Shown here piece after piece: positions 1 to 64,000 of a stretch of DNA of 64,000 bases. A program made the translations under genes and the position numbers. This DNA comes from a virus. The stretch spans positions 1 through 64,000 of IMG/VR virus record IMGVR_UViG_3300021185_003122; one strand, given 5' to 3'. Numbering within the stretch: the first letter of the stretch is position 1; each line of letters opens with the position of its first letter. The notes beneath the pieces were generated by a model. The model was not told where the DNA came from. It was given only the letters and a program-made list of their open reading frames with translations, and did no database searches.

Positions 1-1038
1 AAATTGCACATCTGAGGTTGTAGTTAATCCTCCATTAAAGTTAACTGTTGACGCAGTAGTTGCATTCGAAGCTGATACTGAAGTGTTAGAAAAAGAAGCT
101 GTAGTTGCTTGGTCAATACTACCAGATACAGTTGCATTAATAGTTGTTGCAGTTATAACATCTGCTTGTAGAGCTTGCATAGTCGTACTACCAGATATGT
201 TTACTGACCCTGTAAATGTATGAATATCATCTGCACTATCACCAAATTGAGTCGAACCAGACTGAAGAATTACTGATGATGTAACGTACTCAGTATTAAA
301 CTGTTGAGCAGTTAAAGTACCTGTAACAGTAAAATCTCCATTTAATGTATCACTAGTATTAAGTAAGTAGGAACCTGAGTTGCTATTTAAACTACTAATA
401 GACGTCTCATTTGATGTAACTCTAGACTGTAATGATGCTGACGTAGCCGAATTGACGGCAATATCAACTGCTAGAGATGAACTAAGTGTTGTAGATGACC
501 CTGATATATCTGTAGCTATCTGTGCTGAGCTAGATAGTACACCGTTTGTAGAAAGTAAGGAACCTGTAATACCGTTAGAAACTCTTACACTTCCTGTAAA
601 TGTATGAGTATCATCTGCTGAGTTACCAAATAAAGAAGAACCAGAATCAAATAAAATCGATGAACTTATTAATTCTGATTTAAACTCTTGAGCAGTTACA
701 GTTCCTAGTACAACTAAATCCCCTGATAGTTCTCCAGAACCTGATATAGATAAATGATTACTATCATAGTTAAACTGAAAATTGCTTGAACCAGTTAGGA
801 ACGATGATGATACGTTACTTGAACCTGATTTTACTTGAATTTGGTAATTATTTCCTATAGCCTGTGGAAAGAAAATATCAGTACCACTATTTAGAGACTT
901 GCTTTGGAATAATGTTACCCCGTATGGTCTAGCTGCTTCACCAATGTACGATGAGCTAAAAAAGAACTCTTTAAAGTTCTGATCAAGTTCAGTATGTGTT
1001 AACGGTGATCCTTTTGTTTCTCTAAACGTTATAGCCAT
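1..1038 (-). CDS. Tail fibre protein, N-terminal 346 codons (runs off the left edge)
   Basis: The frame is open from the ATG at 1036-1038 to base 1 with no stop, so this is the N-terminal part of a longer protein. The start resembles that of the next gene (TFR..K...LT..E.D.NF..FF.SSS), which suggests a shared attachment domain. The rest is rich in Ser, Thr and SGS. It contains two imperfect copies of a unit ending DD.HTFTGSV, near residues 165 and 275, which is typical of beta-structured fibre shafts. It is the last gene of the tail operon in this window. The fibre role is inferred from composition and position. Confidence 0.7.
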   Translation of the reverse strand, partial: MAITFRETKGSPLTHTELDQNFKEFFFSSSYIGEAARPYGVTLFQSKSLNSGTDIFFPQAIGNNYQIQVKSGSSNVSSSFLTGSSNFQFNYDSNHLSISGSGELSGDLVVLGTVTAQEFKSELISSSILFDSGSSLFGNSADDTHTFTGSVRVSNGITGSLLSTNGVLSSSAQIATDISGSSTTLSSSLAVDIAVNSATSASLQSRVTSNETSISSLNSNSGSYLLNTSDTLNGDFTVTGTLTAQQFNTEYVTSSVILQSGSTQFGDSADDIHTFTGSVNISGSTTMQALQADVITATTINATVSGSIDQATTASFSNTSVSASNATTASTVNFNGGLTTTSDVQF

Positions 1039-1039
1039 T

Positions 1040-1711
1040 TTACTTATCTTCTAATTGAGAAATTCTTTTCTCTAAATCGTTTATTATACTTTTATGCTCT
1101 TTAATTGTTTCTATTAACAAAGGAACAAGACCACCGTAATCTACATTAAGATAGCCATTATTATCTTCAGAAACAACTTCTGGAAGAACTTTCTGTACTT
1201 GTTGTGCAAGCACTCCTACATTTCTTTCATTCTTTTCTTTCCAGTTATAGTATACTCCATCAATAGCTTCTAATCTATCAGAAGCATTATCTATTATATA
1301 AATATTTTCTTTTAATCTTTCGTCAGATGTTTGAAAAACTGTACCAGATGCTCTTATACTACCTGATACGTCTAACGCATATGATAGTGGAAGAGAAGAA
1401 CCTGATTCATTAACTTTAATACCCACACTCCCGCTTTCATCAACTACGAATCCAGGCATAGTAATAATAGTAGAAGAACCTGAAAATGCTGCGACTCTTC
1501 TGTTTAGACCTGCATCCTGTAATCCTTTTATTAGTGAATATGAAACTGAACCTGAGTTTATAGGTACATTTTGACTACTTGAATAATGTAGTGTTAATTG
1601 TTGTCCGTTTCCAGACAGAGAACTAGAATAGAAAAAAGAACCAAAATTTTTATCCATTTCTGAATAAGTCAATGCTTCTGTTTTATTTGCTCTAAACGTT
1701 ATTGTTGACAT
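1040..1711 (-). CDS. Tail fibre protein with C-terminal peptidase S74 chaperone domain
   Basis: The 223-residue product has a fibre-like N-terminus related to its neighbour at 1-1038. Residues 127-223 form an intramolecular chaperone domain of the peptidase S74 (endosialidase-type) family. The motif SDERLKEN at 129-136 carries the Ser of the self-cleavage dyad, GVLAQQVQKVLPE follows, and the end is a short coiled coil. In this family the domain drives trimer folding and then cleaves itself off. The ATG overlaps the upstream stop (TAATG), so translation is probably coupled. At 223 residues it is short for a fibre and may be a tip or adaptor. Confidence 0.85.
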   Translation of the reverse strand: MSTITFRANKTEALTYSEMDKNFGSFFYSSSLSGNGQQLTLHYSSSQNVPINSGSVSYSLIKGLQDAGLNRRVAAFSGSSTIITMPGFVVDESGSVGIKVNESGSSLPLSYALDVSGSIRASGTVFQTSDERLKENIYIIDNASDRLEAIDGVYYNWKEKNERNVGVLAQQVQKVLPEVVSEDNNGYLNVDYGGLVPLLIETIKEHKSIINDLEKRISQLEDK

Positions 1712-2745
1712 TATATATCTATTTTAATTGCGAATGTCATATCTACATTCTCTGATTTTGGAATCGGTCTGTTTAGTTTACCTAAAGCAATCAATTCGTT
1801 ACTTTCATTATATAATCCAACAGCCGATATGTAAGGTCTGAAAGTACTTCCTGATATGTTATCTCGAACAGTATTATCAGATCCTGTTAGTGCTGATGGA
1901 TTAAAGGTATGGTTTAGTTCAGACTCTTTAACCGTACAGTGAATGTTATATGTATAAATAGGTTGTTTTGATTTCCAGGTAACTTTATGTCTAGAATATG
2001 TCGAATAATATCTAGCTACTACCTCATCATTAAATATAATTAAACCTTGGTTATATATTATATCTCCTACATATCTTGTAGGTAATGTCCAAACACTATC
2101 AGAGCCTGATATTAGTAATCTTCCTTCTCCATCGTCTATAATAGGTATGTGTTGCATAGACCCGGTAGTTTCTATCATATACTGTTCGGTGCTTTCATCT
2201 ACATAGTTACTTTCACTAACTAAGTAACTACCAGTATCTATAGGTGCTGAGTTATACCAATACTTTATATCTTCTACGAATAAATTAGCTCCTGTGTTAG
2301 TATCGCTAACGTACGCATCTGAACAATATTTATCTACAGATTCAGTGAAATGCTCTATATGAACTGTGCCAGGTTCGATTCCCACTCCCATAACGTCTCT
2401 TGGAATAGAAATTATACCTACCTCATTCGTTTCAAATCTTGATCTTGATAGTTCTAATGTAGTTGTTGGGGAAATATCAAACGAACCTGAGTAAGTAGTA
2501 TACCCATCTAGTGAACCAGATGTGTTACCGTAAAAGCTTTGGTGTACGCTATTATATACTAATTTTTCGTAGCGATTATTTCTATAGTCAGAAGGGTAAG
2601 GGTACCCTGGTGTTGAACCAGAAAATCCTCTTAAAGTTTCTATTCCGTATTCTGTAATATAGCTCCCTGTTGCATACCAGTGTTTCTTAGCTACATAATC
2701 AGTTACGTAAACATCCTGACGATTTAATTTCTTGTATGCACTCAT
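1711..2745 (-). CDS. Tail/baseplate structural protein, SGS-rich, paralogue of next upstream gene
   Basis: This 344-residue protein is rich in Ser, Gly, Thr and Tyr with many SGS or TGS triplets, as in the surrounding virion proteins. Its last 70 residues (YISAVGLYNESNELIALGKL ... RPIPK) closely resemble the end of the protein encoded at 2749-3771, so the two are tandem paralogues. No catalytic motif was found. Its place between fibre and baseplate genes suggests a fibre-attachment or baseplate-peripheral protein. Confidence 0.6.
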   Translation of the reverse strand: MSAYKKLNRQDVYVTDYVAKKHWYATGSYITEYGIETLRGFSGSTPGYPYPSDYRNNRYEKLVYNSVHQSFYGNTSGSLDGYTTYSGSFDISPTTTLELSRSRFETNEVGIISIPRDVMGVGIEPGTVHIEHFTESVDKYCSDAYVSDTNTGANLFVEDIKYWYNSAPIDTGSYLVSESNYVDESTEQYMIETTGSMQHIPIIDDGEGRLLISGSDSVWTLPTRYVGDIIYNQGLIIFNDEVVARYYSTYSRHKVTWKSKQPIYTYNIHCTVKESELNHTFNPSALTGSDNTVRDNISGSTFRPYISAVGLYNESNELIALGKLNRPIPKSENVDMTFAIKIDI

Positions 2746-2748
2746 TCA

Positions 2749-3771
2749 TTAGTAGTCTAACTTGATACGAACTAATGATTCTTTAGAAAAATCTTTTAAT
2801 AGAGGTCTAGATAATTTTGCTACTGCTAACAAATCGTTATTATCATTGTATAAACCTACTGCTGTAATGTATGATTGAGGTGAGTCAATCATTACATTAT
2901 GTCTAATTTCTCCAGAACCTGTGATCAATGAAGGGTTAGTAGAATAGTTAAACTCTGCATTACGTGCTCTAACAAAAACAAAGTTAGATGTAATAGTTTC
3001 TTCAGATTGAACTCTAAAGCTACCACTTAATGTTAGAAGATTATAAAAGGTTGCCATGTTTGCACCTGCTGTATTAGCCGACCTATTAGTATTAAGTGCT
3101 AATCCTCCTTGAGCTGTATTTCCATCTAATGCCTTACCGTTAATAAGTATTACTCCAATATCTGGTAAAAGTTTACCGTATGAACCTGATCCGTTTGTAT
3201 ATCCATTAGTATCTACTCCAGAGTAAACGTTACCTAAAGAACCTGATACTAATTCAAATACTCTTCCTGCATCAGTAAATGTTGTTGTAGCTACTACTTG
3301 ACTATCATCAGTTAAGGTTATTTCCGCACCACTAGAAGATACATGAAGTTTAAATTCTAATGTACCAGGTAGTAACTTCTCTTTGTATCTTGCTCTGTCG
3401 ATTGTAATAGCATAAAAATATTCAGAGTTAATACTTCCAAATGTAAAGTCTTCTTCTTCAGTTCCCAGTACTAGGTTTCTATATTGTCCGTATACTGTTG
3501 CAGAAGGTGACTTTCCAGCAACGTTAGTATTGTAGTATAGTGATCCACTTCCTTTTTTATCTGCGTAAGCTACACTAAATTGCACTCGAGCAGTATCTAG
3601 AGTAGATCCTGTTTGATAAACATCATAATAGAAATCAGCAGAAGTTCCTCCGATTTGAGTTGATGATGTAAAAAATGATGTAAGAGTAGTTACATCTCCT
3701 GACCATACTGGAGCAGTTACTGATTCAGCACTCACCACTACGTCTTCTGTATCGAATCTTTTATATGACAT
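2749..3771 (-). CDS. Tail/baseplate structural protein, paralogue of 1711-2745
   Basis: This 340-residue protein begins MSYKRFDTEDVVVSAESVTA and ends with the conserved block SYITAVGLYNDNNDLLAVAK ... SRPLL shared with its downstream neighbour. The middle is beta-rich with SGS triplets. It lies in the tightly packed tail operon with a 3-base gap on each side. The structural role is inferred from context. No enzyme motif was found. Confidence 0.6.
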   Translation of the reverse strand: MSYKRFDTEDVVVSAESVTAPVWSGDVTTLTSFFTSSTQIGGTSADFYYDVYQTGSTLDTARVQFSVAYADKKGSGSLYYNTNVAGKSPSATVYGQYRNLVLGTEEEDFTFGSINSEYFYAITIDRARYKEKLLPGTLEFKLHVSSSGAEITLTDDSQVVATTTFTDAGRVFELVSGSLGNVYSGVDTNGYTNGSGSYGKLLPDIGVILINGKALDGNTAQGGLALNTNRSANTAGANMATFYNLLTLSGSFRVQSEETITSNFVFVRARNAEFNYSTNPSLITGSGEIRHNVMIDSPQSYITAVGLYNDNNDLLAVAKLSRPLLKDFSKESLVRIKLDY

Positions 3772-3773
3772 GA

Positions 3774-4430
3774 TTAGTTAGTTTTAGTGATTGTTACTGG
3801 TATCGTTAATCTAGCTCCTGATCCTCTACCAATTACAGTTAATGTAGTTTGTAAGGAAATTCTTGAACCGAATAATGTGTTTACTGATGTAGCAGTAAGG
3901 TTAATTGTTGTTCCAATTACTGTTTTCGATACGTTTGTACCTACTGTAGTTGAAGTATTTAACCTTTCAGCATCTTCTGTATTGATTCCAACACCAGTAA
4001 AGGAGTTAAGAGTTCTTACATCAGCAATTGTTGCTGTATATCCGTCTGTTTCAAAAATAGACGTTGCTCCTAAGTAGTTAAGTGTTTGAGGGGTAACTGC
4101 TACAGAAGCACCTTGTTTAAGAGAAATAGATGAATAACCTAAATCTAGTACAGGAAGTTTTGATGTCCCTCTAGGTAGAGTTGTAAGCTTATATTTCATT
4201 ATTTGTGTTTCGTCAGGAAAAGCTTCTAACAATGGCATGTTTTCTATTGCTTCTCCGTACAGAGCAGAACCTGAGGGATGTGATGGATTGTATAAGGTGT
4301 AATCAATCTCGTCATCTGCTAATGCAAATTGAGTGATCTTAAAAGAGCCATCCCCTCTAGCTAATAACTCTCTTCCTTTTTTTGTTAAAATCGCATCCAC
4401 CGTCACGATTGAATTATCTAAGTATCCCAT
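3774..4430 (-). CDS. Phage tail/baseplate structural protein (MGYLDNS family)
   Basis: The 218-residue product opens with MGYLDNSIVTVDAILTKKGR and continues with a GDGSFKITQFALADDEIDY motif. I recognise that opening from structural proteins of marine T4-like phages, where it sits beside baseplate and fibre genes. The C-terminal half is Thr- and Val-rich beta sequence. The gene has its own promoter at 4450-4481, the only clear one inside the tail operon, so the fibre genes from here to the left may be boosted separately. Confidence 0.6.
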   Translation of the reverse strand: MGYLDNSIVTVDAILTKKGRELLARGDGSFKITQFALADDEIDYTLYNPSHPSGSALYGEAIENMPLLEAFPDETQIMKYKLTTLPRGTSKLPVLDLGYSSISLKQGASVAVTPQTLNYLGATSIFETDGYTATIADVRTLNSFTGVGINTEDAERLNTSTTVGTNVSKTVIGTTINLTATSVNTLFGSRISLQTTLTVIGRGSGARLTIPVTITKTN

Positions 4431-4449
4431 TTTCTAAATGTGTTTTATA

Positions 4450-4481
4450 TAAATATATGTTAATTAAGTATTCTATTCAAC
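4450..4481 (-). promoter_or_regulatory. Promoter, GTTG-N20-TATATTTA
   Basis: The -7 box TATATTTA is at 4450-4457 and the -33 box GTTG at 4478-4481, with the same 24-base register as the promoters in the early region. The -33 box lies in the last codons of the upstream gene. Confidence 0.65.
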
Positions 4482-5429
4482 TAGAGTAACTCCTCCTAGT
4501 TCATTTGTTGTAAAAACTTCTCCTTTGTCTATAGAAAAGACTTTACTTCCTACTGTTCTTACTAAATCATTTCCTTGCTCTGTGAAAATAAAGCTACCTG
4601 AGCTAGGGAAATTAGGAAAAGTTTTTGTAGGATGACTACCAGAAATTTCTGAATTAAAAAAGATTCTTACTATTTCTCTGTCTGATTGGTTAATATTTTT
4701 TATTGTAGTTGTATCTGCATCAGAGCTATGAATACTGCCTTTAAACCCTTTTACTGATTGAGCTGGGGAGTTTCCTGCGATGCGATTACTGTTTACATAA
4801 GATGTTAAATTATCTTTATTTGCCTCGTAAGCAGAACCTGCTGCTGTAAATTTACTACCGTTGTATTTACCGTTTATTATACCTGTTTTAGTATATGAGC
4901 AGTTTTGTATTTCAGCAAACTCTGCTGATTGAGATAAAATAGCATCAAAGTTAGTAGGATTTACGGCATCTGCAAATCTATCTACTTTTTGTGCCTTTGC
5001 GTTTCTTTTACTACCTTCACTATTATTCATTAGAGGATTATAATCGTTATTATTAAACTCTAAAGTTGAATAAGGTACAAAGACAAATTCTGAGTTTTCA
5101 AATGTATTGACTCCTCCTATCTCAGTAGGTAATTGATTTACTACTACTTCATCGAAAGTAAAGTAGAAGTATTCACTTCTTTTTTGTCTTCCTGTTATTT
5201 TTGCTGTTACTGTTCCTGTTGTATAAGTAAAGTTAATATCAGTTACTTCTTTAAATGCTGCCGCTACATTAGTTCCTTCTTGACTAGTAAATGGAATAGT
5301 TAATCCTTGTAAATGAAAAGGAGCTGTAGGGATACTATCAGAACCAGAAACACTACTACTGTAAAGCAGGTTTGCGTTTCCTGTTCCGTACGATTGGGGT
5401 CTAGATGCTATAAATTCTTGTAGTGTCAT
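4473..5429 (-). CDS. Virion structural protein of the tail operon, unknown fold
   Basis: This 318-residue protein starts MTLQEFIASRPQSYGTGNAN and is Ser-, Asn- and Thr-rich. Its middle region (YFYFTFDEVVVNQLP, FVFVPYSTLEFNNNDYNPL) is beta-rich. I do not recognise the family. It follows the 1001-residue tail protein by 2 bases and ends inside the promoter of the next gene. A peripheral baseplate role is the simplest reading. Confidence 0.5.
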   Translation of the reverse strand: MTLQEFIASRPQSYGTGNANLLYSSSVSGSDSIPTAPFHLQGLTIPFTSQEGTNVAAAFKEVTDINFTYTTGTVTAKITGRQKRSEYFYFTFDEVVVNQLPTEIGGVNTFENSEFVFVPYSTLEFNNNDYNPLMNNSEGSKRNAKAQKVDRFADAVNPTNFDAILSQSAEFAEIQNCSYTKTGIINGKYNGSKFTAAGSAYEANKDNLTSYVNSNRIAGNSPAQSVKGFKGSIHSSDADTTTIKNINQSDREIVRIFFNSEISGSHPTKTFPNFPSSGSFIFTEQGNDLVRTVGSKVFSIDKGEVFTTNELGGVTLVE

Positions 5430-5431
5430 AT

Positions 5432-8400
5432 CTAATTAAAAATAGCGTAATATTTATTTCCTTTAGTCTGTTCATCTTCATAGTATATTGAAATAGTAGA
5501 TGAAGTAGAGAATAAAGTACTTCCTGTTGTAGGTCCGTTATACCATCCGTTAAATTCTCCTCCATAGTAGCTCGTTTCAGCTATTACTGTAAAGAACTCA
5601 TAAGTGTCATAATCATGAGAGAACTTAAGGTTAGTAACAGATGGACCCATACTTATTGGATATGTCATTTCAATTGAGCCACTTATTCCGTCTCCTTCAC
5701 TTCCTGTAGCGTAAAATTCAAAGTATTCTCCTACGTAAGAAGAAGAAAGAGCTACAACACATGCTGGTGGTATAGGTAGAGATAAGTTAAATAATGTAAG
5801 GTCAAAAGTAATATTAGGTTGTGCTGATCCTACGAACGGGTTATTTTTACCAACCTCTCCGTCTGTTGAAATAAGTAAAGAACCACTAAACTCACCAGTA
5901 AACTGCGGTGATTCATCAGTTACGTTTCTAGGAGCACTTCCGAACGGTGTGACAATTCTTGCGTTATAGTTAGTAGTAAATCCATAGCTTGCAGTTGAAT
6001 CGTAACTACCACCTTGACCACCTGTCATAGAAGCAATAGACAGTGAACCGGATTTAGTTTCATCAGTTATTACTCCTGATACTTGTTGAGCTTTACTTCT
6101 ATGTAGTTTATGTGATTCAATTATTATACCTGTATCTACTTTTGTTCTAGCAGGAACAAAGTCTTTTATCATTCTAAATAAAGAACTATCAAAAAAGTTT
6201 AACAGTCTTATGAATGATTTAGGGCTTCTTGCATACTGTAATGCATCATCCCAATCCCAGTCTGCTTCATTCCACTTAGTAAATATATCCTCCCAAGTAT
6301 AGGACATATCGGTAATTCTTCTTCCTAACAGATTAAGTCTTTCATATTTTTTTTCAGCATTATCTCTTGGATCACCAATATAGTCATCAATATCAAAACT
6401 ACCAGATACTTTTAAATCTATAAATTCGTTTGTACCTCTAGCAACATTGAATCCTACTTGTACTTGATGACTATCATCTGAATATCTTTTTTTCTTTTTT
6501 ATAGTAGAAACATATCTAGATAAAGTACTACCTGATATTAAACTACCTGTATTATCTAATCTAACTTTACCAGCGGGAGTAACGTGGTACCTTATTGAAC
6601 CGCTAGGTTCAGCACTAGTAGTAATAGATGTGTCAATAGATTCAGATATACTAGAAGAGGTAAAGTACTCAGGTCCAAAATATCTGTTTGAATCTATAGT
6701 AGCTCCTCCGTACTGTTTTACTGATAACATATCAAAAGGTATACCGAAGCAGTTAATTAGTGCTTTTAATCCTCTTTCAGTTCCTTTAGTTTGAGTTAAG
6801 TAAGGTAAGTTATGGTAAATTCTTTTGTGTACCTCTTGTTCGTAATCTAACTTAGATACTGGTTGTAGATATTCAAGTGCTGTACTGCCGCTGTTAAAAG
6901 AAGCAGAAGTAGCAATAGACATAGATGCTATGTTAAGCTCACTACCTGTTGAAGGTGTTTCACCTACAAGCATTGAAAATAAATTATCTGTGTTTTGATT
7001 ACTATCGTACAACTTAATACCGAATGACTCTATTGCACTCCTTACTATATCTTTTGCTATACCGAAATCAAGCCTGTTATCCCCGTTATACCTATCGGAC
7101 ATTGCTTTCATATAAACCCATATGTTGTCAAAATGTTGACCAATCATATGAGTAAACATTAAATAATTAGCATTATTACTATCCTCTCTTATAAAAGTAG
7201 GTATAGTGTTGATTAGAATATCATAGTTGGTATTATCGTATATTGATGCAGAGTTTAGTTTATCTGTAAACCAGTTAGATCCAGAAGTTGATGTAGTAGA
7301 ATATAGGCTTCCTGAGTTAATTTTAGGCCATGCGTGTGATCCACTTCCAAAATACAGATGTCTGTCGTAATGGTCAAAATTATTTACTACTCCTTTTATA
7401 AGGTTTTCATAGTAAGCTACACTTCCTGAGCTGTTACTAGCACTTAGAGAATTTGATGTATATGTTTCTAAATTTGTTTCATAAGATTCCAATAAAGCTA
7501 ACTTATATTGAAAGTTTCTTAATCTTTCTTCTACAGATGAAAAATGTATAAAATTGGAAAAATCATCATATCTTATAGTTATACTAGCTCCTTTTTCATT
7601 TAATAGTGAATATAGTTTATAATTTGAACTACTAATAGGATAACTAAAAAGTTGATTGTAATTTAAAAATTCAGTAGATGTACTTGAATCTTCTGCTAAC
7701 TCTACTTGAAAATTAGGACCCTTAAGATTTCTTACTGATATTTTATCTTCTATAAAAGTTGATACTATTTCAAACGCAAGAGTATTAGATACTACTTCTT
7801 CAACTGTGAATTCTGAGTTAGTGTTTTGACTAGAAGGTAGTGGATCGTATAATTTAAAAACTACTGCAAGACCTTTTGGTGTTTCTTCTAAATCTATATT
7901 TAGACCTATACTACTAACATTATCACCAAAATTTAATTTAAATTCAGAGAAGTAAGAGGGATCGTTAAGTTTGCTCTTTATAGAGTTAACATACTTAGTT
8001 ATAATGTCATCATCGATATCAATTGATAGTGCTCTTATTTCAGTTCCATCCCCAGATATACTTTCAATAAAAAGCGGACTTCCAAATATTCCGTCGGAAA
8101 AAAGATTATTAGTAAAAGTATAAACCAGTCTAACATCCCCACTTTCGTATCCTAAATTGACCATATCGTCAACTGGATTAATAGATATATTAGATGAACC
8201 AGCTTTACCAGCTGATGCGGCATTAAGTAACTGAGTGTACCTACTATAACCGTTTGTGACTTCTAATAAAGTGTTATCTAACGAATATACAAATAAGTCG
8301 ATACGGTGTTTTGACTGATCAAAGAGTGTATTGAGATCAAAAGAATCAATAAGCTTCTTATCATCATCTTTGATAGTGACATCTTGACTTGTAAAGTCTA

Positions 8401-8437
8401 CAGGTATTTCAGATATGTTATATGTATAATTTGCCAC
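5432..8437 (-). CDS. Large baseplate/tail protein, partly tail protein I-like
   Basis: This 1001-residue protein is the largest in the window. A stretch near residues 540-580 (NLPYLTQTKGTERGLKALIN ... CFGIP) and one near 745-775 (FVPARTKVDTGIIIESHKL) are typical of phage tail proteins of the tail protein I group, which link baseplate wedges to fibres. The first 300 residues carry mixed alpha/beta sequence and the C-terminal 200 are SGS-rich. In gene order it follows the gp6-like wedge, so a wedge component analogous in position to T4 gp7 or gp10 is likely. Sequence identity to those was not established. Confidence 0.6.
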   Translation of the reverse strand: MANYTYNISEIPVDFTSQDVTIKDDDKKLIDSFDLNTLFDQSKHRIDLFVYSLDNTLLEVTNGYSRYTQLLNAASAGKAGSSNISINPVDDMVNLGYESGDVRLVYTFTNNLFSDGIFGSPLFIESISGDGTEIRALSIDIDDDIITKYVNSIKSKLNDPSYFSEFKLNFGDNVSSIGLNIDLEETPKGLAVVFKLYDPLPSSQNTNSEFTVEEVVSNTLAFEIVSTFIEDKISVRNLKGPNFQVELAEDSSTSTEFLNYNQLFSYPISSSNYKLYSLLNEKGASITIRYDDFSNFIHFSSVEERLRNFQYKLALLESYETNLETYTSNSLSASNSSGSVAYYENLIKGVVNNFDHYDRHLYFGSGSHAWPKINSGSLYSTTSTSGSNWFTDKLNSASIYDNTNYDILINTIPTFIREDSNNANYLMFTHMIGQHFDNIWVYMKAMSDRYNGDNRLDFGIAKDIVRSAIESFGIKLYDSNQNTDNLFSMLVGETPSTGSELNIASMSIATSASFNSGSTALEYLQPVSKLDYEQEVHKRIYHNLPYLTQTKGTERGLKALINCFGIPFDMLSVKQYGGATIDSNRYFGPEYFTSSSISESIDTSITTSAEPSGSIRYHVTPAGKVRLDNTGSLISGSTLSRYVSTIKKKKRYSDDSHQVQVGFNVARGTNEFIDLKVSGSFDIDDYIGDPRDNAEKKYERLNLLGRRITDMSYTWEDIFTKWNEADWDWDDALQYARSPKSFIRLLNFFDSSLFRMIKDFVPARTKVDTGIIIESHKLHRSKAQQVSGVITDETKSGSLSIASMTGGQGGSYDSTASYGFTTNYNARIVTPFGSAPRNVTDESPQFTGEFSGSLLISTDGEVGKNNPFVGSAQPNITFDLTLFNLSLPIPPACVVALSSSYVGEYFEFYATGSEGDGISGSIEMTYPISMGPSVTNLKFSHDYDTYEFFTVIAETSYYGGEFNGWYNGPTTGSTLFSTSSTISIYYEDEQTKGNKYYAIFN

Positions 8438-8775
8438 TAACTTTCAGGATTATTCAAATCAATTATTTGTTGGTTAAGATCTAATATTTGTTCTCTGAGT
8501 ATAGATATTTCATCTAATAGAGGTTGAATATCCTCTGTGTCTTTTTCAAATTCTACTAATTCTGAGCTTCTTTCTACTAATACTCTATGTGAATTTAATT
8601 CACCTTCTACTGGTATTTCAAAATAAAATTTGTCGTACAGAGCAAAAAATTCTTCTATACTAGTTTCTTCTTCAACTGGTGCTGGTTGAGCAAATGTTTT
8701 AAAAGACCTATCTACTACTTTTTCAAATTGGTCTTTATTATAAACAGTTTTTTGTATTTTTATTTCATTAGCCAT
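8437..8775 (-). CDS. Small baseplate-associated coiled-coil protein
   Basis: The 112-residue acidic protein has a charged N-terminal half and ends in a leucine/isoleucine heptad segment (LLDEISILREQILDLNQQII) that should form a coiled coil. It overlaps the upstream gene by 8 bases and the downstream ATG by 1 base, so the three genes are translationally coupled. A short adaptor or trimerising peptide between two large tail proteins is plausible. The family is not recognised. Confidence 0.55.
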   Translation of the reverse strand: MANEIKIQKTVYNKDQFEKVVDRSFKTFAQPAPVEEETSIEEFFALYDKFYFEIPVEGELNSHRVLVERSSELVEFEKDTEDIQPLLDEISILREQILDLNQQIIDLNNPES

Positions 8776-9820
8776 GTCTTACTACCTTGAAAACATTATT
8801 ATTATCTAGTACAATAGTACTATCGTTTAAAGTAGTTTTGACTAATAATCTATAGAATCTTTCTGGTTGAAGAGAATCCATATAAACATCAAAATAACTA
8901 CTAGTATCGTCGGCACTTAGTTTTGTATATGTTGTATCGAAGTCTATTATCATCTCTCCACTGTATTCATCTTTTATACCCCAATAAGATGCAGAAGGTA
9001 ATTTGTATTCTGTTAAATATATAGATGATGTAGTAAAACTTCTTGTAGGGTACTTAGGTCTAGCTGACAGTCTAAATCTAGCAGAATCAGAGTCAGAATA
9101 TTTTTCTTTGTGGTTTTTTATAGTTACAGTTGCTATATCAGTTGAAAGTTCTGATAACGAAGAGCTATATACACTGTCGTCCCATTTAAACTCTAGATAT
9201 GGGGGAAATATAGTATGAGTATTACTTCCAAAGTACTTTAAGTTAATACTAGCGGATACATAATTCTCATATGAATCCTCTATCTTTAGTAACATTCCGT
9301 AGTTTGGTATACTACTACTATAATGAGATGTAACTACCGTTGTAACATCTAAGTCTACATCATGGTCCGAATCTAATGTAAATGTCTGACTACCTGAGAC
9401 GCTAGAGGTAATAAAATCTGCACCTAAGCTGTCCCATGCATTTTCCTGCGCTCCTCTATGTCTCCAAGAAACACCGGTTTTGTTTAAAGGACTGTCGTCT
9501 CTTCTTCCAGTACCGTTTGTCCATGATTGAGATACAGGATAAGCATAGATTATATAGGAAGTAGGTATTTCTGTTGCTGATGCTAAAGATAAATGTAGAC
9601 TTGATGACCATGTTCCAGTTACTTTGTTATCTAAAGTAGATGTTATTTCCGATGTTTTAAATTGAATAAGAGATCTTTGAGCTCTACCAACTAAATTTGC
9701 ATCAGGATAACCACCTATTTCAATTACTGGGTCTAGTCCTGCGTTACCGTAGATGCCAGAAGTATTTGGTTCTGACCAAATAGTAGTGTCTTTTTCGGGA
9801 AATAATCTATATACTGCCAT
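8768..9820 (-). CDS. Tail protein with DNRLRE/carbohydrate-binding-like N-terminal domain
   Basis: The 350-residue protein begins with the pattern KDTTIWSEPNTSGIYGNAG ... IEIGG ... RSLIQFKTSEI, which matches the DNRLRE/CBM-like jelly-roll modules found in secreted carbohydrate-binding proteins. Conserved points are the DTT opening, the YGNAG turn, and R-S-x-x-x-F at the first core strand. It includes a W-rich segment (SWTNGTGRRDDSPLNKTGVS). The C-terminal part looks like a second beta domain. It could bind surface glycans when the baseplate contacts the host. Confidence 0.6.
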   Translation of the reverse strand: MAVYRLFPEKDTTIWSEPNTSGIYGNAGLDPVIEIGGYPDANLVGRAQRSLIQFKTSEITSTLDNKVTGTWSSSLHLSLASATEIPTSYIIYAYPVSQSWTNGTGRRDDSPLNKTGVSWRHRGAQENAWDSLGADFITSSVSGSQTFTLDSDHDVDLDVTTVVTSHYSSSIPNYGMLLKIEDSYENYVSASINLKYFGSNTHTIFPPYLEFKWDDSVYSSSLSELSTDIATVTIKNHKEKYSDSDSARFRLSARPKYPTRSFTTSSIYLTEYKLPSASYWGIKDEYSGEMIIDFDTTYTKLSADDTSSYFDVYMDSLQPERFYRLLVKTTLNDSTIVLDNNNVFKVVRHG

Positions 9821-9821
9821 C

Positions 9822-11639
9822 TTAAATATTTGTTACTCTACCTTCTATATCAGTATCAGGAAACTTTACTTCGAAAATACTTGGGTCATATGAAGGGTAG
9901 ACTATGTTATCTTTTGTTGCTCCTTTTACATCATAAGCATACTCAGAGTAGTTACCTCCTTGTTTGTTCTCAATAATTACTTTTTTTACTGTCTGTACTC
10001 CTTTTACTCTATCTAGTACTGTAAATAAGGTAGATAGGTTTATAGGTTGGTTGATACTCCAGTTTTCTATTTTAAAGTGATTCTTTAATGCAGTTGTACA
10101 CCCTAGTAGCACATCTCTAGATGAGTAGCTAGGAAGTGTTAATATTTCGAACTTTACACCAATGTTTACTATAAACGCATCTTTTATATCTAAAGCATCA
10201 GTCAGCATCATGTACTGTGATAGGTATGTACTTAAATTATTTTTTAATGTACCGGTAGCATTAATTAACTTACCTGCACTATTGTAAGATAATACATAAA
10301 TTGAAAGTGCTAGTGGATTTTTGTCTAATACACTCCTATCAGAATTATTTGTTAACTCTCTTGTTACAAAAGTTTTAGCTACTGTTCCAAATTGAGGAGG
10401 AAGTGATGCTGCTCTTACAGTAAAATCTTGTAGAGTTACAGCTCTTTTTTGTTCAGAGAATGATCTTAAACTGTTCTGTCTTATTTCTTCAACAGTGTCT
10501 CCGTCTTTACCTCCTGATGCTGCCTCAGGGTTAGTACATGATAAGGTGCTTGAATAGGTTGTATCTGTAGCTGACGGTGTAGATGTAATGGTCGTAATAG
10601 AGTTGGTAGGTACATTTGCCGCAACTCCACCACCTGTAATATACCTTATAGTGAGTGTTGTGTTACTAGGAGACTGACCGTACGTTTTTGTAAATAAAAA
10701 GTTAGAAGGGTCAAAAGATAAATCAAATTTGTTTATTGTATCTGCGTCTCCAAACTTCTTTATATATGTAGGATCAGGTAGAAACTCTTCGTCTCTTGCA
10801 ATTACTACACCTGAGCCGAACTGTAGTTGTAGAACACCTTTAGATGTAAATCTACTTACAAATCTTCTAGGAACACTTTGTAGTTTCATTATACTTGGAA
10901 TAGAACTTTGATCGCTTCCTTCGTTACTCTCTTCCTTAAAAACTGTATCTTGACCTAAAAAAGGAACCTCATACCAAATATTTCCATCACTATCTGTTAC
11001 ATCTAAAACTCTAACAATATCTGTATCCAGTACTTCAATAGTTGAAAATTTTTCAGCTGCTCCGAAATCTTTGCTTGTAGTTTTAATAGTACCCGAGAAT
11101 GCTTTTACTTTCTTAGTTAAGGTATATACTGATGGATTACCGTCTGCTATTTCTGATATCTGTATTGAAGTAGGATCTAAAGAACTACTAAATTTAAAGT
11201 CTACTGTTGAAGAATGAATATAAGTTTGGTTTCCATCGGTTGTAGATGTACTTACTGAGTTGTCACTTAGTTTTAATGCTTGATCAAAATTAGGAGCAAA
11301 AGATGACGAAGTACCTAATGCACTAACTTGTTGAGAGATTTCTAATTCAACCTCTGCAACATTAGTCACTCTTGGTCTATACCCCATCATGTATGCTAAT
11401 GCATATAAGTTAGATGGGTTTTGAGCATGCTGAAGGAAAGATTCTTGAAGTTGAGTGTCTGTATAAAAAGATAAAACGTCTCCTACATAGGAGGCCATTT
11501 CAATAAACATAGCTCCAGGTGATGCTTCGTTAAAGTCGTTGTAGGTGTCGGGAAAGTAGTTTTTAGCAAACTCTACAAGTTGAGTTTTAAAGTCCCCAAA
11601 CTCTCTATTGATATATTTTATGTCTTTTTCGTTAGCCAT
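9822..11639 (-). CDS. 6: Baseplate wedge protein, gp6-like (baseplate J family)
   Basis: The 605-residue protein shows the conserved N-terminus of the T4 gp6 / baseplate J group: FAKNYFPDTYNDFNEASPGA, then EMASYVGDVLSFYTDTQLQE and NPSNLYALAYMMGYRP. The length is close to T4 gp6 (about 660 residues). Family knowledge places it in the ring-forming wedge of the contractile-tail baseplate. It lies 1 base from overlapping the gp25-like gene upstream, the usual order in T4-like phages. The symbol follows T4 naming by analogy. Confidence 0.85.
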   Translation of the reverse strand: MANEKDIKYINREFGDFKTQLVEFAKNYFPDTYNDFNEASPGAMFIEMASYVGDVLSFYTDTQLQESFLQHAQNPSNLYALAYMMGYRPRVTNVAEVELEISQQVSALGTSSSFAPNFDQALKLSDNSVSTSTTDGNQTYIHSSTVDFKFSSSLDPTSIQISEIADGNPSVYTLTKKVKAFSGTIKTTSKDFGAAEKFSTIEVLDTDIVRVLDVTDSDGNIWYEVPFLGQDTVFKEESNEGSDQSSIPSIMKLQSVPRRFVSRFTSKGVLQLQFGSGVVIARDEEFLPDPTYIKKFGDADTINKFDLSFDPSNFLFTKTYGQSPSNTTLTIRYITGGGVAANVPTNSITTITSTPSATDTTYSSTLSCTNPEAASGGKDGDTVEEIRQNSLRSFSEQKRAVTLQDFTVRAASLPPQFGTVAKTFVTRELTNNSDRSVLDKNPLALSIYVLSYNSAGKLINATGTLKNNLSTYLSQYMMLTDALDIKDAFIVNIGVKFEILTLPSYSSRDVLLGCTTALKNHFKIENWSINQPINLSTLFTVLDRVKGVQTVKKVIIENKQGGNYSEYAYDVKGATKDNIVYPSYDPSIFEVKFPDTDIEGRVTNI

Positions 11640-12049
11640 TATTGTTCAAAATTTATTACTACCTCATCGTTTATATTAGTCTGTTTAACTGTATAATTAA
11701 GACTAAACTGAATAACATTTCTATCTGGGTCTGCAGTAGTGTTTATATCAATAGGTTCTATTCTTGGAAAGAATATTTTTAATTCCTGTCTAATAGCTGC
11801 ATCTATTAACCTTAAACTATTAGGTGTAATATTATCAAAAATAAATCTTTTTATTTCTGAACCAAATGTAGGATTAAGATATCTTTCGCCTTTTGCTGTA
11901 AGGAAAAAATCAATCAAATTAGTTTTGATAGCTTCTTTAGAAGTAAAAGTAGATGTAAATACACTATCGCTAGAAAAAGGTAATTTTACTCCTATCGCTT
12001 TTCTAGGTTGTAAATCTAATGGATCTTTTATTTCTACTTTGAATGCCAT
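11639..12049 (-). CDS. 25: Baseplate wedge subunit, gp25-like (GPW/gp25 family)
   Basis: The 136-residue protein has the gp25/gpW signature: an N-terminal segment ending in a threonine-rich turn, LIDFFLTAKGERYLNPTFGS, an FD..T motif, and FPRIEP, which corresponds to the EPR core of the family. The T4 protein is 132 residues, so the length is typical. gp25 joins the wedge core to the tail sheath start. It overlaps the gp6-like start by one base. Confidence 0.88.
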   Translation of the reverse strand: MAFKVEIKDPLDLQPRKAIGVKLPFSSDSVFTSTFTSKEAIKTNLIDFFLTAKGERYLNPTFGSEIKRFIFDNITPNSLRLIDAAIRQELKIFFPRIEPIDINTTADPDRNVIQFSLNYTVKQTNINDEVVINFEQ

Positions 12050-12052
12050 TTA

Positions 12053-12478
12053 TTAAAGTCCTCCTGATCTGTTTTTATCTTTCTTTACTGCAGCATCTAA
12101 TACTTGTTTAGCTTTTGATACAAAGTCAAGTTTAGATATATCTATTCCAGGCATAGGTCCAGAATTCTCTGTCATTCCCATGTTTGATGCCATAGAGGAT
12201 GCAAAATTAGGTTTCTGAACTCCGCTACCTCCAGATATATGTTTAAAATCTTCTCCGGTCATTTCTGACCTTGTTGCTTGCAACATTTCATCTAATGATG
12301 CGCTTTTACCAACAGACCATTTTTTAGGTTGTCCTTTTTCAACAGTCTGGTATACGTCAATAGGTTTAGTAGGAGTAGAAGCATATTTTACTGCTTCGTT
12401 CATTACTTCTTGTAACTCCTCCTTAACTGCTGCCCTTACTTCTTCTCGTATAATTTTTTTTAATAGTTCGAGTTTCAT
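12053..12478 (-). CDS. Small phage protein with IREEV-type amphipathic N-terminus
   Basis: The 141-residue protein starts with a charged helix (LLKKIIREEVRAAVKEELQE) seen at the start of many small marine T4-like phage proteins. The middle is disordered and Gly/Ser/Met-rich, and a lysine-rich tail follows. Its ATG lies 4 bases after a CTATTTAT element at 12483-12490, so the baseplate genes from here may have their own late signal. The function is unknown. Its place between spike and gp25-like genes suggests a baseplate-assembly role. Confidence 0.55.
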   Translation of the reverse strand: MKLELLKKIIREEVRAAVKEELQEVMNEAVKYASTPTKPIDVYQTVEKGQPKKWSVGKSASLDEMLQATRSEMTGEDFKHISGGSGVQKPNFASSMASNMGMTENSGPMPGIDISKLDFVSKAKQVLDAAVKKDKNRSGGL

Positions 12479-12482
12479 ATAT

Positions 12483-12490
12483 ATAAATAG
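12483..12490 (-). promoter_or_regulatory. CTATTTAT start element
   Basis: CTATTTAT lies exactly 4 bases before the ATG at 12478. It is one of six identical octamers with the same spacing and a candidate late promoter or initiation signal. Confidence 0.5.
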
Positions 12491-12495
12491 TTTAG

Positions 12496-13671
12496 TTATG
12501 GAAGTTGATTATCTATTCTAAATTTAATTTCGTCTAATAGTACTTGTGTTGAAGAACTAAAAGATTTTGGACCTCTTAACACCACAATTTCCTCTAAGTT
12601 TTTAGCTACTGCAAAACGCTTTGGAGCTATCGTAGGTGAATCAGGGTCTAGTCTGATTTCTAATTTAAATACTTGTCCAGAAGGTCCTGTATGGAAAAAA
12701 TCTGGGTTAAGCTCGCTATCACCTTCATTAGGTGCAGCAAAAGTATCTAATAAGTCTTTTATTCTATTCTTTATATCTTTATCTAGCTCTGATCCGTCTA
12801 TATTATCTAATAGTTTATTTAATAAGCTTATACTATCATTCTCCTGATCAGTTAACTTTATCCATGGTCCAACTCCTGGTAGTCCATCATCTAAACCTCC
12901 GTCCTTATTTGAAAAGTGATCTTTAGTACAAGACCATCTAAAACCGTTGTATGATATAGTATCATTTACAAAGTACTGTCTTCCGTTAAACCATTTGCCT
13001 TTGTACCTCAAAGCTGAATTATCGTTAGTGTTTCTACTAAGTAGTTTAGGTCCTAGAGTTGAAAATATAAAAGTTTCATCTTCATTTACTATTCCTATCC
13101 TAGTTAACTGTTCCAAAGTAACATTTCCTTCATCTAGTTCTTTTTGTAAAGCTAAATCTGCTTCACAGGATTTAAGAGCATTATTTGATCTCTGCAAGTT
13201 ACGGGTTATCCCCTCCATCGTAATAGCAGGAGTTTCTAATATAATAGTTATAGCTTCTATATCATCACTTATCTGCTTTATAAACTCTTTAACAAGGTGC
13301 ATTATATCTGCAAACTTAGTAGTAACGTTAACAGGTATACCGAACCCAGGAGGAACAGATTGAGGGATAGGTAAAGATAGTATAATTTTAAGTGCTCTTT
13401 TTAATCCCTTAACTGGTCTTTTTAATTTTCTAGGTAACCTTTTTATCCTTGATAGTCTTTTATCAATGCTAGCTAGTTTGTTATCTAAACTATCTTTTTT
13501 AGATCTTAACCTTTTTAACTCTTTTTCAGATGGACACCCTTCTCTATTTAGTAAGTTAGTAATCTCTGTTGCTCTGTCCAAAGCATGAGATGTAACTTTA
13601 CCTTGAAGTTTACCCACTAATCTTGCGATAGTGCCTGATAGTTTGCTTTCTGGGATATTTACGTAAGGCAT
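12496..13671 (-). CDS. Baseplate-region protein with chitin-binding-type insert
   Basis: This 391-residue protein has a long, very basic helical segment at about residues 55-95 (SIDKRLSRIKRLPRKLKRPV), then a Pro-rich loop. Near residues 220-275 a small module reads YKGKWFNGRQYFVNDTISYN ... WSC ... VGPWIKL. That is the pattern of type 3/CBM5-12-like carbohydrate-binding modules found in phage tail proteins. It overlaps the start of the spike gene's stop by one base. It may be a hub-peripheral or tail-tip protein that binds glycans. The exact T4 counterpart is unclear. Confidence 0.55.
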   Translation of the reverse strand: MPYVNIPESKLSGTIARLVGKLQGKVTSHALDRATEITNLLNREGCPSEKELKRLRSKKDSLDNKLASIDKRLSRIKRLPRKLKRPVKGLKRALKIILSLPIPQSVPPGFGIPVNVTTKFADIMHLVKEFIKQISDDIEAITIILETPAITMEGITRNLQRSNNALKSCEADLALQKELDEGNVTLEQLTRIGIVNEDETFIFSTLGPKLLSRNTNDNSALRYKGKWFNGRQYFVNDTISYNGFRWSCTKDHFSNKDGGLDDGLPGVGPWIKLTDQENDSISLLNKLLDNIDGSELDKDIKNRIKDLLDTFAAPNEGDSELNPDFFHTGPSGQVFKLEIRLDPDSPTIAPKRFAVAKNLEEIVVLRGPKSFSSSTQVLLDEIKFRIDNQLP

Positions 13672-14834
13672 TATTCAGTGTATACTTTTCTTGATAAATT
13701 TAGTTTTAACTTCTGTCTCAATACTTTTAAAGTAGGAAATATAGCTGCTGATGATGCTATTATTTTTGCTACTGCTGCAGGTGGTGCTGGTGGGAGTGTT
13801 GCTAAAGTCTTAACTAATGATTCAAATTGAGATAAATGATCATCAAGCCAGTCTATAGTAGTTTGCCCCAGTAGGACAGGTTCGTCTTCTTTGAATCCCA
13901 TTTCTCCTAAATATATTCTTTTAGCATCTAGACCTACGTATTTATCTGCATCTATTCCTACTTCTGCGGCATTGATTCCTATCTGTTCTTTAGCTGATAT
14001 AAGTAAGCTTTCGTCTTTTGCGTTAAAAATTAATCGACCAGAGTTTATTATTACTTGATTACCTTTGAATTGATCAGCATCTTTTGGTTCGCTTTCTAAA
14101 GCTTTTCGTCTTGTGTTAGCTATATCGAGTTCTATAGTATGATCTGAGGTTAAATAGATTGATGAAGGATCTTCATTTATATCTTCAAGTACTGTATCTA
14201 ATCCATCTTTCGTTTCAACTTGGCCATTTCTTAATATAGTAAAAGGTTTACCGTTATTAGAACCATCAGATATTTCATTAGATTCAAACTTTGTTCCTCC
14301 TAACCTTATAGAACTGCCATATCTGCTCTCAATCAATACATCTCCAGGAAACATTTGTAAATTATTTACTGCTGCCTGCTCTTCAAAGTCTTTTCCTAAA
14401 TCTGCACTTCCTTCTCCATCTTGTTGAGTATCTGGGTATGCATTATGATGGGTGTGGTTCCATAATGGTAGAATATCGATCCAGTAAATTTTATTAGAAG
14501 TAGCCCCAAAGTCTCTGTAATCCGATGAAGGTCCTGTTATAATAAGGACCATTTCATTTATAAGAGGTAGTCTTTTTATAAACGTTGTACCGCAGTAAGC
14601 AAATTTTTTGACTGCATCATCTGACTGATCAGATGCTGTATCGGCTTCTACATATTCTACACCGTAAAGTGCTTGACTTTTACCCTTCTCATCAAATAGT
14701 GGATGAAAAGCATCAACGACAACGTCGGTAACTCTCCCAAAAGTTATTGGAGATTGAGCACCAGATGTTTTAGTCCCTGCTTGACTACTTCTAGATGTTG
14801 AAAGTCTTGAACCTAAATTATAGTTCGTTGCCAT
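13671..14834 (-). CDS. Baseplate hub/central spike protein (gp5/VgrG-like)
   Basis: The 387-residue protein has an OB-fold-like N-terminal half (ITFGRVTDVVVDAFHPLFDE, then VLIITGPSS and WIDILPLWNH). After that comes a repetitive beta-helix-like stretch near residues 255-310 (INSGRLIFNAKDESLLISAK ... IGINAAEVGIDADKYVGLDA). This arrangement is typical of gp5/gpV/VgrG spikes of contractile tails. There is no lysozyme insert as in T4 gp5. The C-terminal 70 residues form a hydrophobic, Ala/Pro-rich helical end. It precedes the wedge genes as in T4-like phages. Confidence 0.65.
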   Translation of the reverse strand: MATNYNLGSRLSTSRSSQAGTKTSGAQSPITFGRVTDVVVDAFHPLFDEKGKSQALYGVEYVEADTASDQSDDAVKKFAYCGTTFIKRLPLINEMVLIITGPSSDYRDFGATSNKIYWIDILPLWNHTHHNAYPDTQQDGEGSADLGKDFEEQAAVNNLQMFPGDVLIESRYGSSIRLGGTKFESNEISDGSNNGKPFTILRNGQVETKDGLDTVLEDINEDPSSIYLTSDHTIELDIANTRRKALESEPKDADQFKGNQVIINSGRLIFNAKDESLLISAKEQIGINAAEVGIDADKYVGLDAKRIYLGEMGFKEDEPVLLGQTTIDWLDDHLSQFESLVKTLATLPPAPPAAVAKIIASSAAIFPTLKVLRQKLKLNLSRKVYTE

Positions 14835-15195
14835 CTTCTTCTGTTTGCTCTGTTTCTTTGCTTTCTAGCTCTTTATCTAATTCTTCTTGTTCCTCTAAAA
14901 GATCCTGAAGGTCTGAGAAATCAAACTCTCCTCCATCTCCTTTAGCTTGTGCTATCTCTATACGTTGTATTACCGTCGCTAACTTAATTAAATGTTCATC
15001 ATTTTTTACACCTATCTCCATATACTCTTTAATCATAGGTACAATAAGAGTTGCGTCGCCAATATTCTCAATTAAAGGTTTAAGTTCTCCTATAAGAGCT
15101 TTTACTTGACCTTTTGTTTCTTTTGAGTTGTCGTAAATTTCACCGAAAAGATCAGATAATGTTTTTCCTAAAAATATTTCTTTATCTAAACTCAT
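14818..15195 (-). CDS. Acidic phage protein with C-terminal coiled coil
   Basis: The 125-residue protein begins MSLDKEIFLGKTLSDLFGEI and ends in a highly acidic helix (LQDLLEEQEELDKELESKET). It overlaps the spike gene by 17 bases. I recognise similar short acidic proteins next to hub genes in marine T4-like phages but cannot name a function. A chaperone or hub-assembly role is possible. Confidence 0.5.
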   Translation of the reverse strand: MSLDKEIFLGKTLSDLFGEIYDNSKETKGQVKALIGELKPLIENIGDATLIVPMIKEYMEIGVKNDEHLIKLATVIQRIEIAQAKGDGGEFDFSDLQDLLEEQEELDKELESKETEQTEEDGNEL

Positions 15196-15218
15196 AATAA
15201 TAGTTTATTATAAATAGA

Positions 15219-15923
15219 CTAAAGGAATTCTTTTGTTAAGTATCCGTTATCATAGTAGAATTGATACTTCTCTTTAAAGTTTTCTTTGAGTTTAGTAACT
15301 ACTCTTGTTAATTGAGGAGTTTCACAATCTGTCATTTCTCTTATGTATATGTAAAGAGCTTTCTTTTTAAATATTTCAAGATCATGTCTTGTCTTAAAAA
15401 TAGTGAGTGTAGCGTCAGCTATTTTTCTTTCTGATTCTTTTATGAATATTTCATCTAACACTTCGTAAACCTCTTCTACCCAGTTATCAATAAATTTACT
15501 AAGGGGTATTCCTGATGAACTATCTAAATTTAAAGATTCTTCATATGATTCTTCTATGTCTGAGAAAGAACCTATCTGTTTAAGCTTCTTATAATTTTTA
15601 TTATTGTAGTTTATCAACCAGCGTTTAACGATAGTACCAAAATAAGAATATGCTTTTGCACCATTAGTAGGGTCAAACTTCATTATCTTTTCTTCTAATA
15701 GAACTGATACTAGTTCGTGTTTTAAATCTTCTATCTGTTCAACATCTGTATAATAAAACTTAAAAGTATGTATTATATTTTCTGCTAGTTTATAAAAGGG
15801 GAGGTAAATATGATCAGTGAATACTTTATTTCTGTACTCCTGATCTGTAGATGTGTTATATTTTACTATATACTCTTCTGTCTCTTTTGTAAAGTAATTA
15901 GCTTTCGCTCTCTTTCTTGCCAT
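15219..15923 (-). CDS. 55: Sigma-70-like late transcription factor (gp55-like)
   Basis: The 234-residue protein resembles phage late sigma factors in length and in its region-2-like core: YLPFYKLAENIIHTFKFYYT, DLKHELVSVLLEEK, KFDPTNGAKAYSYFGTIVKR and WLINYNNK, spanning residues about 41-112. Family knowledge says gp55 directs host RNA polymerase to late promoters together with the sliding clamp. No region 4 is visible, as in T4 gp55. It sits directly upstream of the tail operon, which would be its target. Assignment rests on motif pattern only, so a divergent sigma-like factor is the safer wording. Confidence 0.6.
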   Translation of the reverse strand: MARKRAKANYFTKETEEYIVKYNTSTDQEYRNKVFTDHIYLPFYKLAENIIHTFKFYYTDVEQIEDLKHELVSVLLEEKIMKFDPTNGAKAYSYFGTIVKRWLINYNNKNYKKLKQIGSFSDIEESYEESLNLDSSSGIPLSKFIDNWVEEVYEVLDEIFIKESERKIADATLTIFKTRHDLEIFKKKALYIYIREMTDCETPQLTRVVTKLKENFKEKYQFYYDNGYLTKEFL

Positions 15924-16218
15924 AATTTTCGGGGAGCATGTATCGGTTTAGCTCATCTTGTACGTATTTCATTTGTTCAAAAAAATAACCGACCTCATCA
16001 TCCGATTGAAAAACCCCTTTTTCATCAAGACTTTTTAGGTGCTTTTGACCTTCTCCTACCGCTGTAGATATATTCTGTAGATACTGTGTCTGGTCTCTTA
16101 CAACATCCTCATACTTTTCGTTTTTCAACAGTAGGTTACGAATAATATAAAGTAATAAAATTAAAAAGGCAACTAATACACCAACTATTATGTTATAAAG
16201 TGTGAAAATATCTGACAT
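15898..16218 (-). CDS. Small membrane-anchored protein with helical tail
   Basis: The 106-residue protein has one strong N-terminal transmembrane helix (residues 8-29, IIVGVLVAFLILLLYII) followed by about 75 charged helical residues. It overlaps the sigma-like gene by 26 bases and follows the HD-domain gene by 2 bases. The topology suggests an inner-membrane protein with a cytoplasmic or periplasmic coiled tail. The function is unknown. Confidence 0.6.
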   Translation of the reverse strand: MSDIFTLYNIIVGVLVAFLILLLYIIRNLLLKNEKYEDVVRDQTQYLQNISTAVGEGQKHLKSLDEKGVFQSDDEVGYFFEQMKYVQDELNRYMLPENYGKKESES

Positions 16219-16220
16219 TA

Positions 16221-16955
16221 TTATAAATTTTTAAGCATTTTACTAAGGCCTTCTGAAGAGTTTACTCTTTTCCCTGTAGATGCTGCTGTTTTTTTAGCTT
16301 TAGGTGTAGAGCTTCCTCCGTTTCTTTTCCACATATCGTATTCAACTTTAGAGGCTAAGAAGTCTGCACTGTGGAGTACTGATATGATAGATGTTTTTTG
16401 CCTAGACGTTTCAACATGACTGAAGAAGTAAGCTTCGTTTGCTTTATCAAATACTCCATCATGACATCTTATAGCTAAAAATTCTTTTTGACTAACCTTG
16501 ATACCGAATTTCTGTAAAATAAATAAAGAACGGTCTGGGATTAACATAAAATCTAAATCTGGATTAAATGTATACATCTCTGATAGCTTATCTTGTCTCC
16601 ATTTATCAGTCTGAGGTATATAGTTTGGTTGTTCACCGTCTCCGAGTTTACCTAGATCGTGAAATAATGCGGCAAATACAAGCTCTTCTACGGTGTAATC
16701 TATTGTTCCACCCATCTCTTGATATAACCTAGATTGTTTTACCGCATATTCCACTACTCTATTGACATGATCGACATAACCTCCTGCAAAAGCACTATGA
16801 TACCAAGACTTACCACTAGCAGGAGCCATTACGTAAATTTCTTCCATATGAGACATCATATCTTTAATGGAATCTTTACGGTCACCTATGTAAGTGTCCA
16901 CAATCTTAAGATGTTTTTCGTAGTTTTTTTGTATTTGTTCTGCCGATAATGACAT
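16221..16955 (-). CDS. HD-domain metal-dependent phosphohydrolase
   Basis: The 244-residue protein carries an HD-domain signature: H53 or H63 in YHSAFAGGYVDHVNRV, the HD doublet at 99-100 in FAALFHDLGKLG, H166/D167 in RCHDGVF and a distal D in HSADFLASK. Such proteins hydrolyse nucleotides or second messengers. Related genes are common in T4-like marine phages beside tail genes. The C-terminal 40 residues are Lys/Ser-rich and probably disordered. The substrate cannot be told from sequence. Confidence 0.75.
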   Translation of the reverse strand: MSLSAEQIQKNYEKHLKIVDTYIGDRKDSIKDMMSHMEEIYVMAPASGKSWYHSAFAGGYVDHVNRVVEYAVKQSRLYQEMGGTIDYTVEELVFAALFHDLGKLGDGEQPNYIPQTDKWRQDKLSEMYTFNPDLDFMLIPDRSLFILQKFGIKVSQKEFLAIRCHDGVFDKANEAYFFSHVETSRQKTSIISVLHSADFLASKVEYDMWKRNGGSSTPKAKKTAASTGKRVNSSEGLSKMLKNL

Positions 16956-16965
16956 ATTAGATTAA

Positions 16966-17050
16966 TTTTATAGTTTATATTATATACTTTTATATTTATC
17001 TATATATATTTATATACTTATATATATATTTTTAATATATAAATTAAGAT
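16966..17050. other. Almost pure A+T spacer upstream of the HD gene
   Basis: The spacer between two minus-strand genes is built almost entirely from TATA and ATATTT runs. Several TATATTTA-like boxes occur on the minus strand, but none has GTTG at the usual distance. It may contain a weak promoter for the HD/sigma operon or be an easily melted segment. Confidence 0.3.
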
Positions 17051-17074
17051 AATGATTTTTTTTCAAAGAATCAA

Positions 17075-17674
17075 CTATTCTACAATAAATTTTGCAAAAA
17101 TCTCTCTTCCTTTAGTTTCCATACCTGCTTCCCACCAAACTGTAGCTTTAATTTGTATAGTATCACCTTTCATTTCGGGAGGAAATGGTCCTAAAATACG
17201 TTTTCCTGATACTCTTGCTTCGGAATACTTAGATAAAAGAATTCTATCTGACTGAACTATAGGAAGTTCATCATTTTGAAACTCCCATGTAGTGTCTGTA
17301 TCAAAAGTAGCTTGGACGACCGGGGATCCATTGTACCAATAGTCTTCGTTAGTAGTAGCAGCATCAACCAGTATACTAAACCTAGGGTAATACTGTCCGT
17401 TCCAATTTAAACTAACATGGTAAAAGCCATTTTCATCTTGTTTTTGTGAAAATACTAAAGAAGCACTACAATCTCCCGAATAACAAGTAGGAGCAGTAGT
17501 AAATTCTTCCTTAGAACAAGAAGTAAGCATAAATGATATAAGAAGTAGTAAAAGAAAGAACAAACTAACATTAGTTACCTCACCATCTTCTTTATATGCT
17601 CTAAAAATACTGATAGTTACTAGAACTACTGGGAAAAATATCGCAAAAGCGAGTAAAAAGTGTAATAAATACAT
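17075..17674 (-). CDS. Predicted lipoprotein with two N-terminal membrane segments
   Basis: The 199-residue protein starts with a transmembrane helix (residues 4-25). A second hydrophobic stretch ends in a lipobox LTSC (Cys53), followed by SKEEF, which resembles the Bacteroidota surface-lipoprotein export signal (Lys plus acidic residues). The remainder is a beta-rich domain with WYNGSP and WWEAG motifs. No internal ATG restores an ordinary short signal peptide, so the two-helix start appears real. It is transcribed from its own promoter at 17693-17724. It may be displayed on the cell surface during infection. Confidence 0.6.
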   Translation of the reverse strand: MYLLHFLLAFAIFFPVVLVTISIFRAYKEDGEVTNVSLFFLLLLLISFMLTSCSKEEFTTAPTCYSGDCSASLVFSQKQDENGFYHVSLNWNGQYYPRFSILVDAATTNEDYWYNGSPVVQATFDTDTTWEFQNDELPIVQSDRILLSKYSEARVSGKRILGPFPPEMKGDTIQIKATVWWEAGMETKGREIFAKFIVE

Positions 17675-17692
17675 AACCTTAATTTTTATACT

Positions 17693-17724
17693 TAAATATA
17701 AGAAAAATAACTCAGTCAGGCAAC
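17693..17724 (-). promoter_or_regulatory. Promoter, GTTG-N20-TATATTTA
   Basis: Box TATATTTA is at 17693-17700 and GTTG at 17721-17724. The leader ends AAGGTTATG. It drives the 17075-17674 gene. Confidence 0.7.
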
Positions 17725-17728
17725 TATT

Positions 17729-18169
17729 TTAGTACCTTTCTTCGTTTATTTTTTGTACAGCAGCAATAGCTTGAGTAGGATGCATGTAAAACCCCTCTCT
17801 ATTCTTACTTACTCTAAATTCTTTAAGGTATTCATGAGTTTTTTTCTCTAAATCATGTGCTTCGGTACATTCTACTGACCATTCTAGGTTCCATTTTTCA
17901 ATTACACCTGTAGCAGAGTTAATTTCCTTAATCCTCTGCTGTGGAGACGTAGTAGTAAAACCTATTTTAACTATTCCTGGCATAGATGGGTTAGTAAGTA
18001 CGTAAACAAACTCTCCCCAAGTAGAAGAATATTCATCTAAACGTTCATTCATACCATTTAACCTCCATTGACAGTCATCTGCCATGGTAAGGTTACCTCT
18101 TTCAAGATAAACCTCTTTTCTTGTTCGCATTTCTGCTATTTCTGCCTTTAGCTCCGATATTAGACTCAT
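17729..18169 (-). CDS. T5orf172-type GIY-YIG superfamily protein
   Basis: The 146-residue protein has an N-terminal helix of about 45 residues. A T5orf172-like domain follows, with FVYVLTNPSMPGIVKIGFTT, then QQRIKEIN and a conserved glutamate helix. This group belongs to the GIY-YIG nuclease superfamily and is common in phages and in DNA-modification operons. The tyrosine and KIG motifs are present, so it may be active as a nuclease. It has its own promoter upstream. Confidence 0.7.
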   Translation of the reverse strand: MSLISELKAEIAEMRTRKEVYLERGNLTMADDCQWRLNGMNERLDEYSSTWGEFVYVLTNPSMPGIVKIGFTTTSPQQRIKEINSATGVIEKWNLEWSVECTEAHDLEKKTHEYLKEFRVSKNREGFYMHPTQAIAAVQKINEERY

Positions 18170-18188
18170 AACCTTAATTTTTATACTA

Positions 18189-18220
18189 TAAATATACGAA
18201 TAATATCTCGGGGAGGCAAA
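18189..18220 (-). promoter_or_regulatory. Promoter, TTTG-N20-TATATTTA
   Basis: Box TATATTTA is at 18189-18196 and TTTG at 18217-18220 in the standard register. The leader ends AAGGTTATG of the gene at 18169. Confidence 0.65.
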
Positions 18221-18225
18221 GGTTT

Positions 18226-18278
18226 TTTATTAAAAGCGTTAGCTCGCCGCGCGAAACGCGCAAGCAGCACCGCGATTT
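18226..18278 (-). terminator. GC-rich hairpin region after the 18281-18712 gene
   Basis: In an otherwise AT-rich region this spacer reads, on the minus strand, a GCGCG-TTT-CGCGC hairpin followed by GCGAGCTAACGC and CTTTTAATAAAAAA. It begins a few bases after the stop codon, so it probably ends that transcript before the next promoter at 18189-18220. Confidence 0.45.
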
Positions 18279-18280
18279 TA

Positions 18281-18712
18281 CTATATAATAGTCTTAAAAC
18301 TTCTTTTAGAAAGTAAATCTATGTATCTCTTTATAACAGCACACTTCTCATACTCTTCAAGTTTCTCATAATAGACTCTTAAGTGATCTAAACAGTAATC
18401 AACATCCTTCCTATCGAAAGACTCTCCTACCTTGTATATACTATCGAAGTTTGTAGAATTAATTCGTGTTAGATAAGAGTATAGCTTATTGTAGTATTTG
18501 TACTTAGTAAGGTTTCTTATCTTCTTATAGGGACCTGGATACTGCTTTAGGTACATCATATCCATCATCTGGTAGTTCTCTATGCCTCTGAGTACCATAC
18601 CCATAAGAACAAAAGGGTTATTGAGGGCATCCTCCATGCCGTGTTCCTTGTAGACTTGCTCGTCACCTTGCTCAAATATACTAAATAGAGTATTAGGGTC
18701 TATTGATTGCAT
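18281..18712 (-). CDS. Phage protein with C-terminal UVR-like helix
   Basis: The 143-residue mostly helical protein ends in YYEKLEEYEKCAVIKRYIDL. That matches the short helical UvrB/UvrC-like interaction motif (EYEKCA.IK) found in several phage proteins of unknown role. Its ATG lies 4 bases after a CTATTTAT element, and it is divergent from the plus-strand island starting at 18810. The function is unknown. Confidence 0.55.
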   Translation of the reverse strand: MQSIDPNTLFSIFEQGDEQVYKEHGMEDALNNPFVLMGMVLRGIENYQMMDMMYLKQYPGPYKKIRNLTKYKYYNKLYSYLTRINSTNFDSIYKVGESFDRKDVDYCLDHLRVYYEKLEEYEKCAVIKRYIDLLSKRSFKTII

Positions 18713-18716
18713 GATA

Positions 18717-18724
18717 ATAAATAG
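18717..18724 (-). promoter_or_regulatory. CTATTTAT start element
   Basis: The octamer lies exactly 4 bases before the ATG at 18712, as at five other genes. Confidence 0.5.
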
Positions 18725-18772
18725 GTGTTTCTATATAGCGAAATTTTTTCTCGGAAATTTTCCCGGTATTTC

Positions 18773-18803
18773 TTGTCTATTATACGAAAAGTTCTTATAT
18801 TAT
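18773..18803 (+). promoter_or_regulatory. Plus-strand promoter, CTTG-N20-TATATTAT
   Basis: TTG at 18773-18775 and TATATTAT at 18796-18803 keep the 24-base register of the minus-strand promoters. It lies just before the first gene of the plus-strand island. Confidence 0.55.
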
Positions 18804-18809
18804 TAATAT

Positions 18810-18971
18810 ATGATAAAGTTAGACGTAAACATAGGGGATACAATCCTAATGGGTAAGTTTAAAAATAAACGAGTTAAAATAAAAACTATAGAGTACGATG
18901 AGTTTGGTATGCCTCTCATCAATGGCAAACCTGGTTGTACTTTTAGAATGGTTCCTAATCCAAGAAAATGA
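18810..18971 (+). CDS. Small conserved phage protein (MIKLDVNIGDTILMGKF type)
   Basis: The 53-residue ORF reads as a small beta-barrel-like protein: GDTILMGKFKNKRVKIKTI, then DEFGMPLINGKPG and FRMVPNP. I recognise this pattern (GD.I.MG.FKNK....) from short phage proteins of unknown role. It is the first gene of a three-gene plus-strand operon and ends in an ATGA overlap with the next gene. Confidence 0.65.
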   Translation: MIKLDVNIGDTILMGKFKNKRVKIKTIEYDEFGMPLINGKPGCTFRMVPNPRK

Positions 18972-19156
18972 GTCAAAGTTTTATTATTAGTGCTACTGTA
19001 TTTGTTATCATAATGGTGATCTTCCACATCGTTAAAGATATCTTTCTCTCTACTTACCTTAGCTCTAGTATGCGCACCAGAGTTAACAGAAGGTGGCTTA
19101 TAAGTACGGCAATAGGTTTAGTTATACTATATCTTGTATACGGTACTAACTACTAA
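18968..19156 (+). CDS. Two-helix small membrane protein
   Basis: The 62-residue protein has two hydrophobic helices (residues 5-24 and 44-58) separated by a basic loop with MRTRVNRRW. ATGA overlap with the preceding gene indicates coupled translation. A short inner-membrane protein of holin or antiholin size is possible, but there is no specific evidence for that. Confidence 0.55.
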   Translation: MSQSFIISATVFVIIMVIFHIVKDIFLSTYLSSSMRTRVNRRWLISTAIGLVILYLVYGTNY

Positions 19157-19159
19157 TAT

Positions 19160-19393
19160 ATGAAGAAGCTAATAGAATATATCTTTATAGGTCTTCTTAT
19201 TATGTTATTTATCTTTGCAGCCTCATGTACTGATGATAATCTAATATGTTCTAAAGGAGAAGTAAATAATGGTGTTGTATGTGCAGAGATATATCAACCT
19301 ATAAGAGCACCCGATGGTACTATATACTCTAATTCATGCTATGCAGAAGCAGATGGATGGGATAATAGCTGTTTAATATTAATCAATATATAA
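19160..19393 (+). CDS. Kazal-like lipoprotein
   Basis: The 77-residue product has a lipoprotein signal peptide ending FAASC (Cys23) with DD at +2 and +3. It then carries a Kazal-like protease-inhibitor pattern: C-AEIYQPIRAPDGTIYSNSC-YAEADGW. One canonical Cys (the usual PVCG) is replaced by Ile-Arg, so the fold or activity may be altered. Kazal domains block serine proteases. A surface-anchored form could protect the infected cell or the phage from proteases. It is the last gene of the plus-strand island. Confidence 0.65.
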   Translation: MKKLIEYIFIGLLIMLFIFAASCTDDNLICSKGEVNNGVVCAEIYQPIRAPDGTIYSNSCYAEADGWDNSCLILINI

Positions 19394-19439
19394 ATATATA
19401 CATATATATAACCTATATCACTAAAAATCATAAGCTAGA

Positions 19440-19582
19440 GGAAAATGAGACAAGCTCACCCGAGCTCCTTACGAGCCCTTTAGGGAACAATACCGGCACT
19501 GTTATATCAATGTGACGTCAATATTACAGCAACCGGCTATCATCCCAGACGGAAGTATGAAAACCGTCCTATGTTTTTTTCT
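19440..19582 (+). ncRNA. Structured 3' region or small RNA of the plus-strand island
   Basis: This GC-richer segment has several possible stems on the plus strand: AGCTC-ACCC-GAGCT, CCC-TTTA-GGG, and CTGTTATAT at 19499-19507 pairing with ATATTACAG at 19521-19529 around a TGACGTCA loop. The intrinsic terminator closes it. No ORF explains it. It may be a structured 3' UTR or a small RNA. No known RNA family was recognised. Confidence 0.4.
19546..19580 (+). terminator. Rho-independent terminator of the plus-strand island
   Basis: The stem GACGG (19548-19552) / CCGTC (19564-19568) is followed by a seven-T run at 19574-19580. It faces the convergent cytosine-free operon. Confidence 0.6.
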
Positions 19583-19651
19583 GGTGAGGTAGGAAAGGAA
19601 TTATATATAAATAAATTAATACCTATATATAATCCTCTCTCTATTATATTA

Positions 19652-20116
19652 TTATTTAACCAACCACAATCTATTATTAATATTAATCTTTTCTTTAATT
19701 AACATACCACTTCTTCTACACCAATTTTCAAACCTATCATTATAATCATTTACATTCCACCTTCCACTTCTAAAATTATATAACAAACCAAATAAATTAT
19801 TATTATCAAACCTATTCATAAATTCACTTAATAATACCTTTTTATTATCACCAATATATTTCTTTAATATATCTTTAAATAATATATCCATATTATTATT
19901 CCCATATACCTTTTTATTCTTCACAACAATTACATCATATTTCTTTCTATTCATATAATTATAATCCACTTCAACACAACATATATCATTATAACCTTCT
20001 AATTCATAATAATCATTCCATTTAACATCTTTAAATTTAACAATATCATTTCTAACATTATCAAATTCATAACCTTTTTCAACAAAATAATTTAATACTT
20101 TTTCAAATCTTTTCAT
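19652..20116 (-). CDS. Cytosine-free gene A, unknown function
   Basis: The 154-residue protein is encoded without a single C, so it contains no Ala, His, Pro, Gln or Thr. It is rich in Asn, Lys, Asp, Tyr and Val. The order of secondary structure looks ordinary (an N-terminal helix, a beta-rich middle with CCVEVDYNYMNRKKYDVIVV, and a helical C-terminus with FENWCRRSGMLIKEK), so it is probably a real folded protein. The start follows the leader AAAAAGT. No homologue is recognised. It is the last gene before the convergent plus-strand terminator. Confidence 0.75.
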   Translation of the reverse strand: MKRFEKVLNYFVEKGYEFDNVRNDIVKFKDVKWNDYYELEGYNDICCVEVDYNYMNRKKYDVIVVKNKKVYGNNNMDILFKDILKKYIGDNKKVLLSEFMNRFDNNNLFGLLYNFRSGRWNVNDYNDRFENWCRRSGMLIKEKININNRLWLVK

Positions 20117-20152
20117 ACTTTTTAATTTTAATTATTATTAATTTTTATACTA

Positions 20153-20184
20153 TAAATATACAATTTTTATTTCAATTTACAAAC
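20153..20184 (-). promoter_or_regulatory. Cytosine-free promoter of gene A
   Basis: TATATTTA is at 20153-20160 and GTTTG at 20180-20184. It matches the promoter at 23083-23114 at 29 of 32 positions. Both coding-strand C residues of that copy are T here. Confidence 0.7.
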
Positions 20185-20206
20185 TTTTTTAACATTTATT
20201 TTTAAA

Positions 20207-20623
20207 TTATTTATCATTTAAATAAATTTCCAAACCATCCATTAAACATTCTTCTTTTCCACTTATCACAATTCCACCAAATTCTTCCCTATTCTCTCCA
20301 CACTTAATAAAATTAATCAACAAACTATTCATTTTATTATATTCAATATACCATTCTTCACTATCATCACTCATATTCATAACAACAATATTTCTATCAT
20401 CATTTCTTTCATACCTTCCAAATTCATCAATAATATATTCATACCCTTCATCAATACATTCATTTTTAAAATCATTATACCAAATATCAAATATCTTATC
20501 ATTCAATACAACATCTTCAAAATCTTCTTCACATCTACTTCCAAAATATAATTTAATATATTTTCTTTCAACACCATTTTTTAAAACCTCATTTCTTAAT
20601 AATTCATTTTTAATCATTTCCAT
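20207..20623 (-). CDS. Cytosine-free gene B, unknown function
   Basis: The 138-residue protein is also encoded without any C and lacks Ala, His, Pro, Gln and Thr. It is strongly acidic, rich in Glu, Asp, Asn and Ile, with three Cys residues. Its pattern of short helices and strands (WYNDFKNECIDEGYEYIIDE, EWYIEYNKMNSLLINFIKC) looks like a compact alpha/beta protein. It is first in the cytosine-free unit, preceded by a promoter whose upstream half does contain C. No similarity to gene A or to a known family is visible. Confidence 0.75.
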   Translation of the reverse strand: MEMIKNELLRNEVLKNGVERKYIKLYFGSRCEEDFEDVVLNDKIFDIWYNDFKNECIDEGYEYIIDEFGRYERNDDRNIVVMNMSDDSEEWYIEYNKMNSLLINFIKCGENREEFGGIVISGKEECLMDGLEIYLNDK

Positions 20624-20673
20624 ACTTTTTAAATTTAAATTAATTAATATAATATTCCCTTTTTATATTTATA

Positions 20674-20705
20674 TAAAGATAAGAAATAAAATTGTAACTA
20701 CAAAC
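20674..20705 (-). promoter_or_regulatory. Promoter of the cytosine-free unit
   Basis: TATCTTTA is at 20674-20681 and GTTTG at 20701-20705. Its -7 box contains the last C before the C-free stretch begins. Confidence 0.65.
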
Positions 20706-20755
20706 ATTTTATTAATATATTTGCTAATTTATAATCAATATAAATTAAAAATAAA

Positions 20756-20788
20756 GTTGGCTATATGAAATCTTATTCGTACATTTAG
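20756..20788 (+). promoter_or_regulatory. Plus-strand promoter, GTTGG-N19-TACATTTA
   Basis: GTTGG is at 20756-20760 and TACATTTAG at 20780-20788, in exactly the same register as the minus-strand promoters. It points into the spacer and towards the 3' end of the gene at 20909-21220. Confidence 0.6.
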
Positions 20789-20791
20789 GTC

Positions 20792-20908
20792 ATGATTTGT
20801 ATTCAAAATTTAACTCTTAAATTATATAATAGTAGCTCTAAACCTACTATGGGAGTAAGATGGGAAGGGAATACGAAATGCTTGATAGGCAGTTTCTTGA
20901 TATACTGA
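20792..20908 (+). ncRNA. Possible small RNA (or 38-codon ORF) from the plus-strand promoter
   Basis: A transcript from 20756-20788 would start near 20793. It holds a perfect 7-bp hairpin (ATAGTAG / CTACTAT) and a GGCAGT...ACTG...GCC pairing. It then runs antisense into the end of the 20909-21220 gene. A 38-residue ORF (ATG at 20792) fits the same span, but its ATG lies only 3 bases after the -7 box. I favour a regulatory RNA. No terminator was found for it. Confidence 0.35.
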
Positions 20909-21220
20909 TTAAGCAGCCAAAGAGCCTGATTCCGGAAGGATAGAGGCATCCACTAAACTTAAAGTATAAGTAGTCTTCTGAGACATCATATCAAATGTAT
21001 ACAAAGAGAGGCTAGTACGTCCAACCTTATTGACGTTCATACCACTAATACCATTCCAGACACTATAGGACATTTTATTCTTATAACCCTCATAAGCTGA
21101 TACCTTATACTCTTTTCCGGCATATGATATCTTAATCATTTCACCGTCCTTAAGGCCATATATAGCTTTAATGATTGGAGCGGCTTTCTTAACTTTATCT
21201 GAATATTTTAACTTTCTCAT
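20909..21220 (-). CDS. Small basic phage protein, unknown
   Basis: The 103-residue basic protein starts MRKLKYSDKVKKAAPIIKAI and has a beta-rich middle (MIKISYAGKEYKVSAYEGY). It resembles a small SH3- or OB-sized fold, but no family is recognised. It is monocistronic, with its promoter at 21244-21275. Its 3' end may be overlapped by an antisense RNA from 20756. Confidence 0.55.
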   Translation of the reverse strand: MRKLKYSDKVKKAAPIIKAIYGLKDGEMIKISYAGKEYKVSAYEGYKNKMSYSVWNGISGMNVNKVGRTSLSLYTFDMMSQKTTYTLSLVDASILPESGSLAA

Positions 21221-21243
21221 AACCCTTATTTTTTAAATATACC

Positions 21244-21275
21244 TTAATATACGAACTATTATCCGTACTTCCAAC
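21244..21275 (-). promoter_or_regulatory. Promoter, GTTGG-N19-TATATTAA
   Basis: TATATTAA is at 21244-21251 and GTTG at 21272-21275, upstream of the gene starting at 21220. Confidence 0.65.
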
Positions 21276-21398
21276 TGTTTAAGGGGTTATTTTAGGGGTC
21301 TATATAGAAAAAAAATAATAGTGACACACACAAACCTATCTCATTCTATCGATAATCCATACACCTATCATACCTCATTCTACACATTAATCGGTATT

Positions 21399-21707
21399 TC
21401 ATTGCTCGCTCGTTGCTCGTTTATTGCTCGTAATAGACGTTAGTTCATCAAAATAGAGGTTAGGATGGATCTTTAGGCCGTCCAATTGGTACTCTCTTAT
21501 AATAAACATCTCTCTATCAATATCATCTTTTATATGTATAGAGGTGTTGTCAAAATCATTCTCTTTAGCAGATACCTTCTCTACTAATTCCAGAATCCCA
21601 ATACCTAATACCAGCAATATTAAAATAATAATCGACACTACAGCAATTTGATATGAAGTACGGATGGAAGGACGATCATAATAAGGATGGTTGTTATTTT
21701 CTTTCAT
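21399..21707 (-). CDS. Single-pass membrane protein
   Basis: The 102-residue protein has a polar N-terminus, one strong transmembrane helix (residues about 21-43, VVSIIILILLVLGIGILELV) and an acidic tail with DNTSIHIKDDIDRE. The last codons contain a repeated CGAGCA/ACGAGC DNA pattern. A short TGACG-AAGT-CGTCA hairpin lies about 15 bases before its ATG. The function is unknown. It is a probable early membrane protein. Confidence 0.5.
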   Translation of the reverse strand: MKENNNHPYYDRPSIRTSYQIAVVSIIILILLVLGIGILELVEKVSAKENDFDNTSIHIKDDIDREMFIIREYQLDGLKIHPNLYFDELTSITSNKRATSEQ

Positions 21708-21786
21708 AAACTTTTGTTAAATTCGCGCGTGACGACTTCGTCAAGAGAGAGAAAGGCGCACCCAACTCTCCCCCTCCTCCTTTATC

Positions 21787-22296
21787 CTATTCAAATAAGC
21801 TCAATTGACCAAACTTATTCTCTTTCTCTATCAATTCATAAGCAGCCTGCACTTTAGTAGTTGGTTTGAATCCATTAGCTCTCCAATCAAATACCTCTCC
21901 ATCTTTAACAGTTAAAGCATGATTAGCTATCATTACCATATAAGTACCAGTCAAATGAGAACTAATAAAACTCTTAAGCGTCTTTTTTCTGAAGATCACT
22001 TCTCCGTGCAACTTATATCTATTCTTTATCTCTCCTTTTCCTAACACTCTTACAGCAAACTCTTTTCCTTCTAATTCAATTCCGGAAGTTTCAGCCATTA
22101 ACATTTGAGAAACAATATTCATATTATTAGTTCCTCTTTTATTTTCTCTACCAAAAAAATCTTTACAGAATTTATGAGCAGTTCTATAAGTAATATCAGC
22201 AGCAGATGCAACCGACCTTACAACACAATCATTTTTTTCATTTTTAGCTAAATCCGAATCGAAAGAAGCATACTTTTTATTAACAGTTAAATACAT
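21787..22296 (-). CDS. Papain/C39-like fold protein with C-terminal clamp-binding motif
   Basis: The 169-residue protein has the pattern of phage cysteine-peptidase-like proteins: N-D-C24-VVRSVASAADITYRTAH, then GRENKRGTNN, and near the end ANHALTVKDGEVFDW, giving a Cys24/His126/Asp137 triad. The last residues are GQLSLFE. QLSLF matches the consensus pentapeptide used to bind the bacterial beta sliding clamp. A role in cutting or sequestering a host replication factor is possible but unproven. It has its own promoter. Confidence 0.6.
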   Translation of the reverse strand: MYLTVNKKYASFDSDLAKNEKNDCVVRSVASAADITYRTAHKFCKDFFGRENKRGTNNMNIVSQMLMAETSGIELEGKEFAVRVLGKGEIKNRYKLHGEVIFRKKTLKSFISSHLTGTYMVMIANHALTVKDGEVFDWRANGFKPTTKVQAAYELIEKENKFGQLSLFE

Positions 22297-22320
22297 ATCT
22301 TTTTATTTTTTTATTATACC

Positions 22321-22352
22321 TTAATATACGAACTTTATATCAAACCGCCAAC
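22321..22352 (-). promoter_or_regulatory. Promoter, GTTGG-N19-TATATTAA
   Basis: TATATTAA is at 22321-22328 and GTTG at 22349-22352, with the -33 box inside the last codons of the upstream gene. The leader ends AAAGATATG. Confidence 0.65.
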
Positions 22353-22747
22353 TGTTCCACTAACTTTTTTCCGTAATTATTTAAATTAGTTTTCTTATCC
22401 AGAAAGTACTTAACTTCATCCCAACCATTCTCTAGCGTTCTTAAGGAGAAATATTTAGAGTTAGGTTTAGTAGGTTGCTCTAACCAGTCAATAGGATAAG
22501 GAATATACTTATCAGATTCCCAAAACTTAATCCGTTTCATCTTACCATCATCAGATGGAGTATTATGAGATAAGAATTGATCTACATTCCAGTCTACTAA
22601 TGCTTCAAAATCTGCTTCCGGATCTCCAATATCATTCCAATCAAACAATACTGAATCTATTAACACATCTACATCATACTCATTTACATCCGCTTCATTC
22701 CTTACGAATGCTTTTACAATATAATCTTTTACATAACTTCTATCCAT
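22340..22747 (-). CDS. Small early phage protein, unknown
   Basis: I place the start at the ATG (MDRSYVKDYIVKAF) one base after the upstream stop, giving 135 residues. An earlier in-frame ATG at 22783 would overlap the upstream gene by 35 bases. The protein is acidic with WNDIGDPEADFEALVDWNVD and W-x-P motifs. No family is recognised. It is co-transcribed with 22749-23060. Confidence 0.55.
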   Translation of the reverse strand: MDRSYVKDYIVKAFVRNEADVNEYDVDVLIDSVLFDWNDIGDPEADFEALVDWNVDQFLSHNTPSDDGKMKRIKFWESDKYIPYPIDWLEQPTKPNSKYFSLRTLENGWDEVKYFLDKKTNLNNYGKKLVEQLAV

Positions 22748-22748
22748 A

Positions 22749-23060
22749 TTATTCTTCATATAATTCATTACCGTTAACATCAAAATGATAACTATATCCT
22801 CCTTGCGAATCTCTAATATCTAATTTACAAGCAACATTCTCAAACGGAACATTCTTATCATCCTCTATACTAAAGAAAGATTCATCTACATTCCAATCTC
22901 CTTCTTCATACTCTTTCCTTATCATATCATTATCATACAATCCAATAATCATTCCTCCATCAGCATATTCAAACTCATCATGCATTCTGAATTTCAAATC
23001 ACCAATACTAATACTTTCAATTCTTTCTTTACTACTTTTTTCTACAACAACATTTTTCAT
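22749..23060 (-). CDS. Small acidic early phage protein, unknown
   Basis: The 103-residue acidic protein has MKNVVVEKSSKERIESISIG at the start and a Tyr/Asp-rich end (SYHFDVNGNELYEE). Its first 100 bases of message contain no C, and the whole gene is only about 4 % C in the coding strand. It is first in a two-gene unit from the promoter at 23083-23114. Confidence 0.55.
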   Translation of the reverse strand: MKNVVVEKSSKERIESISIGDLKFRMHDEFEYADGGMIIGLYDNDMIRKEYEEGDWNVDESFFSIEDDKNVPFENVACKLDIRDSQGGYSYHFDVNGNELYEE

Positions 23061-23082
23061 ATCTTTTATCTTTTTATTTACC

Positions 23083-23114
23083 TAAATATACGATTTTTAT
23101 TTCGACTTACAAAC
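23083..23114 (-). promoter_or_regulatory. Promoter, GTTTG-N19-TATATTTA
   Basis: TATATTTA is at 23083-23090 and GTTTG at 23110-23114. It is the C-containing twin of the promoter at 20153-20184. Confidence 0.7.
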
Positions 23115-23396
23115 TTATTTAGTAATTATTTCAATAAATCTTCCCCACTCTTTATTATAATCCTCAATCAAATCATAAGCACAATCATCATCCATACTGA
23201 AGAGAATATCAAACATCTCATCATCATTCTCACCTGCATAAAATGCTGGTCTGTCTTCAAATGCTTCTGAAACTTTATCAAACGTTTCCTTATCAACATT
23301 TTCTAAAATCTTTACATCTTCCGCATCATCCCCCCAAAAGAGAGCAGTATTAGCTTTTAACTTTAAATCTTTAATAACTTTTCTTGAATCTGTCAT
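23115..23396 (-). CDS. Small very acidic early protein
   Basis: The 93-residue protein is about one third Asp/Glu (GDDAEDVKILENVDKETFDK, GENDDEMFDILFSMDDDCAY). Such acidic small phage proteins often mimic DNA or bind basic host proteins. That is inference, and no family is recognised. It is monocistronic with the promoter at 23430-23461. Confidence 0.5.
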   Translation of the reverse strand: MTDSRKVIKDLKLKANTALFWGDDAEDVKILENVDKETFDKVSEAFEDRPAFYAGENDDEMFDILFSMDDDCAYDLIEDYNKEWGRFIEIITK

Positions 23397-23429
23397 AACC
23401 TTTATTTTTTATCTTTTAATTATTATACC

Positions 23430-23461
23430 TAAATATATGATTCTTTTATCGAACTAGCAAC
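23430..23461 (-). promoter_or_regulatory. Promoter, GTTGC-N19-TATATTTA
   Basis: TATATTTA is at 23430-23437 and GTTG at 23458-23461, overlapping the stop of the upstream gene. The leader ends AAAGGTTATG. Confidence 0.7.
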
Positions 23462-23648
23462 TTTCTTTTAAGTTATTTTTAAAAACTTTTGAATCGAAAA
23501 ATAAATGACCAGCCAAATCTTCAGTATTATTAATACCAGCTTCTTCTGCTTCTAATACAATTAAATTCTTTTCATCTTCAGTTAACCAATCAATCAAGTT
23601 AATTTTTAAAATTTCCTCTAAACCTTTTTTAAATTCTAATAATATCAT
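23454..23648 (-). CDS. Small helical early protein
   Basis: The 64-residue acidic protein is predicted mostly helical (LEFKKGLEEILKINLIDWLT, DEKNLIVLEAEEAGI). The coding end contains the -33 box of the next promoter. It has its own promoter at 23671-23702. The function is unknown. Confidence 0.5.
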   Translation of the reverse strand: MILLEFKKGLEEILKINLIDWLTEDEKNLIVLEAEEAGINNTEDLAGHLFFDSKVFKNNLKESC

Positions 23649-23670
23649 ATCTTTTAATTTTAATTACACC

Positions 23671-23702
23671 TTAATTTACGATTACTATTTCGACTTACAA
23701 AC
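23671..23702 (-). promoter_or_regulatory. Promoter, GTTTG-N19-TAAATTAA
   Basis: TAAATTAA is at 23671-23678 and GTTT at 23699-23702. This variant -7 box lies upstream of the gene at 23648. Confidence 0.55.
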
Positions 23703-23770
23703 TTTTTTTACATTTATTTTTTAATTTATACTCATTCTAAATAAACCAATTTCCGGAAAGAAAGAGGTAC

Positions 23771-23800
23771 AAAAAAGAAAAAGGGAGCAAAAAGCTCCCC
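23771..23800 (-). terminator. Rho-independent terminator
   Basis: On the minus strand GGGGAGC-TTTTT-GCTCCC (23783-23800) is followed by TTTTTCTTTTTT. It ends the unit of 23918-24718 plus the small ORF at 23811-23918. Confidence 0.8.
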
Positions 23801-23810
23801 AATTCCATAA

Positions 23811-23918
23811 TTAAAAAATAAAAGTATGTAGCAGTATGAAGATGGGTACTGCAAAACCCAATACTATTGTAGCAACAGTTGAAAACTTATCTATCCAATT
23901 TATAAATTTATCTTCCAT
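23811..23918 (-). CDS. 35-residue membrane peptide
   Basis: The ORF begins at an ATG overlapping the upstream stop (TAATG) and ends just before the terminator. It encodes MEDKFINWIDKFSTVATIVL followed by a further hydrophobic run and the end LLHTFIF, so residues 13-35 form one transmembrane helix. Coupling and position support it as a real gene. The function is unknown. Confidence 0.6.
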   Translation of the reverse strand: MEDKFINWIDKFSTVATIVLGFAVPIFILLHTFIF

Positions 23919-24718
23919 TATGCTATTCTATTTTTATTAACTCTTAAGAATGATTCTACATTATCAAATCTTATCATCTCAACATTTTGAGTTCTAAAAG
24001 TAAAATTATCTGAATCCCAATTCTTATATCGAGTTGTAATTTCTAAATCAACTGACTTTCCGGACGCACTTTTTCGAATACCTTTCAATTTACAAACATC
24101 TGAAATTCTCCAGTTATATTTAAGTTGAAGTTGAGGTAAGTAATTATCATCTTTATCAGAAGACAACTCAATTCCATTATCAGCAAATAACTTCTCTACT
24201 AAAGCTTCTGATTCCAGCTCTTTAATATCATCTTCTTGACTTCTAACAGACTTTCTTATCTCTCTTCCTGATTCATAAAACGTATTCATTAACTTATTAT
24301 ACTTTACGGAATTGGAATTGAATTCAGCAATTATATCATCTTCAAAATCTACAACCAATTGACTGAAATAAGTTAACATTTTATATCTCTTAATAACACT
24401 TTCATCCATTTTTTCAGGTCTGAAAGAACCAGTCGACATTTCTATTCTGCTAAACTTTTCTCCAACTTCTGTTTCCCAATTATGATGCAAGTAAAAATCT
24501 ACTACTCCCCAATTAGAATCGGTATTAGTAATACTTACTCTTTCTCTTCCTATATTTAATACGAACCCTTCATAAGAAGTTCCAAAATACTTTTCCAGAA
24601 TTAACTTCTGTTGATTTTGCATTCTATTGCGCAACATATTAGTTCTTAATTCTAATACATTTTGCTCTTTATAAAGTTGATCTAACCTTAAATTTAAAAT
24701 TTCTACTCTTTTTGACAT
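23918..24718 (-). CDS. Phage protein with N-terminal coiled coil
   Basis: The 266-residue protein starts with a coiled coil (RVEILNLRLDQLYKEQNVLE ... LRNRMQ, residues 4-40). A beta-rich domain follows, then a second helical segment (EIRKSVRSQEDDIKELESEA). No family is recognised. It has its own promoter and is followed by a 35-residue membrane peptide and a terminator, forming a complete small unit. Confidence 0.5.
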   Translation of the reverse strand: MSKRVEILNLRLDQLYKEQNVLELRTNMLRNRMQNQQKLILEKYFGTSYEGFVLNIGRERVSITNTDSNWGVVDFYLHHNWETEVGEKFSRIEMSTGSFRPEKMDESVIKRYKMLTYFSQLVVDFEDDIIAEFNSNSVKYNKLMNTFYESGREIRKSVRSQEDDIKELESEALVEKLFADNGIELSSDKDDNYLPQLQLKYNWRISDVCKLKGIRKSASGKSVDLEITTRYKNWDSDNFTFRTQNVEMIRFDNVESFLRVNKNRIA

Positions 24719-24742
24719 ATCTTTTATTTTTTTAATTATACC

Positions 24743-24774
24743 TTAATATAAGAACTAATAATCAAAAAGGCAAC
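24743..24774 (-). promoter_or_regulatory. Promoter, GTTGC-N19-TATATTAA
   Basis: TATATTAA is at 24743-24750 and GTTG at 24771-24774. The leader ends AAAGATATG. Confidence 0.65.
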
Positions 24775-25151
24775 TTATTTTCGACTTTTTTTATCTCTTC
24801 TTCTATAAACTCAACAAAATCGCCAGCATAATCTTTTCCTCCAATATGCCATCTACTTCCAAATACAGATTTAGCTTCTTCTAAACTCCCAACTTCATTT
24901 CTAGCAAATTCAGGAGATTCAGACTTCCAATCATATATAGTAAATAACTGAATACCGTTTTCTTCAGTTTCAAACTCTACTACCCATTCATACATTACTT
25001 TACCATCACCACTATTTTCAGGTCCATAAGTCGGGTTGCCAAAATAATCTACTAAATCATTATAAGTAATACCGTAACTTAATTTACTTTTTAAAGACGT
25101 TCCTGCAGTTTCAGGAGCATCCATTTCATCATAAGTTGTAATTTTTGTCAT
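24762..25151 (-). CDS. Small acidic early protein, unknown
   Basis: The 129-residue protein has LVDYFGNPTYGPENSGDGKV and a conserved-looking EWVVEFETEENGIQLFTIYD strand pair, then an acidic tail. The pattern GDGKV.YEW....F suggests a compact beta-rich fold. I recall similar small proteins in phages but cannot name a function. The end overlaps the next promoter. Confidence 0.5.
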   Translation of the reverse strand: MTKITTYDEMDAPETAGTSLKSKLSYGITYNDLVDYFGNPTYGPENSGDGKVMYEWVVEFETEENGIQLFTIYDWKSESPEFARNEVGSLEEAKSVFGSRWHIGGKDYAGDFVEFIEEEIKKVENKLPF

Positions 25152-25176
25152 AACCTTTATTTTTAATTTATATACC

Positions 25177-25208
25177 TAAATATATGATTACTTTTTCGAA
25201 CAAGCAAC
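25177..25208 (-). promoter_or_regulatory. Promoter, GTTGC-N19-TATATTTA
   Basis: TATATTTA is at 25177-25184 and GTTG at 25205-25208. The leader ends AAAGGTTATG of the gene at 25151. Confidence 0.7.
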
Positions 25209-25211
25209 TTT

Positions 25212-25454
25212 TTACTCAACTATTTTTAAATCTTTTTCCTTTTTCTCAAGCTTTATAAGTAGTCTGCTATACATTTCTCCTACAAAATCTTCAATATATA
25301 ATGTTTTAAATGGACCAAACATTTGTCTTGAAGGAGTAGAATAAAGTTTGAAAAAATTATTGATGTAGTTACGAGATGCATTTAAATGATCTTGATTAGT
25401 GCTTGATTCGATTACCTTGATAGACTTGCGATAGATTGATATAGCTGAATTCAT
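25212..25454 (-). CDS. Small basic helical protein
   Basis: The 80-residue protein reads MNSAISIYRKSIKVIESSTN and ends LIKLEKKEKDLKIVE. It overlaps the upstream ORF by 4 bases (ATGA type) and belongs to the five-gene run 26457 to 25212. The function is unknown. Confidence 0.5.
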   Translation of the reverse strand: MNSAISIYRKSIKVIESSTNQDHLNASRNYINNFFKLYSTPSRQMFGPFKTLYIEDFVGEMYSRLLIKLEKKEKDLKIVE

Positions 25455-25648
25455 GAATATTTAGTTTTATATTTGTAATAAAATTTACTTCCAACTCCTA
25501 TATCTTGAATAATACAGTCCTTAGGAAGCTTGTTTGACCTAACTGAGAGTATAGAGTCAGGAGTTCTTTCGTTGAGGAACTCTTCAACATAGACTTTATT
25601 CCCATACTTCTTCTTATATGCTACTGCTATTGGAATTCTCTTTACCAT
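25451..25648 (-). CDS. Small basic early protein
   Basis: The 65-residue basic protein (MVKRIPIAVAYKKKYGNKVY) overlaps the upstream membrane peptide by 7 bases and the downstream ORF by 4 bases. No domain is recognised. Confidence 0.5.
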   Translation of the reverse strand: MVKRIPIAVAYKKKYGNKVYVEEFLNERTPDSILSVRSNKLPKDCIIQDIGVGSKFYYKYKTKYS

Positions 25649-25806
25649 AATCCTTTGAAAAAGTTATATACAAAGATTGATAAACTAACAGGCCAGAGAG
25701 CAGTATGAAAGATTCTCTCTCTCCAGATCCAGGTATTCATTCCCATACTAGTTGTATAGTATTCTAACCACCAACACCATAATATTCCTACTAAGAGATA
25801 TCCCAT
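25642..25806 (-). CDS. 54-residue Trp-rich membrane protein
   Basis: The ORF begins at an ATG inside the end of the SWIM gene and ends in a 7-base overlap with the next ORF. It encodes a Trp-rich protein (MGYLLVGILWCWWLEYYTTS) with two hydrophobic segments, residues 2-16 and 36-51. Tight overlaps on both sides support translation. A small inner-membrane protein is likely. The function is unknown. Confidence 0.55.
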   Translation of the reverse strand: MGYLLVGILWCWWLEYYTTSMGMNTWIWRERIFHTALWPVSLSIFVYNFFKGLW

Positions 25807-26225
25807 TCCTCTGCTGCTTGTTTAATATGTTTACACTTTCTATGACCAATATAACCCATGCAATCACAGTAAAATCCGTTCTTACCTAGCTTGACCGTGT
25901 AGATCTTGTCACTGCTCGCACTCGCAAACTGACGGGGCTCGTATTTAGCCTGAGTGGGCTCGTTGCTCGGAAATATCTCGTCAAAAGGCTTCTTTTCTAC
26001 CATTATGTCGTCGATCGTAGTCTGCTCGTGAACTTCAGTCCAACTAGGAGTATGAAACGTTCCATTAGCAGTTTTAAGTATACCTCCCTTACCTACATTA
26101 GTATAAGGTACAGTATAAGTAAATCTTCTAACCCATGTACCAGAGACAGGAGGAGATTGAGAATAAGCTCCATCCCTATACTCTATAGTAGTAGTTCCAT
26201 TAAGTGTTACTTCCCACAACGCCAT
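25791..26225 (-). CDS. SWIM-type zinc finger protein
   Basis: The 144-residue protein ends in a SWIM zinc-finger signature CxCx8CxH (C120, C122, C131, H133 in FYCDCMGYIGHRKCKHIKQ), a motif that binds DNA or protein. The first 75 residues are beta-rich (WVRRFTYTVPYTNVGKGGIL). It lies in a run of small overlapping genes that probably act on host transcription or DNA. The partner is unknown. Confidence 0.65.
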   Translation of the reverse strand: MALWEVTLNGTTTIEYRDGAYSQSPPVSGTWVRRFTYTVPYTNVGKGGILKTANGTFHTPSWTEVHEQTTIDDIMVEKKPFDEIFPSNEPTQAKYEPRQFASASSDKIYTVKLGKNGFYCDCMGYIGHRKCKHIKQAAEEWDIS

Positions 26226-26226
26226 A

Positions 26227-26457
26227 CTATCCTTTATATAAGTTACTACCCCATCCTACTCTCTGATCCATCTTTCGAATAGTAGTAGCTGCTTCTACAT
26301 CTTTTATTATCTCCGTTTCAGCATACTCAGTCTTTCCGGAAATAATATTCCTTACATACCAAGCGCTAGTAGTAGAACACTTTACACAAGTCTTAGTACC
26401 AGGTAAAGCTTTTATCCTTAAAGGATTTATCTCCTCAGTACATTTACTACACTTCAT
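26227..26457 (-). CDS. DksA/TraR-like C4 zinc finger protein
   Basis: The 76-residue protein has CSKC at 3-6 and CVKC at 24-27 separated by EEINPLRIKALPG. This fits the DksA/TraR zinc finger pattern (C..C...I...R..A.P....C..C). Short phage and plasmid TraR-like proteins bind RNA polymerase through its secondary channel. The N-terminal coiled coil of DksA is missing, so activity may differ. It overlaps the upstream gene by 11 bases. Confidence 0.6.
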   Translation of the reverse strand: MKCSKCTEEINPLRIKALPGTKTCVKCSTTSAWYVRNIISGKTEYAETEIIKDVEAATTIRKMDQRVGWGSNLYKG

Positions 26458-26710
26458 TAGCTTCGAATATTTTATCTATATCTTCTCTACTTAGCCATCC
26501 TTCTACTTCTCCATCAAACATAACCTCAAAAGAAGCTACATCTTTAACGTCAGTAACAGACTCTCTTAAACCATTTCTACTACTAGAGTATAAACCTTCT
26601 CCAGCAACAATAGATAACTCCTTACCATTATCGAATCTATATTTCGCCATGATAGCCTTATCAGGAATCATAGGATGCGAAACAAATACTAAATTTTTAA
26701 AACTTGCCAT
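26447..26710 (-). CDS. Small early protein, unknown
   Basis: The 87-residue protein (MASFKNLVFVSHPMIPDKAI) has an N-terminal beta segment and an acidic C-terminal helix. It is first in the unit running from the promoter at 26735-26766 through the zinc-finger genes. No family is recognised. Confidence 0.5.
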   Translation of the reverse strand: MASFKNLVFVSHPMIPDKAIMAKYRFDNGKELSIVAGEGLYSSSRNGLRESVTDVKDVASFEVMFDGEVEGWLSREDIDKIFEANEV

Positions 26711-26734
26711 AACCTTTTAACTTTTATTTATATC

Positions 26735-26766
26735 TAAATATAAGAACTTTTAATGAGAATACCAAC
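26735..26766 (-). promoter_or_regulatory. Promoter, GTTGG-N19-TATATTTA
   Basis: TATATTTA is at 26735-26742 and GTTG at 26763-26766. The leader ends AAAAGGTTATG. Confidence 0.7.
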
Positions 26767-27293
26767 TACATCCACTTAATATTTTCATAAAAAGCTACTG
26801 ATGAATGATGGCAAGGATTAATGTTACCTTCATTCAAATTCATCTTAATATTTAATTTACCAGCATTAGGAATAGTTACTTGCTCTCTAAACTTCTTTCT
26901 TGTAAATAAAACAACTCCGTTAGGATCAAGAAGAGGAGAATAAAATGCTATGTGAGTAAATATATACTTACCGTCTTCATCCTCCTTACATTTAATATTC
27001 TGGAAAGACACATACTTACTATCTGGTTTCCAGGAGGTTTTAACTTCTATAGAAACTTGTCCATCATCACTAAAAACATCGAAGCCATGTTGATTTACTA
27101 GAGGAGCTACTTTCATATCTCTTCTAAAGTAATGAGAAGCCCAGTTTTTAATAATTACCTCAGATAATTTTGGGAGGCCTCCTTCTTTTAATGCATCTCT
27201 TGCTTCTTGATCATCTCTTATGTATTTTTCTAGAATAGGTTTAGGAAATCCTAAATCACTAGCATACATACTAAGTATCGGTTGCTCTTTCAT
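26766..27293 (-). CDS. PD-(D/E)xK-like endonuclease candidate
   Basis: The 175-residue protein contains GFDVFSDDGQVSIEVKTSW, giving D72 and E83-x-K85, the core of PD-(D/E)xK nucleases. Conserved aromatic and His residues lie around it (YVSFQNIKC, CHHSSVAFYENIKW). Restriction-enzyme-like folds of this size are used by phages to cut host or competitor DNA. It shares an operon with an HExxH protein and overlaps it by one base. Confidence 0.6.
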   Translation of the reverse strand: MKEQPILSMYASDLGFPKPILEKYIRDDQEARDALKEGGLPKLSEVIIKNWASHYFRRDMKVAPLVNQHGFDVFSDDGQVSIEVKTSWKPDSKYVSFQNIKCKEDEDGKYIFTHIAFYSPLLDPNGVVLFTRKKFREQVTIPNAGKLNIKMNLNEGNINPCHHSSVAFYENIKWM

Positions 27294-27658
27294 TATATAA
27301 CCATTTTAAAATTAGATTCTTCTTTAAATGCTGCTACTTCATATGGGTGATTATCATATCTATACCCCATACTATAATATCTAGTATACCAAGAAGGAGA
27401 TTGAAGATAATGCTGATATTCATGAATGATAGTTTCAGCTAAATGCTTCTCATCTTCCATATGCTTGTAGTATATAACTATAGTATTATAGTCATGTAAC
27501 CACTCTGCCTGAGTATCATCATCTCCTGTATATTTAGACTTAAGAGAAGGTTCAAATTCTATATAAGGAGAACATTCATGGAACTTACTTAGCCCATAAT
27601 GCTCTACTACTCTTTCTAAAATCTCTTTACTTAATCTTTTTGCTGTACGTAAATGCAT
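27293..27658 (-). CDS. HExxH zincin-like metalloprotein
   Basis: The 121-residue protein carries HEYQH at 79-83 in ETIIHEYQHYLQSP and a downstream Glu in HPYEVAAF, the usual arrangement of a zinc-dependent peptidase of the SprT or gluzincin type. It is short for a full protease. The promoter is at 27675-27706 and the nuclease-like gene follows. It may cleave a host factor, or may be a zinc-binding relative without activity. Confidence 0.65.
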   Translation of the reverse strand: MHLRTAKRLSKEILERVVEHYGLSKFHECSPYIEFEPSLKSKYTGDDDTQAEWLHDYNTIVIYYKHMEDEKHLAETIIHEYQHYLQSPSWYTRYYSMGYRYDNHPYEVAAFKEESNFKMVI

Positions 27659-27674
27659 AACCTTTTATTTATAC

Positions 27675-27706
27675 TAAATATAAGAAAAAAAATTGTAACT
27701 AGCAAC
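27675..27706 (-). promoter_or_regulatory. Promoter, GTTGC-N19-TATATTTA
   Basis: TATATTTA is at 27675-27682 and GTTG at 27703-27706. The leader ends AAAAGGTTATG. Confidence 0.7.
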
Positions 27707-27710
27707 TTTT

Positions 27711-28886
27711 TTATATTAAATTTGCTGCTTTATTTACTTTCATAAATAATCTATCAATAACAGGAGCATGACCACAATTTTCAACACATAAAATACATTT
27801 GCCATCTTCTATAGATTTATCCCATCCTTTATAAAAGAAAGAATCAAACGTTTTAAAGATATCTGAGTATTCAGTACTGTTTAAGTTTACTTTATCAGGT
27901 CCTCCTACTCCTTGAAGTAGTTGATTAGGAATTTCTGAACCAGCAGCATTATCTGCTAGAGCATATCCTGTATAACAACATGGAAGTAATACTCCGTTAG
28001 GAGTAAGGTATAGACCTTTATGCTTATCACTATCAACTTCACATTGAATTGAAGTATTATCTAAATGAGAATATTTAGAGTAATCAATATCCATAGGTTT
28101 GTATTCAGGAAGTTTATTGTACTTTAAAATTTTATTTACATCAATTGAGTCACTTCCTTTTTTAATCTTCTTCATGCTTTTAGATAAATGAGATTTAGGA
28201 AGAGATATACTATAAACCTTTTTACCTTCTTTATCATATACAGGAGTATCCCATGTAAGATTATTAACTTGATCTTCCATACCTAATGATCTTTTAGGAG
28301 CAAAAAACTTAAAACCAAGATTAGTAGATAATTTTTTAGCATCATCTATCTGATGTTCATTATGTTCAAATGTAATAAAGTCCCACTGAGCTGTTCCACC
28401 ATTATCAATAAATGCTTTTACATTGTCCATTAGTTTAGACCATTTAACATTTCTTCTATAAAGGTGATTAGTATCTTCTAGTCCATCTATTCCAAAAATA
28501 ACTAAATGAGATTTAAATAATTTAAGATAAGAAGCTAACTCTTTCCAGAATTTAGGATTACGATTTCCTCCATTAGAATTAACTGATATGTGCATATCCT
28601 TTCTAATATTAGCTACATAACCAATTATATCTAAAATATATGGGTTAGAACAAGGATCTCCATAGTCTCCACATAATTTTAACTCTTTTACTTTTTTAAT
28701 TATGTTTGGACCAAGCCATTTATCTAAATTTTCAACAGTTAAGTCTTCTAATTTAAGTTGAGGATGTTTTACAGGAGTTCCTGGAATAAATCTAGCACAT
28801 ATAGGACAAGCGGCATTACATCTAGTTGTTGCCTCAATATGAATGTAGTATTCTACTTCTGATCTATTATGGGAATTAGTCCACAT
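27711..28886 (-). CDS. Radical SAM enzyme with C-terminal Cys cluster
   Basis: The 391-residue protein has the radical SAM 4Fe-4S motif CxxxCxxC at C23, C27 and C30 (TRCNAACPICARF). SAM-binding features follow (CGDYGDPCSNP). A SPASM-like C-terminal region has CEVDSDK, GVLLPCCYTGYA and CILCVENCGHA, which could hold further clusters. Similar proteins occur in large marine phages. It overlaps thyA by one base, so the two are co-expressed. The substrate, possibly a peptide or nucleotide, is unknown. Confidence 0.8.
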   Translation of the reverse strand: MWTNSHNRSEVEYYIHIEATTRCNAACPICARFIPGTPVKHPQLKLEDLTVENLDKWLGPNIIKKVKELKLCGDYGDPCSNPYILDIIGYVANIRKDMHISVNSNGGNRNPKFWKELASYLKLFKSHLVIFGIDGLEDTNHLYRRNVKWSKLMDNVKAFIDNGGTAQWDFITFEHNEHQIDDAKKLSTNLGFKFFAPKRSLGMEDQVNNLTWDTPVYDKEGKKVYSISLPKSHLSKSMKKIKKGSDSIDVNKILKYNKLPEYKPMDIDYSKYSHLDNTSIQCEVDSDKHKGLYLTPNGVLLPCCYTGYALADNAAGSEIPNQLLQGVGGPDKVNLNSTEYSDIFKTFDSFFYKGWDKSIEDGKCILCVENCGHAPVIDRLFMKVNKAANLI

Positions 28887-29683
28887 TAATTACTTAGAGG
28901 AGCTTTTATAGATGGATGACTTTTGTAATTAATTAAATCTACATCGAAGTCTCCTGTATAAATATTAAAGCAAACAACTTTAGCTTCCGGAAGGTCATAA
29001 GAATATCTGTCTAATTGCTTTTCTGCTTGCTCTAAATGATTGGTATATAAATGAACATCTCCAAAGTTGCCTATCAGCTCTCCAGGTTCTAATCTAGTCT
29101 CTTTACATAGTAACAACAGTAACAAACCGTAACTACTAATGTTAAACGGTACTCCTAAGAATAGGTCAGCACTTCTTTGATTCCACATAAGAGAGAGCTT
29201 ACCATCTGCTACATAACATTGAAAAGAGTAATGGCATGGAGGAAGAGTCATCTTATCTAAATCTTCTACATTCCAACTATCAACCAAATGTCTTCTACTA
29301 TCTGGATTGCTTATAATTCCTGTAATCAGATTCTCTAGCTGATCAATACCATTTATGTCTCTCCATTGCTTACCGTATATAGGTCCTAACTCTCCATCTG
29401 TTCTACCAGACTTCTTATAATCACCATCCCATATCTTACAGTTATTATCTTGAAGATACTTAATATTAGTATCACCTCTTAAGAACCATTTCAACTCAGT
29501 AACCATAGTCTTAAATGCAATCTTCTTAGTAGTCAAGATAGGAAAACCATCTGACATATCATGTCTGATTGATGCTCCGAAGATAGATTTAGTACCTGTT
29601 CCGGTCCTATCAGTTTTAACAACTCCTCTAGTAAGAACTTGTTTGAGAAGTTTCTGATAGTCGTTGTCTAAACTATTAGCCAT
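28886..29683 (-). CDS. thyA: Thymidylate synthase
   Basis: The 265-residue protein is full length for ThyA (E. coli 264). It shows FPILTTKKIAFK, WDGDYKKSGR, the active-site LPPCHYSFQ (Cys near 147), RSADLFLGVPFNISSYG and GDVHLYTNHLEQ. It makes dTMP from dUMP with methylenetetrahydrofolate, supplying phage DNA synthesis. It overlaps the upstream 62-residue ORF by 8 bases and the radical SAM gene by 1 base. Confidence 0.97.
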   Translation of the reverse strand: MANSLDNDYQKLLKQVLTRGVVKTDRTGTGTKSIFGASIRHDMSDGFPILTTKKIAFKTMVTELKWFLRGDTNIKYLQDNNCKIWDGDYKKSGRTDGELGPIYGKQWRDINGIDQLENLITGIISNPDSRRHLVDSWNVEDLDKMTLPPCHYSFQCYVADGKLSLMWNQRSADLFLGVPFNISSYGLLLLLLCKETRLEPGELIGNFGDVHLYTNHLEQAEKQLDRYSYDLPEAKVVCFNIYTGDFDVDLINYKSHPSIKAPLSN

Positions 29684-29864
29684 ATATTAGGACTCTTTCT
29701 TGTTTAGCTTCATTTACTAAAGCTCTTTTAAGAGTTTTACCAAAAGGTCTTTTAGATACCTGTTCGAAAGTTAATCCCTCTACCGTTATGTGATAGCCAG
29801 GAATGACTGATTCAGATATTCTAGCGTTTATTTTAGTTGGGGCTATAAAGTATAATTTTTGCAT
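29676..29864 (-). CDS. Small basic protein upstream of thyA
   Basis: The 62-residue protein (MQKLYFIAPTKINARISESV) is basic in its C-terminal half (FGKTLKRALVNEAKQERV). It overlaps thyA by 8 bases and is first in the thyA unit, with promoter 29882-29913. No family is recognised. Confidence 0.5.
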   Translation of the reverse strand: MQKLYFIAPTKINARISESVIPGYHITVEGLTFEQVSKRPFGKTLKRALVNEAKQERVLIYG

Positions 29865-29881
29865 AACATTTTATTTATACT

Positions 29882-29913
29882 CTAATATAGGAATAAATTA
29901 TATAACATCCAAC
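29882..29913 (-). promoter_or_regulatory. Promoter, GTTGG-N19-TATATTAG
   Basis: TATATTAG is at 29882-29889 and GTTG at 29910-29913. It drives the small ORF, thyA and the radical SAM gene. Confidence 0.65.
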
Positions 29914-30332
29914 TATATCAACGAGGAATTTGGTTTAAGTTTAGTCCCCTCAAAGTCAAAATCTTCTATGCCATACTTATCATATTGATCTAGAGGAAGA
30001 TTAATTAACTTAGCTACTTCTATATAGTCTACCGTTATTTCTTCATTCTCTTTTATAAGTTTAGTACTTATTAAGAATATATTATTACCTAGGAGAGACA
30101 CCTTGCTATTAGGAGAGCTACTATGATTAGCATACCTTGCTATAGGAATAGATTCTATCCATCCATCATATAGAACTCTACCTTCTATAATAGGAATAAG
30201 ATCCTTACTTAAATAAAATCCAATATTAGTTTCTGGAATGATGTTATAAGAGGCTAAAAGTCCTTTACCTCTTGGAGGAGTATCTCCAACTCTAAATAAT
30301 ACTTTTTGCTTGTTCAAAATGCTCTTCTTCAA
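29913..30332 (-). CDS. SET-domain protein (lysine methyltransferase-like)
   Basis: The 139-residue protein has the SET-domain core: RGKGLLASYNI at residues 21-31, ARYANHSSSPNSKV at 65-78 (NHS..PN) and IKENEEITVDY at 93-103. It lacks the pre-SET Cys region, as in short bacterial and viral SET proteins. These enzymes methylate lysine on proteins using SAM. The target is unknown. It overlaps the oxygenase gene upstream by 41 bases, so the two products are made together. Confidence 0.75.
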   Translation of the reverse strand: MKKSILNKQKVLFRVGDTPPRGKGLLASYNIIPETNIGFYLSKDLIPIIEGRVLYDGWIESIPIARYANHSSSPNSKVSLLGNNIFLISTKLIKENEEITVDYIEVAKLINLPLDQYDKYGIEDFDFEGTKLKPNSSLI

Positions 30333-30882
30333 AAAATATAATTAAAGCATACCTGCTTCCTTCAGTAACTTCAGTTACTAAATGTTCATAAGTAGGAGGA
30401 AACATAATACAGTTACCTAATTCTCTTCCTGCATCTCCATAGGTAGTCATTTTCAAAGTACCTCCATTATATTCATCTGAGTCAGATAATTGAGCAGAAA
30501 AAGACCTATAGATTATTTGGCTTCCATATTTGGAGAAGTCAACATGCTTTGTTAACTTATGACCGATTCCATACTTCATTATTTTGATAGTAGGACAGGA
30601 GCTGATGCCCCAATCCTGTAATCTATCTACTATAAAATCTTTGAGTGTTTGGTCTTCGGTTTCAATCCAAGTAGCGTTACTATCCTTTCGCCATCTTACA
30701 ATAAGAGTACCATCAGCATTAACTTCTTCTTCTCCAATCTCTCTATTGTACTTAGCTCTTCCTTGTTTGATAGTATCTACTAAAGTGAGAGTATCATGTC
30801 CCTCAACCTCTTTAGAATTATCATAAAAACTTCTTATATACGCACAGTCTTCTGGCGAGAATAAAACCTTTTGTTGAAACAT
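30292..30882 (-). CDS. 2-oxoglutarate/Fe(II) oxygenase (prolyl 4-hydroxylase-like)
   Basis: The 196-residue protein carries the double-stranded beta-helix iron site H113-x-D115 (TKHVDFSKYG), H167 (PTYEHLVTEV) and the 2-oxoglutarate Arg177 (EGSRYALIIFF). YNGGTL lies between them, as in phage prolyl-hydroxylase-like enzymes. T4-like marine phages often carry several such oxygenases. The substrate may be protein or nucleic acid. It is paired with a SET methyltransferase, suggesting a shared modification job. Confidence 0.8.
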   Translation of the reverse strand: MFQQKVLFSPEDCAYIRSFYDNSKEVEGHDTLTLVDTIKQGRAKYNREIGEEEVNADGTLIVRWRKDSNATWIETEDQTLKDFIVDRLQDWGISSCPTIKIMKYGIGHKLTKHVDFSKYGSQIIYRSFSAQLSDSDEYNGGTLKMTTYGDAGRELGNCIMFPPTYEHLVTEVTEGSRYALIIFFEEEHFEQAKSII

Positions 30883-30885
30883 ATA

Positions 30886-31026
30886 TTACGAATGCTTAGC
30901 CTTGAAGTAAGTAATAAAGTTATTTAAGATACTAGCAGATTGAGTTTTCTTATCAGAAGCAGGTTCTGTAATACTTCTCTGCTGTACGTCTGTTTTCCAA
31001 TTAAATGTTTTATATACGTTTGGCAT
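30886..31026 (-). CDS. 46-residue small protein
   Basis: The ORF fills the gap between the Hint protein and the oxygenase gene with 2-3 base spacings on each side. It encodes MPNVYKTFNWKTDVQQRSIT and ends FITYFKAKHS. A conserved-looking F-x-W-K near the N-terminus suggests a short structural or adaptor peptide. The spacing supports it as real. The function is unknown. Confidence 0.55.
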   Translation of the reverse strand: MPNVYKTFNWKTDVQQRSITEPASDKKTQSASILNNFITYFKAKHS

Positions 31027-31028
31027 AA

Positions 31029-33245
31029 TTATACTAATTTATGATTTACTTTAAGGTCTTGTCTGTTGAATACTTCGTTAAGAGAGTCATTATCACCTAA
31101 TCCTGATACTATATGACCATCAACTATAAAGTTGTGCTCACTTTCGAATAGCTTATCACCATCTACTTCTAGGTTGTACCAGTTAGTAATATACATTTGC
31201 TCTACCTCTCCTACCTTATCTAGTGTAGTCCAGTTATTATCTACTAATACTGGGTGTTGAGGTTCTCCAATCATATTCTCTGTCTTAACTACATCTACTA
31301 CTGCTTCAGTTGGGTGAACTAATGCTTTAGTAACTATACCTTCGACAAACTCTCCATTTCTAAATGATTTTACTTTATCTCCTTCTACTACTTCTCCAAT
31401 TGGTTTAGTAGTTCCATCAAACATCTCTACTTGAGAATCGTAAGTAAAACATTTCCAGTTATGTACTAAGTATCCGTTAGCATAGAAATTATAGTTATCA
31501 GCAACGTCATCTAATCTATATACAGTTACTTCTCCTTCTTGAACTTCTATTCCTTTTACTTCTACTTCGTTATTGTCTTTAGATACTAATTTATCTCCTT
31601 CTGTTAAGTCTTGAGCAACTGTCCAGCCTTTTCCAGCAACATATAATCTATGAAGAGGAGTAGAAATAATCTCATCTCCTTCTAGAGTTACCTTAATAAC
31701 TTTATCTACTTGACTTGACTTAACACTTCCTACTGTAGCTGGCTCTCCTTCTCCTGTTTTTTCATTCCAAGATAAAAGCTCATCTCCTGATACTACATCT
31801 TCGATGTTTTTAGTATCTCCATTAGATAGAGTAATTACTGTACCTGCAGGGAAACAGTTGTGAGTTACAATCTTCAAGTGAGTGTTTTCATCTGCAAGGA
31901 AGAATGTATCTGTAGTTTCCATATCTACAACGTGTACATTATATGATCCGCTTAATACTTCAGCTTCATTACTAGCAATTGGAACTAATGAACCAGAACT
32001 ATTAATTAATGAATGGACAGCTGGATCAACATCTACTAATGTTTCATACTTTAACTTATTAGAACCTGACTCATGTACTAAGATAGCAGATGCTCCTGAT
32101 ATTCTAATAGGTCCACTTCCTGATGGTGTTAAGTTAAAGATAATTCCATATGGTAATGAAAGCTCTACGTTATTAATAAGAACTGAGCTAGTAATGTAAG
32201 AACCAGAAGGTAAATCTGAACCTGCATGTTCCCATTCTAGATATTCTGTAGCAACATCACTATCAGGTGAACCTGAAATGAAATATGATTTAAATGTATC
32301 ACTTACAGCTGCTCCTGAAATAGCTACGATAGTTCCATCATCTTTTACTAATTCTTCTTCTTCAAATATTCCACCGTAATCAGTTCCTACACCAAATACT
32401 GGAGTGTTAGTTGCAAATTCAAAGTAATGTTGATTACCAAATTGATGAGCTAATTGAGAGTCAGAAGCATCTGTAGAAGTTGGTTTTTCTAGAACTGCTT
32501 CAGTTTCTGTGTATGCAAGAATGCTTTGCGATAAAGCTGTACCATAAACAACACTGTATAATCTAGTTGATACTGCTTTACTTCCAGAAACATTTTCGTA
32601 ATAATTTTGAATTAATGAATTACCATCCTTAATTTCATCAATAAAATTAGTATATCTATCATCTGAACCAGAAGTAGAATGACCAATCTTATAAAACTTT
32701 AATGGTTGGTACATAGTAGTAGTTGTATCTTTAACTACAATGTCAGGCATGTTAGATGAATTAAAAGTTCTATCTAAAGTATCTACTACTCCTTCTGAAG
32801 AAGAATAGTAATAAGATGCTGCTGATCCTGAATCATTATTGTCATAAAATAATTCTAATATGTTTAGATTATTTTTTGCGTATGTACTGTCTAAGATTGC
32901 TGCTTCATCATATGCCAGTCTTAAAATAAACTTACTATCACTATCCGAAATAGATGTAGGATAGATAGTAGTTCCTTCTTCAATAGTTTTATTGAAGGTT
33001 AATGCTGAACCAGTATAGTCTGATGCTATACTAGATGAGAAGTGATTTACAAAGTCAGTTTGATGATCTTTGTAAACTACATGAATCTCAGTAATATTGT
33101 TTGAGTCCCATACTGGGTATAGGGATGAATAGTCGAAATGCGTAAAGGCAGCTGATGCAATACCTGTATCAGTGTTTATTTCTAAAAGCCTTAGGTTATC
33201 CGAACTATCTGTTGCAAAGTCTGCTGAAAATAAGGTACCTTTCAT
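31029..33245 (-). CDS. SGS-rich structural protein ending in two tandem Hint domains
   Basis: The 738-residue protein has a 463-residue SGS-rich N-terminal region, like the tail proteins of this phage. The first Hint domain spans 464-596, from CFPAGTVITLSNGDTKNIED to NFYANGYLVHN. The second starts at Cys599 (CFTYDSQVEMFDGTTKPIGE) and runs nearly to the end, without a terminal His-Asn. After the first domain comes Trp instead of Cys, Ser or Thr, so classical splicing should fail and cleavage or transfer is more likely, as in bacterial intein-like domains. The protein may be cut or linked to a partner during assembly. Confidence 0.75.
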   Translation of the reverse strand: MKGTLFSADFATDSSDNLRLLEINTDTGIASAAFTHFDYSSLYPVWDSNNITEIHVVYKDHQTDFVNHFSSSIASDYTGSALTFNKTIEEGTTIYPTSISDSDSKFILRLAYDEAAILDSTYAKNNLNILELFYDNNDSGSAASYYYSSSEGVVDTLDRTFNSSNMPDIVVKDTTTTMYQPLKFYKIGHSTSGSDDRYTNFIDEIKDGNSLIQNYYENVSGSKAVSTRLYSVVYGTALSQSILAYTETEAVLEKPTSTDASDSQLAHQFGNQHYFEFATNTPVFGVGTDYGGIFEEEELVKDDGTIVAISGAAVSDTFKSYFISGSPDSDVATEYLEWEHAGSDLPSGSYITSSVLINNVELSLPYGIIFNLTPSGSGPIRISGASAILVHESGSNKLKYETLVDVDPAVHSLINSSGSLVPIASNEAEVLSGSYNVHVVDMETTDTFFLADENTHLKIVTHNCFPAGTVITLSNGDTKNIEDVVSGDELLSWNEKTGEGEPATVGSVKSSQVDKVIKVTLEGDEIISTPLHRLYVAGKGWTVAQDLTEGDKLVSKDNNEVEVKGIEVQEGEVTVYRLDDVADNYNFYANGYLVHNWKCFTYDSQVEMFDGTTKPIGEVVEGDKVKSFRNGEFVEGIVTKALVHPTEAVVDVVKTENMIGEPQHPVLVDNNWTTLDKVGEVEQMYITNWYNLEVDGDKLFESEHNFIVDGHIVSGLGDNDSLNEVFNRQDLKVNHKLV

Positions 33246-33287
33246 AGTGTTGTTAGTTAAATCTAGATTTACTTATAAATATCATGT

Positions 33288-33629
33288 TTAGGCAAATAAA
33301 TGACGAATCCATGCAATTAATCCATTAATATTTAATGCAACCAAGTTCCATTGCTTTCTAGAAGCTGTTTGAATCATTACACAGACGAATCCTATAATAT
33401 AAAATATAGGTTCTATAGTCCATTGAGCAGCTATTAAGAATCCTGTTCCCATATAGCCTACCCTTGAAGCAAACTTCTCATATGAAGATAGTTTACGTCT
33501 ATATGATAAATATCTTAAAAATGATCGATACCAACGAAACTCACACTGAGAGCAGGTGAGCTTTTTTGGAGTCTTGAAGTGTTTTTCAAGCTTTAGTTTA
33601 TTACATTTGTTACATTTACGCTTAACCAT
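33288..33629 (-). CDS. Zinc-ribbon membrane protein
   Basis: The 113-residue protein has CNKC and CSQC at residues 6-9 and 26-29 (a zinc ribbon), then a basic stretch (YRSFLRYLSYRRKLSSYEK). One or two transmembrane helices follow (residues 66-87, IAAQWTIEPIFYIIGFVCVM). It overlaps the upstream Cys-rich ORF by 8 bases. It may tether a nucleic acid or protein to the inner membrane. The function is unknown. Confidence 0.55.
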   Translation of the reverse strand: MVKRKCNKCNKLKLEKHFKTPKKLTCSQCEFRWYRSFLRYLSYRRKLSSYEKFASRVGYMGTGFLIAAQWTIEPIFYIIGFVCVMIQTASRKQWNLVALNINGLIAWIRHLFA

Positions 33630-33837
33630 ATATGTTAATATAGCACTTTTTACACAATTGACCAGCGCCTTCTACATAAAAGTTTCTAAAGTGTATATTA
33701 GTACCTCTTGTATATTCTGTATCTTCCCAACAGGTAACACATTTTTCAAAAGTATCTGGTATCATATCTTCATCTATGTAATGAGCTCCTGAACTACACA
33801 TCGCAGTCTTCTTTATGTTTACTAAACCATCCTCCAC
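33622..33837 (-). CDS. Small Cys-rich zinc-binding protein
   Basis: The 71-residue protein contains three Cys clusters (MCSSGAH, CVTC, LCKKC), a likely two-zinc fold. It overlaps the upstream 54-residue ORF by 44 bases and the downstream gene by 8. No family is recognised. Confidence 0.55.
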   Translation of the reverse strand: MEDGLVNIKKTAMCSSGAHYIDEDMIPDTFEKCVTCWEDTEYTRGTNIHFRNFYVEGAGQLCKKCYINIYG

Positions 33838-33958
33838 ACTTACATTTAATCCAGTAAGTCGTAGTAGCTATTAATGGTGAAGCAGCAGCGGCAGTCCAAA
33901 TGTTTGGGTGCCAATGCTCTCCACAAAATCCTAACGTATGTCTTATAACTTCTACCAT
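33794..33958 (-). CDS. 54-residue protein with His/Cys residues and a hydrophobic segment
   Basis: The ORF starts in a TAATG overlap with the DUF932 gene stop. It encodes MVEVIRHTLGFCGEHWHPNI, a hydrophobic Ala/Thr stretch, then WIKCKCGGWF. Two Cys-containing ends flank a possible membrane segment. The 44-base overlap with the next ORF lowers certainty. Confidence 0.5.
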   Translation of the reverse strand: MVEVIRHTLGFCGEHWHPNIWTAAAASPLIATTTYWIKCKCGGWFSKHKEDCDV

Positions 33959-34800
33959 TATACTAATGCTGTAGCTAACTTAAACAACTCTTTATTTACT
34001 TTCATATCCTTCTCAAAGGATTTGATCTTTCTAACCTTTCTAACTTTAGCACCTCTCAATGCAGCATGAAACTCTCCTTGAGTAATCTTCTCTTGAACTA
34101 CATTGAAGACTCTCCAAAGGTCATCTCCTTTATCAGCATCTCTTTTAGGGTCTAAAATATCTTCTATAGTTTCAGCATCATAATCAAACTTGGTAGCTTC
34201 TTCACTGCCTGGAGTAATATTAGCTCTAATTAACATAGCATCTAAAGCTAGTTTATTCTTCTCTTCTTGAGTAAGAACTCTATCCTTCATATCATTCATA
34301 ACCTTAACCTTATTAGGAAGATCAGCTACAGCTTGATTGACTACGCCTCTCAACTCATCAAACGTATAACCTTTATGCTTAATCTTAAAGTCACTAAACT
34401 GTTCATCAGCAACAACTAAACCATTAGAACATACTAATCTAAATATACCAACGCTAAACTTAAACGCTTGCATACCATCATGAGAGTTAGTCATAATAAT
34501 TCTAGGAAAAGAATCATCACCGTCACTACCTTTAATTTTAATCTCAGGGTTCTGGAAAGCAATCATATGCTTACTAAATATAGTACCATTACCTCTGCCT
34601 TTTCTTTGAGCAGCTTGAACCGGTTTCCAACCTAACTTATCTAAATCATCTATAATCGTTTCAGTATTAACGAATAGATATCTTTTACTAACATCTGGGT
34701 TAGTAGGAGCCTCAGCGAACGCTAGAGGACAAACTTCTTTTAATTGTTCCTTACTCATATAATCTTGAGCACTATTGAAACTTAACATAACATCTGACAT
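33958..34800 (-). CDS. DUF932-family phage/plasmid protein
   Basis: The 280-residue protein shows the DUF932 core: IIMTNSHDGMQAFKFSVGIF, then RLVCSNGLVVADEQFSDFKI and KHKG. This family is widespread in phages and plasmids. Its role is not known precisely, though links to DNA metabolism are suspected. It has its own promoter and follows the RecA-fold ATPase gene, which supports a DNA-handling role. Confidence 0.75.
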   Translation of the reverse strand: MSDVMLSFNSAQDYMSKEQLKEVCPLAFAEAPTNPDVSKRYLFVNTETIIDDLDKLGWKPVQAAQRKGRGNGTIFSKHMIAFQNPEIKIKGSDGDDSFPRIIMTNSHDGMQAFKFSVGIFRLVCSNGLVVADEQFSDFKIKHKGYTFDELRGVVNQAVADLPNKVKVMNDMKDRVLTQEEKNKLALDAMLIRANITPGSEEATKFDYDAETIEDILDPKRDADKGDDLWRVFNVVQEKITQGEFHAALRGAKVRKVRKIKSFEKDMKVNKELFKLATALV

Positions 34801-34823
34801 AACTTATTTATTTTTATTTATTA

Positions 34824-34855
34824 TTAATATACGAATTATCTTTGTAACTACCAAC
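34824..34855 (-). promoter_or_regulatory. Promoter, GTTGG-N19-TATATTAA
   Basis: TATATTAA is at 34824-34831 and GTTG at 34852-34855, upstream of the DUF932 gene. Confidence 0.65.
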
Positions 34856-34862
34856 TAATTGA

Positions 34863-35603
34863 CTAACTTTCTGCACCTATAGTACCTTGCCAGCCAACTC
34901 TATTTCTATTCTGTAAGCTAAATAACCTTACAGACATATCTCCTCCTCTACGATTTTTAGAGAAGTAAAAGGTTCTTTCACCTTCTTTAGTCCATTCCAT
35001 ATGAGCCATTCCAGTCATCATATGTTTGAATCTATTACTTCCGGCAAACTCTCCACCTTTAGTAACTTGCTGAATAACTAGAAATGCAGTATTGATATTA
35101 GCATCGTTTTCACCTAAGTTATGTTTTTCGAATAAATTAAGTAATTCAGTTTCAGCTTTTTTAGATGACATCCATCCTTTGTGAGTATCTACTATAGCAT
35201 TTTGAACCTCAGCCATAGAGTCAATTAGAACAACATCCCATCCTTTTGACAGAATATCATTACATACATCTAAGGCATTCTCTTCAGCATAGTCACCCAT
35301 AAATAAAATAGGAAGATCACCAAACTTAGGATATCTTTTCACATACCCGTACATATCTATGCTATTCATCTCTCCGGAAATAAACAGTACCTTCTTACCT
35401 TGCTTTTCTAAGTCAGCTAACATATCCATCATAACAGTAGTCTTTCCTATTCCAGGATCACCTACGATAGCATAGTTAGTTCCTTTCATCAAACCTCCTT
35501 GTGATGAAAAATGTGAATCAACGATTCGTCCTGATTTCATTGGACGAAATAGAGAAGGATCGAATGTTACGTCCTTCATTTTTACAGTACTAATTGTTTT
35601 CAT
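34863..35603 (-). CDS. RecA-fold ATPase (RadA/DnaB-like)
   Basis: The 246-residue protein has a Walker A motif GDPGIGKTT (residues 48-56), Walker B DVVLIDS (near 120), a FISGEM strand and a late RNRVGWQGT. This is the core of RadA/Sms or DnaB-type ATPases. It lacks N-terminal and C-terminal accessory domains, so it is a minimal motor, possibly for recombination or branch migration. It has its own promoter at 35619-35650. Confidence 0.75.
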   Translation of the reverse strand: MKTISTVKMKDVTFDPSLFRPMKSGRIVDSHFSSQGGLMKGTNYAIVGDPGIGKTTVMMDMLADLEKQGKKVLFISGEMNSIDMYGYVKRYPKFGDLPILFMGDYAEENALDVCNDILSKGWDVVLIDSMAEVQNAIVDTHKGWMSSKKAETELLNLFEKHNLGENDANINTAFLVIQQVTKGGEFAGSNRFKHMMTGMAHMEWTKEGERTFYFSKNRRGGDMSVRLFSLQNRNRVGWQGTIGAES

Positions 35604-35618
35604 AACCTTTATTTGACA

Positions 35619-35650
35619 TAAATATACGAACTTTATCTCAGTAAGCCAAC
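35619..35650 (-). promoter_or_regulatory. Promoter, GTTGG-N19-TATATTTA
   Basis: TATATTTA is at 35619-35626 and GTTG at 35647-35650. The leader ends AAAGGTTATG. Confidence 0.7.
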
Positions 35651-35653
35651 TTT

Positions 35654-36913
35654 TTAACTGACTATTTTAATAAATTTTCCACCTGAGTATTTCCATTTTA
35701 TATTATTAGAGAAATCATTTGAAGTAAAATAAATTTCTCCATCCTTATTATAAATGGACATCCAATAGATCCATCCCCTTTGTGGATTATCAACATAAGA
35801 TCTTGCTTCATTGACTCCATAATCAAAATAGTTAAAAGTAACATCAGTCAATGTTGCTCCATCTATGACTTGAATAAATGTACTTTCATAAAATGGATCT
35901 ATTTGAGTTCTAGTTAAAAATATTTCCATTATATTATCTCCATTCATATCATAAAAATCTATATCAGTTATAACACTCCAAGGAGATAGAGATGGAAGCT
36001 CTATTATATCATGATAACCTTCTGATGAGCCTTTAATAATAACAGATGGGGTAACGTCTCCTCCTAAGTAATCTTGTTCATGACCTGCTAGAAATATATC
36101 ATTATATCCATCATTGTCATAATCAACTATCTCAGTAGAAAATTTCATCTGGAATTTATACTTATCATCATTACCTCCTATATAGTTATAGAATAAAATA
36201 TTATTATTATCATAAGAATCATAAGTTTCTTGCCTTAACGGAACTAAATCGAAACTACCTCCATTATTATAAAGAATGTAAGACTTATCTATTCTAGGAG
36301 CTAAAGCAAGAATATCTAAATCACCATCGTTGTCTAAATCTCCTGAAGCAGTAGAATGAAAATATCCTATGTTACTTTCATATCTAGTTTCTGTAAAAGT
36401 ACCGTCTCCATTATTCATAAGAAGTACATTATGCTCTCCAGGCCAAGGTTCGTAATCTAATCCAGTACCAGCAAAAAACATATCAGGATAAGAATCTGAA
36501 TTAAAGTCATTGACTATGCCTTTCCTACCATGAACTAATCCATTGAATGAACCAGGAGAGTAATTTGTACTGAAGGTATTGTCTTTGTTGCCTTTTAAAA
36601 ATAGAAACTTATTAACATTAGTAGTACCGTAATCAGAGTTACTATCAACTATATCTAATATTCCATCATTATCAAAATCAAGCATAACTGCATCCAAAGG
36701 AGGACTCCAATTAGAAAACTCTCTGTAATTATAATCTACTTCCGGAAGCGGAATAGAAGTAAAGTAAGACGGTTTAGAATAATCTATATTAAAATTATCT
36801 ATTAGTTTATTTTCTATTGGTATTGGAGTAGGAGTAGGAAGAGGTTCATAAACATCTTCTTTACTACATCCAATTAGAAAAATTAATATTATAGAAGTTA
36901 AAAATTTATTCAT
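35654..36913 (-). CDS. Surface lipoprotein with VCBS/FG-GAP repeats
   Basis: The 419-residue protein has a signal peptide with lipobox LIGC and SKED after the Cys, like the Bacteroidota surface-export signal. Repeats with Ca-binding loops follow: DFDNDGILDIV, DFNSDSYPDMF, DLDNDGDLDIL, DYDNDGYNDIF and DMNGDNIMEIF. These are VCBS/FG-GAP blades, which usually build a beta-propeller for adhesion or carbohydrate binding. It follows a glycosyltransferase gene by one base. It may coat the infected cell and block superinfection. That is inference. Confidence 0.75.
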   Translation of the reverse strand: MNKFLTSIILIFLIGCSKEDVYEPLPTPTPIPIENKLIDNFNIDYSKPSYFTSIPLPEVDYNYREFSNWSPPLDAVMLDFDNDGILDIVDSNSDYGTTNVNKFLFLKGNKDNTFSTNYSPGSFNGLVHGRKGIVNDFNSDSYPDMFFAGTGLDYEPWPGEHNVLLMNNGDGTFTETRYESNIGYFHSTASGDLDNDGDLDILALAPRIDKSYILYNNGGSFDLVPLRQETYDSYDNNNILFYNYIGGNDDKYKFQMKFSTEIVDYDNDGYNDIFLAGHEQDYLGGDVTPSVIIKGSSEGYHDIIELPSLSPWSVITDIDFYDMNGDNIMEIFLTRTQIDPFYESTFIQVIDGATLTDVTFNYFDYGVNEARSYVDNPQRGWIYWMSIYNKDGEIYFTSNDFSNNIKWKYSGGKFIKIVS

Positions 36914-36914
36914 A

Positions 36915-37703
36915 TTATAATTTTACGTTTGTAAAGGTTTCATGAATAGCTTTTAATGACTTTAATCTTACATCAGAAGATCTTCCTACTGCATGGTAAA
37001 TAAATGATTCATATTTGAACCTATTATCTTTCAGTAACTTTTTATTAATAACAAAGTCCTGATTTCTCTGACTGTATTTAGTATATGGTTCATAATTACC
37101 ATCTACATTCATTCTATTATATTTTGAATCTAATATTATTCTAGGAATATTTAACTTAACTATTAGATAACAAAGAACCATTTGTTCTGGCCAGTGAGAC
37201 ATCCATGCTACTTTAGAAAACTTATCAGTAAGATTATCGTTATCAAACAAATGCTTCATTTCTTTTGTGTAGACTACTACTCCGGAATTAAAACAAGATT
37301 CAATATCAAAATAATCTAGCCCAGTTCTAAACATCAATTCGGAATAATTTTGCATAAAGAATGAAATATCTAAATGAATCGAATTGGGAACTGCAGCAAC
37401 ATAGCCAGCAGGAACTTGTTCAAATAAATTAGGACAAATAGGATTTATATAGCATGTATCATCCAACCAGAGAACTTTATCATATCTCTCTAATGCTTCT
37501 TTAACCCATAATAATTTTTTAAGGTATGCTTTATTATTACTTCTACCTATTTTAAAATTATTTAGATCATCAGGAATTGTTATGTCACTACAAATGTGAA
37601 CATCGGCATCTACTTTTTTAGCATACTCATACATTGAGTAATAAGAATACTTTTTAAAAGGTCTGTTGCCTATACTTCCAGTAAGAATAACTTTGTTCTT
37701 CAT
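36915..37703 (-). CDS. Glycosyltransferase, GT-A type
   Basis: The 262-residue protein has a nucleotide-sugar-binding start (KNKVILTGSIGNRPFKKYSY), then KVLWLDDTCYINP, where the DD motif is typical of metal-binding GT-A enzymes. GVVVYTKEMKHLF follows later. It is monodirectional with the VCBS lipoprotein gene downstream. A hexosyl transfer is likely. The acceptor is unknown. Confidence 0.65.
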   Translation of the reverse strand: MKNKVILTGSIGNRPFKKYSYYSMYEYAKKVDADVHICSDITIPDDLNNFKIGRSNNKAYLKKLLWVKEALERYDKVLWLDDTCYINPICPNLFEQVPAGYVAAVPNSIHLDISFFMQNYSELMFRTGLDYFDIESCFNSGVVVYTKEMKHLFDNDNLTDKFSKVAWMSHWPEQMVLCYLIVKLNIPRIILDSKYNRMNVDGNYEPYTKYSQRNQDFVINKKLLKDNRFKYESFIYHAVGRSSDVRLKSLKAIHETFTNVKL

Positions 37704-37721
37704 ATATAACCTTTATTGACA

Positions 37722-37753
37722 TAAAGATAAGAAAAAAAAGTCACTTATCCAAC
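37722..37753 (-). promoter_or_regulatory. Promoter, GTTGG-N19-TATCTTTA
   Basis: TATCTTTA is at 37722-37729 and GTTG at 37750-37753. It drives the glycosyltransferase and lipoprotein genes. Confidence 0.65.
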
Positions 37754-37754
37754 T

Positions 37755-38720
37755 TTATTTAAGTAATTCAGGAGATGGATTACTTATCTTTTTATTGATT
37801 TGTCTGTACCTTTGTATGAAGTAACTTGCTATGTCTTTATGAAACTCTTGATCATAATGAAGATAATCCCTAGACTTAGAATAAGTTCTTTTCATCTTAA
37901 ACTTTTTACCTAAAGTAAGAGAGCAGTATTCTTCATATTCATGCCCATAATAATTTGGGTTAGGCATAAATATTAGATTAATATTATTAGATTCACATAA
38001 GTACTGAATAGCATTTATATTTCTTTTGAATGACAATGCCATACTTTCTTCAGTTAAAAAGTAATTCCTATAATTTTCTATAAGCTCTTTTCTTCTGGTA
38101 TCTATACCATCTGGATCCTTATCGTACACATTTAAAATAGCAGGAGTCAAAGTAGTCTTTCTAACATAATTATAATCTTCCGACCAGTAGTAATAAAGCT
38201 CTCTTGCTCTTTCCGGAATCAAAAGCATTACTGTATCTATCTTCATCCTAGGAAGTTCATATGCAAGAACTTTGTACGCCTCACTGAGCGAACCTCCAGG
38301 TATTCCTCCGTTTAAAACTGGTTTGTTCAAAGATTTAGAAACTAAATAAGGCCAGACTTTATCTTCAAAATTACCGGCACCGAAAGTATCACTGCACCCT
38401 AATGTAAGTATAGAGTTTTCTTTATGAACTACTTTGTCTGCTGTACATCTTCTATATCCGAACTTATTGTATCTATACCTTAAGTGAATGATGTCTCCAT
38501 ATTCATCTACCCAGCCTTTCTTTATATACTTTTTAAATAATTTTGGATCCTTGATGTCTTCTCTCAATTGATCAACTCCTTTTTGTTCAACATCTTCTTG
38601 CAACTTATTTTGAAACATATGATGCTTACCAAAAATGATTGGAGAGATATATGAAGAACTAAAATTATCTGTGTTTAAAAAATTATTACAGGCTTTGTTT
38701 AAGGCTTCTATATCCTTCAT
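37755..38720 (-). CDS. SGNH/GDSL-family hydrolase
   Basis: The 321-residue protein carries LTLGCSDTFGAGN near residue 105, with GCSD in place of GDS, then NGGIPGGSLSEA and a late DYLHYD, giving a Ser/Asp/His catalytic set typical of SGNH esterases. Such enzymes remove acetyl groups from polysaccharides. Its gene overlaps the next downstream one by one base. A role in trimming host surface glycans is plausible. Confidence 0.7.
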   Translation of the reverse strand: MKDIEALNKACNNFLNTDNFSSSYISPIIFGKHHMFQNKLQEDVEQKGVDQLREDIKDPKLFKKYIKKGWVDEYGDIIHLRYRYNKFGYRRCTADKVVHKENSILTLGCSDTFGAGNFEDKVWPYLVSKSLNKPVLNGGIPGGSLSEAYKVLAYELPRMKIDTVMLLIPERARELYYYWSEDYNYVRKTTLTPAILNVYDKDPDGIDTRRKELIENYRNYFLTEESMALSFKRNINAIQYLCESNNINLIFMPNPNYYGHEYEEYCSLTLGKKFKMKRTYSKSRDYLHYDQEFHKDIASYFIQRYRQINKKISNPSPELLK

Positions 38721-39010
38721 TATTTAATACTTTCTAAAAGCTTCCAACAGTCAATTTGCTCATCAGCTAACTCCTCTACATGAAGGTGTTCTAGACAGCT
38801 TTCAAGAGCATTTCTCCATTGTGATTTAGGAAGAGATATTTCATACATAGTATCAGCTTCTTCAAATGTAATCTCAAATAAAGGAGCAGAACGTTTATCT
38901 TTTCTAAATGCAGTATCTATTCCATTAACAATTGATCTTGTAACTGATAGCGTCTTTCTTTTAAATAAACCTTCGAATTCGTTTGTGTTATTAAAATGTA
39001 ATCTAACCAC
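38720..39010 (-). CDS. Small phage protein, GTG start proposed
   Basis: The ORF is open from an ATG at 39082, but that start would overlap the upstream gene by 80 bases. A GTG at 39008-39010, just before the upstream TAG, gives a 96-residue protein and a TAG-type coupling. An intermediate ATG at 39049 is also possible. Sequence motifs include FEGLFKRKTLSVTRSIVNGI and WKLLESIK. The function is unknown. Confidence 0.5.
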   Translation of the reverse strand: MVRLHFNNTNEFEGLFKRKTLSVTRSIVNGIDTAFRKDKRSAPLFEITFEEADTMYEISLPKSQWRNALESCLEHLHVEELADEQIDCWKLLESIK

Positions 39011-39320
39011 GGTTTTCTGATATTTTTCTAGCTTTATCCCAGATCTCATTCTTCTCAAAAGAACCTGTATCTGAAAAGTCAACTATGTTATTTGTGCCCC
39101 AAGTATAGACTGGGCCATGATATTCGTAAGTAGTCATAGGAACTACTACGTTACCTAGTTCAGCATAGTCTGGTTCTGTAATCCTTCTAGGACCGTTAAA
39201 TGCTCTAAAGTCTTTTGTAGTAACTCTAGTCCATTTCTCATTAAAGAATATTTCTAATACACCAGCAGTATTATATTCATTAATAAGACTCTGTTGTTCT
39301 AATCCTCTCTTTTCTGCCAT
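39003..39320 (-). CDS. Small phage protein, unknown
   Basis: The 105-residue protein (MAEKRGLEQQSLINEYNTAG) has a compact beta-rich core (EIFFNEKWTRVTTKDFRAFN, PMTTYEYHGPVYTWGTNNIV). It has its own promoter at 39336-39367. The family is not recognised. Confidence 0.5.
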   Translation of the reverse strand: MAEKRGLEQQSLINEYNTAGVLEIFFNEKWTRVTTKDFRAFNGPRRITEPDYAELGNVVVPMTTYEYHGPVYTWGTNNIVDFSDTGSFEKNEIWDKARKISENRG

Positions 39321-39335
39321 AACCTTTTATTTAAC

Positions 39336-39367
39336 TAAATATAAGAAAACTTATTTAGAATTCCAAC
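39336..39367 (-). promoter_or_regulatory. Promoter, GTTGG-N19-TATATTTA
   Basis: TATATTTA is at 39336-39343 and GTTG at 39364-39367. The leader ends AAAAGGTTATG. Confidence 0.7.
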
Positions 39368-39945
39368 TTATAGTCACTAAACTTTATCATATAAGAAGTC
39401 ATTTTAGTTCCGTTACCGTCTTTAAATTCGTACCCTTTTCTAAAGAACTTCTTTACATTGCCTGGACCAGCTAAATGTGCTGCTGCTAATATACCAGACT
39501 CTGTAATAAAAATACCATTGACAGTTTCTCCATGATACTTTTCTATCTGCCTTCTTAATATATGTTTATTGTGATTTAATAAAGCATACATAGCCTCTTC
39601 TTGAATTGAAGCATTAGCTAAAAACTCTCTATTAGATACATCTTTATATCCTAATGCGTTAAGAGTTTTTCTACCAAACTGATACTTGCCTAAATATCCA
39701 AATTGGTTAACTGCTTTATAATTTCCGGAAGACTCTCTCATTCCTAAGTCTTCTAAAAACTTTGTGTGATTTTTAATAATAAGCTCTACTTTTGGAGCTT
39801 CTATCTTTGGGGTAGTTTCGATCAAGGCCAAGGGCCTGAGAGGTTCTTCTACTACTGTTTCAACTGTCATTCTTGCCGCCATCGTAAATGCCATAACAAA
39901 TGTAGATGCTAAAGACACACCGATGGTTAAAATTAAGTTTCTCAT
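39355..39945 (-). CDS. Membrane-anchored lytic transglycosylase/lysozyme-like protein
   Basis: The 196-residue protein has an N-terminal signal-anchor helix (residues 2-22). A lysozyme-like domain follows, with MRESSGNYKAVNQFGYLGKY, QFG, and later GILAAAHLAGPGNVKKFF. The glutamate in ESSG is the likely acid catalyst, as in soluble lytic transglycosylases. It may cut peptidoglycan during infection or act in lysis alongside the amidase at 58040. It is not next to the holin genes, so a separate role is likely. Confidence 0.7.
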   Translation of the reverse strand: MRNLILTIGVSLASTFVMAFTMAARMTVETVVEEPLRPLALIETTPKIEAPKVELIIKNHTKFLEDLGMRESSGNYKAVNQFGYLGKYQFGRKTLNALGYKDVSNREFLANASIQEEAMYALLNHNKHILRRQIEKYHGETVNGIFITESGILAAAHLAGPGNVKKFFRKGYEFKDGNGTKMTSYMIKFSDYKLEF

Positions 39946-39959
39946 AAAATAGTTTTAAA

Positions 39960-40109
39960 TTAAAATAGATCGAGGAAGTTTGTATCGATCTTTTTTTCCC
40001 TTAACTTATCGTTAAGTTCAGACTTCTTTACTAAGTCGTCTGCTACTCTTCTTTCAAGAGGTTTCTTTTTTTTCCAAGTCGAAAACTTATTATTTTTCTT
40101 TTTGGCCAT
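39960..40109 (-). CDS. 49-residue very basic protein
   Basis: The ORF encodes MAKKKNNKFSTWKKKKPLER, then an acidic/basic mixed helix ending NFLDLF. It starts 4 bases after a CTATTTAT element, which supports it as a real gene. Such a highly basic peptide could bind nucleic acid. The function is unknown. Confidence 0.6.
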   Translation of the reverse strand: MAKKKNNKFSTWKKKKPLERRVADDLVKKSELNDKLREKKIDTNFLDLF

Positions 40110-40113
40110 GTGT

Positions 40114-40121
40114 ATAAATAG
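40114..40121 (-). promoter_or_regulatory. CTATTTAT start element
   Basis: The octamer lies exactly 4 bases before the ATG at 40109. Confidence 0.5.
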
Positions 40122-40123
40122 TT

Positions 40124-40759
40124 TTATAGTCTGGAAATGTATTCACTTCCATCCTCCTTATTATCTTCTTCGTATAAACCTAAGCTTTTTAGATGTTCTA
40201 TATGAGCTTCATCTAATTCCCAATCTGGTTCATCATCTTTAGTCTTAACGTAATCTTCCATTGCCTCTGCTTGTTTCTCTTCTATAGGCGATGCTGCATA
40301 TAGAAAGGAGCAATTGTAGCAGAGAAACTCTAAATTATCTAAATGCCAATTCTTTTTGTTGCCATCTATAAAATTTAAGATAACTGGAACTTTAGTATCT
40401 TTGATACGTCTTTCTGAAAATCCACAAGAGTTACATTTCTCTTCTATCATTCCTTCAAAGATTAATCTCTCTTTAATCTCTTTAGCTTTGAAATGCTCTA
40501 TTGGTACTCTTCCTTCTAATAAATCCATAAGAGGAATCTGACTAGAACCTTTTAATGCAAACTTTGGAATACCTACTCCTGATTGATTCTTGTGAGCTTC
40601 TAATAAAGTAACCCCATCATCATTCTTGTACATCTTTGCATACTTTTTGTAATGATTATAAGATACATGTAGGTATCTTGATGCGGCTAGATTAGATCTA
40701 GTCATCTTCATTGCACGGAGAATATCCTCCTTAGTAAGTATTTTAGTTGGAGTTGGCAT
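40124..40759 (-). CDS. HNH-like endonuclease with N-terminal HTH
   Basis: The 211-residue protein has a helix-turn-helix-like N-terminus (TKEDILRAMKMTRSNLAASR) and a zinc-bound nuclease-like core: CNSCG, VILNFIDGNKKNWHLDNLEF, then LCYNC. The first histidine of the HNH motif is replaced (ILNFIDGN), so it may be inactive or a binding protein. Similar genes occur near other genes in T4-like phages and are often mobile. It overlaps the upstream gene by one base. Confidence 0.6.
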   Translation of the reverse strand: MPTPTKILTKEDILRAMKMTRSNLAASRYLHVSYNHYKKYAKMYKNDDGVTLLEAHKNQSGVGIPKFALKGSSQIPLMDLLEGRVPIEHFKAKEIKERLIFEGMIEEKCNSCGFSERRIKDTKVPVILNFIDGNKKNWHLDNLEFLCYNCSFLYAASPIEEKQAEAMEDYVKTKDDEPDWELDEAHIEHLKSLGLYEEDNKEDGSEYISRL

Positions 40760-41142
40760 TAATAGTCTATTCCTTCTATTCCTTCTTGTTCTTTATTAGG
40801 ATCAAATGAATCATATTCTTCTTCTTCATCCTCAAGTACTTGATTTACTTTCTCTTTAACTGATTGTGATATAGCTGATTCATCTGTATCTAGGTCAAGC
40901 ATCTCAAGATGAACTTTCTTACCTGATAACTCAGCTTCTTTCTGTGCTATAGAAAAAGCTCTATCTTGATCCATAATAATAATATCATTATATGTATGGT
41001 CTCCTGAGCCTTCTACAGTGGTTATACCTACTACAGGTTTAGCTGTAGAACAATCAACACATACGTGATAGCCTAACTCTTTTCTCTTTACTGGTAATCT
41101 GTCCTCGTTACATGCAGGACAATTAATCATTTCTAATTGCAT
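40759..41142 (-). CDS. Zinc-ribbon phage protein with acidic tail
   Basis: The 127-residue protein has CPAC and CVDC (residues 8-11 and 28-31) in a short zinc ribbon, then a beta domain and a very acidic end (EDEEEEYDSFDPNKEQEGIE). It shares an operon with the HNH-like gene. The acidic tail suggests binding to a basic partner. The function is unknown. Confidence 0.6.
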   Translation of the reverse strand: MQLEMINCPACNEDRLPVKRKELGYHVCVDCSTAKPVVGITTVEGSGDHTYNDIIIMDQDRAFSIAQKEAELSGKKVHLEMLDLDTDESAISQSVKEKVNQVLEDEEEEYDSFDPNKEQEGIEGIDY

Positions 41143-41168
41143 ATTATAACCGTTTTAAATATTAGATA

Positions 41169-41200
41169 TAAATATAAGAAGAATATATTAAATAAACAAC
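41169..41200 (-). promoter_or_regulatory. Promoter, GTTG-N20-TATATTTA
   Basis: TATATTTA is at 41169-41176 and GTTG at 41197-41200, upstream of the gene at 41142. Confidence 0.65.
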
Positions 41201-42189
41201 TTTTTACTACTATTTTTAGACTTAACTATCTCTTGTTTAGAGTACTTAATATACCAGTCTTCTATATACATTTCCTTAAATCTAAAAGGATTTTTCCTGC
41301 CTTTCATAGATGTTTTAATATAACCATTTACTATCATATTTAAATCTTTAATATCACCTACTAAATTAGCAATAGGAACTCCACATTTTGGTTCTACTTC
41401 ATTTGCAACATACCAATTGGTCATTGTTTCACTTAAAAAATTATCTCTATGACCTAAAGCAAAAGAACCATTCCAGACATTTTCATTAACAATATCATAC
41501 TGAGTAGGATCATCATTATCAAAATATGCAGTTTGAAGATTTTTACCTCTCATACAATCTACTGGAAGCCATAAGTGACCATCATCACCTTTAATAGTAG
41601 AGTAATTAAAGTCGTCTTTTTCAAAATCTATTATAGGTTTATCTTTAAAGTTAAACATTAATTCCTCATATTGAAATCCTAAATGTCTAGGATTATCATA
41701 ATGATAAAACTCTTCTATTTTATGAACTCCAGCATTTATAGACTCTAGTATTGATAATCTCTTAACTGAATCTAATAATGAAGCATCTCCTTTAACATCT
41801 CCACCCCATGATGTAAAGTTAGAATGGTACATATGAGTAAATGTTCTATGAAGATAGTTTAAAAACTGTCTCTTTTCTTCTGATTTACTTTTGAACTCTA
41901 ATGTATCTATATCAATAGGATAATCTATACCTGTAAATTTAACTGCTGTCTTTATAGATTGCTTTAGCTCTTCTGTAAGTTGGTCTATTTTGTTTTGATC
42001 CCAAGGTAAACCTCCTGCAGGTAAACTATAATTTTCTATAGTAGGTTGTGAGCTCTGAATATTTTCATTTAAAACCTGAACAAATTTATGAGTAAAAAAA
42101 TTATTCTGAAACTGAAAAGAAAGTATTTTTTCAGAAACATCAGGTTGCCCGTCTTTATATCCTATGTAATCAAATACTAGGTGAAGCAT
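41188..42189 (-). CDS. Phage protein of unknown function, 333 residues
   Basis: The 333-residue protein begins MLHLVFDYIGYKDGQPDVSE and contains several W/H-rich segments (FTHMYHSNFTSWGGDVKGDA, DDGHLWLPVDCMRGKN, LGHRDNFLSETMTNWYVANE). The pattern of conserved His, Asp and Trp could indicate an enzyme, but no known motif is complete. It overlaps the next upstream gene by 20 bases. I do not recognise the family. Confidence 0.5.
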   Translation of the reverse strand: MLHLVFDYIGYKDGQPDVSEKILSFQFQNNFFTHKFVQVLNENIQSSQPTIENYSLPAGGLPWDQNKIDQLTEELKQSIKTAVKFTGIDYPIDIDTLEFKSKSEEKRQFLNYLHRTFTHMYHSNFTSWGGDVKGDASLLDSVKRLSILESINAGVHKIEEFYHYDNPRHLGFQYEELMFNFKDKPIIDFEKDDFNYSTIKGDDGHLWLPVDCMRGKNLQTAYFDNDDPTQYDIVNENVWNGSFALGHRDNFLSETMTNWYVANEVEPKCGVPIANLVGDIKDLNMIVNGYIKTSMKGRKNPFRFKEMYIEDWYIKYSKQEIVKSKNSSKKLFI

Positions 42190-42589
42190 TAGTATATGAG
42201 CTTATAACTTTCCAGACATCTTCTGGTGTCTTAAATGGATGAGTAGTTTCTTTTTGGTTTTTTTCTAGAGTAATAGTACCGTCCCATTCTTTATCAGGAG
42301 CTAGTTGATACAAATACATTTGAATTAATGCAAGCTGTTCCTTACTGAAGTGCATCTTCATAAGGTTTTCTATAACATTAAAGAACTGATCTTCATATGC
42401 AGTCATATCCATTCCTATTTCATCTGCCATAAAATCTCTTCTGTCTTCTATTTTACGAAGCTGCAATATAACTTGAATAAATAATTTCTTATCCATAAAT
42501 GATTTATCAGGAGATTTAATTTTAATTCGGTACGAAAGAGGATGAATTGAAAAAAGAGTTTGTCTTAATCTTTTTTTTGGGTCTATCAT
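42170..42589 (-). CDS. Helical phage protein, unknown
   Basis: The 139-residue protein is strongly helical (FIQVILQLRKIEDRRDFMAD, FFNVIENLMKMHFSKEQLAL) with a conserved-looking C-terminal HPFKTPEDVWKVI. It overlaps genes on both sides by 4-20 bases. No family is recognised. Confidence 0.5.
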   Translation of the reverse strand: MIDPKKRLRQTLFSIHPLSYRIKIKSPDKSFMDKKLFIQVILQLRKIEDRRDFMADEIGMDMTAYEDQFFNVIENLMKMHFSKEQLALIQMYLYQLAPDKEWDGTITLEKNQKETTHPFKTPEDVWKVISSYTNASPSI

Positions 42590-42960
42590 AATTCTGGTTC
42601 TTCAGGTTCTACTTCGCTTGCTTCTGGGTTTTGATGTGATAATGCTTTTCTAATTATCTTATCAAAGTATTCGATGTAGATGAAGAATCCTATAATAGTT
42701 TTGTCTTTTAAATTACGATCTCTTTCGACTCTTAATTCAAACTCAGCTAAGCCTTGTTCTAGTCTTTCTTCTAATTCAATCGCAATGTCATTCTGTTGAG
42801 TAGGAGTAAGTGAACCGAACTCAGTTGGAATAAATTGAACTTTAACTCCTTTCTTCTGAGGGTCTTCATTTGTATCTACTTTGAGTAGAAAGCTATGACC
42901 GGCAAAGTTTATCTTTGCAGCCTCAGTAACCATGCTTATTAGTTCTTGTATTCTTTTCAT
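42586..42960 (-). CDS. Small phage protein with acidic C-terminus
   Basis: The 124-residue protein starts with a helix (MKRIQELISMVTEAAKINFA) and has a beta core (HSFLLKVDTNEDPQKKGVKV), then a helical end with EPEEPEL. It starts 4 bases after a CTATTTAT element and overlaps the downstream gene by 4 bases. It is possibly a virion or packaging accessory protein. The family is not recognised. Confidence 0.5.
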   Translation of the reverse strand: MKRIQELISMVTEAAKINFAGHSFLLKVDTNEDPQKKGVKVQFIPTEFGSLTPTQQNDIAIELEERLEQGLAEFELRVERDRNLKDKTIIGFFIYIEYFDKIIRKALSHQNPEASEVEPEEPEL

Positions 42961-42964
42961 ATTA

Positions 42965-42972
42965 ATAAATAG
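42965..42972 (-). promoter_or_regulatory. CTATTTAT start element
   Basis: The octamer lies exactly 4 bases before the ATG at 42960 and touches the stop codon of the upstream gene. Confidence 0.5.
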
Positions 42973-43146
42973 TTATCCAAACAGCATAGTTTTAGAATTA
43001 GCTGAACCTTCTTCTAATATTTTATGCTCTACGATGGATCTGTTTCTTTTCCATTGTTCGATAGACCACTCTAATCTATCAGTAGTAAGCTCTATTTCTA
43101 CCTTTTTTCCGTCAGCGTGAGTAAATTCTACTATGTACTTTCTCAT
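42973..43146 (-). CDS. 57-residue small protein
   Basis: The ORF overlaps the end of the glycosyltransferase gene by 4 bases (ATGA). It encodes MRKYIVEFTHADGKKVEIEL, W-rich middle residues (DRLEWSIEQWKRNRSI) and a short basic end. The overlap and length suggest a real small gene. The function is unknown. Confidence 0.6.
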   Translation of the reverse strand: MRKYIVEFTHADGKKVEIELTTDRLEWSIEQWKRNRSIVEHKILEEGSANSKTMLFG

Positions 43147-44315
43147 AATTTAATTAAGTCTTCTGTATAAGTTTTAAGCTTATGTATAGTAATAAATAGA
43201 TTTCCTAACTGGAATTTACCTTCTTGTCCACTATCATCTAATATTTGAGTAAGCTTCTGCATATATTCAAAATCAGTATTGTTAAATAGTTTACCATTTA
43301 CTTCAACTATTACATCATTAGTACATAAGTGAGCTAGTGAATGAACTCTATCCTGTAAATTAATTTTAGTGTTAGGTTGCTCCTCTAGAATATAACTAGC
43401 AAAGTCTGAGTCTATACATATACAGTCACCCCATGGCTCTAATGCATGAAGAAGATTCTTGTTAGAGTTTTTTATTCTTATACCTATGTTATACTTATTA
43501 GGAACTATAGGTTTCATTAACGCATCATGCATGACAAAATGACCCCACTTACGAATAAAGTTACGAGTTGATCTTTGATTCTGTGCTAGCCATTCCGGAC
43601 TGTCTTCATATATGTTTTTAGCCTTATCCAAAGTATTTCTTCTACTTCCTCTAGAAGTCATATGGTATACAAATCCATCCCATACTTGCTTAAACTTAAC
43701 TCCGTTCAATTGAAATCTATTAAATATATCTGAGTCTTCTTTTGATTGAGGAGCATATAAAGGATCATGTCCTCCTATCTCTTGAAAGTCTTTTCTATAA
43801 AATGCCCATGGAGCAAATATACCTTCAGTTACTTTAGAAGCATTCTTCATAGAAGGTAACTGCTTAAGGAACTCCTCCTCTATAAATTCTTCTGGTTCTA
43901 CTCCTCCGCTCCATAGTATCTTCTCTGGACCGTCTGGGTGTAATGGAGGTTCTATTCTAGTCAAAGATACTATAGTCTTCTCTTCTATCTCTCTTTCAAC
44001 AGCATCTAATGCTCCAGGAGCTAAATACATATCGGCATGATAAATCATAGCGATATCATTTGTTGCTACATCATTAACTAATGTATCATATAGTATTGTA
44101 TGTCCTAATCTATCTGGTCCTTCATTTCTATGAGCTTTAAATAATGGATCTTTATCCATCATCTCTATACACCAATCCCAAGTACCGTCTGTCGAAGCAT
44201 CATCAGCTACACAAATTTCTACCTCATGGTTACCTTGATTCTTTCTTATAGCATCATAAGCCCACTTAAGATACTTTAAATTGTTCCTTCCAGGTTGTAT
44301 TATACTTATCTTCAT
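43143..44315 (-). CDS. Family 2 glycosyltransferase
   Basis: I start the protein at ATG 44313-44315 (MKISIIQPGRNN), the natural first strand of a GT-A fold, giving 390 residues. A start at 44351 would lengthen the overlap with the upstream gene. Motifs are EICVADDASTDGTWDW, AMIYHADMYLAPGAL (a DxD-like metal site) and W-D-G-F-V-Y-H. It transfers sugars to a surface or virion acceptor and belongs to the sugar block 43-54.6 kb. Confidence 0.75.
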   Translation of the reverse strand: MKISIIQPGRNNLKYLKWAYDAIRKNQGNHEVEICVADDASTDGTWDWCIEMMDKDPLFKAHRNEGPDRLGHTILYDTLVNDVATNDIAMIYHADMYLAPGALDAVEREIEEKTIVSLTRIEPPLHPDGPEKILWSGGVEPEEFIEEEFLKQLPSMKNASKVTEGIFAPWAFYRKDFQEIGGHDPLYAPQSKEDSDIFNRFQLNGVKFKQVWDGFVYHMTSRGSRRNTLDKAKNIYEDSPEWLAQNQRSTRNFIRKWGHFVMHDALMKPIVPNKYNIGIRIKNSNKNLLHALEPWGDCICIDSDFASYILEEQPNTKINLQDRVHSLAHLCTNDVIVEVNGKLFNNTDFEYMQKLTQILDDSGQEGKFQLGNLFITIHKLKTYTEDLIKL

Positions 44316-45201
44316 GGTAATATTTTTTATAATTGTCTTTAGCTGCTGCACTACAAAAGTTATAGTAAGCAGTATCTTCTTTTAATTTACGAATAATTTC
44401 TCTGGCTTCAGGAATATCTCCTAACTTTATTGTAGTATTAGGATGGCACTTCTGTTGAGTATCTAATCCTTCGTACCCTATACATGGTATACCTAAGTAA
44501 GCACAGTTAAGAGCAAATGTTCCTGCTGCATGAGTTCTCATCAAATGAACTGCATACTTAAAGTTATTGAGTTCTTTAATCCATTCAACCCAATTCATAT
44601 AAGGAAGCTGGGTAATGCCTAGTTGAGCTTCTCCTTCTTGTCTTCTACCCATCATAGGGGAGTAGATTGGTTCTTCTAATGCAGAAGCTACTACAAATGA
44701 ATCAAACCCTCCATACCAACTAACAAAGTTACCTCCTATCATTACTCCTTTTCTGTCAACTCTAGGTAAATCTTTTATAGAGTCTTCTATCATAAGAGTA
44801 GGAAGTATTCTAACATCAGGATGATCTGTAATACCTTTGTAATATTCTTTATCTATTTCATTATGAGCAAATAATATATCAGCTTTTCTGATAGTATTGT
44901 AATACCAAATTTGTTCGACTAAAGTATAGTCCTGAAAGCACCATTGAGGTCCTTCTTGCATTATAGCTATCTTATCTGCATATGTTCTCATCTTATCGAA
45001 TGTATTGTTAGCCATCCAACTACTTACATTCTTCTTAGGTATAACACACAATGCTAAGTCATATTTCTCAGAAGGAGTATGAGTATAAGGAAAACAATCA
45101 GCTTCTAAAGCACAAGGCCATGCTTGCTCTGTTCTCATCATTTCAAAGTTTCTGGGTATCTTACCCATCATACCCATCTCAGTTACATAACATATTCTCA
45201 T
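44266..45201 (-). CDS. GT-B-like glycosyltransferase
   Basis: The 311-residue protein shows a GT-B outline: MRICYVTEMGMMGKIPRNFE at the N-terminus, GVMIGGNFVSWYGGFDSF, and AAGTFALNCAYLGIPCIGYE near the C-terminus, similar to nucleotide-sugar binding loops. The downstream gene starts inside its end with a 50-base overlap. The acceptor is unknown. Confidence 0.6.
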   Translation of the reverse strand: MRICYVTEMGMMGKIPRNFEMMRTEQAWPCALEADCFPYTHTPSEKYDLALCVIPKKNVSSWMANNTFDKMRTYADKIAIMQEGPQWCFQDYTLVEQIWYYNTIRKADILFAHNEIDKEYYKGITDHPDVRILPTLMIEDSIKDLPRVDRKGVMIGGNFVSWYGGFDSFVVASALEEPIYSPMMGRRQEGEAQLGITQLPYMNWVEWIKELNNFKYAVHLMRTHAAGTFALNCAYLGIPCIGYEGLDTQQKCHPNTTIKLGDIPEAREIIRKLKEDTAYYNFCSAAAKDNYKKYYHEDKYNTTWKEQFKVS

Positions 45202-46040
45202 AATGACTTAATATAATCTATAATATTATATGTTGGTTTATATCCTAAGACATCTTTTGATGTTGATATATCAGCTAGACCTTTTGGTCTATCTCCTCTC
45301 CTAGCATCTATAAATTCGAAATGATGATCGAATGCTGCTGCTATTTCTAAAACGCTATAGTCTTCACCAGTTCCTAATTGAAACTCCTGGTTACATATAT
45401 TGTCTCCTGCTAGTACTAATCCATTTACTATATCATCTACATGAGTAAAATCTCTTCTTTGAGTTCCGTCTCCTGTAATGGTAAGAGGTCTTCCTTCTTC
45501 TCTTTGTCTCTTAAAAATATTAATTACTGATTGCCATTCATTATCCCAAGTGTCAGTTTTAGGACCATACACATTATAGAAGTAACATATGTTATATCTA
45601 ATATCATACCAGTCTCCATATCCTTGTGTTAGTTTAGCTATCATTGATTTGAAAAAAGCATAAGGTGAATGCATCTCACCAGGGTATGATAATTTAGTAG
45701 ATGATCCTGCATACACTATCGGTATATTATTCTTTCTTATAGCTTCTAATAACTTAAAGCTTCCTAATATGTTATAAGTAAAAGCAGTAGATATATCATC
45801 AAATGAAGGAACTACTTTTGAATACTCTCCTAGGTGATAAACTAAATCATAATCATCTTGTAATGCTTCTATCGATTGAATGGTCGATATAGGATGATAA
45901 TTTGCTCCTTCTATATGATTCTCAACTTTACCTGCAGAGTAATTATCCCAGCTGGTTACTTTATGTCCATCTTTTACTAATCTTTCTATTAGATTAGATC
46001 CAACTGCTCCAGCTCCTCCGGTGACTAATATTTTTTTCAT
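45198..46040 (-). CDS. NAD-dependent sugar epimerase/dehydratase
   Basis: The 280-residue extended SDR protein has GGAGAVGSNLIERLV (GxxGxxG, residues 8-14), YHLGEYSKV and YAFFK (YxxxK). It then has RDFTHVDDIVNG, the hallmark of UDP-sugar 4-epimerases and related enzymes. It acts on a nucleotide sugar. It belongs to the sugar block, with ATGA overlap to the next gene. Confidence 0.85.
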   Translation of the reverse strand: MKKILVTGGAGAVGSNLIERLVKDGHKVTSWDNYSAGKVENHIEGANYHPISTIQSIEALQDDYDLVYHLGEYSKVVPSFDDISTAFTYNILGSFKLLEAIRKNNIPIVYAGSSTKLSYPGEMHSPYAFFKSMIAKLTQGYGDWYDIRYNICYFYNVYGPKTDTWDNEWQSVINIFKRQREEGRPLTITGDGTQRRDFTHVDDIVNGLVLAGDNICNQEFQLGTGEDYSVLEIAAAFDHHFEFIDARRGDRPKGLADISTSKDVLGYKPTYNIIDYIKSL

Positions 46041-46041
46041 C

Positions 46042-46893
46042 TTAAAAGTATTTTTTATCTCCGTTAGGAAATATGTATTTAGTATTTCTTATATGTGTTT
46101 CTTTAAAATTAGGATAAGGAGTAAGAATAGTATTCTCTTTTCCGTTTCCTAATACTGCATCATTTATTCCGGCATGATAACCTAAATTAAATTTAGCATA
46201 ATACTTTACTGCTAGTTGCTCTCTCAAAGACAATTTTAAATCAGCAAAGTTTGTTTTATTTTTAAATAACTCTCCCCAATCAGTACCCTCTAAATCAAAC
46301 TCACTATAGTAAAAGACTGGATAGTCTTTATACTTAGTAGCTTCATCATAAAGAAAGGTATCAAATTCCCATCTACCTTTTAAGTTATTTATTCTACTAC
46401 CAAAAAGTAAACACCCGTATACCTCACCATTAGTAATTTCATTTACTTTATCTATTTCCTCTTGAGTAAAGTACAATTTTGGAGTACAGTCTTCTTCTTT
46501 TAACTCTTCTGGAGTAAATCCAAATCTATGTAGTATCTTTTCAGCTAAAGGAACTTCGTTATCTAATTGAGCTCTAAAATGATCATTTACTCCTTCACCA
46601 TTATATTCATCTACTAACTCTACATTAGGGTTATTATCATAAATTAAATTGATATAACTAGAAGGATCAAAGTCAGGACTATAAGACCAATTCATATAGT
46701 TTGGTGCAAGTGACTTTAATAACTTAGGAGAAGGAATTTTAAACTCTACTTCTGGGTAATGTTTTTTAAGCACTTCAAATACTCCGCTAATGTTAGACCA
46801 ATCGCCTATACTGTAGCTATGATATCTGGTAAAGAAAAATGTATCTTTAAGTTGATATCTTGGAGTATCTTTTTCGTACTTTATACCAATCAT
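46042..46893 (-). CDS. Probable glycosyltransferase-like protein
   Basis: The 283-residue protein begins MIGIKYEKDTPRYQLKDTFF and has GDWSNISGVFEVLKKHYPEV and a C-terminal YHAGINDAVLGNGKENTILT. This outline is seen in heptosyltransferase-like proteins, but motifs are weak. Its place between the aminotransferase and epimerase genes supports a sugar role. The identity is uncertain. Confidence 0.45.
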   Translation of the reverse strand: MIGIKYEKDTPRYQLKDTFFFTRYHSYSIGDWSNISGVFEVLKKHYPEVEFKIPSPKLLKSLAPNYMNWSYSPDFDPSSYINLIYDNNPNVELVDEYNGEGVNDHFRAQLDNEVPLAEKILHRFGFTPEELKEEDCTPKLYFTQEEIDKVNEITNGEVYGCLLFGSRINNLKGRWEFDTFLYDEATKYKDYPVFYYSEFDLEGTDWGELFKNKTNFADLKLSLREQLAVKYYAKFNLGYHAGINDAVLGNGKENTILTPYPNFKETHIRNTKYIFPNGDKKYF

Positions 46894-48002
46894 TAACCTT
46901 CATATTTGTTTACTACGTCAACAATCTTATTTCTATCTTCTTCTGTTACCCACCATCCACAAGGAATGTTAATCATCTTTCTACTAAACTCATCTAATCC
47001 TGGTTGAGGTCTTCTATAGTTCTTAAAGACAGAGTACTCATCATTTCTAACATGTGCAACGTCTGATGCTATATCATTAGCTTTAAGATAATCTTGAAAC
47101 TTTCTTTTATCTTCTACTAAAATAGAATAAAGCCAGTAACTAGATGTTCCATTAGATACTCTTCTAGGAATAACAACGTTAGGGTTAGAAATATTTTCAT
47201 CATAGAACTTACCATTGTTAACATGTCCATCAATAACATTATCAATGTACTTTAAATTCTCTATTCCAATAGCTGCATTGACATTATTCATATGAAACTT
47301 ATAACCAGATTCAGTTATATCTTGTTCCCATCTAGATGCTGGTGCTTCACCAGGAGGTGATTTGTAATGTCTATCTAATCCAAACCATCTTAATTTTCTA
47401 GCTCTTTCAGCATCTGCTTCTGACTTACATGCAATTGCTCCTCCATCTACACATGTAAGATGTTTGACTGCTTGAAAAGAAAAGCATACATAATCACTAT
47501 GACTACCAATTCTTATATCTTTGTAAGTAGACCTTAATGCATGAGCTGCATCTTCAATAGTTTTGATACCATTAGCTTGAGCAAGATTATTTATTTCATC
47601 TAACTCACATGGCTGACCTGCCCAATGGACCATCATGATTGCTTTAGTATTGTCATCTATCAACTCTTTGATAGAATTAACATCTATGTTTCCAGTATCA
47701 GGCTCTACATCAGCAAATCTAATCTCTACTCCCATATTATGAAATGGTTCATTAGTTGCCATACAAGTCATAGCTGTTGATATAACATTATCGCCTGGTT
47801 TAAAGTCACACATATGAGCTGCAAGAGTAAGAGCTGATGTTCCGCTATTAACTAATCTTACGTTAGGGTTACCAATATACTCTCCAAATTGTTTTTCAAA
47901 TTCATCAGAGTATTCTCCTTCGGTTAAGAAACCTGTGTCAAATACTTTCTGTACTACCTCCCCTATATTAGGAGGAGTATGTACTTTCATTAGTGGTATC
48001 AT
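46893..48002 (-). CDS. DegT/DnrJ/EryC1 family sugar aminotransferase
   Basis: The 369-residue protein has the full PLP sugar aminotransferase pattern: NSGTSALTLAAHM, PGDNVISTAMT, EDAAHALRSTY and SFQAVKHLTCVDGGA with Lys180 as the Schiff base. These enzymes add an amino group to 4-keto or 3-keto nucleotide sugars. With the neighbouring dehydratase and GNAT genes it can make an N-acetylated amino sugar. It overlaps both neighbours by one base. Confidence 0.9.
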   Translation of the reverse strand: MIPLMKVHTPPNIGEVVQKVFDTGFLTEGEYSDEFEKQFGEYIGNPNVRLVNSGTSALTLAAHMCDFKPGDNVISTAMTCMATNEPFHNMGVEIRFADVEPDTGNIDVNSIKELIDDNTKAIMMVHWAGQPCELDEINNLAQANGIKTIEDAAHALRSTYKDIRIGSHSDYVCFSFQAVKHLTCVDGGAIACKSEADAERARKLRWFGLDRHYKSPPGEAPASRWEQDITESGYKFHMNNVNAAIGIENLKYIDNVIDGHVNNGKFYDENISNPNVVIPRRVSNGTSSYWLYSILVEDKRKFQDYLKANDIASDVAHVRNDEYSVFKNYRRPQPGLDEFSRKMINIPCGWWVTEEDRNKIVDVVNKYEG

Positions 48003-48997
48003 TAATATTCGTATTTAGAGTTAACATTTAAAAAGTATTCTAACATTCTAATAATTCCAGTCTTAAAGTCAACTGTTGGAATTATATTTGTTTGAGCTAC
48101 TACTTTATCTATATTAGGACATCTTCTTAATGGTTCATCAGAAGGATAGTCATCAGGGTACGAAATAAGATCATAGTTAGGTTCTACACCTAATGATTCG
48201 TAAAACTTATCAGCTAACTCAATCATATTTAATTCAGGAGATGGATTCCCTACATTATAAATCTCACCATCTTTACCAGATAGAAGCAACTGAGTAATCA
48301 TCGCTATACCATCACCAGCATAACAGAATGTTCTAGTCTGTTTACCATCTCCGTATATTTTAATTTTTTCTTGACGTAAATGAGCTCTCATCCAATTTGA
48401 TAAAACTCTATTGTCATTGATTCCCATATAGGTTCCATAGAAGTTAAATGGTCTTACTACCTTTACCGGTACATTATATTCGTTGTAATAAATGTTACAT
48501 AATGTCTCTAGTACTTGTTTTCCTATATCATAACAACTTCTATTACTCATTGTAGGAATAGCTCCTATGTAAGTCTCTTTAGTAGGAATAGCTCTAGGGT
48601 CTGGAGTACCATAAACCTCACTAGAACTAAACATAATAACTGATTCAACGTTTTTCTCTCTAACATAATCAAGTACGTTACGAGTACCTATGTACGATAT
48701 ATCCATCGTAAGTACAGGCTGCTTCATATACTTCTCAGGGCTAGCTATACCTGCACAGTTAATAACATAATCATATCTAGGAAGACTCATCAAAGCCTCT
48801 TTATTATTTATGTCATGTTCTGGATTAATTGAAGGATCGAAAGCTAAGTACTCTACTTTCAAATGTTCGAATAAGTCTACAAACCAATTTCCTAAGAAAC
48901 CATTTGAACCTATTAGTAAAACTGTTTTATTTTTAAATTGATCTACATCTACTCTTGAAGTAATACTATTTAGATCTTGTTCATTTACGTAATTCAT
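48002..48997 (-). CDS. NAD-dependent nucleotide-sugar dehydratase/epimerase
   Basis: The 331-residue extended SDR protein has VLLIGSNGFLGNWF, SSSEVYGTPD, CYDIGK (YxxxK), VVRPFNFYGTYMG and RTFCYAGDGI, a pattern close to UDP-glucuronate decarboxylase and dTDP-glucose 4,6-dehydratase. It probably makes the keto sugar used by the aminotransferase. The start overlaps the GNAT gene end by 17 bases. Confidence 0.85.
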   Translation of the reverse strand: MNYVNEQDLNSITSRVDVDQFKNKTVLLIGSNGFLGNWFVDLFEHLKVEYLAFDPSINPEHDINNKEALMSLPRYDYVINCAGIASPEKYMKQPVLTMDISYIGTRNVLDYVREKNVESVIMFSSSEVYGTPDPRAIPTKETYIGAIPTMSNRSCYDIGKQVLETLCNIYYNEYNVPVKVVRPFNFYGTYMGINDNRVLSNWMRAHLRQEKIKIYGDGKQTRTFCYAGDGIAMITQLLLSGKDGEIYNVGNPSPELNMIELADKFYESLGVEPNYDLISYPDDYPSDEPLRRCPNIDKVVAQTNIIPTVDFKTGIIRMLEYFLNVNSKYEY

Positions 48998-49436
48998 AAT
49001 CTAGTTGCATTATTATACTATTGCCGTTATCTGTAATATAGGAACTATTTAGAATAAATCCTAATTTTTTATATAGAGAGTATGCAATTAAATTATGCTC
49101 CATAACCTCTAATTTAAATACTTTTATACCGTACTCTTCATTTAAGTACTTCATAAACTCTTCATAAGCAGGAACAGATAGTTTTTTACCTCTATAGTCT
49201 TTATGTATATCTAATCCTATATAACAAGAGTCCTCTGTCCAGTTAGAAGTTCTAAAATAACCTATCGGTTTATTTTCTAGTTGATATATAAAAAAGGGAT
49301 TGTTATTATTCTCAAACCATTTATAACTTTCCTGCAGAGTATATGTCTGAGGGTTATGTAACATTTGATGACATTCATTCCTTACTGTGTTGAAGAATGG
49401 AATATCTGTAACAGTTAACTTTCTTATATTATTCAC
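48981..49436 (-). CDS. GNAT N-acetyltransferase
   Basis: The 151-residue protein has the GNAT acetyl-CoA loop DYRGKKLSVPAYEE (R/Q-x-x-G-x-G/A type), then KVFKLEVMEHNLIAYSLYKK and GFILNS, typical of amino-sugar acetyltransferases. It probably acetylates the amino sugar made by the neighbouring enzymes. It overlaps both adjacent genes by 8-17 bases. Confidence 0.8.
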   Translation of the reverse strand: MNNIRKLTVTDIPFFNTVRNECHQMLHNPQTYTLQESYKWFENNNNPFFIYQLENKPIGYFRTSNWTEDSCYIGLDIHKDYRGKKLSVPAYEEFMKYLNEEYGIKVFKLEVMEHNLIAYSLYKKLGFILNSSYITDNGNSIIMQLDYELRK

Positions 49437-50244
49437 TTACCGCTCTACTACCAATTTCGTTCCAATCAGCTTCAGGTCTAACCTCTAAATTAGTCTTCCA
49501 TGCTGCTTTTAATACATGCATGTCTACATTTTGCTTATCTGCTAATGACATAAAAGCATTGATATCTTTTGGAAAACAAGCACCACCAAATCCCATCTTG
49601 CCGTCTGGTCCTGGTACTTGCATATGGCTATCGCCTACTCTACCATCTGCTGCAAACCCATGCATGGCCGTTCTCCAATCGATGCCCATAGTATCTGCTA
49701 ACCTCTTATACTCATTAAGCAGCGATACTTTCGTGGCAAAGAAACAGTTGTTCATGTACTTAATGAACTCTGCTGTGGTAGAATCTGTATGAATAAAATG
49801 TCTATTCATAAATCTACCCTCATATAATTTTTGTACTTTATCAGTTAATTCTTTATCACCACCAAATATAATTCTTGCCTGCATCATCATATCTAACTTA
49901 GCTATTCTCTCAGTAAGGAACTCAGGACTAAATACTATATTTAGTTCTGGATATTTCTCTTGTAGAGACGCTGTAGTACCTGGTAGTACCGTTGATTTAA
50001 TAATGTATATAGGGCCTTTCCTTGCATGTGTAAAGACTGAGTCTATATATTTTGTATCCTGTGTACCGTCCTTAAACATAGGAGTAGGCACTGCTACAAA
50101 TATAAAGTCTGCTGTATGTACTTCTTCTAAAGTGTTGAATGATCTCTTAGGATCTGTGTCGTAAATTAAAACTTTGTTTGATAAAGAGAATGCAAATGCT
50201 TGTGCTTCTCCAACAAAACCATTACCAATAATACCTACTTTCAT
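49429..50244 (-). CDS. Short UDP-glucose/GDP-mannose dehydrogenase-like enzyme
   Basis: The 271-residue protein has the NAD-binding start KVGIIGNGFVGEAQA, FVAVPTP, ESPEF-like FSPEFLTE, NNCFFATKVSLLNE and the catalytic Cys in GFGGACFPKD. Normal family members exceed 380 residues. This one stops right after the second domain, so the C-terminal UDP-binding domain is missing. It may still oxidise a nucleotide sugar, as similar short forms recur in marine phages. Confidence 0.8.
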   Translation of the reverse strand: MKVGIIGNGFVGEAQAFAFSLSNKVLIYDTDPKRSFNTLEEVHTADFIFVAVPTPMFKDGTQDTKYIDSVFTHARKGPIYIIKSTVLPGTTASLQEKYPELNIVFSPEFLTERIAKLDMMMQARIIFGGDKELTDKVQKLYEGRFMNRHFIHTDSTTAEFIKYMNNCFFATKVSLLNEYKRLADTMGIDWRTAMHGFAADGRVGDSHMQVPGPDGKMGFGGACFPKDINAFMSLADKQNVDMHVLKAAWKTNLEVRPEADWNEIGSRAVSE

Positions 50245-50771
50245 TAAAACATATCTGATTTAGTTCGTGTAACTTTCTTCTTTTCTACTTTAGTAAAGAA
50301 GGTTCTTCTTATAATATAAGAAATATTTTCTAATTTAAATACAGATGCATCAGTTTTAATTTGATTTATATACTGATCAATTGCATCGTTGTAATCTCTA
50401 ATTATAATAACTCCACCTTTAGACATTCTAGGTAATAATGTCTTTACACCTTCATAGTTATTATCTCCCAAATCTAACTGGGCTAATCCTATTGCTGGTA
50501 ATGATAGAGGAGAGCTTCCTAATCGGTGTTTGATATAATCTCCTTTCTTATCTAATCTATTTATAGACTCATTACATAAATCTTGAGCTTTCTGCCATAT
50601 ACCTTGATTGCCTCCTTCAAAAAGATCTACATAGATACTATCTCTTCTTTTAATTTCTTCAGATAACATTAGTTTGAATATCTCCCTAGCATCTCTACCA
50701 GTTCCAAATCCTAGGTCAACAAATATTCCATCAATGTTATCAGCCAGTTGGGCAATCTCTACTAGTTTCAT
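50244..50771 (-). CDS. SAM-dependent methyltransferase-like protein
   Basis: The 175-residue protein has a motif I FVDLGFGTGRDA (residues 17-28), a later GVIIIRDYND and a basic C-terminus (KKKVTRTKSD). The fold is like small class I methyltransferases acting on sugars. It starts 4 bases after a CTATTTAT element and overlaps the dehydrogenase gene by one base. The substrate is unknown. Confidence 0.6.
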   Translation of the reverse strand: MKLVEIAQLADNIDGIFVDLGFGTGRDAREIFKLMLSEEIKRRDSIYVDLFEGGNQGIWQKAQDLCNESINRLDKKGDYIKHRLGSSPLSLPAIGLAQLDLGDNNYEGVKTLLPRMSKGGVIIIRDYNDAIDQYINQIKTDASVFKLENISYIIRRTFFTKVEKKKVTRTKSDMF

Positions 50772-50775
50772 GTAT

Positions 50776-50783
50776 ATAAATAG
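50776..50783 (-). promoter_or_regulatory. CTATTTAT start element
   Basis: The octamer lies exactly 4 bases before the ATG at 50771. Confidence 0.5.
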
Positions 50784-51413
50784 TTACGTTAAAGTATCGT
50801 AATAAGCATTTTGTTTCTCCTGTTTATCTATTTCTTTTGGATGGTAAAGAGATAGTTCTTCTTTAGCAGGTAATGGTGCATAAGTCTTAAAGCCGTCTAA
50901 TACTTCATGGACTTTATTCTTCCATCTAATCTCTGGTTTGTTTTTCCAAATACGCCATTGATAGTCTGGATAGTTAACCCATCCTTTATCATCTACTTTC
51001 CAACCCCATTTAGTTATATGCTCTTCAGTTAAACCTTCTACTGTATTAACTCTAGGAATTAAATAAACATCATTGTCAGGATTAGATTCTAGTATTATAG
51101 GTAGAGCTGTAAGAAGAGATTTATGAGGAAATTCATCTGCATCTATTTGAAAGATATAATCACCATTGCAGTAATCAGTAAGCTGATTTTTCCAGTTAGC
51201 AAAATGACCATTGAAGTCTAAGCCTCTCCAAAACTGTATGTTTGGGTACTTATTTTGTTTCGTAAGCCAGGCAGCTATTTCTTCACTACCGTTTTTTTGA
51301 TCATACAAGATAACTATTTCATCCTGCTGTCTTTTGTTCTTTCTTAAAAGTTCAACAAGCTTCTGAATTTCTACGAATTCATTACATACTGTTATTGCAT
51401 AACTAATTACCAT
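50784..51413 (-). CDS. Family 2 glycosyltransferase, short
   Basis: The 209-residue protein has the GT2 start ISYAITVCNEFVEIQKLVEL, EIVILYDQ, and the metal site FQIDADEFPH (DxD). The later region RIWKNKPEIRWKNKVHEVLD is found in glycosyltransferases that modify lipopolysaccharide cores. It overlaps the downstream end of the preceding ORF by 11 bases. Confidence 0.75.
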   Translation of the reverse strand: MVISYAITVCNEFVEIQKLVELLRKNKRQQDEIVILYDQKNGSEEIAAWLTKQNKYPNIQFWRGLDFNGHFANWKNQLTDYCNGDYIFQIDADEFPHKSLLTALPIILESNPDNDVYLIPRVNTVEGLTEEHITKWGWKVDDKGWVNYPDYQWRIWKNKPEIRWKNKVHEVLDGFKTYAPLPAKEELSLYHPKEIDKQEKQNAYYDTLT

Positions 51414-51864
51414 AGAAATCTATAACCTCTAATGCATCCATAAAGTCTTTTGGAGCAAACTTCTTAGCTTGCTTAACATCCATTTTAAATGTTTGACCCT
51501 CTGGGAATTTACCTGATTTAATTTCTTCTTCAGTTAACGGAATAGCTTTAACTGCAGACCATTGCCAGTCTTTAGTAGATGTTCCATCAACAAACACCAT
51601 TCCTTTTTCTGGAAGAGTGATAGTAGCAGGAAACCATATTCTGCCTTCCTTATCTTTATGCATTAAGTCTTTATATAGTTCAGGAGATGTTTCTAATAAG
51701 TCTTGTACTGGTTTAGAACCTTCTGTCATAAGTGTAGAAGTTGTATAACCACTACCAAAACATAACCATGTTTTTATCTCTTGATTGTCTTGATTGAAGG
51801 TCTGTTCATAACAAGCATTGCTACCGAAAGGACCTTCTACTAATTGATCTTTTTCTAATTTCAT
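51403..51864 (-). CDS. Phage protein of unknown function in the sugar block
   Basis: The 153-residue protein (MKLEKDQLVEGPFGSNACYE) has a conserved-looking W-rich segment (GRIWFPATITLPEKGMVFVD, DWQWSAVKAIPL). It lies between glycosyltransferases and overlaps both neighbours by 4-11 bases. No family is recognised. Confidence 0.5.
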   Translation of the reverse strand: MKLEKDQLVEGPFGSNACYEQTFNQDNQEIKTWLCFGSGYTTSTLMTEGSKPVQDLLETSPELYKDLMHKDKEGRIWFPATITLPEKGMVFVDGTSTKDWQWSAVKAIPLTEEEIKSGKFPEGQTFKMDVKQAKKFAPKDFMDALEVIDFYGN

Positions 51865-53132
51865 ACCTTTGTAAGTTTAGGAAGTTCTAGTTCAGGCATT
51901 TTTAATTCTACCTTAACTGCAAATTCTGGTACGTACTTATCATTGTAACCTTTAAGTATCTCTACCATTTTTTCAAACGAAAAGTTTTTCTTATTTACGT
52001 TCTTTAATTGTTTAGCAGGTCTAACATAATCTTTATACTTCTTAAATACTTCTGTTAGTGCTTTACCAACTTGAGCATCGTCAGGAGTAAACCATTTAGA
52101 CTGTTCAAGTATCATATCTTTTACTGCTGCTGATTTATCTACATTAGTTAACGAACCTCCTATTAGTACTGCTTTGTCTTTATCTAAAAAGTCTACCTGA
52201 CCAGACCATGCTGATGCTATAATAGGTTTACCTGTTAAGCTAAACTCTAGTAACGGTCTACCAAATCCTTCTCCTTTTGTAAAGCTAATCATAGCTTTTA
52301 CTTTAGGATTATTGTATAACTGATTAATTTGTTCGTCAGTTAATTCTCCTGTTACTAGGTAGATGTTAGGTAACTTACCTTTAACTGTCTTTCTAATGCC
52401 ATCTATCTTATCTAGTATGCGTTCCTTATCTAATAAAGATGAACCTACCTGTTGTGTTTTAAGAATAAGTCCAGGAGCCTTTTGTTTGTTCTTAAACGTT
52501 TCTAGGAATGCCTTTATCATATAGCCTACATTCTTTCTATCCTGTCCCATATTACCTTGCATCCAGTGTCCAACAAATAGATAATTAAAGCTTTCTTCTA
52601 CTGATGATAAATCAAATGCAGTTGTAGATTCAGCAAAGTATTTAGTTAAATCTGCTCCTTCTAATAGTATTTCTATTGGCTTATCTAACGTTATAGTCTT
52701 TACTACCTTATCAGAGTTATTTTCTTTCATTTCATATCGTGTACCTTTAAACACATCTAATGAATGTTTAGAAGAGGTTAGAATAAGATCCATTCTATTA
52801 CAACCTTCCAACCAAGTCTGGTGTACTAATGTTGATTCCATTCCAGCTGTAACACCTATGTTATAATTACCAACGGCTTGGAATTCATTAGGTACAGTAA
52901 TCTGTATCCACAAATCAGGCTTCTTTGGTAGTTGAGGTATAATTGTGCTTGATAGTAAATCCTCTTTATGGTCAGCTAAATAACCAAATCTAGTATTACC
53001 CCATCTCTGTGATAAAGTCTTTACTTCGTATTTATCTAATGCTATGAGAGCTTTAACGAAATCTCTTGCTCTTGCTCCATAACCGGAATATGTATCTAAA
53101 GGGCAGCTTACAACTGCTAATGGTTTGTTCAT
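51861..53132 (-). CDS. GT4-like glycosyltransferase
   Basis: The 423-residue protein has the GT-B/GT4 layout: VVSCPLDTYSGYGARARDFV, then FVGHWMQGNMGQDRKNVGY, KAMISFTKGEGFGRPLLEFS and GKPIIASAWSGQVDFL, containing the E-x7-E-like nucleotide-sugar motif. It probably builds surface or virion glycans with its neighbour at 53134. It overlaps the next ORF by 4 bases. Confidence 0.8.
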   Translation of the reverse strand: MNKPLAVVSCPLDTYSGYGARARDFVKALIALDKYEVKTLSQRWGNTRFGYLADHKEDLLSSTIIPQLPKKPDLWIQITVPNEFQAVGNYNIGVTAGMESTLVHQTWLEGCNRMDLILTSSKHSLDVFKGTRYEMKENNSDKVVKTITLDKPIEILLEGADLTKYFAESTTAFDLSSVEESFNYLFVGHWMQGNMGQDRKNVGYMIKAFLETFKNKQKAPGLILKTQQVGSSLLDKERILDKIDGIRKTVKGKLPNIYLVTGELTDEQINQLYNNPKVKAMISFTKGEGFGRPLLEFSLTGKPIIASAWSGQVDFLDKDKAVLIGGSLTNVDKSAAVKDMILEQSKWFTPDDAQVGKALTEVFKKYKDYVRPAKQLKNVNKKNFSFEKMVEILKGYNDKYVPEFAVKVELKMPELELPKLTKV

Positions 53133-53133
53133 T

Positions 53134-54576
53134 TTAATAACCTATTAATTTATGTTTAACTCGTTTTGAAGGTCTAGGTCCTATCTTTTCTATTTCATAG
53201 ATTGGTCTTGGAACAAAGTTATCAAAACCTTTCTCAACAGACTCTATAATCCTTTTACACATGTAGGGTGAAGACATATTAGATTCGTCTGAAAGAACCC
53301 ATTCATGTCCTTTACTACCTCTTCTGTCTCTTTCTTCTGGACCTAAATCATATATAGTTTTTATAGCATCAGCTACATCTTCAGGTTTACATCTATCGTC
53401 AAATATGTATGGAGTTAATGGTGAACCCATCATTGACATATTAGATGGAAATACTGGTACTGCCCACTCACCATGCTCTTTATATGTACCCCTATGGTTA
53501 GATGGTATATCAGCTGAAGGTGTAAACCATTCGCCGTTATCATCTAAGAATTTAACCTGATCTTGCATACCTCCTGTTACGTTAGGTATAATCATAGTAC
53601 CAGTCATCATAGCTTCTGTTAGCGAAAGTCCCCATCCTTCATTAGACGACATAAGAACATTTACATCTGCTATGTTATATAGTAAGTTCATTTGCTCTGG
53701 TGAAAGCTTTTCAGTATTAAAGAATACATTTACATATTCAGGATCACAGAATGTATCTTTTATAGCTTTCAAATCAGTTCCGTGTTGAGATGATATCTCA
53801 GTTTTCATAACTAAAGCACACTTCTTTGCTTTTTCTTTACCTATCATCTCACAGAATTGAGTATAAGCTAATACAACGTCTCCAGGATGTTTACGTTGGA
53901 TGTTTCTTGAGTTAAAGAATACTACATACTCTATATCTCTTCCGTTAAACATACTCTTTTTAAACTCTTGAAGTTTCTCAAAGTGAGGGTTATCTTTTTT
54001 AATTGGAAAGAAGTACTTAGGGTTTATACCATGAGGAACATATTCTAATACTTTATTCTTTGCATCATCACCTAATACTAATTCATTAATTAGTTTAGTC
54101 TGTTTAGAGATAGCCATTAAAGTATCTACTGAGTTATAATAATGTTTGTTGTACATAGGAGCAGGAAACTCATCCCATATGTTTAACCACATGATTGGAA
54201 TTTTGCTTCTTATCTCTCTTTCTATATCAAATAACCAAATCCAATATCTAGGATCAGTAAAAATAAAAATAGCATCAGGTTTCTGCTGCTTTATCAACGT
54301 TCTAATAGCTGTAGCATCTCCATATCCATTGCTTGGCATGACCATAACACTAGCGTCTGGAGTACCAATAGTTTTATCTACATCAGCAGATATGTCAAAT
54401 ACTTTTCCTACTTCAGGATGCTTCAATGCTGCTCCTAAATTAAACCAATTGAACCTATGAGAGGTTCCTACAACTATTTCTCTAGCCATAGTTGCTACTC
54501 CGGAATGCATTCGTATATCATCACAGAGAAGTAATATTTTTTTCCTTTCTGCTTTTGGAATATAACCTTCTATCAT
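53134..54576 (-). CDS. GT4-like glycosyltransferase, large
   Basis: The 480-residue protein shows LLCDDIRMHSGVATMAREIV at the start, IWLFDIEREIRSKIPIMWLN, VFFNSRNIQRKHPGDVVLAY and NVLMSSNEGWGLSLTEAMMT, the acceptor and donor features of GT4 enzymes. I recognise this large form in many marine T4-like phages. It is 1 base from the next gene. Confidence 0.8.
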   Translation of the reverse strand: MIEGYIPKAERKKILLLCDDIRMHSGVATMAREIVVGTSHRFNWFNLGAALKHPEVGKVFDISADVDKTIGTPDASVMVMPSNGYGDATAIRTLIKQQKPDAIFIFTDPRYWIWLFDIEREIRSKIPIMWLNIWDEFPAPMYNKHYYNSVDTLMAISKQTKLINELVLGDDAKNKVLEYVPHGINPKYFFPIKKDNPHFEKLQEFKKSMFNGRDIEYVVFFNSRNIQRKHPGDVVLAYTQFCEMIGKEKAKKCALVMKTEISSQHGTDLKAIKDTFCDPEYVNVFFNTEKLSPEQMNLLYNIADVNVLMSSNEGWGLSLTEAMMTGTMIIPNVTGGMQDQVKFLDDNGEWFTPSADIPSNHRGTYKEHGEWAVPVFPSNMSMMGSPLTPYIFDDRCKPEDVADAIKTIYDLGPEERDRRGSKGHEWVLSDESNMSSPYMCKRIIESVEKGFDNFVPRPIYEIEKIGPRPSKRVKHKLIGY

Positions 54577-54761
54577 TATTTTAATTTAACGTTGTTAATT
54601 TTGTGTACTAATTCTTTAAAGTCCTTATCAGTAAGATACAAATAAATTGCACGATCTGCAAGCTTTTTAAAAGAAAAATTATCTTCCAAGCAGGCCATTT
54701 TAAATTTGTCGAAAAGGGGTTGTGTAATTTTTACCGAGGTTAGTTTCTCTTCTTTTGTCAT
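54576..54761 (-). CDS. Small ribbon-helix-helix-like protein
   Basis: The 61-residue basic protein reads LTSVKITQPLFDKFKMACLE, DNFSFKKLADRAIYLYL. The strand VKIT plus two helices fit a ribbon-helix-helix DNA-binding fold, like small phage repressors. It may control the sugar operon, of which it is the first gene. A possible promoter lies at 54787-54819. Confidence 0.55.
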   Translation of the reverse strand: MTKEEKLTSVKITQPLFDKFKMACLEDNFSFKKLADRAIYLYLTDKDFKELVHKINNVKLK

Positions 54762-54786
54762 AACTTATAATTAATATATCTATATA

Positions 54787-54819
54787 TAAATATATATGTT
54801 TTACAAAAACGGCTGACAA
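54787..54819 (-). promoter_or_regulatory. Weak promoter, TTG-N22-TATATTTA
   Basis: TATATTTA is at 54787-54794 and TTG at 54817-54819, about 2 bases further apart than elsewhere. It is upstream of the sugar block. Confidence 0.4.
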
Positions 54820-55712
54820 TGTTCACATTTTCCGAAAGGGTTAGTACATTTATAGTCTTTATCAATGTATGCACCATTCTCATCTAAAACCTCTGATATC
54901 ATTTTATTCATCGAATCAATAACCTGTTTAGTCTTTCTAGGTCCTGATGATGGACTAAACTGTTGAACTCTTTTCTGCATAGAGGCAAACTCAGCATCCT
55001 TAGGTACTCTTCTCTTTACTATAAAGAACTCTACATCTATCTTATCTTTATCTATATCAAATTGCTTTGCAAAGAACTCTCTATATAGTATAACCTGAGC
55101 AGTTAAGTTAGGATTTTTCTTCTGGTTATCTCTCCATCCTGAAGTAGAAGTTTTAATATCCATCACAGTCCATCTATCACTATTAGGATGGTAGAATACT
55201 AAATCAACTAGTCCTTTAAACATAACGCCAGGTCGTAACTCTTGGTATAAGAGCGTCTCTATACCTGCCAATTGCATGGTCTTAGTACTAAAGTACCCTC
55301 CTCTTTTCTTAGTTAAAAAGTCTAAAATGTGTTTACCATCTAACCAAAATTGAGTTAGCTCTTCTTGAGTAGAAAAATGTTCATAGTTCATTTGAGCCTT
55401 TCCTTGCTTATAAGCTTTCACCATATTATCATAGAGTAGTTGATGTAGGTTCATTTCATTAGCAGCTTTTACCTTATCATGATACATAACCTCAAGCCAT
55501 GATTGCATAGTCTCGTGCATAGCAGTACCAAAGCAAGTATAGATATTCTGAGTAAAAGGTACAGCGTTACGCATATACTGGAGTTCCCATAGCTTAGGAC
55601 ATTTATTATATGTACTTATTGAACTATACGATATGTGTTTATTTTTAGAAGGTGATTGTTTAATTTTAGACTCCCATACCTTCTTAACTATGCCTTTTAG
55701 CTTCTTCGCCAT
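54801..55712 (-). CDS. Cas4/RecB-like PD-(D/E)xK nuclease
   Basis: The 303-residue protein has the RecB-nuclease signatures SISTYNKCPKLWELQY near residue 32, the catalytic VMDIKTST near 188 and QVILYREFF. One Cys near residue 38 and three C-terminal Cys (289, 296, 299 in CTNPFGKCEHC) fit the 4Fe-4S arrangement of Cas4 and AddB proteins. It probably processes DNA ends in recombination or replication. A C2H2 mini-protein overlaps its start. Confidence 0.8.
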   Translation of the reverse strand: MAKKLKGIVKKVWESKIKQSPSKNKHISYSSISTYNKCPKLWELQYMRNAVPFTQNIYTCFGTAMHETMQSWLEVMYHDKVKAANEMNLHQLLYDNMVKAYKQGKAQMNYEHFSTQEELTQFWLDGKHILDFLTKKRGGYFSTKTMQLAGIETLLYQELRPGVMFKGLVDLVFYHPNSDRWTVMDIKTSTSGWRDNQKKNPNLTAQVILYREFFAKQFDIDKDKIDVEFFIVKRRVPKDAEFASMQKRVQQFSPSSGPRKTKQVIDSMNKMISEVLDENGAYIDKDYKCTNPFGKCEHCQPFL

Positions 55713-55845
55713 AATTTCTTTTTAAATCTTTTTTTGCTCTTTCATAATCGAAAGTTTTACCTAAGTAAGGATAAAAGTGTTTTTCTTCCCAGTGCATTCG
55801 ATAATCATAACCGTTTTCAAACTCCTCACTGCATTGACTGCACAT
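55684..55845 (-). CDS. 53-residue C2H2 zinc-finger-like protein
   Basis: The ORF encodes MCSQCSEEFENGYDYRMHWE with a C-x2-C...H-x4-H pattern (C2, C5, H18, H23), a classical zinc-finger spacing, followed by a basic tail. It overlaps the nuclease start by 29 bases. The upstream ATG (55845) is the most likely start, because an earlier one in another frame meets a stop. It may be a DNA- or protein-binding partner of the nuclease. Confidence 0.55.
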   Translation of the reverse strand: MCSQCSEEFENGYDYRMHWEEKHFYPYLGKTFDYERAKKDLKRNYGEEAKRHS

Positions 55846-55864
55846 GATGATTTTCTTCCCCACA

Positions 55865-56236
55865 TTACTTATCTTTCCACTTACCTTTAAATACTATTTG
55901 ACTGATAATACCATAATTGGTAATGTCTTGAAAAGTATCTATAAGAGTTTCGTTTTGAGCCTTACGACCAGTTAGTATCATATTCTTCCATCTATTGATC
56001 TTATCTGATAGTCTATACCATAAGCCGGTCATAGCAAAATCAGTCTCTTCTTGATTGACTAACTGCGTACCAGCTGATACATTGCCCATACCGTAATCGA
56101 GATGCTTTTTAGCAAACAGTTCAAACTGTTCGTCTGCTATCTCTTTGTAAGCGTTGTAAATTGTTGGATATTCTCTCTCTAGAATTTCTCTTGCCGAAGG
56201 AGGATTCTTGGCATTCATGATTTCTCTATCGCTCAT
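55865..56236 (-). CDS. Nmad1-like nucleotide-modification associated protein
   Basis: The 123-residue protein matches the pattern of Nmad1 (nucleotide modification associated domain 1): ELFAKKHLDYGMGNVSAGTQ, LWYRLSDKINRWKNMIL, then ETLIDTFQDITNYGIISQIV. Family members occur beside enzymes that make modified nucleotides in phages. It is the only direct hint here of modified phage DNA. The role is unproven. Confidence 0.65.
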   Translation of the reverse strand: MSDREIMNAKNPPSAREILEREYPTIYNAYKEIADEQFELFAKKHLDYGMGNVSAGTQLVNQEETDFAMTGLWYRLSDKINRWKNMILTGRKAQNETLIDTFQDITNYGIISQIVFKGKWKDK

Positions 56237-56281
56237 AGCATAACTTATTTATATAAAGATACGAAAAATATTCTAAATAAC

Positions 56282-57355
56282 CTAGAGATAAGTTATTTTA
56301 TTTTCGTCTTCTTTATCTATCCACCCTTCAGAACCATCTTCAAATTCTACTCTTCTTCTTGAAGGAGTTTTTTGTAGTATTCTTTTTACTTTTTTTTCTT
56401 CTTCTTCATCAACTACCTTCCAATCTTCTGGAGCTTCTACTATACTATAGTCAACGTCCATATCTCTTACGTCAGTTTCTTCTTCATCAATATCGTCCCA
56501 CAAGTCCTCTGGTACTTCATCTTCATATTCATTATAAAGATTCTTTCTATTAGCTTGATCAAATGCAAAGTTAGCTGCTACTACTAATGATATTGCAAGA
56601 GGATCAAATACAAATATGATTACTAATAAAAGAATATTAATAATCTTATCCATAGGAGTGCCTGTTAGACCAGAAAGATACTCTAATGGACCTAACTCAC
56701 CTGCTACGTCTGTATTGTTTTCTAAATCTAATATAGCTAGTTGATATTTCTGTAAGCTATCTGCTACTTGTTCTCTTTTCGCTTGTATAGCCGCTCTATT
56801 TTCTTCTTCAACATTAATACGACTTTGGGATAATCTAAGTTCGGCAGTACTAACTGTTGATCGAAAGCCTGTAGATGATGTCGTGTCTCGTACTTGAATC
56901 GAGGTCGCTTTCGCATTAGATAAAGTAGAAATGTTATTAGAGATTCTTTCGAGTTCCTCATCATACCTTGCCACATCCTTTCCATAAAAATCTGTCTTTT
57001 GTTCTAGAAATGCTACTTGATTATTCTTAACTGTTAACTGTCTGTAAGTATCTTGATATGCTGCACTTAAAAAGCCGTATATACCCATACTAGTAATCAA
57101 TACCAATACTACCGCAGCAATAGAGAGATACGTTCTAAGAAGCTTATTGATAGTGTCCCAATACTGATATAAGAGAGAAGCTATGACAAGTTTAGCTACT
57201 TCTAATGAACCAGCCATTATAATAACTTCAAATGTAGCTCCAGCAAATAGTTTAGATAATCCACTAACAGAATAGAAAGCAGCAGATGCACTAACAGATA
57301 ATGCTGAGAGTGCTATAATAGAAGGGAATATGTTTCTTTTTATTCTATTGATCAT
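56282..57355 (-). CDS. Multi-pass membrane protein with coiled-coil domain
   Basis: The 357-residue protein has three transmembrane helices near residues 10-32, 38-62 and 74-95, a coiled-coil/periplasmic segment (105-215), then a fourth helix (235-262, IINILLLVIIFVFDPLAISL) and a charged cytoplasmic tail rich in Asp and Glu. I recall similar proteins in marine T4-like phages but no function. It may reshape the inner membrane. The next gene downstream overlaps by 4 bases. Confidence 0.6.
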   Translation of the reverse strand: MINRIKRNIFPSIIALSALSVSASAAFYSVSGLSKLFAGATFEVIIMAGSLEVAKLVIASLLYQYWDTINKLLRTYLSIAAVVLVLITSMGIYGFLSAAYQDTYRQLTVKNNQVAFLEQKTDFYGKDVARYDEELERISNNISTLSNAKATSIQVRDTTSSTGFRSTVSTAELRLSQSRINVEEENRAAIQAKREQVADSLQKYQLAILDLENNTDVAGELGPLEYLSGLTGTPMDKIINILLLVIIFVFDPLAISLVVAANFAFDQANRKNLYNEYEDEVPEDLWDDIDEEETDVRDMDVDYSIVEAPEDWKVVDEEEEKKVKRILQKTPSRRRVEFEDGSEGWIDKEDENKITYL

Positions 57356-57780
57356 TGTACTAACAGTAGTAAGACTGCTGCAGCACCAACTGTAGTTCCT
57401 ATTTTATAGAGTTTTTTGGCACGAGCTTCCTTTTTTAATTGTATTTGTAATTGTTCAGATAACTCAGAACTAGTACCCAGCTGTAGATCTTTTTGATCAA
57501 TAATACTCTGGTAATTTAAGACTTGACTTTCAAGATTAGTAACTAATTGAGACTGTGTTTCAAGTTTATTGTTAGTTTCTACTAACAATTCATTTAATGT
57601 TTTAACCTCTAATTTTAAACCGTCACCTGTAATAAGATCTTTTACTACTAACTTAGCTATAGGTTTAGTTAATTGTATCGTTGTACTGTCCGTAACGTTT
57701 TGTGAAGTAGCGTTCCAGCTCATCATCAGTAAGGTCATTAACAGCATCAAGTTTCTTATTTGTTTCTTTTTTGATAACAT
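57352..57780 (-). CDS. Spanin-like protein (signal peptide, coiled coil, C-terminal helix)
   Basis: The 142-residue protein begins with a signal-like hydrophobic segment (LMLLMTLLMMSWNATSQN) without a lipobox Cys, then a coiled coil (VETNNKLETQSQLVTNLESQ) and a C-terminal transmembrane helix (GTTVGAAAVLLLLVQ). It starts inside the gene for the N-anchored coiled-coil protein 57665-58012 (116-base overlap). Overlapping pairs of this kind are typical of Rz/Rz1-like spanins that fuse the membranes at lysis. Confidence 0.55.
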   Translation of the reverse strand: MLSKKKQIRNLMLLMTLLMMSWNATSQNVTDSTTIQLTKPIAKLVVKDLITGDGLKLEVKTLNELLVETNNKLETQSQLVTNLESQVLNYQSIIDQKDLQLGTSSELSEQLQIQLKKEARAKKLYKIGTTVGAAAVLLLLVQ

Positions 57781-58012
57781 TTATACTATAGTTTAAATTA
57801 CGAATCTTTTTATCATACTCAACTATCTGTATTTCCAGAGAGTCAGCTTGTTTATCTAAAATAGTATTCTTTGAATGTAAAGAATCTACTTTTTTTTCTA
57901 ACATATCTATCTTATCAAGATAGGATTGTACGTCTATATCTTCTTTTTTATTTATAATCCAGAAGATACATAACGTAGTAATACATAAAAGTATAACTGA
58001 TATACGGTTCAT
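57665..58012 (-). CDS. Inner-membrane spanin-like protein (Rz-like)
   Basis: The 115-residue protein has one N-terminal transmembrane helix (residues 3-20, ISVILLCITTLCIFWII) and a long coiled coil (YLDKIDMLEKKVDSLHSKNT ... QADSLEIQI), the layout of i-spanins. The downstream coiled-coil gene overlaps its end. Position next to the endolysin supports a lysis role. The promoter 58017-58048 lies just upstream. Confidence 0.6.
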   Translation of the reverse strand: MNRISVILLCITTLCIFWIINKKEDIDVQSYLDKIDMLEKKVDSLHSKNTILDKQADSLEIQIVEYDKKIRNLNYSINVIKKETNKKLDAVNDLTDDELERYFTKRYGQYNDTIN

Positions 58013-58016
58013 TTCA

Positions 58017-58048
58017 TTAATATACTAAATTTATTTCGATTAAGCAAC
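58017..58048 (-). promoter_or_regulatory. Promoter, GTTGC-N19-TATATTAA
   Basis: TATATTAA is at 58017-58024 and GTTG at 58045-58048, only 4 bases before the ATG at 58012. It may give a separate short-leader message for the spanin pair. Confidence 0.45.
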
Positions 58049-58531
58049 TAATAGTTGTTTAAATCTCTCCCAATCAAATGCTGAACCTGGATCAGTTTTA
58101 CCTTTGCCTTTTCCTCTAACATGATCTCCACTACAATCAGAATGTCTAACAATATTCTGGATTGATATACTATACTCATCCATCCAGTACTTAACTACTT
58201 CAACAGATGTATTCATTTGTTCTTCAGAATAAGTCCCCTCAGTCTCTATAGCTTTTGAAAAGCTTCCGAAATCATGTGTACCTGGAACTAATAATTCGAA
58301 ACCTAAAAAATGAGAGTTCAATCCTGATAATCCATTCCATTCTGATTTACCTGCATGAAATGCTTTACCAGGTGAACTAACCATCTTTTCGTATGTTCCA
58401 TCAGGTTTAATAAAACCATGTACTGATAATCCTATAGACTTTAAAAAGTCATGGGCATACATTGGTCCGTCATCTAACTTTAGATACTCAGACATTGAGT
58501 GTACTATTACTCCTTTTGGTTTAATTGGCAT
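58040..58531 (-). CDS. N-acetylmuramoyl-L-alanine amidase endolysin (amidase 2)
   Basis: The 163-residue protein has the zinc-amidase core: KGVIVHSMSEYL (first His), KAFHAGKSEW, and VRHSDCSGDHVRGKGKGKTDP ending GSAFDW, where His and Asp/Cys ligands bind zinc. It cuts the amide bond between muramic acid and the peptide. It follows holin-like genes and precedes spanins, a complete lysis order. There is no signal peptide, so it needs the holin to reach the wall. Confidence 0.9.
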   Translation of the reverse strand: MPIKPKGVIVHSMSEYLKLDDGPMYAHDFLKSIGLSVHGFIKPDGTYEKMVSSPGKAFHAGKSEWNGLSGLNSHFLGFELLVPGTHDFGSFSKAIETEGTYSEEQMNTSVEVVKYWMDEYSISIQNIVRHSDCSGDHVRGKGKGKTDPGSAFDWERFKQLLVA

Positions 58532-58533
58532 AA

Positions 58534-58764
58534 TTATTCTTTTTTACCACCGAAAATTTTACCTGCTTCAGCTATTCCAAATGAACCTAATACAATCCAT
58601 ACAAAAGAGTTGTATATAAATTCGTTGATTACAAGGTCTTTACCTACGTATCCAGTAATCAAATCCACTAAAGCAAATAATACTATAATTACAAATGATG
58701 CGAATCCGACTACTGTCTTTTCGTTAATATCATTTTTATCGTTAAATAAGTCTTTAAAAGCCAT
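58534..58764 (-). CDS. Holin-like membrane protein
   Basis: The 76-residue protein has two transmembrane helices (residues 17-36, VVGFASFVIIVLFALVDLIT, and about 50-66) and a charged C-terminus (GKIFGGKKE), the size and topology of class II holins. It sits directly before the amidase. Holins time the release of endolysin. Confidence 0.7.
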   Translation of the reverse strand: MAFKDLFNDKNDINEKTVVGFASFVIIVLFALVDLITGYVGKDLVINEFIYNSFVWIVLGSFGIAEAGKIFGGKKE

Positions 58765-58769
58765 TATAA

Positions 58770-59096
58770 TTAGTTTTTGTTTTTATTGTAAGCTTGTGTT
58801 CCAAAGAACGCTGCAACAATAGCTGCAACAGAAACAAAATAAGTTGCTGCCATATCACCAAGTATTTGTGATGCTTGATCTAAACCTATTAGATTAGCTA
58901 GCACTACTGCAAATGGATAAAGTAACATACCAAATAAAGCAAACCATGCCATCTTACGTTGAGCATCTCTCATTGCATCTTGGTCATCAAGTTCTTTTCT
59001 CTTGAACTCTAGATACATATCATGTTCTGCCTTTGATACTTTACCGTCTCCGTTAGTATCTGCTGGGTGTAAAGCTTTTTTCTCTTTTTCTTCCAT
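58770..59096 (-). CDS. EF-hand membrane protein of the lysis region
   Basis: The 108-residue protein starts with a perfect EF-hand-like loop DTNGDGKVSKAE (residues 13-24), then a helix and two transmembrane segments (about 47-69 and 82-103). It lies next to the holin-like gene and starts 4 bases after a CTATTTAT element. It may be a second holin, an antiholin or a calcium-sensing regulator of lysis. The EF-hand makes calcium control an attractive idea. Confidence 0.6.
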   Translation of the reverse strand: MEEKEKKALHPADTNGDGKVSKAEHDMYLEFKRKELDDQDAMRDAQRKMAWFALFGMLLYPFAVVLANLIGLDQASQILGDMAATYFVSVAAIVAAFFGTQAYNKNKN

Positions 59097-59100
59097 ATTA

Positions 59101-59108
59101 ATAAATAG
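59101..59108 (-). promoter_or_regulatory. CTATTTAT start element
   Basis: The octamer lies exactly 4 bases before the ATG at 59096. Confidence 0.5.
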
Positions 59109-60986
59109 TTAAAAACTTAATCTACCTCCAATCATAAAGTTTACCATAGTAGGAAAATCTTTTATAGTGGCATCGATTACAGTTGTTCCTAATGTTAACC
59201 CAAATCTTTGAGTAAACATATAATTAAAATTTGTTCCTCCTATAACCATTACATCTGTATTCCAAGTTGTATCATAATTAGTTAAACTCTGAGTAATAAA
59301 TGGAGATGATACAGCTACCATAGGACTAATAGTTAATCTATCATTGTATTTAAAAGACTTAGTAGCAAAACCAGTTAATGAACCAGCAAGCACTATGTCA
59401 TCATAGTATATGTATCCTTCTCTTACATCAAGTTCTACAGATGTTATAGTAGTTCCTAATGCAAATCCACCTACTAGACCTTTCTTACCTAAAAATACTA
59501 GTGAATGGTTCATAGTACCCATATAGGATGTAAACATTTTCATCCCTCCTACAGCGGCTGAATATACTCTGTTAACTCTTCCTTCATCATTTACATGAAC
59601 TCTAGAATAATTAAGGTTTAACATAAACTGTTCTAAATTGTCATACACCATTAAGTTAGCACCAAATGTTTCAGTACCTAGCAAAGTAGTCTGGCTTATG
59701 CCGAACATTGTAGCATAGGAATATTTTCCGTCAACTCCTTGTTGAGATAGTACGTTAGCGGCAAGGACTGGAGGAGCAAAAGCTCTTTTTTTCTTTTCAT
59801 CCTCATCATCTTCCTCTTCGTCTTCGTTTGAAGTTTCTTCTTCTTCGCTTTCTTCCTCATCATCCTCAGATTCTTCTTCGTCAGACTCCTCTTCATCTGA
59901 TTCTTCTTCACTGTCCTCTTCTGACTCCTCGTCTGATTCTGATTCTTCTTCTGACTCTTCTTCTGATTGTTCTTCATCTGATTCTTCGTTTTCTGATTCT
60001 TCTTCGGTTGACTCTTCTTCAGTGGATTCCTCCTCTGTAGATTCTTCTTCTGTAGTTTCATCTGATTCAGATTCACTTTCACTTTCAGTTTCTGATTCAG
60101 ATTCACTTTCAGTACTATCATCAGATTCACTCTCTGTAGATTCACTTTCACTTTCTGATGATTCTGATTCTGTGCTTTCACTTTCGGTACTTTCTGATTC
60201 AGTAGATTCAGTTTCAGTTGATTCTGTTTCTGTTGATTCAGTTTCAGTACTCTCTGTAGACTCGGTACTTTCTACTTCTGTAGATTCTGATGAACTTTCT
60301 TGAGACGTTTCTTGCGAGCTTTCTCCGCCAGATGACGTTTCGGATGAAGAAGCTTCTGTAGACGTTTCTGTACTTTGCGTTTCTGTTGAAGCAGTTCCTT
60401 CAGTACTAGTTGTGTCTGGTTGCGAACTCCCCTGGCTCGATTCAGTTGTTGTGGGTTGTGATGTAGACGTATCAGGAGTACTCGTGTCTGGTGTTGATGT
60501 AGTTGTATCCGGTACGCTAGTATCAGGAGCCGAAGTCGTAGTATCTGGAACAGTAGTCGTAGGTGCTTCAGTAGTAGCGGGAACGTTAACATTAGTAGAT
60601 GTTGCATCGGGTATAGTATTTGTCGTAGCAGTTTGATTCGCAACGTTAGTAGCATTAGCTGCTGCTTCTGTAGCCTGCTGCGTGGTTTGTTGAGTTTGTT
60701 GAGTTGTATTTACTACAGTACCTCCAGTAGTTGAACATGGACTAAGAGCATTCCACCACAGCCAGGTTTCTTCTAGCCATGCTTGTAATTCACCATTTTG
60801 GAATTCTGCTGCTGTAAATGTACGGGACTTGTTATAGAATGCTACAACAGTCTGTCCATTCATAGGTACACTAAATACAGAGACTGCTCCTGTACACCTA
60901 TCTACATAGGTTTGGATCAGGGCCTGTGAGTAGGCCCGACCCATCCCCATCGCAGTAATTACTATAATTAATAGCAACCTTCTCAT
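59109..60986 (-). CDS. Predicted outer-membrane beta-barrel with Ser/Thr/Glu/Asp-rich linker
   Basis: The 625-residue protein has a signal peptide (cut near residue 20), a 70-residue Trp/Cys-containing N-terminal domain and a low-complexity region of about 300 residues. That region shifts from Thr/Pro through Ser/Thr/Glu to nearly pure Ser/Glu/Asp. The final 220 residues form alternating amphipathic strands ending MIGGRLSF, whose C-terminal Phe fits the outer-membrane assembly signal. It would put an acidic brush on the infected cell. The gene is tail to head with the CsgG-like gene. Confidence 0.65.
   Translation of the reverse strand: MRRLLLIIVITAMGMGRAYSQALIQTYVDRCTGAVSVFSVPMNGQTVVAFYNKSRTFTAAEFQNGELQAWLEETWLWWNALSPCSTTGGTVVNTTQQTQQTTQQATEAAANATNVANQTATTNTIPDATSTNVNVPATTEAPTTTVPDTTTSAPDTSVPDTTTSTPDTSTPDTSTSQPTTTESSQGSSQPDTTSTEGTASTETQSTETSTEASSSETSSGGESSQETSQESSSESTEVESTESTESTETESTETESTETESTESESTESESTESESSESESESTESESDDSTESESESETESESESESDETTEEESTEEESTEEESTEEESENEESDEEQSEEESEEESESDEESEEDSEEESDEEESDEEESEDDEEESEEEETSNEDEEEDDEDEKKKRAFAPPVLAANVLSQQGVDGKYSYATMFGISQTTLLGTETFGANLMVYDNLEQFMLNLNYSRVHVNDEGRVNRVYSAAVGGMKMFTSYMGTMNHSLVFLGKKGLVGGFALGTTITSVELDVREGYIYYDDIVLAGSLTGFATKSFKYNDRLTISPMVAVSSPFITQSLTNYDTTWNTDVMVIGGTNFNYMFTQRFGLTLGTTVIDATIKDFPTMVNFMIGGRLSF
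59800..60420 (-). repeat. Low-complexity TCW/GAW-type triplet repeats
   Basis: Plus-strand runs of TTC/TCT/GAT triplets encode the Ser/Glu/Asp and Thr/Glu repeats of the outer-membrane protein. Imperfect hexamer repeats (GATTCA, GATTCT, TTCAGT) dominate near 60060-60270. Length variation by slippage is likely. Confidence 0.7.
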
Positions 60987-60991
60987 AACAA

Positions 60992-61705
60992 TTAGTGATC
61001 AAAAATTCCTTTTCGTATCATTCTCTTCACTATCTTTGCGACTGCAGTCTCTAATGCTTTTCGAGTAGATACACCCACTGAGGAGGAATTGAATTTTACT
61101 TCATCTAAATTGTCTGAGTTAGTTAAGGTTAGCTCTCTAGTAGTAATTGCTTTACCTAATCCTGATCCGGTCATATAAAGGCCAGTTTCAGAATCAACTG
61201 CTCTGATTTGTAGTCCTAGTCTGGTAACTAGTTTGTTTTTAATCCCATCTTTAAGATTTATAGTTTCATCTTCTGATACAGAGTAGTCATATACTTCAAC
61301 ATAAATAAAATATTTAGCTAAAGTAATGTTACCTTTGATATCGATATCATTAGCTGTAAATCCTTTTTGGGATGCTTTATATTGAGTCACCATTCTATTC
61401 TTGATTTCATCTCGAGTTTCGACAAATTCGAATCTCCAAGTTTCGTCAAGGAATGCTACAGTAATGTTAGTCAGACCTAAACCTACTCTATTATCCCTTA
61501 ATTCAGGATATTGGTTTAGAACGTCTTCTGTAACTCCAATATTAAGGAGAGCTACTGGTACTGGATCACCATCATATTCTGGTATTGAGTATAACGAGGC
61601 TTGTTTCTCAAAATCCGCCTGATAATCCTCTGTAGTAGTCTTTCCTATTTGTTGTGCCGATATAGAAGTACTAAATAATAGTAGTACTAATAATCTTTTA
61701 ACCAA
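60992..61705 (-). CDS. CsgG-like secretion pore protein, TTG start
   Basis: The protein is 237 residues from a TTG at 61703-61705 that overlaps the upstream stop. It begins VKRLLVLLLFSTSISAQ, a clean signal peptide. An ATG at 61771 would add an unlikely N-terminus inside the upstream gene. The core AKYFIYVEVYDYS, LQIRAVDSETGLYMTGSGLG and RKALETAVAKIVKRMI fits the CsgG/FlgO group. CsgG forms an outer-membrane pore for curli subunits. Marine T4-like phages are known to carry such genes. No lipobox Cys is present. Confidence 0.7.
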   Translation of the reverse strand: MVKRLLVLLLFSTSISAQQIGKTTTEDYQADFEKQASLYSIPEYDGDPVPVALLNIGVTEDVLNQYPELRDNRVGLGLTNITVAFLDETWRFEFVETRDEIKNRMVTQYKASQKGFTANDIDIKGNITLAKYFIYVEVYDYSVSEDETINLKDGIKNKLVTRLGLQIRAVDSETGLYMTGSGLGKAITTRELTLTNSDNLDEVKFNSSSVGVSTRKALETAVAKIVKRMIRKGIFDH

Positions 61706-61913
61706 GGGTATCGAAGATGCCCCAAGTTGCGTTGTCAAATGTAGCTGGGTTAGTAACAAGTTCCCATACAATAGTAGAAAATCCTACTAAAAATAGAGAA
61801 GATAGTGTTAAAAACCAGGCTGCAAAAAATAATACTAAACTTTTTCGTGTAAAAGTTGTAGCTTCGAGATATTCTTCTTTTATTAAAGAATAAGGGTTTA
61901 CGTAATTGTTCAT
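61698..61913 (-). CDS. Small membrane protein upstream of the CsgG-like gene
   Basis: The 71-residue protein has a polar N-terminus and one long hydrophobic stretch (residues 25-52, LVLFFAAWFLTLSSLFLVGF), one or two helices. It overlaps the CsgG-like gene start by 8 bases. It may be an accessory in export. The function is unknown. Confidence 0.55.
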   Translation of the reverse strand: MNNYVNPYSLIKEEYLEATTFTRKSLVLFFAAWFLTLSSLFLVGFSTIVWELVTNPATFDNATWGIFDTLG

Positions 61914-61949
61914 AGTTTCAATTTTAATGGTTACAAATTAATTCTTATC

Positions 61950-61983
61950 GGAGCCGATAGTTGCCGCTATCGGTTCCTTTTTT
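61950..61983 (+). terminator. Plus-strand oriented intrinsic terminator
   Basis: An 11-bp stem with one G-U pair (GGAGCCGATAG at 61950-61960 / CTATCGGTTCC at 61967-61977) is followed by six Ts on the plus strand. In minus-strand RNA the G-U becomes an A-C mismatch and no U run follows. It therefore faces against all nearby genes. Confidence 0.65.
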
Positions 61984-61997
61984 CTACTGCGATATAA

Positions 61998-62288
61998 CTA
62001 CCAATCTAAACCTGCCTTCTTCCTTTTTTCGGTTTCAGTAAGTTTAGGTTTGGCTTTAATAAACACCTTCTTTACGACGGTATCTTTCTTTTGTTCCGGA
62101 ATAGTAATATTGATTGTAGGGCCTTCCACATTAACGTTTTGTTCTTGCTTAACCTCTACTGCCGAATCATCACTTTCTACTCCGAAAAACTCTTCTACTT
62201 TATCTGTAAAAACTGTACCTAAAGTTGTAAGTACAATTGCTACACCTGCAGTTATCTGAGCCTTAACGTTTTTTAATAGATTTTTCAT
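61998..62288 (-). CDS. Membrane-anchored protein with basic tail
   Basis: The 96-residue protein has a short basic N-terminus, one transmembrane helix (residues 12-28, ITAGVAIVLTTLGTVFT), an acidic middle and a Lys-rich C-terminus (KAKPKLTETEKRKKAGLDW). It could link the inner membrane with cell-wall material. The function is unknown. Confidence 0.55.
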   Translation of the reverse strand: MKNLLKNVKAQITAGVAIVLTTLGTVFTDKVEEFFGVESDDSAVEVKQEQNVNVEGPTINITIPEQKKDTVVKKVFIKAKPKLTETEKRKKAGLDW

Positions 62289-62290
62289 AT

Positions 62291-62968
62291 TTAATCATCA
62301 CTGACTGGAGTCTCATCTGGAGCACATCCTTCAGCATTTACATTGTTTATTTGAGTTATAGGAGTATCTGGGCATTTATCTAATGCGTTAATAACACCGT
62401 CATAGTCATAATCTGCTACTGCAACTAATTGATCAACTCCTTCACCCACTTCTTGTAAAGAGGCTAAAAGTTCTTCTACTTGTGCTTTAGTAGCTTTAGT
62501 TTTCATTGTAGCTAGTATATCTTGTAGTCCTAATTTAATGTTAGCTATTTGTAAAAAGATACCTGCCCATTGATTACCTTCATCATATAATGTCTGAAGT
62601 CCTTCTAAGGAGCTAACTACTCCGTTCAGGATATCGTCTATTTCAGATAAAAATTCTTCATTAACAAGCATTGCTTCTTCGTAAGCTAACATAGCATCAT
62701 TATACTCTAACATAGCTTCATTATACTCTGCAAGATGAGCATTATACTCCATTACTGCATCGTGATAATTCTGTACTCCCTCAACGATAACTTCTAAATC
62801 CATTACGATTTGTTCCATATCGGAAGTAATTTGAGGAATGTTTAATGCTTCAAACGAATTAACTACTTCTTGTAGCGATTCATTTAATCTAGCAAATCCT
62901 CTTTCCATCGAAGGGTTGGTACACCCTAATAATAATAAAACACTTAGTACTGCGAATACGTTTTTCAT
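62291..62968 (-). CDS. Lipoprotein with heptad repeats and TSP3-like calcium motif
   Basis: The 225-residue protein has a lipobox LLLGC (Cys16), a long helical region with Tyr/Asn/Glu heptads (YNEAMLE, YNDAMLA repeats near 80-105), then a thrombospondin type 3-like motif DYDYDGVINALDKCPDTP near 188-205. That motif is common in Bacteroidota OmpA-type proteins. It would be anchored in the outer membrane or inner leaflet. It overlaps the next ORF by 4 bases. Confidence 0.65.
   Translation of the reverse strand: MKNVFAVLSVLLLLGCTNPSMERGFARLNESLQEVVNSFEALNIPQITSDMEQIVMDLEVIVEGVQNYHDAVMEYNAHLAEYNEAMLEYNDAMLAYEEAMLVNEEFLSEIDDILNGVVSSLEGLQTLYDEGNQWAGIFLQIANIKLGLQDILATMKTKATKAQVEELLASLQEVGEGVDQLVAVADYDYDGVINALDKCPDTPITQINNVNAEGCAPDETPVSDD
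62680..62750 (-). repeat. 21-bp tandem repeats encoding heptads
   Basis: About three and a half imperfect 21-base units, starting TATACTC on the plus strand at 62701, 62722 and 62743, encode the 7-residue repeats of the lipoprotein coiled coil. Confidence 0.6.
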
Positions 62969-63345
62969 TTTACAAACAATTTAACTGACTGTTTTTCATT
63001 CCCACTTTCATCTAAAAACTTAAATGTATAGTCTCCAGTTTCAAGTACTCTGGTGTATATCGTATAAACGTTATCACCTTCCGTTACCTTTAAGGTATTT
63101 CTACTAACCAATTGTTTAGCTAAGTCTAATATTTCAACTGTGTATGTTCCGTCAACGTCTGTTTTTATATTAAACTTTGCTCCATCATAAACACTATTGT
63201 CATCAAACTGCAAGCCAGTAGTCTCTTCTATTTTTAACTCACTAGCTACCCATTGAGTAACTGTAAAGTCATATTCATCTGGTGCACATGCTAAAAATAA
63301 TGTGAACAAGATTGTATAATACCATTTTTGAAAATTGTAGCTCAT
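62965..63345 (-). CDS. Small predicted lipoprotein
   Basis: The 126-residue protein has a signal peptide ending FLACA (Cys20), followed by PDEYDF, acidic after the lipobox, and a beta-rich domain (DGTYTVEILDLAKQLVSRNT, GDYTFKFLDESGNEKQSVKL) like a small Ig-type fold. It lies between the cohesin-like protein and the heptad lipoprotein. It may be surface exposed. Confidence 0.6.
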   Translation of the reverse strand: MSYNFQKWYYTILFTLFLACAPDEYDFTVTQWVASELKIEETTGLQFDDNSVYDGAKFNIKTDVDGTYTVEILDLAKQLVSRNTLKVTEGDNVYTIYTRVLETGDYTFKFLDESGNEKQSVKLFVK

Positions 63346-63348
63346 TTT

Positions 63349-64000
63349 TTATTCTATATTTAATTGTACTCTAACTGCATCCATATCTGAAGCATCAGTA
63401 CTTGTTAATATTATTAATCCTGTAACACCGTTAATCTGTGCGGTCTTACTAAAAGTTACAGTATATGTTGTATCTGACATAGAATCACCTAGAGTATTAA
63501 TTGAACCAAAGTTTACTCTATTTTCAGTTACTTTAGCAAAATTAGTAGTAGTGTTTCCTGAATCAGCTTTTACAGAATCAAAAGATAATCTTGAATCATC
63601 AAAATTTAATCTTATTTGTGCTGCAGATAAATTACTTTCTGGTATTGATATTGTTGCTACTACTTTATCTCCATCTTCTTCTACTATCATAGTACCATTA
63701 ACCAAATCTATTTGAGCTCCTCCTACTCCTGTAAACATATTTACTGTTGATCTACCAGATGGAGAAGATGCAAATGAAATAGATACTGCATCATTTACTA
63801 TACCGTTACTAACACTTGGTGAATGAGAAAGATTTACATCACCTTTCCAAGTACCGTATACTTCAAATGTTTGACCTGAAGAGATATTGCTAAAGTTTAC
63901 ATCTATTTCAGTTAATGATCCGTTATGTGTTATACCATTTGCTTCATATGACTCTGCCGTTGTATTTGTATATGTACTACCGTCTGTAGATCTAAAGAAG
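63349..64000 (-). CDS. Cohesin-like domain protein (N-terminus beyond the window)
   Basis: The frame stays open through the right edge, so the internal ATG at 63738 is not the true start. The visible 217 residues contain a beta-rich domain and a C-terminal cohesin-like domain: IVEEDGDKVVATISIPESNL, SAAQIRLNFDDSRLSFDSVK, then VNFGSINTLG and FSKTAQ. Cohesins bind dockerins or polysaccharides. Here the domain may be part of a secreted or virion protein. It is the first visible gene of the envelope cluster. Confidence 0.6.
   Translation of the reverse strand, partial: FFRSTDGSTYTNTTAESYEANGITHNGSLTEIDVNFSNISSGQTFEVYGTWKGDVNLSHSPSVSNGIVNDAVSISFASSPSGRSTVNMFTGVGGAQIDLVNGTMIVEEDGDKVVATISIPESNLSAAQIRLNFDDSRLSFDSVKADSGNTTTNFAKVTENRVNFGSINTLGDSMSDTTYTVTFSKTAQINGVTGLIILTSTDASDMDAVRVQLNIE

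What the first reader, a model, noticed from the sequence alone, without database searches (positions are those of the whole stretch)
19599..20677. A natural cytosine-free transcription unit of 1,079 bases
I read every base: the plus strand has no G from 19599 to 20677, so the coding strand has no C. At the 4-16 % C of neighbouring coding strands, chance is negligible. The block includes two genes, a spacer, an internal promoter and a 3' tail, and it begins at a promoter -7 box. The unit of constraint is therefore the transcript or the exposed DNA strand. Candidate reasons are escape from ddhCTP-type chain terminators (prokaryotic viperins), from CTP shortage, from Rho loading, from RNases or toxins such as MazF whose sites need C, or action of a cytosine deaminase.
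Basis: partly seen in the sequence, partly recalled or inferred. Interest (0 to 1): 0.97.

Follow-up and report, generated by a model that had tools for sequence, protein, structure and literature searches.

The report
Phage messenger RNA without any cytosine
A group of sea-water and lab-grown phages of Bacteroidetes carries a few small early genes whose messages contain no C at all, from promoter to terminator, and they keep it that way while the sequences mutate freely otherwise, which suggests these genes are built to be expressed when the cell cannot make or keep C-containing RNA.

Summary
The coding (-) strand of 19599-20677 has no C for 1,079 nt; the next-longest C-free run in the window is 102. 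It is not chance (order-2 model, log10 P about -43) and not an assembly artefact: every homologue of the two proteins in nine further IMG/VR contigs also has zero C, down to about 43% amino-acid identity, one in a C-free run of 1,890 nt with four genes. Across 271 nucleotide differences inside the unit none involves C; outside, about 48% do. The C-free stretch starts at the promoter -7 box and usually ends just after an A-U-only hairpin. Leaders, spacers and tails are purged as well as codons, so the constraint acts on the transcript (or its template strand), not on codons. The cultured Flavobacterium phage immuto has a divergent homologue (gp143) with 5 C in 357 nt, among neighbours with the same promoter type and 8-15% C. 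The property follows particular gene families, not the region, which argues against a regional mutator. Best explanation: accessory early genes selected to be expressible when C-containing RNA cannot be completed or kept, most likely counter-defence. The agent (viperin ddhCTP or other) is not identified.

The parts
19599..20677 (-). cytosine-free transcription unit (no C on the coding strand, no G on the + strand)
20674..20705 (-). promoter: GTTTG at about -33 and -7 box TATCTTTA (20674-20681); its C at 20678 is the last C before the C-free run
20207..20623 (-). ORF of family A1 (138 aa, 15-letter amino-acid alphabet); homologue of immuto gp143; paralogues in L012
   Evidence: AF2 pLDDT 80, no significant PDB fold match
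20117..20206 (-). C-free spacer with internal promoter (GTTTG at 20180-20184, TATATTTA at 20153-20160)
   Evidence: L012 has the same arrangement and L007 has Cs only in the promoter spacer
19652..20116 (-). ORF of family A2 (154 aa), C-terminal winged-helix-like fold in a moderate-confidence model
19600..19633 (-). A-U-only stem-loop (ATTATATATA / TATATATAAT) that ends the C-free run; conserved in seven loci; C resumes within a few nt
22749..23060 (-). ORF of family A3 outside the unit: 12 C in 312 nt (3.8%); its relatives have 0-1 C in L008 and L012 (inside the unit) and 1 C plus one in the last codons when alone in L172

Best explanation
Shown: small early-type genes of three families without detectable mutual similarity (A1, A2, A3) in Immutovirus-like phages of Bacteroidetes are kept free of cytosine over the whole presumed transcript, promoter to 3' end, by something that removes every new C while A, G and T interchange freely. 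Inferred: natural selection acts on the RNA (or on G in the template strand), because these products must be made when RNA polymerase cannot incorporate C or C-containing RNA is destroyed, while most other early genes can wait. The likeliest setting is a host defence that poisons or withdraws CTP, such as a viperin making ddhCTP, or that cuts RNA at C. The C-free module, accessory in this phage group like typical early counter-defence genes, is transcribed despite the defence and lifts it. The protein activities and the agent are unknown.
For: All homologues of A1 and A2 in ten contigs have C = 0; 271 differences inside with 0 involving C, against 75/154, 73/154 and 83/188 outside. The run starts at the -7 box in window, L007, L010 and L012 and ends after an A-U-only hairpin in seven loci. 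In immuto 16 of 17 early leaders downstream of one promoter class carry 1-4 C (most have the conserved TATCAATAATTAAAAC); only gp143, the 1.4%-C gene, has none; in L172 only the near-C-free A3 gene has a C-free leader among ten. Gene families keep the property in different surroundings (L172, L012, immuto), so it belongs to the gene, not the region. Many group members lack the module. In two overlapping samples of 301 Flavobacteriaceae and 398 Flavobacteriales genomes, the C-free tracts inspected were simple repeats or lay in very small, AT-extreme genomes, with one recombinase fragment as clear exception. True viperins exist in the host family (6 of 301).
Against: No defence agent is demonstrated; bacterial viperins also make ddhUTP and ddhGTP (PMC10732462), which C-freeness would not evade. 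The proteins have no recognisable function. Neighbouring early genes with 4-10% C in the window show a graded depletion that a pure all-or-none block does not predict. Sequence alone cannot separate selection on RNA from selection on the template strand. The accessory distribution is judged partly from truncated contigs.
Confidence: 0.42

Rival explanations
1. Self-exempting effector: the C-free genes themselves encode a factor that stops or destroys C-containing RNA (a C-specific RNase, CTP-depleting enzyme or transcription terminator acting like T4 Alc), and their own message is immune so that host shut-off does not stop their synthesis.
For: Explains why only these genes among promoter-sharing neighbours are purged and why several families in one unit share it. 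T4 Alc is a precedent for host shut-off keyed to cytosine (own knowledge).
Against: Other phage genes contain about 12-18% C and would be hit as well; no nuclease or nucleotide-enzyme fold found; module absent from many relatives.
Confidence: 0.16
2. Template-strand reading: a C-free message means a template strand without G. If these phages put 7-deazaguanines into their DNA and modified template G hinders unadapted host RNA polymerase, the first genes needed are selected to lack template G.
For: Immuto encodes FolE, QueC/D/E/F and DpdA; DpdA is also in other phages that carry the downstream RNA element, G020-G023. Early genes in general are C-poor on the coding strand in immuto and the window.
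Against: Other early genes with the same promoters keep 8-15% C; DpdA or QueC was not found in the searched records that bear the C-free unit, though those are fragments; G008 (105 kb, a relative without the unit) has neither.
Confidence: 0.13
3. Mutational origin: a cytosine deaminase or similar mutator acting on the exposed coding strand of these transcription units turns every C into T.
For: Would give exactly zero C with the other bases free to change; T is the base most raised in the unit.
Against: The same promoter class drives C-rich neighbours, so no obvious targeting signal; A3 comparisons need changes that deamination cannot make (Gln against Ser, Pro against Ser coded AGT); protein sequences are conserved.
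Confidence: 0.1
4. Selection for an unstructured message or for escape from Rho or structure-dependent RNases: without C no G-C pairs can form.
For: Predicted folding energy per nt is the weakest of all compared segments: -0.12 to -0.14 against -0.16 to -0.24. Rho loads on C-rich RNA (own knowledge).
Against: Neither needs the removal of the last C; isolated Cs would be tolerated, yet 271 differences contain none; the unit keeps a conserved hairpin at its end.
Confidence: 0.12
5. Translation-level or protein-level cause (tRNA cleavage, odd amino-acid composition), or chance, low complexity or assembly artefact.
For: The proteins lack Ala, Thr, Pro, His and Gln. Several contigs end inside the tract, so coverage there is poor.
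Against: Leaders, spacers and tails are C-free as well; independent contigs agree; log10 P about -43; conserved ORFs, not repeats.
Confidence: 0.02

Closest known systems
Flavobacterium phage vB_FspM_immuto_2-6A (NC_055915, Immutovirus) early region
   Same: Relative with conserved gene order: HD phosphohydrolase 60% identity, glycosyltransferases, GroEL/GroES, PolA; early genes each with its own promoter; gp143 is a divergent A1 homologue with 5 C in 357 nt and a C-free leader.
   Different: gp143 is not fully C-free and stands alone; the near absence of C is not remarked on in the record's annotation.
Escape from viperin nucleotides (ddhCTP chain termination)
   Same: A C-free RNA would be untouched by a ddhCTP chain terminator.
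   Different: No phage escape by base avoidance was found in the papers searched; no viperin link here; the phage's own radical-SAM protein (27711-28886) is not a viperin.
T4 Alc and cytosine-keyed host shut-off
   Same: Expression logic keyed to cytosine in a T4-like phage (own knowledge).
   Different: Alc distinguishes modified from unmodified DNA genome-wide; here single genes are purged of C in the message; no Alc homologue was sought.
C-less and G-less cassettes of in vitro transcription
   Same: A transcript made without one nucleotide.
   Different: Those are man-made tools (own knowledge); this is natural, protein-coding and conserved.

Membership tests
Immutovirus-like Bacteroidetes phages (the phage) | Set of homologous genes in conserved order with immuto (PolA, GroEL/ES, glycosyltransferases, DUF932, HD phosphohydrolase) | tested here: met
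C-free gene families A1, A2, A3 | Homologues also lack C over the presumed transcript | tested here: met
   partial in immuto gp143 (5 C), L172 A3 (1 C plus one in the last codons) and window A3 (12 C)
Tandem or low-complexity repeat, AT-extreme drift | Repetitive sequence, or whole genome extremely AT-rich | tested here: not met
   Conserved ORFs with 15 amino acids; neighbouring DNA 26-36% GC; bacterial C-free tracts inspected are repeats or lie in very small genomes
Viperin (phage radical-SAM gene 27711-28886) | Match to the NCBIfam viperin model above its cut-off | tested here: not met
   one search lists twitch-domain radical SAM and no viperin; the PADLOC pVip hit is unspecific, since that model matches all 14 controls
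Anti-viperin or CTP-defence counter-defence | Restores phage growth or transcription under ddhCTP or CTP depletion | not testable with these tools
   needs experiments
Guanine-modified-DNA bootstrap | Unit-bearing phage encodes 7-deazaguanine DNA modification | tested here: inconclusive
   immuto yes; unit-bearing records are fragments without these genes
Deaminase-mutated locus | Targeting signal that distinguishes purged genes from neighbours | tested here: not met
   same promoter class in purged and normal neighbours; other targeting signals not tested

The most novel reading that the evidence does not exclude
A natural three-letter messenger RNA: phages keep an early counter-defence (or takeover) module entirely free of one nucleotide so that it can be transcribed when the cell's supply or tolerance of C in RNA is blocked. 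This would be base-avoidance immunity at the level of a single transcript, and would reveal a known or unknown C-directed defence in Flavobacteriia.
Probability: 0.45. Interest if true: 0.96.

Novelty: categorically new. Interest (0 to 1): 0.9.

Why it matters
No natural protein-coding transcript purged of one nucleotide was found in the open literature searched. Its conservation across independent phages shows a strong, continuing force that forbids C in particular messages. Finding the force would reveal either a defence that targets cytidine in RNA, and the phage's answer to it, or a new rule of early phage transcription. It is directly testable because a cultured phage and host (immuto, Flavobacterium sp. 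LMO8) carry a near-C-free member. C-free reporters would also be useful tools.

Tried and rejected
Protein function by PHROGs, Pfam, PADLOC, PDB sequence and fold searches: nothing convincing (one weak match to an uncharacterised viral protein; one weak PADLOC methyltransferase match). Homologues in annotated phages: none for A2, L012 A1 and L012 A3; only the four immuto records for gp143. Homologues of A2 in bacterial genomes: none. Phage-encoded viperin: rejected. Guanine-modification link: inconclusive. Rfam on the downstream RNA: nothing. C-free tracts in bacterial genomes: repeats or very small genomes, one recombinase fragment. Papers on C-free transcripts: none.

Full report
Observation. 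The + strand of the window has no G from 19599 to 20677. The genes there run on the - strand, so the coding strand has no C for 1,079 nt. The next-longest such run is 102 nt. An order-2 model of the most C-poor neighbouring DNA gives log10 P of -43; codon choice given the proteins gives 10^-8 per gene with early-gene usage and 10^-13 to 10^-15 with the usage of all genes; the missing amino acids A, T, P, H and Q add 10^-9 to 10^-14 per gene; the 197 non-coding nt give 1.4e-12. The other genes of the window have 3.8-19% C, and a block of small early-type genes at 21787-25151 is mildly depleted, 4-10%.

What the phage is. The record is an 80-kb IMG/VR fragment. It shares gene order with Flavobacterium phage immuto (Immutovirus; Baltic Sea isolate, T4-like structural genes): HD phosphohydrolase 60%, glycosyltransferases 59-66%, DUF932 66%, GroEL 65%, PolA 67% identity. 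A search with the HD protein returned 378 relatives in IMG/VR, of which 80 loci were read.

Homologues are C-free too. Homologues of the two proteins (families A2 and A1) were found in nine further contigs: L007, L008, L009, L010, L011, L012, L020, L052 and L170. In all of them the homologous coding DNA has zero C, with C-free runs of 1,077 nt (L010), 987 nt (L011, cut by the contig end), 735 nt (L008, cut) and 1,890 nt with four genes (L012). Amino-acid identity falls to 43%, so the state is old and maintained. Among 271 nucleotide differences in five pairwise comparisons inside the unit none involves C; in genes just outside, 75 of 154, 73 of 154 and 83 of 188 differences do. Comparisons share sequences, so they are not fully independent, but the two clades (window/L007/L008 and L010/L011/L012) each show it.

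Limits of the constraint. The run starts inside or right at the -7 box: window CTTATC|TTTATATAAA, L012 TTTATTC|TTATATT, L007 (second gene) TTCTCCC|TATATTAAGG, L010 CCCTATATTGC|TAAAG. In L007 the only Cs between the genes lie in the promoter spacer of the second gene. In window, L007-L011 and L020 the run ends at a conserved stem-loop made of A-U pairs only, ATTATATATA-loop-TATATATAAT, and C resumes within a few nt. L012, L052 and L170 end otherwise, next to ordinary terminators or the next promoter. Leaders, spacers and tails are thus purged like codons; a purely codon-level or protein-level cause is excluded. That the C-free stretch equals the transcript is inferred from sequence; no RNA ends were measured.

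A minimal pair in a cultured phage. In immuto the syntenic early region (L016 11.8-19.4 kb) has about 17 promoters of one class, AGTTG...TATATTTAGG. Sixteen of their leaders contain 1-4 C after the -7 box, most in the conserved sequence TATCAATAATTAAAAC. The leader of gp143 alone has none (TTATTAATAATTAAAAATATAAAAG), and gp143 is the gene with 5 C in 357 nt while its neighbours have 8-15%. gp143 is a divergent A1 homologue, 28% identical to the window ORF. In L172 an A3-type gene stands alone; its leader is the only C-free one of ten, and the gene has one C plus one in the last codons. In the window the A3 homologue lies outside the unit and has 12 C in 312 nt, whereas in L008 (partial) and L012 it lies inside the unit and has 0 and 1. 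The property therefore follows particular genes and transcripts, not a genome region or a promoter type. Residual Cs tend to sit in the last two or three codons (L012, L172, immuto); this rests on few cases.

How rare it is. A scan for 150-nt C-free stretches over 21 phage records hit only the eight unit-bearing records and immuto. Scans of 301 Flavobacteriaceae (185 or more nt) and 398 Flavobacteriales genomes (277 or more nt; the samples overlap) hit, where inspected, mostly simple repeats or very small AT-extreme genomes. The clear exception is a 320-nt C-free stretch in a truncated serine recombinase (L253); a second non-repeat stretch of 257 nt (L254) has no clear gene. The literature searches found nothing; only open-access papers are held.

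What it does. The proteins have no detectable known relatives. Models have moderate confidence (pLDDT 74 and 80) and no significant PDB match. The genes are small, early-type by promoter, and accessory: many group members with this region sequenced lack them, as is typical of counter-defence genes.

Mechanism. What removes each new C? A mutator would need to tell these genes from neighbours with the same promoters, and some A3 comparisons need non-deamination changes (Gln or Pro against AGT-coded Ser), so I hold it unlikely. Avoidance of RNA structure or Rho explains the direction (weakest folding of all segments compared) but not the absolute zero. A factor for which each single C is costly fits best: chain termination or failure at C during synthesis, or cleavage at C. 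Because other early genes are not purged, the C-free genes must be special in having to work while the block is on. Either they lift a host-imposed block (preferred, 0.42) or they impose the block and exempt themselves (0.16). Viperin-made ddhCTP is the only established agent I know of the first kind; viperins above the NCBIfam cut-off occur in 6 of 301 Flavobacteriaceae genomes, but bacterial viperins can make ddhUTP and ddhGTP as well (PMC10732462), and no link to this phage is shown. The template-strand version, that modified G in phage DNA blocks host polymerase, is attractive because immuto carries the 7-deazaguanine pathway, but it does not explain the C-rich early neighbours and could not be tested in the fragments with the unit.

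Caveats. Seven of the ten unit-bearing contigs end inside the tract, so coverage of such DNA seems poor and the module may be under-counted. Hosts of the marine phages are unknown. 'Early' is inferred from promoters and position only.

Noticed in passing
19422-19598 (- strand sense); L012 about 3000-3180; L100 5001-5201; L138, L144, L155, L159, L169 and others: Conserved, probably structured non-coding element just downstream of the C-free unit, with core TGCCGGTANNNTTCCCTA, shared with many IMG/VR contigs and the 634-kb phage LR745206; no Rfam match.
   Followed up: partly
21787-25151: Block of small early-type genes with mild C depletion (4-10%) on the coding strand; similar in immuto 68-74 kb (7-11%) and L093 1-2000 (5-9%).
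   Followed up: partly
L253 2772-3091 on its - strand (G325:C5 about 45.1-45.7 kb): Truncated serine recombinase in a 1.7-Mb Flavobacteriaceae genome with a 320-nt C-free coding stretch; the only clear non-repeat C-free gene seen in an ordinary bacterial genome.
   Followed up: partly
L254 1918-2174: 257-nt C-free stretch next to a tRNA-Val gene in a Flavobacteriaceae genome; no clear gene.
   Followed up: no
31029-33245: 738-aa protein with Hint/intein-like and Vint domains in the C-terminal half.
   Followed up: no
27711-29683: Radical-SAM protein of the twitch type directly beside thymidylate synthase; function unknown.
   Followed up: partly
L007, L008, L009, L011, L020, L052, L170 contig ends: Contigs break inside the C-free tract, suggesting low read coverage of such DNA.
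   Followed up: no
17729-18169: GIY-YIG / T5orf172-type protein near the unit; a T5orf172-domain protein (gp123) lies at the matching place in immuto.
   Followed up: no
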